Shown: positions 1-5,151 of the stretch, piece by piece | How the letters are laid out: each line of letters begins with the position of its first letter | Position numbering within the stretch: the stretch's first letter is position 1 | Assembly (NCBI GenBank): GCA_023247285.1 | Contig: JAHFGU010000121.1 | Location: 1 to 5,151, forward strand | Direction: 5' to 3' | DNA length: 5,151 nucleotides | Origin: Candidatus Omnitrophota bacterium | Lineage (GTDB): Bacteria > Omnitrophota > Koll11 > Aquiviventales > Aquiviventaceae | The notes under the pieces: model-generated | The model's input: the letters and a program-made list of their open reading frames with translations, nothing else | Database searches by the model: none | Told to the model about the DNA's origin: nothing | Position numbers and translations under genes: made by a program

Positions 1-290
1 TCCTCCATCGGCAGCCATTCGAGGCCATGCGGCCACCACCGGCCTCGCAGCCGCGAGGAGCCGCACCACCGGACCACCCCTGTGGCGATGACCGGCTCGC
101 GGTCCTCGCCGGGAAGCTGCACACTGAGCGTAATGCGCTCCCCCACCTGGTGCGCCTTCCGCGCGAACAGCCCGGCGCCCCGCTCGCTGAGATTCATGAG
201 CTGGCCGTCGCGGGGGAGAAAATCTTCGGCGGGACAATACTGCGTGCGGCTTTTGAAGGGAATCCGGAGCGTGCCGCGCCGCTCCTGCAT
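1..290 (-). CDS. PilZ-domain protein (partial, C-terminus beyond left edge)
   Basis: Reading leftward from ATG at 290, 96 codons are open and run off the window edge. The start is MQERRGTLRIPF. It contains the two signatures of cyclic-di-GMP-binding PilZ domains: an RxxxR motif (R5 to R9) and an NxSxxG motif (N33-L-S-E-R-G38). Later it shows the usual GxVxW strand (residues 71-75, GVVRW) and an HGLEW strand near residue 88. Both ligand motifs are intact, so cyclic-di-GMP binding is likely; the output is unknown. The start codon overlaps the stop of the upstream 683-residue gene (TGATG, one shared base), with only a weak GAGG four bases before that overlap, so translation is probably coupled. 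The gene is the third of an apparent operon whose second product also ends in a PilZ domain. What follows residue 96 cannot be seen, so it may be a single-domain protein or a larger one. Confidence 0.85.
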   Translation of the reverse strand, partial: MQERRGTLRIPFKSRTQYCPAEDFLPRDGQLMNLSERGAGLFARKAHQVGERITLSVQLPGEDREPVIATGVVRWCGSSRLRGRWWPHGLEWLPME

Positions 291-2341
291 CACGCCTCGT
301 CCCCGTTGGAGGCCGCCGCGGCGGCTTCGGCGGTCGATGCGGTCAGCAGATCGCGCAGCCGCTTGCGCGAGGCGTCAGAGAGGCCAAGAAACTTCCATCC
401 GCTACGAAAGCCGGCCTCGGTCTCCGCGGAGCGCTGCCAGACGGCTTCGATGTTTGACTGGATCGGCCGGCGGCCGGAGACGCTCAATCGGGCGCGCAAT
501 CCGCCGGTGGGCAGCTCCTGCTCGCTGCGCAAGCCGGCCCCCTCGTCGCTGAGATCTTGCGGCGACCCGCTGAACAGCGTACCGGTGCCGCCACGCAGCT
601 CGAGATGAATGGCCGGGCGCGCGCGGCGGAGGGACCGGCGCCGCTCTTTGGCGGCCGCCGCCTGCAGCGTCGTCACCTGCTGCCGCAGCTGCCGGATCGC
701 ATCCTCGAGGGCGCGTTCGCGGGCGGCAGCCTGCTGCAGCTGCTGCTGGAGCTCGGCGAGCTGGCGCTCCATCGCCTCGCTGCGCACGCGCTCTTCCCCG
801 AGGTACCAGCTGGTTTCATCCCGTTCGCGCTCGGCTGACTCAAGCCGCTGGGCGCTTTCCTGCAGTACCGCCAGCTGCGCGCCCAGATGGTTGGCGCGCT
901 CCTGCGCCTCCCCAAGATACCACTGGCTTTCTTCCCATTGTTTGCGGAGCATGGCCGCGTCCTGCTCCCACCGCTGCAGGTCGGCCTCGTGCCGCCGGAG
1001 TTGCTGCGACGCTTCTTCGATCTGTGTTTCCAACTTGGCCGTCTTCGCGCGCTCCTCCCCGAGGTACCAGCTCGCTTCATTGCGCTGCGTGCGCAGGGTG
1101 TCCAACTCTTCCGCATATTGGCGCAGGGTGTCTTTGGCTTCGTCCAGCCGCGCCTGCTGCTGCTCAAGCTGACGGGCGTAATACTCGCTGCCGGCGCCGA
1201 GGCTGAGCAGTGCAGCCAACTGCTCCCGGCCGATCAGGGTAACGTGATGCTGTTTGGCCATGCGCTGCGCCGGCACAGTGAAAGAGCCGGACGCCACCAG
1301 CACGCCCTGGACCAGCTTGGCCTCGCCGAGCACGGTCATGAAGCGTTCGACCGTTTGCTTTTCAAAAAACGGACCATACCAGACAAACAGCAGCCCGCTC
1401 TTGACGCCGTCTTTGATGACGATGCGAAACGTGCCGTACGGCGGCTTGGCAAGATCTTGCTCCAAGACCAGCTGGTAGCCCTGGCGTTCGAACGCGCGCC
1501 AGACGAGTTGATCGATGAGCACCGCCCCAGACGGCAGCCGCGGACCTGCTGGAAACGCGTGCCGCCTGCGCCACCGGGCCAGTACGAGCGTGGAGCCGAT
1601 CAGCCACGCGGCGATGCCCAGCAGGAGGATCCCGATGATGGCGATGCGGGCTGCGCTGGATCTGGGCGCTGGCGGGACGGCGGGCGAGGAGGACGGCGCG
1701 CTGGACGGGTTCGGGCGAGGCCAGGACGGCGCCTCGCCGGAGACCAGGTCAACGGGCCCATAACCCGTCGGGTGCACTGGCCGCAGCGGCACCGGGGTGG
1801 CTTGCGCAAGCGCCTCCTGCATCGCCCGGAACCGCTCGCTGATGCTGGCCATCCCTGACCCGGTGAGGATGGTGCCCTGCCCCAACCCGACTTCGATGGA
1901 GGCGCTGCTGATAGACACCGGATGCTCGATCTCAATGGCGATGCGGCCTGCGTCGGCGCGGATCTGGTAGGTGTACGGCCCGCTCAGCTGCACCTGGAGC
2001 GCGCGCAGGAATCGCTTGCCGCCGCTCCCCTCATACTGCGCGGCGATGGATTGGATCGGGCCCGCTGAGATGACGGCTCGTTCCGGCAGCGACGCGAGCA
2101 CACGCCGCGGCGGAAATTGAATCCGGATCGTCGGCGGCCGGTTGACCCAGCGGGTCTGGATGGGCACCGGGGCGTCGGTATCGATTTTCAGCAGCACCAG
2201 CGTCCGGCTTCTCGCGGTGGCGTCCCCGGTTTCGGCTGCCACCGCGGCATGCGGGCGCGCGAGAACCGCCAGGCCGCTGAGGGCCAGCGCGCATCCGAAC
2301 GCGGCGCGGCGCCGCGCGCTAGAGCAGCCGGACAAGATCAT
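290..2341 (-). CDS. Membrane protein: AMIN-like, TM, inactive Mrr-like, coiled coil with WYLGE repeats, PilZ
   Basis: This is a 683-residue protein. Residues 10-36 form a signal peptide (RRR, hydrophobic core, AVAA cleavage-like site). Residues 47-140 resemble an AMIN domain, the beta-rich envelope-targeting module of PilQ and AmiC proteins (VNRPPTIRIQF, then alternating strands to IAIEIE). A Pro/Ser-rich linker (about 203-228) precedes a transmembrane helix (232-255) ended by RWRRR, so the following part should be cytoplasmic. Residues 270-380 match the Mrr restriction-endonuclease fold, best seen in SFTVPAQRMA and VTLIGREQLAALL, but the expected Asp and QxK catalytic positions are not apparent. 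Residues 385-565 are coiled coil with three WYLGE motifs. Residues 566-668 are a PilZ domain with RxxxR (R568/R572 or R569/R573) and DLSDEG (596-601). An in-frame TGA immediately precedes the ATG, so no longer start exists; a TTG two codons in fits the ribosome binding site better. The exact function is unknown; a cyclic-di-GMP-responsive envelope protein is inferred. Confidence 0.92.
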   Translation of the reverse strand: MILSGCSSARRRAAFGCALALSGLAVLARPHAAVAAETGDATARSRTLVLLKIDTDAPVPIQTRWVNRPPTIRIQFPPRRVLASLPERAVISAGPIQSIAAQYEGSGGKRFLRALQVQLSGPYTYQIRADAGRIAIEIEHPVSISSASIEVGLGQGTILTGSGMASISERFRAMQEALAQATPVPLRPVHPTGYGPVDLVSGEAPSWPRPNPSSAPSSSPAVPPAPRSSAARIAIIGILLLGIAAWLIGSTLVLARWRRRHAFPAGPRLPSGAVLIDQLVWRAFERQGYQLVLEQDLAKPPYGTFRIVIKDGVKSGLLFVWYGPFFEKQTVERFMTVLGEAKLVQGVLVASGSFTVPAQRMAKQHHVTLIGREQLAALLSLGAGSEYYARQLEQQQARLDEAKDTLRQYAEELDTLRTQRNEASWYLGEERAKTAKLETQIEEASQQLRRHEADLQRWEQDAAMLRKQWEESQWYLGEAQERANHLGAQLAVLQESAQRLESAERERDETSWYLGEERVRSEAMERQLAELQQQLQQAAARERALEDAIRQLRQQVTTLQAAAAKERRRSLRRARPAIHLELRGGTGTLFSGSPQDLSDEGAGLRSEQELPTGGLRARLSVSGRRPIQSNIEAVWQRSAETEAGFRSGWKFLGLSDASRKRLRDLLTASTAEAAAAASNGDEA
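795..1072 (-). repeat. Repeated WYLGE motif segments inside the 683-aa gene
   Basis: The coiled-coil region carries three copies of a motif of the form E-x-S-x-WYLGE-x. Copy 1 has Trp425 (codon at 1067-1069), copy 2 Trp474 (920-922) and copy 3 Trp512 (806-808). Copies 1 and 3 both read SWYLGEER; copy 2 reads SQWYLGEAQ. At DNA level copies 1 and 3 share 17 identical bases (1056-1072 and 795-811), while copy 2 has diverged. Trp-to-Trp spacing is 49 then 38 residues, so only the first interval is a whole number of heptads. The pattern suggests internal duplication, followed by selection to keep the aromatic-glycine motif. Confidence 0.85.
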
Positions 2342-2996
2342 TCACCTGAACCCGGGCTGCCTGCCACTCCGGCAAGAGTGTCGCCGCGCACACCGCTTCC
2401 TGCACCCGCTCGATGCGCGCTTTGGCCAGCAACTGATTGTCGCGGAAAATCGAAACCGTGTCGCCGATCTTGACCACGCCCCAGCCCAAGTCAATGACGA
2501 TGAACTGCCAGGCCTCATGCACGGACAGGACGCGGCCGGTCTGCATCCCGCTCGCCGCATCCCGGACCAGAATCCGCTCCAACTCCACCGAGGCCGCCGG
2601 CGCGCCCGTCGCCGGGCCGCCGCCATGCTGCAGGGAGAGGGAAAGCTCGCCTTGAAGCTGGTTCATCTGTTCCTGCATCGCGGCCAGGCGCTGTTGCAGC
2701 TCCTGCACGTGGCGCGTCTCCTCAGTCAGCCGACCGACCGCTTCCTCGAGCCGGCCGCGCAGGGTGCCGAGGGCGTCCGTGAGCTCCTGCGACCGGCCTT
2801 GCTCCTTGGCGAGGCTGTCCTGCAGCTTTTGATGCGTCGCCAACACTTCGCCGTACTGCAGCTCCACTTGCTGCCGCTCCGCCACGGCGTGGCGGTACCG
2901 CCCTTCCGCGCCGCGGCGCGCCAGGTCTTCGCCTGCGACCGCCGTCGCTAATCCTACGGCCCCGATCACGGCCATCCATTGTCCGGTCTTACTCAC
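2319..2996 (-). CDS. Membrane-anchored coiled-coil protein with FlgT-C-like beta domain
   Basis: This is a 225-residue protein starting at GTG (2996). A perfect AGGAGG lies five bases upstream, which favours this start over the ATG at codon 8. Residues 7-22 are a hydrophobic segment (signal peptide or anchor, with a weak AVAG site). Residues 24-118 are Gln/Glu/Leu-rich coiled coil. A Gly/Ala/Pro linker (124-135) leads to a compact beta-rich domain at 150-225 of the form GRVLSV...FIVIDLG...VKIGDTVSIFRD...ARIERV...VQVNDLVRLL. That layout (an 'ID-G, GD, interval, x-ND-V' series) resembles the FlgT C-terminal type of domain; this is pattern recognition, not a search result. It is the first gene of an operon: its TAG stop lies 23 bases inside the next coding region. 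It may form a complex with the 683-residue coiled-coil membrane protein. No enzymatic motif is visible. Confidence 0.88.
   Translation of the reverse strand: MSKTGQWMAVIGAVGLATAVAGEDLARRGAEGRYRHAVAERQQVELQYGEVLATHQKLQDSLAKEQGRSQELTDALGTLRGRLEEAVGRLTEETRHVQELQQRLAAMQEQMNQLQGELSLSLQHGGGPATGAPAASVELERILVRDAASGMQTGRVLSVHEAWQFIVIDLGWGVVKIGDTVSIFRDNQLLAKARIERVQEAVCAATLLPEWQAARVQVNDLVRLL
2342..2347 (-). promoter_or_regulatory. Ribosome binding site AGGTGA, favours a TTG start for the 683-aa gene
   Basis: AGGTGA directly abuts the ATG at 2341, too close to serve it. It is six bases from an in-frame TTG at 2335-2333 (codon 3). Starting at TTG would give a 681-residue protein beginning at the LSGCSSARRR segment and would leave the signal peptide unchanged. 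I kept the ATG coordinate for the gene, but consider the TTG at least as likely. Confidence 0.5.
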
Positions 2997-3001
2997 CCTG
3001 C

Positions 3002-3007
3002 CCTCCT
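3002..3007 (-). promoter_or_regulatory. Strong ribosome binding site for the 225-aa gene
   Basis: A perfect AGGAGG lies five bases (GCAGG) before the GTG start at 2996. It fixes the non-ATG start and suggests efficient initiation for the first gene of the operon. It is 26 bases beyond the hairpin stem at 3033-3062, so folding in the leader could in principle affect access to it. Confidence 0.85.
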
Positions 3008-3028
3008 GCGCCTGCCAGATGACAACAC

Positions 3029-3062
3029 AAAACCCCCCAACGACATTGCGTCCGTTGGGGGG
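3029..3062 (-). terminator. Intrinsic terminator or leader attenuator hairpin
   Basis: On the minus strand CCCCCCAACG (3062-3053) pairs perfectly with CGTTGGGGGG (3042-3033) around a 10-base loop, and is followed at once by TTTT and then GTGTT. The plus strand has no T run after the stem, so it works in the minus direction only. It lies 85 bases past the tRNA-Leu gene and 36 bases before the next start codon. It most simply ends the cobO-ilvD-tRNA transcript. Because a promoter is predicted upstream of it, it may also be a conditional terminator in the leader of the 225-aa gene. The T run is short, so efficiency is uncertain. Confidence 0.75.
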
Positions 3063-3115
3063 AGCCTGAAGCGTTCGTCAGAGGGGTGTGTCACTGTCGC
3101 AACTCGCTAGGTCAC

Positions 3116-3144
3116 ACAGTAGCAAGTGTTGCGTGCGTTGTCAA
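3116..3144 (-). promoter_or_regulatory. Predicted sigma70-type promoter for the PilZ operon
   Basis: On the minus strand TTGACA (3144-3139), a perfect -35 box, is followed by a 17-base spacer and TACTGT (3121-3116), a -10 box with T1, A2 and T6 conserved. A TG one base upstream of it (3124-3123) makes an extended -10. The start of transcription would fall near 3109, giving a leader of about 113 bases before the GTG at 2996. The -35 box begins only three bases after the tRNA discriminator base. The AT content here is higher than in the surrounding genes. It is predicted from consensus only. Confidence 0.6.
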
Positions 3145-3147
3145 TAA

Positions 3148-3229
3148 TGCAGGGAGGGGGAGTTGAACCCCCACGCCTTTCGGCAATAGGCCCTCAACCT
3201 ATCGTGTCTGCCAGTTCCACCATCCCTGC
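3148..3229 (-). tRNA. tRNA-Leu (anticodon GAG)
   Basis: This is an 82-base class II tRNA with all arms present. The acceptor stem pairs GCAGGGA (3229-3223) with TCCCTGC (3155-3149). The D arm has GTG/CAC around a loop containing TGG. The anticodon stem ATAGG/CCTAT encloses the loop TTGAGGG, giving anticodon GAG at 3195-3193. The long variable arm (GCC-GAAA-GGC) is typical of leucine tRNAs, and the T arm is GGGGG-TTCAACT-CCCCC. The discriminator base is A at 3148, as expected for leucine. The next bases are TTA, so CCA must be added after transcription. It reads CUC and CUU codons. It sits 19 bases after ilvD on the same strand and may be processed from the same transcript. Confidence 0.97.
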
Positions 3230-3248
3230 GTAGGCCGCCACCAGCAGT

Positions 3249-5003
3249 CTAGCGCGCGCGATGCGCGACGGCAACCGTGTTGTGGGACCGGCGGCGCGCG
3301 GTCCGCGGCGCTGGCCCTCGTGCCGGCACCGGCGCGGTGACAGCACCATCGGACGCGGAGGAGACGAGCGCAGCGTACTTGGCCATCACGCCGGTCGTGT
3401 AGGCGGGCGCCGGGGCGCGCCACGCCGCCTGCCGGCGCGCGCGCTCAGCCGCCGACACGCGCAGGTCCACGCGGCGCGCCTCCACATCGAAGCGGATACG
3501 GTCTCCGTCGCGCACCAGCGCGATCGGCCCGCCGCGCGCCGCCTCCGGCGCCACGTGCCCGGCCATCAAGCCGCGCGTGGCCCCGGAGAAGCGCCCGTCG
3601 GTAAGCAAAGCGACGGATCCCCCGAGCCCCTGCCCCACGAGTGCCGCGGTGACCGCCAGCATCTCGCGCATGCCGGGCCCGCCTTTGGGGCCCTCGTACC
3701 GGATGACGACGACGTCGCCGGGATGGATCTGCCGGCGCTGCACCGCCGCAAACGCGTCTTCTTCGCAATCGAAGACGCGCGCCGGCCCCTCATGGCGCAG
3801 CGGCTCGTGGCCGGTGATTTTCACGACGCAGCCGTCCGGGGCGAGGCTGCCGCGCAGGATGACTAGCCCTCCGCTGGGCTTGAGCGGACGCGCCGCCGGC
3901 CGCACCACCGGCTGGCCTGCCCGCTCCTTCGCGCGCCGCGCTTCCTCGCCGATCGTGCGGCCCGTGACCGTGAGCGCGCCGGCATGCAGCCGGCCGGCTT
4001 CCAGCAACCGCTTGGCCACGACCCCCACCCCGCCGGCCGCGTACAGATCGGTGGCCACATACCGCCCCCACGGCTTCAGGTCCGCGAGCAGCGGCGTGCG
4101 GCGGCTGATCCGCTCGAACTCATCAATGTCCAGGGGAACGCCCGCCTCGCGCGCAAGCGCCAACAGATGCAGCACGGCGTTCGTCGAACCGCCGGTCGCG
4201 GCGACCGCGGCGATGGCGTTTTCGAGCGCGTGGCGCGTCACAATCCGGCGCGGCCGCAGATCCCGCCGCAACAGGTCCATCACCAGGCGCCCGGCCTTCA
4301 CGGCGACCTGGGCTTTCGCCGGATGCATCGCCGGGACGCTGGCGCTGCCCATCGGCGAGAGCCCGAGCACTTCGATGGCCATCGCCATCGTGTTCGCGGT
4401 GAACTGGCCGCCGCACGCGCCAGGCCCTGGGCACGCCACGTCTTCCAGCGCATGCAGGTCCTTGGGGGACATGCGGCCGGCGGCGCACGACCCCACGGCC
4501 TCGAACACATCCTGGATCGTGACGTCGCGGCCGCGGAACCGGCCCGGCGCGATGGAGCCGCCGTAGAGCATCAGGGACGGCAGATTGAGACGGATCAGCG
4601 CCATGGCAGCACCCGGGATCGTCTTGTCGCAGCCGACCAGCGCCACCACGCCGTCAAAGAGGTGCCCGCGGACGACGAGCTCGATCGAATCCGCCACCAC
4701 TTCGCGGCTGATGAGCGACGCCTTCATGCCCTCGGTGCCCATGGCGATCCCGTCCGACACCGCGATCGTGTTGAACTCGATCGGGGTGCCGCCTGCCGCC
4801 CGGACCCCGACCTTCACCTGCTCCGCCAAGCGGCGCAGGTGGAAGTTGCACGGCATCACCTCGATCCACGTGTTGGCGATCGCGATGAGCGGCCGGCGCA
4901 GGTCCGCATCGGTGAAGCCGATCCCCTTGAGCATGGCGCGGCTGGGTGCGCGGTCCAGGCCGTCCACCAGCACGCGGCTGTGCGCGCGCGCATGTGAAGA
5001 CAT
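3249..5003 (-). CDS. ilvD: Dihydroxy-acid dehydratase IlvD
   Basis: IlvD dehydrates 2,3-dihydroxy-isovalerate and 2,3-dihydroxy-3-methylvalerate to the 2-keto acids that lead to valine, leucine, isoleucine and pantothenate. It is a cytoplasmic iron-sulfur enzyme. The 584 residues are in the usual range for the family. Visible landmarks are C52 (MPCNFHL), D84 (VSDGIAMG), the cluster and metal site C125-D126-K127 (GCDKTIPG), CPGPGACGG with C197, [17 protein letters not shown] (269-279), and the C-terminal [11 protein letters not shown] with S473. The three cysteines at 52, 125 and 197 match the [2Fe-2S] type rather than [4Fe-4S]; this is inferred from position. ATG at 5003 overlaps the cobO stop (TGATG), with AAGGAG ten bases before it. 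The family core ends near residue 557 ([10 protein letters not shown]); the last 27 or so residues are an extra arginine-rich tail. Confidence 0.97.
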
Positions 5004-5151
5004 CAGTAATCTACTCCTTGCTGTGCTGGGATCTTGCGCTGCCAGGGATGCTTGATTTCCGTCATCTCGGTCACAAGATCCGCGCGGTCCACGAGCGCCT
5101 GCGGCGCGTTGCGGCCGGTCAACACCAGGTGCAGCGCAGGCGGCTTCGCCT
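5003..5151 (-). CDS. cobO: Cob(I)alamin adenosyltransferase, CobO/BtuR family (partial, C-terminal 48 residues)
   Basis: The last 48 codons of a gene entering from the right edge end at TGA (5005-5003). The peptide contains [22 protein letters not shown] and the terminal AQQGVDY, which together match the C-terminus of the CobO/CobA/BtuR family of corrinoid adenosyltransferases. These P-loop enzymes transfer the 5'-deoxyadenosyl group of ATP to reduced cobalamin or cobinamide, in coenzyme B12 synthesis or salvage. The nucleotide-binding N-terminus is outside the window. The stop codon overlaps the ilvD start by one base, so the two genes are probably co-transcribed. The frame was read directly from the reverse complement. 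Confidence 0.9.
5014..5019 (-). promoter_or_regulatory. Ribosome binding site for ilvD
   Basis: AAGGAG lies within the last codons of cobO, ten bases before the ilvD ATG at 5003. The spacing is somewhat long, but there is no nearer candidate start, and translational coupling through the TGATG overlap would help. Confidence 0.65.

What the first reader, a model, noticed from the sequence alone, without database searches (positions are those of the whole stretch)
290..2341. Unusual domain order: AMIN-like, TM, Mrr-like, WYLGE coiled coil, PilZ in one protein
One 683-residue protein joins an envelope-side AMIN-like domain, a transmembrane helix, a nuclease-fold domain, a long coiled coil and a cyclic-di-GMP-binding PilZ domain. 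Each part is a known type, but I do not recognise this combination. The topology is coherent: signal peptide, periplasmic AMIN, helix ended by RWRRR, then a cytoplasmic remainder. It could carry a cyclic-di-GMP signal to a peptidoglycan- or pilus-associated partner, or sense in the opposite direction.
Basis: partly seen in the sequence, partly recalled or inferred. Interest (0 to 1): 0.7.

Follow-up and report, generated by a model that had tools for sequence, protein, structure and literature searches.

The report
Peptidoglycan-side c-di-GMP receptor with dead nuclease
This bacterial membrane protein appears to join a wall-side anchoring domain outside the cell membrane to an internal sensor for the signal c-di-GMP, through a nuclease-type domain that has lost its usual cutting residues, and the same design recurs in one branch of the uncultured phylum Omnitrophota.

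Summary
The gene is on the minus strand (2341 to 290). Its product has a signal-peptide-like start, an AMIN domain, one transmembrane helix, an Mrr-type domain, a heptad coiled coil with W-x-L-G-E motifs, and a PilZ domain.

The architecture is conserved: of 180 database hits the best 120 were listed, 119 with Mrr_cat and 110 with PilZ annotated; 15 of 384 Omnitrophota genomes have it. AMIN is supported by fold (AmiC, PilQ) and homology. The PilZ c-di-GMP motif is complete in 112 of 120. The canonical catalytic D and K of Mrr are absent in all 120, yet this domain and the adjacent coiled coil are the most conserved long regions.

The protein belongs to a wider Omnitrophota AMIN-TM-PilZ family; the Mrr-type domain marks one clade. 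It sits between a coiled-coil gene (18 of 18 genomes) and a PilZ gene (16 of 17), with a convergent GGDEF-domain gene within 1.6 kb in 16 of 18. I read it as a c-di-GMP-controlled envelope scaffold; binding and output are inferred. I found no description of this family in the open papers searched.

The parts
290..2341 (-). Gene for the 683-aa AMIN-TM-inactive Mrr-coiled coil-PilZ protein
2234..2341 (-). Signal-peptide-like N-terminus, residues 1-36
   Evidence: Hydropathy only: a hydrophobic stretch before residue 40 in 45 of 57 aligned proteins; no signal-peptide program was available
1919..2212 (-). AMIN domain, residues 44-141 (predicted periplasmic)
   Evidence: fold; homology to Mrr-less relatives; Pfam AMIN in those relatives
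1802..1837 (-). Conserved helix RFxAMQ before the membrane, residues 169-180
   Evidence: RFxAM in 56 of 57; 6 of 12 columns at least 90% one residue; helix in model
1574..1645 (-). Transmembrane helix, residues 233-256, followed by the rest of RWRRR
   Evidence: 46 of 57 aligned proteins pass the hydropathy cut; none of 57 has a further such segment after residue 268
1196..1540 (-). Mrr-type PD-(D/E)XK-fold domain without the canonical catalytic D and K, residues 268-382
644..1195 (-). Heptad coiled coil, residues 383-566, break near 504-516 in the model
1055..1069 (-). WYLGE motif 1, residues 425-429
908..922 (-). WYLGE motif 2, residues 474-478, 49 residues after motif 1
794..808 (-). WYLGE motif 3, residues 512-516, 38 residues after motif 2
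341..646 (-). PilZ domain, residues 566-667, with R568xxxR572 and D596xSxxG601
2319..2996 (-). Upstream partner gene (up225): hydrophobic N-terminus, coiled coil, conserved C-terminal domain; overlaps the 683-aa gene by 23 bases
   Evidence: N-terminal hydropathy 1.5 in the window, the aligned pieces of several relatives start after it
3..290 (-). Downstream PilZ gene, cut by the window end; its ATG shares one base with the stop of the 683-aa gene; three complete homologues read (L001, L005, L006) are PilZ, hydrophobic segment, coiled coil
   Evidence: segment 2.14 in L001, 2.37 in L005, 1.54 in L006
3033..3062 (-). Terminator-like hairpin between tRNA-Leu and up225, so the three-gene set probably starts its own transcript
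   Evidence: 4 terminator-like sites in the window, 2.2 expected in shuffles; no promoter-like site found

Best explanation
The protein is a bitopic inner-membrane receptor for cyclic di-GMP that acts as an envelope scaffold. Outside the membrane, the AMIN domain holds or recognises peptidoglycan or an envelope complex attached to it, and the conserved RFxAMQ helix next to the membrane docks a partner, most likely the upstream coiled-coil protein. Inside, a nuclease-fold domain that has lost its usual catalytic residues passes the connection into a long coiled coil carrying W-x-L-G-E docking motifs, with the PilZ domain at its end. When the neighbouring signalling genes (FIST, histidine kinase, response regulator, GGDEF) raise c-di-GMP, the PilZ domain binds it, changes the coiled coil, and so changes what the protein recruits at its wall site. 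Shown: the domain folds, the order, the loss of the canonical catalytic residues, the intact PilZ motif, the conserved neighbourhood and the single clade. Inferred: localisation, c-di-GMP binding, wall binding, partners, direction of signalling and output (placement of an envelope machine; a type IV pilus system is one candidate).
Against: No binding was measured. PilZ proteins with the motif may fail to bind c-di-GMP (PlpA, PMC8316039, passages). In 14 of those 16 genomes the nearest GGDEF match is partial, the response-regulator type, which in the three read (L001, L005, L007) has GGDDF, not GGDEF. The window protein does not reach Pfam's AMIN cut-off. pTM is 0.35, so the arrangement of the domains is not predicted. 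11 of 57 aligned proteins miss the TM hydropathy cut; charge after the TM exceeds that before it in only 32 of 57, 8 equal. Secretin and T2SSE matches are in 18 of 18 genomes, which says nothing specific about pili.
Confidence: 0.6

Rival explanations
1. A nucleoid-to-envelope tether: the dead Mrr-type domain still binds DNA but cannot cut it, and c-di-GMP binding at the PilZ end decides whether the chromosome is held at a peptidoglycan site through the AMIN domain.
For: The Mrr-type domain lies directly under the membrane, is the most conserved whole domain, and carries near-invariant basic residues: R306 in 119 of 120, K or R at 328 in 56 of 57, R360 and R372 in 57 of 57. R306 sits at or next to the lost catalytic D.
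Confidence: 0.12
2. Outside-in sensor: the AMIN side reads the state of the wall or of an envelope machine, and the cytoplasmic coiled coil and PilZ domain relay it to soluble partners; c-di-GMP only gates the output.
For: Same anatomy; the RFxAMQ helix before the membrane is nearly invariant while the TM itself is not.
Against: The adjacent, convergent GGDEF genes fit better with c-di-GMP as the input.
Confidence: 0.2
3. A cyclic-nucleotide-controlled nuclease, with PilZ as the switch and an active site that uses other residues than the canonical ones.
For: Nuclease fold next to a cyclic-dinucleotide-binding domain; near-invariant E285, K310, E327 and K328 could in principle supply a displaced active site, which is known in this superfamily (recalled, no call).
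Against: Canonical D and K absent in 120 of 120 (a Q stands at 318 in 2 of 120); one full-length copy per genome in 9 of 9 with conserved neighbours does not look like a mobile defence gene.
Confidence: 0.04
4. A remote FliO-like or other flagellar envelope component: FliO proteins of several phyla are AMIN-TM-cytoplasmic.
Against: The cytoplasmic part is Mrr-type, coiled coil and PilZ rather than a short beta-sheet; no flagellar gene was seen among the neighbours annotated. Flagellar genes were not searched genome-wide.
Confidence: 0.03

Closest known systems
PilZ-type c-di-GMP receptors (Alg44, YcgR, MotI, MrkH structures)
   Same: Fold and bipartite c-di-GMP motif
   Different: Here the PilZ domain ends a long coiled coil of a membrane protein with an AMIN domain predicted on the other side of the membrane; I know of none like it and the searches listed none
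AMIN-domain proteins: AmiC amidase, PilQ secretin
   Same: AMIN fold; predicted periplasmic
   Different: No amidase or secretin domain was matched; membrane anchored with a large cytoplasmic part
AMIN-containing FliO (PMC12403147, passages)
   Same: AMIN, then one TM, then cytoplasmic part
   Different: FliO has a small cytoplasmic beta-sheet and belongs to the flagellar export gate; PilZ does not occur in that paper's main text
Mrr_cat / NA-iREase1 (inactive restriction-endonuclease-like domains)
   Same: Fold; NA-iREase1 is likewise called inactive
   Different: NA-iREase1 is NACHT-associated by its name; here the domain sits between a TM and a coiled coil
Omnitrophota AMIN-PilZ proteins without Mrr (L051, L052, L057, L084-L092, L094)
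   Same: Homologous AMIN part, C-terminal PilZ, a TM-like segment over the cut in 11 of 13, often the same upstream gene
   Different: No Mrr-type domain; 3 of 13 carry a C-terminal CBM48/AMPK1_CBM domain

Membership tests
PilZ c-di-GMP receptor | PilZ fold and profile over curated cut-off | tested here: met
PilZ c-di-GMP receptor | RxxxR and [DN]xSxxG | tested here: met
   R568, R572, D596, S598, G601; 112 of 120 listed proteins, 1 gapped, 7 incomplete
PilZ c-di-GMP receptor | Binds c-di-GMP | not testable with these tools
   Needs purified protein
AMIN domain | AMIN fold | tested here: met
AMIN domain | Pfam AMIN profile over curated cut-off in this protein | tested here: not met
   No hit for the window protein or among the 25 most matched families of 57 aligned proteins; 8 of 13 Mrr-less homologues pass, and they match the window domain with 50.8 bits
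AMIN domain | Peptidoglycan binding | not testable with these tools
   Needs sacculus pull-down
Mrr-type restriction endonuclease | Mrr_cat fold and profile | tested here: met
Mrr-type restriction endonuclease | Catalytic D and (Q/E)xK | tested here: not met
   0 of 120 with D/E at 305/306; 0 of 120 with K at 320/321; Q at 318 in 2 of 120; register from the alignment with L042
FliO | FliO cytoplasmic beta-sheet core and flagellar gene context | not tested
   No FliO model was run; AMIN-TM order shared only (passages)
Omnitrophota AMIN-TM-PilZ family (defined here) | Homologous AMIN domain, TM, C-terminal PilZ | tested here: met
Omnitrophota AMIN-TM-PilZ family (defined here) | Upstream up225-type gene | tested here: met
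   18 of 18 genomes of the Mrr clade; 8 of 12 Mrr-less loci found by the AMIN profile alone, one of the 8 weak at 21.2 bits

The most novel reading that the evidence does not exclude
A dead restriction endonuclease has been turned into a chromosome hook: the Mrr-type domain binds DNA without cutting, the AMIN domain holds the wall, and c-di-GMP bound at the tip of a coiled coil decides whether chromosome and wall are linked.
Probability: 0.12. Interest if true: 0.88.

Novelty: new variant of a known kind. Interest (0 to 1): 0.6.

Why it matters
c-di-GMP receptors that I know of act mostly on enzymes, motors or transcription (recalled). A receptor that spans the membrane to an AMIN domain would be a direct route from this signal to sites on the cell wall. 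It would also show a nuclease fold kept under stronger selection than the other domains of the protein after its canonical chemistry was lost. The family, with its neighbouring GGDEF genes, is a compact test system from a phylum for which a search of Omnitrophota with c-di-GMP returned no paper in the library held.

Tried and rejected
A Rosetta-stone fusion in L004: a 1028-aa ORF joins this protein to the downstream PilZ gene, but the first PilZ domain is interrupted there (profile positions 620-674 lie in another frame; Pfam finds one PilZ stretch in the ORF), so it looks like a frame change, not a real fusion.

AMIN by sequence against solved structures: the AMIN profile found only a chance cadherin hit (E 0.83), and the Mrr profile three hits at E 0.31 or worse. 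Foldseek alone gave the isolated AMIN model no match at E <= 0.001, although its top row was PilQ; VIA-align, a second look at the same matches, ranked AmiC and two PilQ first.

Coiled-coil Pfam and NCBIfam hits (SMC, Filament and so on) are far below their cut-offs and were read as compositional.

The one Mrr-profile hit outside the clade, G108/L042, is a separate 941-aa protein whose Mrr part keeps D..QAK, used only as a register for the active site. Its activity is assumed from that motif.

Other phyla were not searched as genomes.

12 of the 27 genomes outside the Mrr clade that match the AMIN profile were not examined; several may be secretins.

Paper searches (584 papers, mostly surnames in the 20 listed; any one of two terms) were uninformative.

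After the report check I changed the distance of the GGDEF genes (one search places), the wording on the most conserved regions, and raised the displaced-active-site rival from 0.02 to 0.04 because near-invariant acidic and basic residues had been left out.

Full report
What is there. The ORF at 290-2341 lies on the minus strand and encodes 683 residues. It is the middle gene of three that overlap end to end: an upstream 225-aa coiled-coil gene (2996-2319, called up225 here) overlaps it by 23 bases, and a PilZ gene (from 290 down, cut by the window end) shares one base with its stop. A terminator-like hairpin at 3062-3033 separates the three from a tRNA-Leu at 3229-3148 and an ilvD gene further upstream.

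The AMIN call by homology. Thirteen complete Omnitrophota proteins without the Mrr-type domain were read. All 13 pass Pfam's PilZ cut-off; 8 of 13 pass the AMIN cut-off, one misses by 0.1 bit. A hydrophobic segment between AMIN and PilZ passes a mean of 1.6 in 11 of 13 (L086 1.22, L087 1.49). A profile of their N-termini matches residues 45-181 of the window protein with 50.8 bits; the best of 200 shuffled controls scored 1.3.

The nuclease fold looks inactive. An Omnitrophota Mrr protein with D..QAK (L042) aligns to the family profile so that D falls on residue 305 and K on 320; one residue of slack covers 306 and 321. Among the 120 listed proteins no D or E occurs at 305 or 306 (306 is R in 119) and no K at 320 or 321 (R in 2 at 321); Q stands at 318 in 2. 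Pfam's inactive family NA-iREase1 matches 39 of 57 members at E <= 1. Against this: D277, E285, E327, K310 and K328 are near-invariant, and displaced active sites are known in this superfamily (recalled). 38 of 115 columns of this domain are at least 90% one residue, against 13 of 98 in AMIN and 10 of 102 in PilZ; the short helix 169-180 has 6 of 12.

Coiled coil. Residues 385-503 show a sharp hydrophobic period of 3.5. W-x-[LF]-G-E motifs recur; 115 of 165 neighbouring pairs are 49 residues apart (seven heptads) and 46 are 38 apart. They are probably docking or register points; their role is unknown.

PilZ. R568xxxR572 and D596xSxxG601 are complete in 112 of 120, with 1 gapped and 7 incomplete (55 of 57 in the smaller alignment). 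This predicts c-di-GMP binding but does not prove it: PlpA of Myxococcus has the residues and was reported not to bind (PMC8316039, passages).

Distribution. Of 180 hits in the protein database (best 120 listed, the window's own included), six listed ones carry an organism name and all six are Omnitrophota. In 384 Omnitrophota genomes the full protein is found in 15 (E <= 1e-20; at most 3 candidates per genome were scored). The Mrr profile finds the same 15 and one separate Mrr protein. The AMIN profile finds 42 of 384: these 15 and 27 others, of which I examined 15. Thirteen gave a complete ORF with AMIN and PilZ; L083 was split and L093 was start-truncated in my ORF list. Three of the 13 carry a C-terminal CBM48/AMPK1_CBM domain. 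A profile search with nine Mrr-less proteins gave 76 hits, the named ones Omnitrophota. A tree of the AMIN part (32 rows) puts all 19 Mrr carriers on one side of one branch, support 100/99, one change. So the Mrr-type domain was gained or lost once in this sample; the rows were chosen by profile, and the direction is not rooted.

Neighbourhood. In the 18 genomes of the Mrr clade, up225 is directly upstream in 18 of 18; the PilZ gene is downstream in 16 of 17 (none found in L007; L003 ends). Of 8 loci with downstream sequence, 7 have convergent response regulator, histidine kinase and FIST genes; L008 keeps only the GGDEF gene (Pfam). A GGDEF-domain match lies on the opposite strand within 1.6 kb downstream in 16 of 18 genomes; the other two contigs end 71 and about 1350 bases after the gene (places). 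In 14 of the 16 this nearest match is partial (response-regulator type); 13 of these 14 have a second, fuller GGDEF match on the same strand within 6 kb (my reading). The separate GGDEF protein has RxxD-x5-GGDEF in L001, L007 and L008; the response regulator has GGDDF in L001, L005 and L007. Among the 12 Mrr-less loci found by the AMIN profile alone, 8 have an up225-type gene upstream, one of them weak. In genome G005 an up225 paralogue is followed by a PilZ protein in which I see no AMIN but a similar RLQAMDSAL stretch before the TM. This points to that helix as the up225 contact, which is an inference.

Mechanism. I take it as a c-di-GMP-gated envelope scaffold. Shown here: anatomy, conservation, loss of the canonical catalytic residues, neighbourhood. 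From established work: AMIN domains bind septal or polar peptidoglycan in AmiC and PilQ (PMC10653833, passages) and can sit before a TM and a cytoplasmic part in FliO (PMC12403147, passages). Inferred: that this AMIN is periplasmic and binds the wall, that PilZ binds c-di-GMP, that the coiled coil and Mrr-type domain recruit partners, and the output. Secretin and T2SSE matches occur in 18 of 18 genomes, so a pilus-type or secretion machine is available, but nothing ties it to this gene.

Literature. Searches for 'AMIN domain' with 'PilZ domain' and for 'Omnitrophota' with 'c-di-GMP' gave no paper; 'Omnitrophota' with 'PilZ' gave two papers, seen as listings only, with one mention of each word. 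The listings show nothing on this family; two searches were too broad. The library holds open-licence papers only, and the paper on AMIN domains cited there (PMC2572700) was not held.

Noticed in passing
window 2319-2996, minus strand; matches in 311 of 384 Omnitrophota genomes: up225 belongs to a phylum-wide family; in L054, L055, L058 and L059 a homologue lies between an rluD-like and an aroA-like gene, next to an mreB-like gene (judged by eye from ORF starts, no family search). A possible cell-shape link not followed.
   Followed up: partly
L052:1135-3450, L057:1073-2869, L088:433-2040: AMIN-TM-PilZ proteins ending in CBM48/AMPK1_CBM domains: a glycogen-type binding module on a putative c-di-GMP receptor.
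   Followed up: no
L085:93-887, L086:2414-3208, L090:2415-3323: Genes directly after short AMIN-TM-PilZ forms: divergent polysaccharide deacetylase (PF04748) in L085 and L086, glycosyl hydrolase 57 in L090.
   Followed up: no
L001:6803-11638 and equivalents in L002, L004-L007, L009: Convergent GGDEF-FIST-histidine kinase-response regulator set (no GGDEF match in L004); the GGDDF domain of the regulator may be a receptor rather than a cyclase.
   Followed up: partly
window 1055-1069, 908-922, 794-808 (minus strand): W-x-L-G-E motifs 49 and 38 residues apart; 38 is not a whole number of heptads, and the third motif coincides with the predicted break of the long helix.
   Followed up: partly
L062 (G007:C20): Runs of N interrupt the stretch; left as they are.
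   Followed up: no
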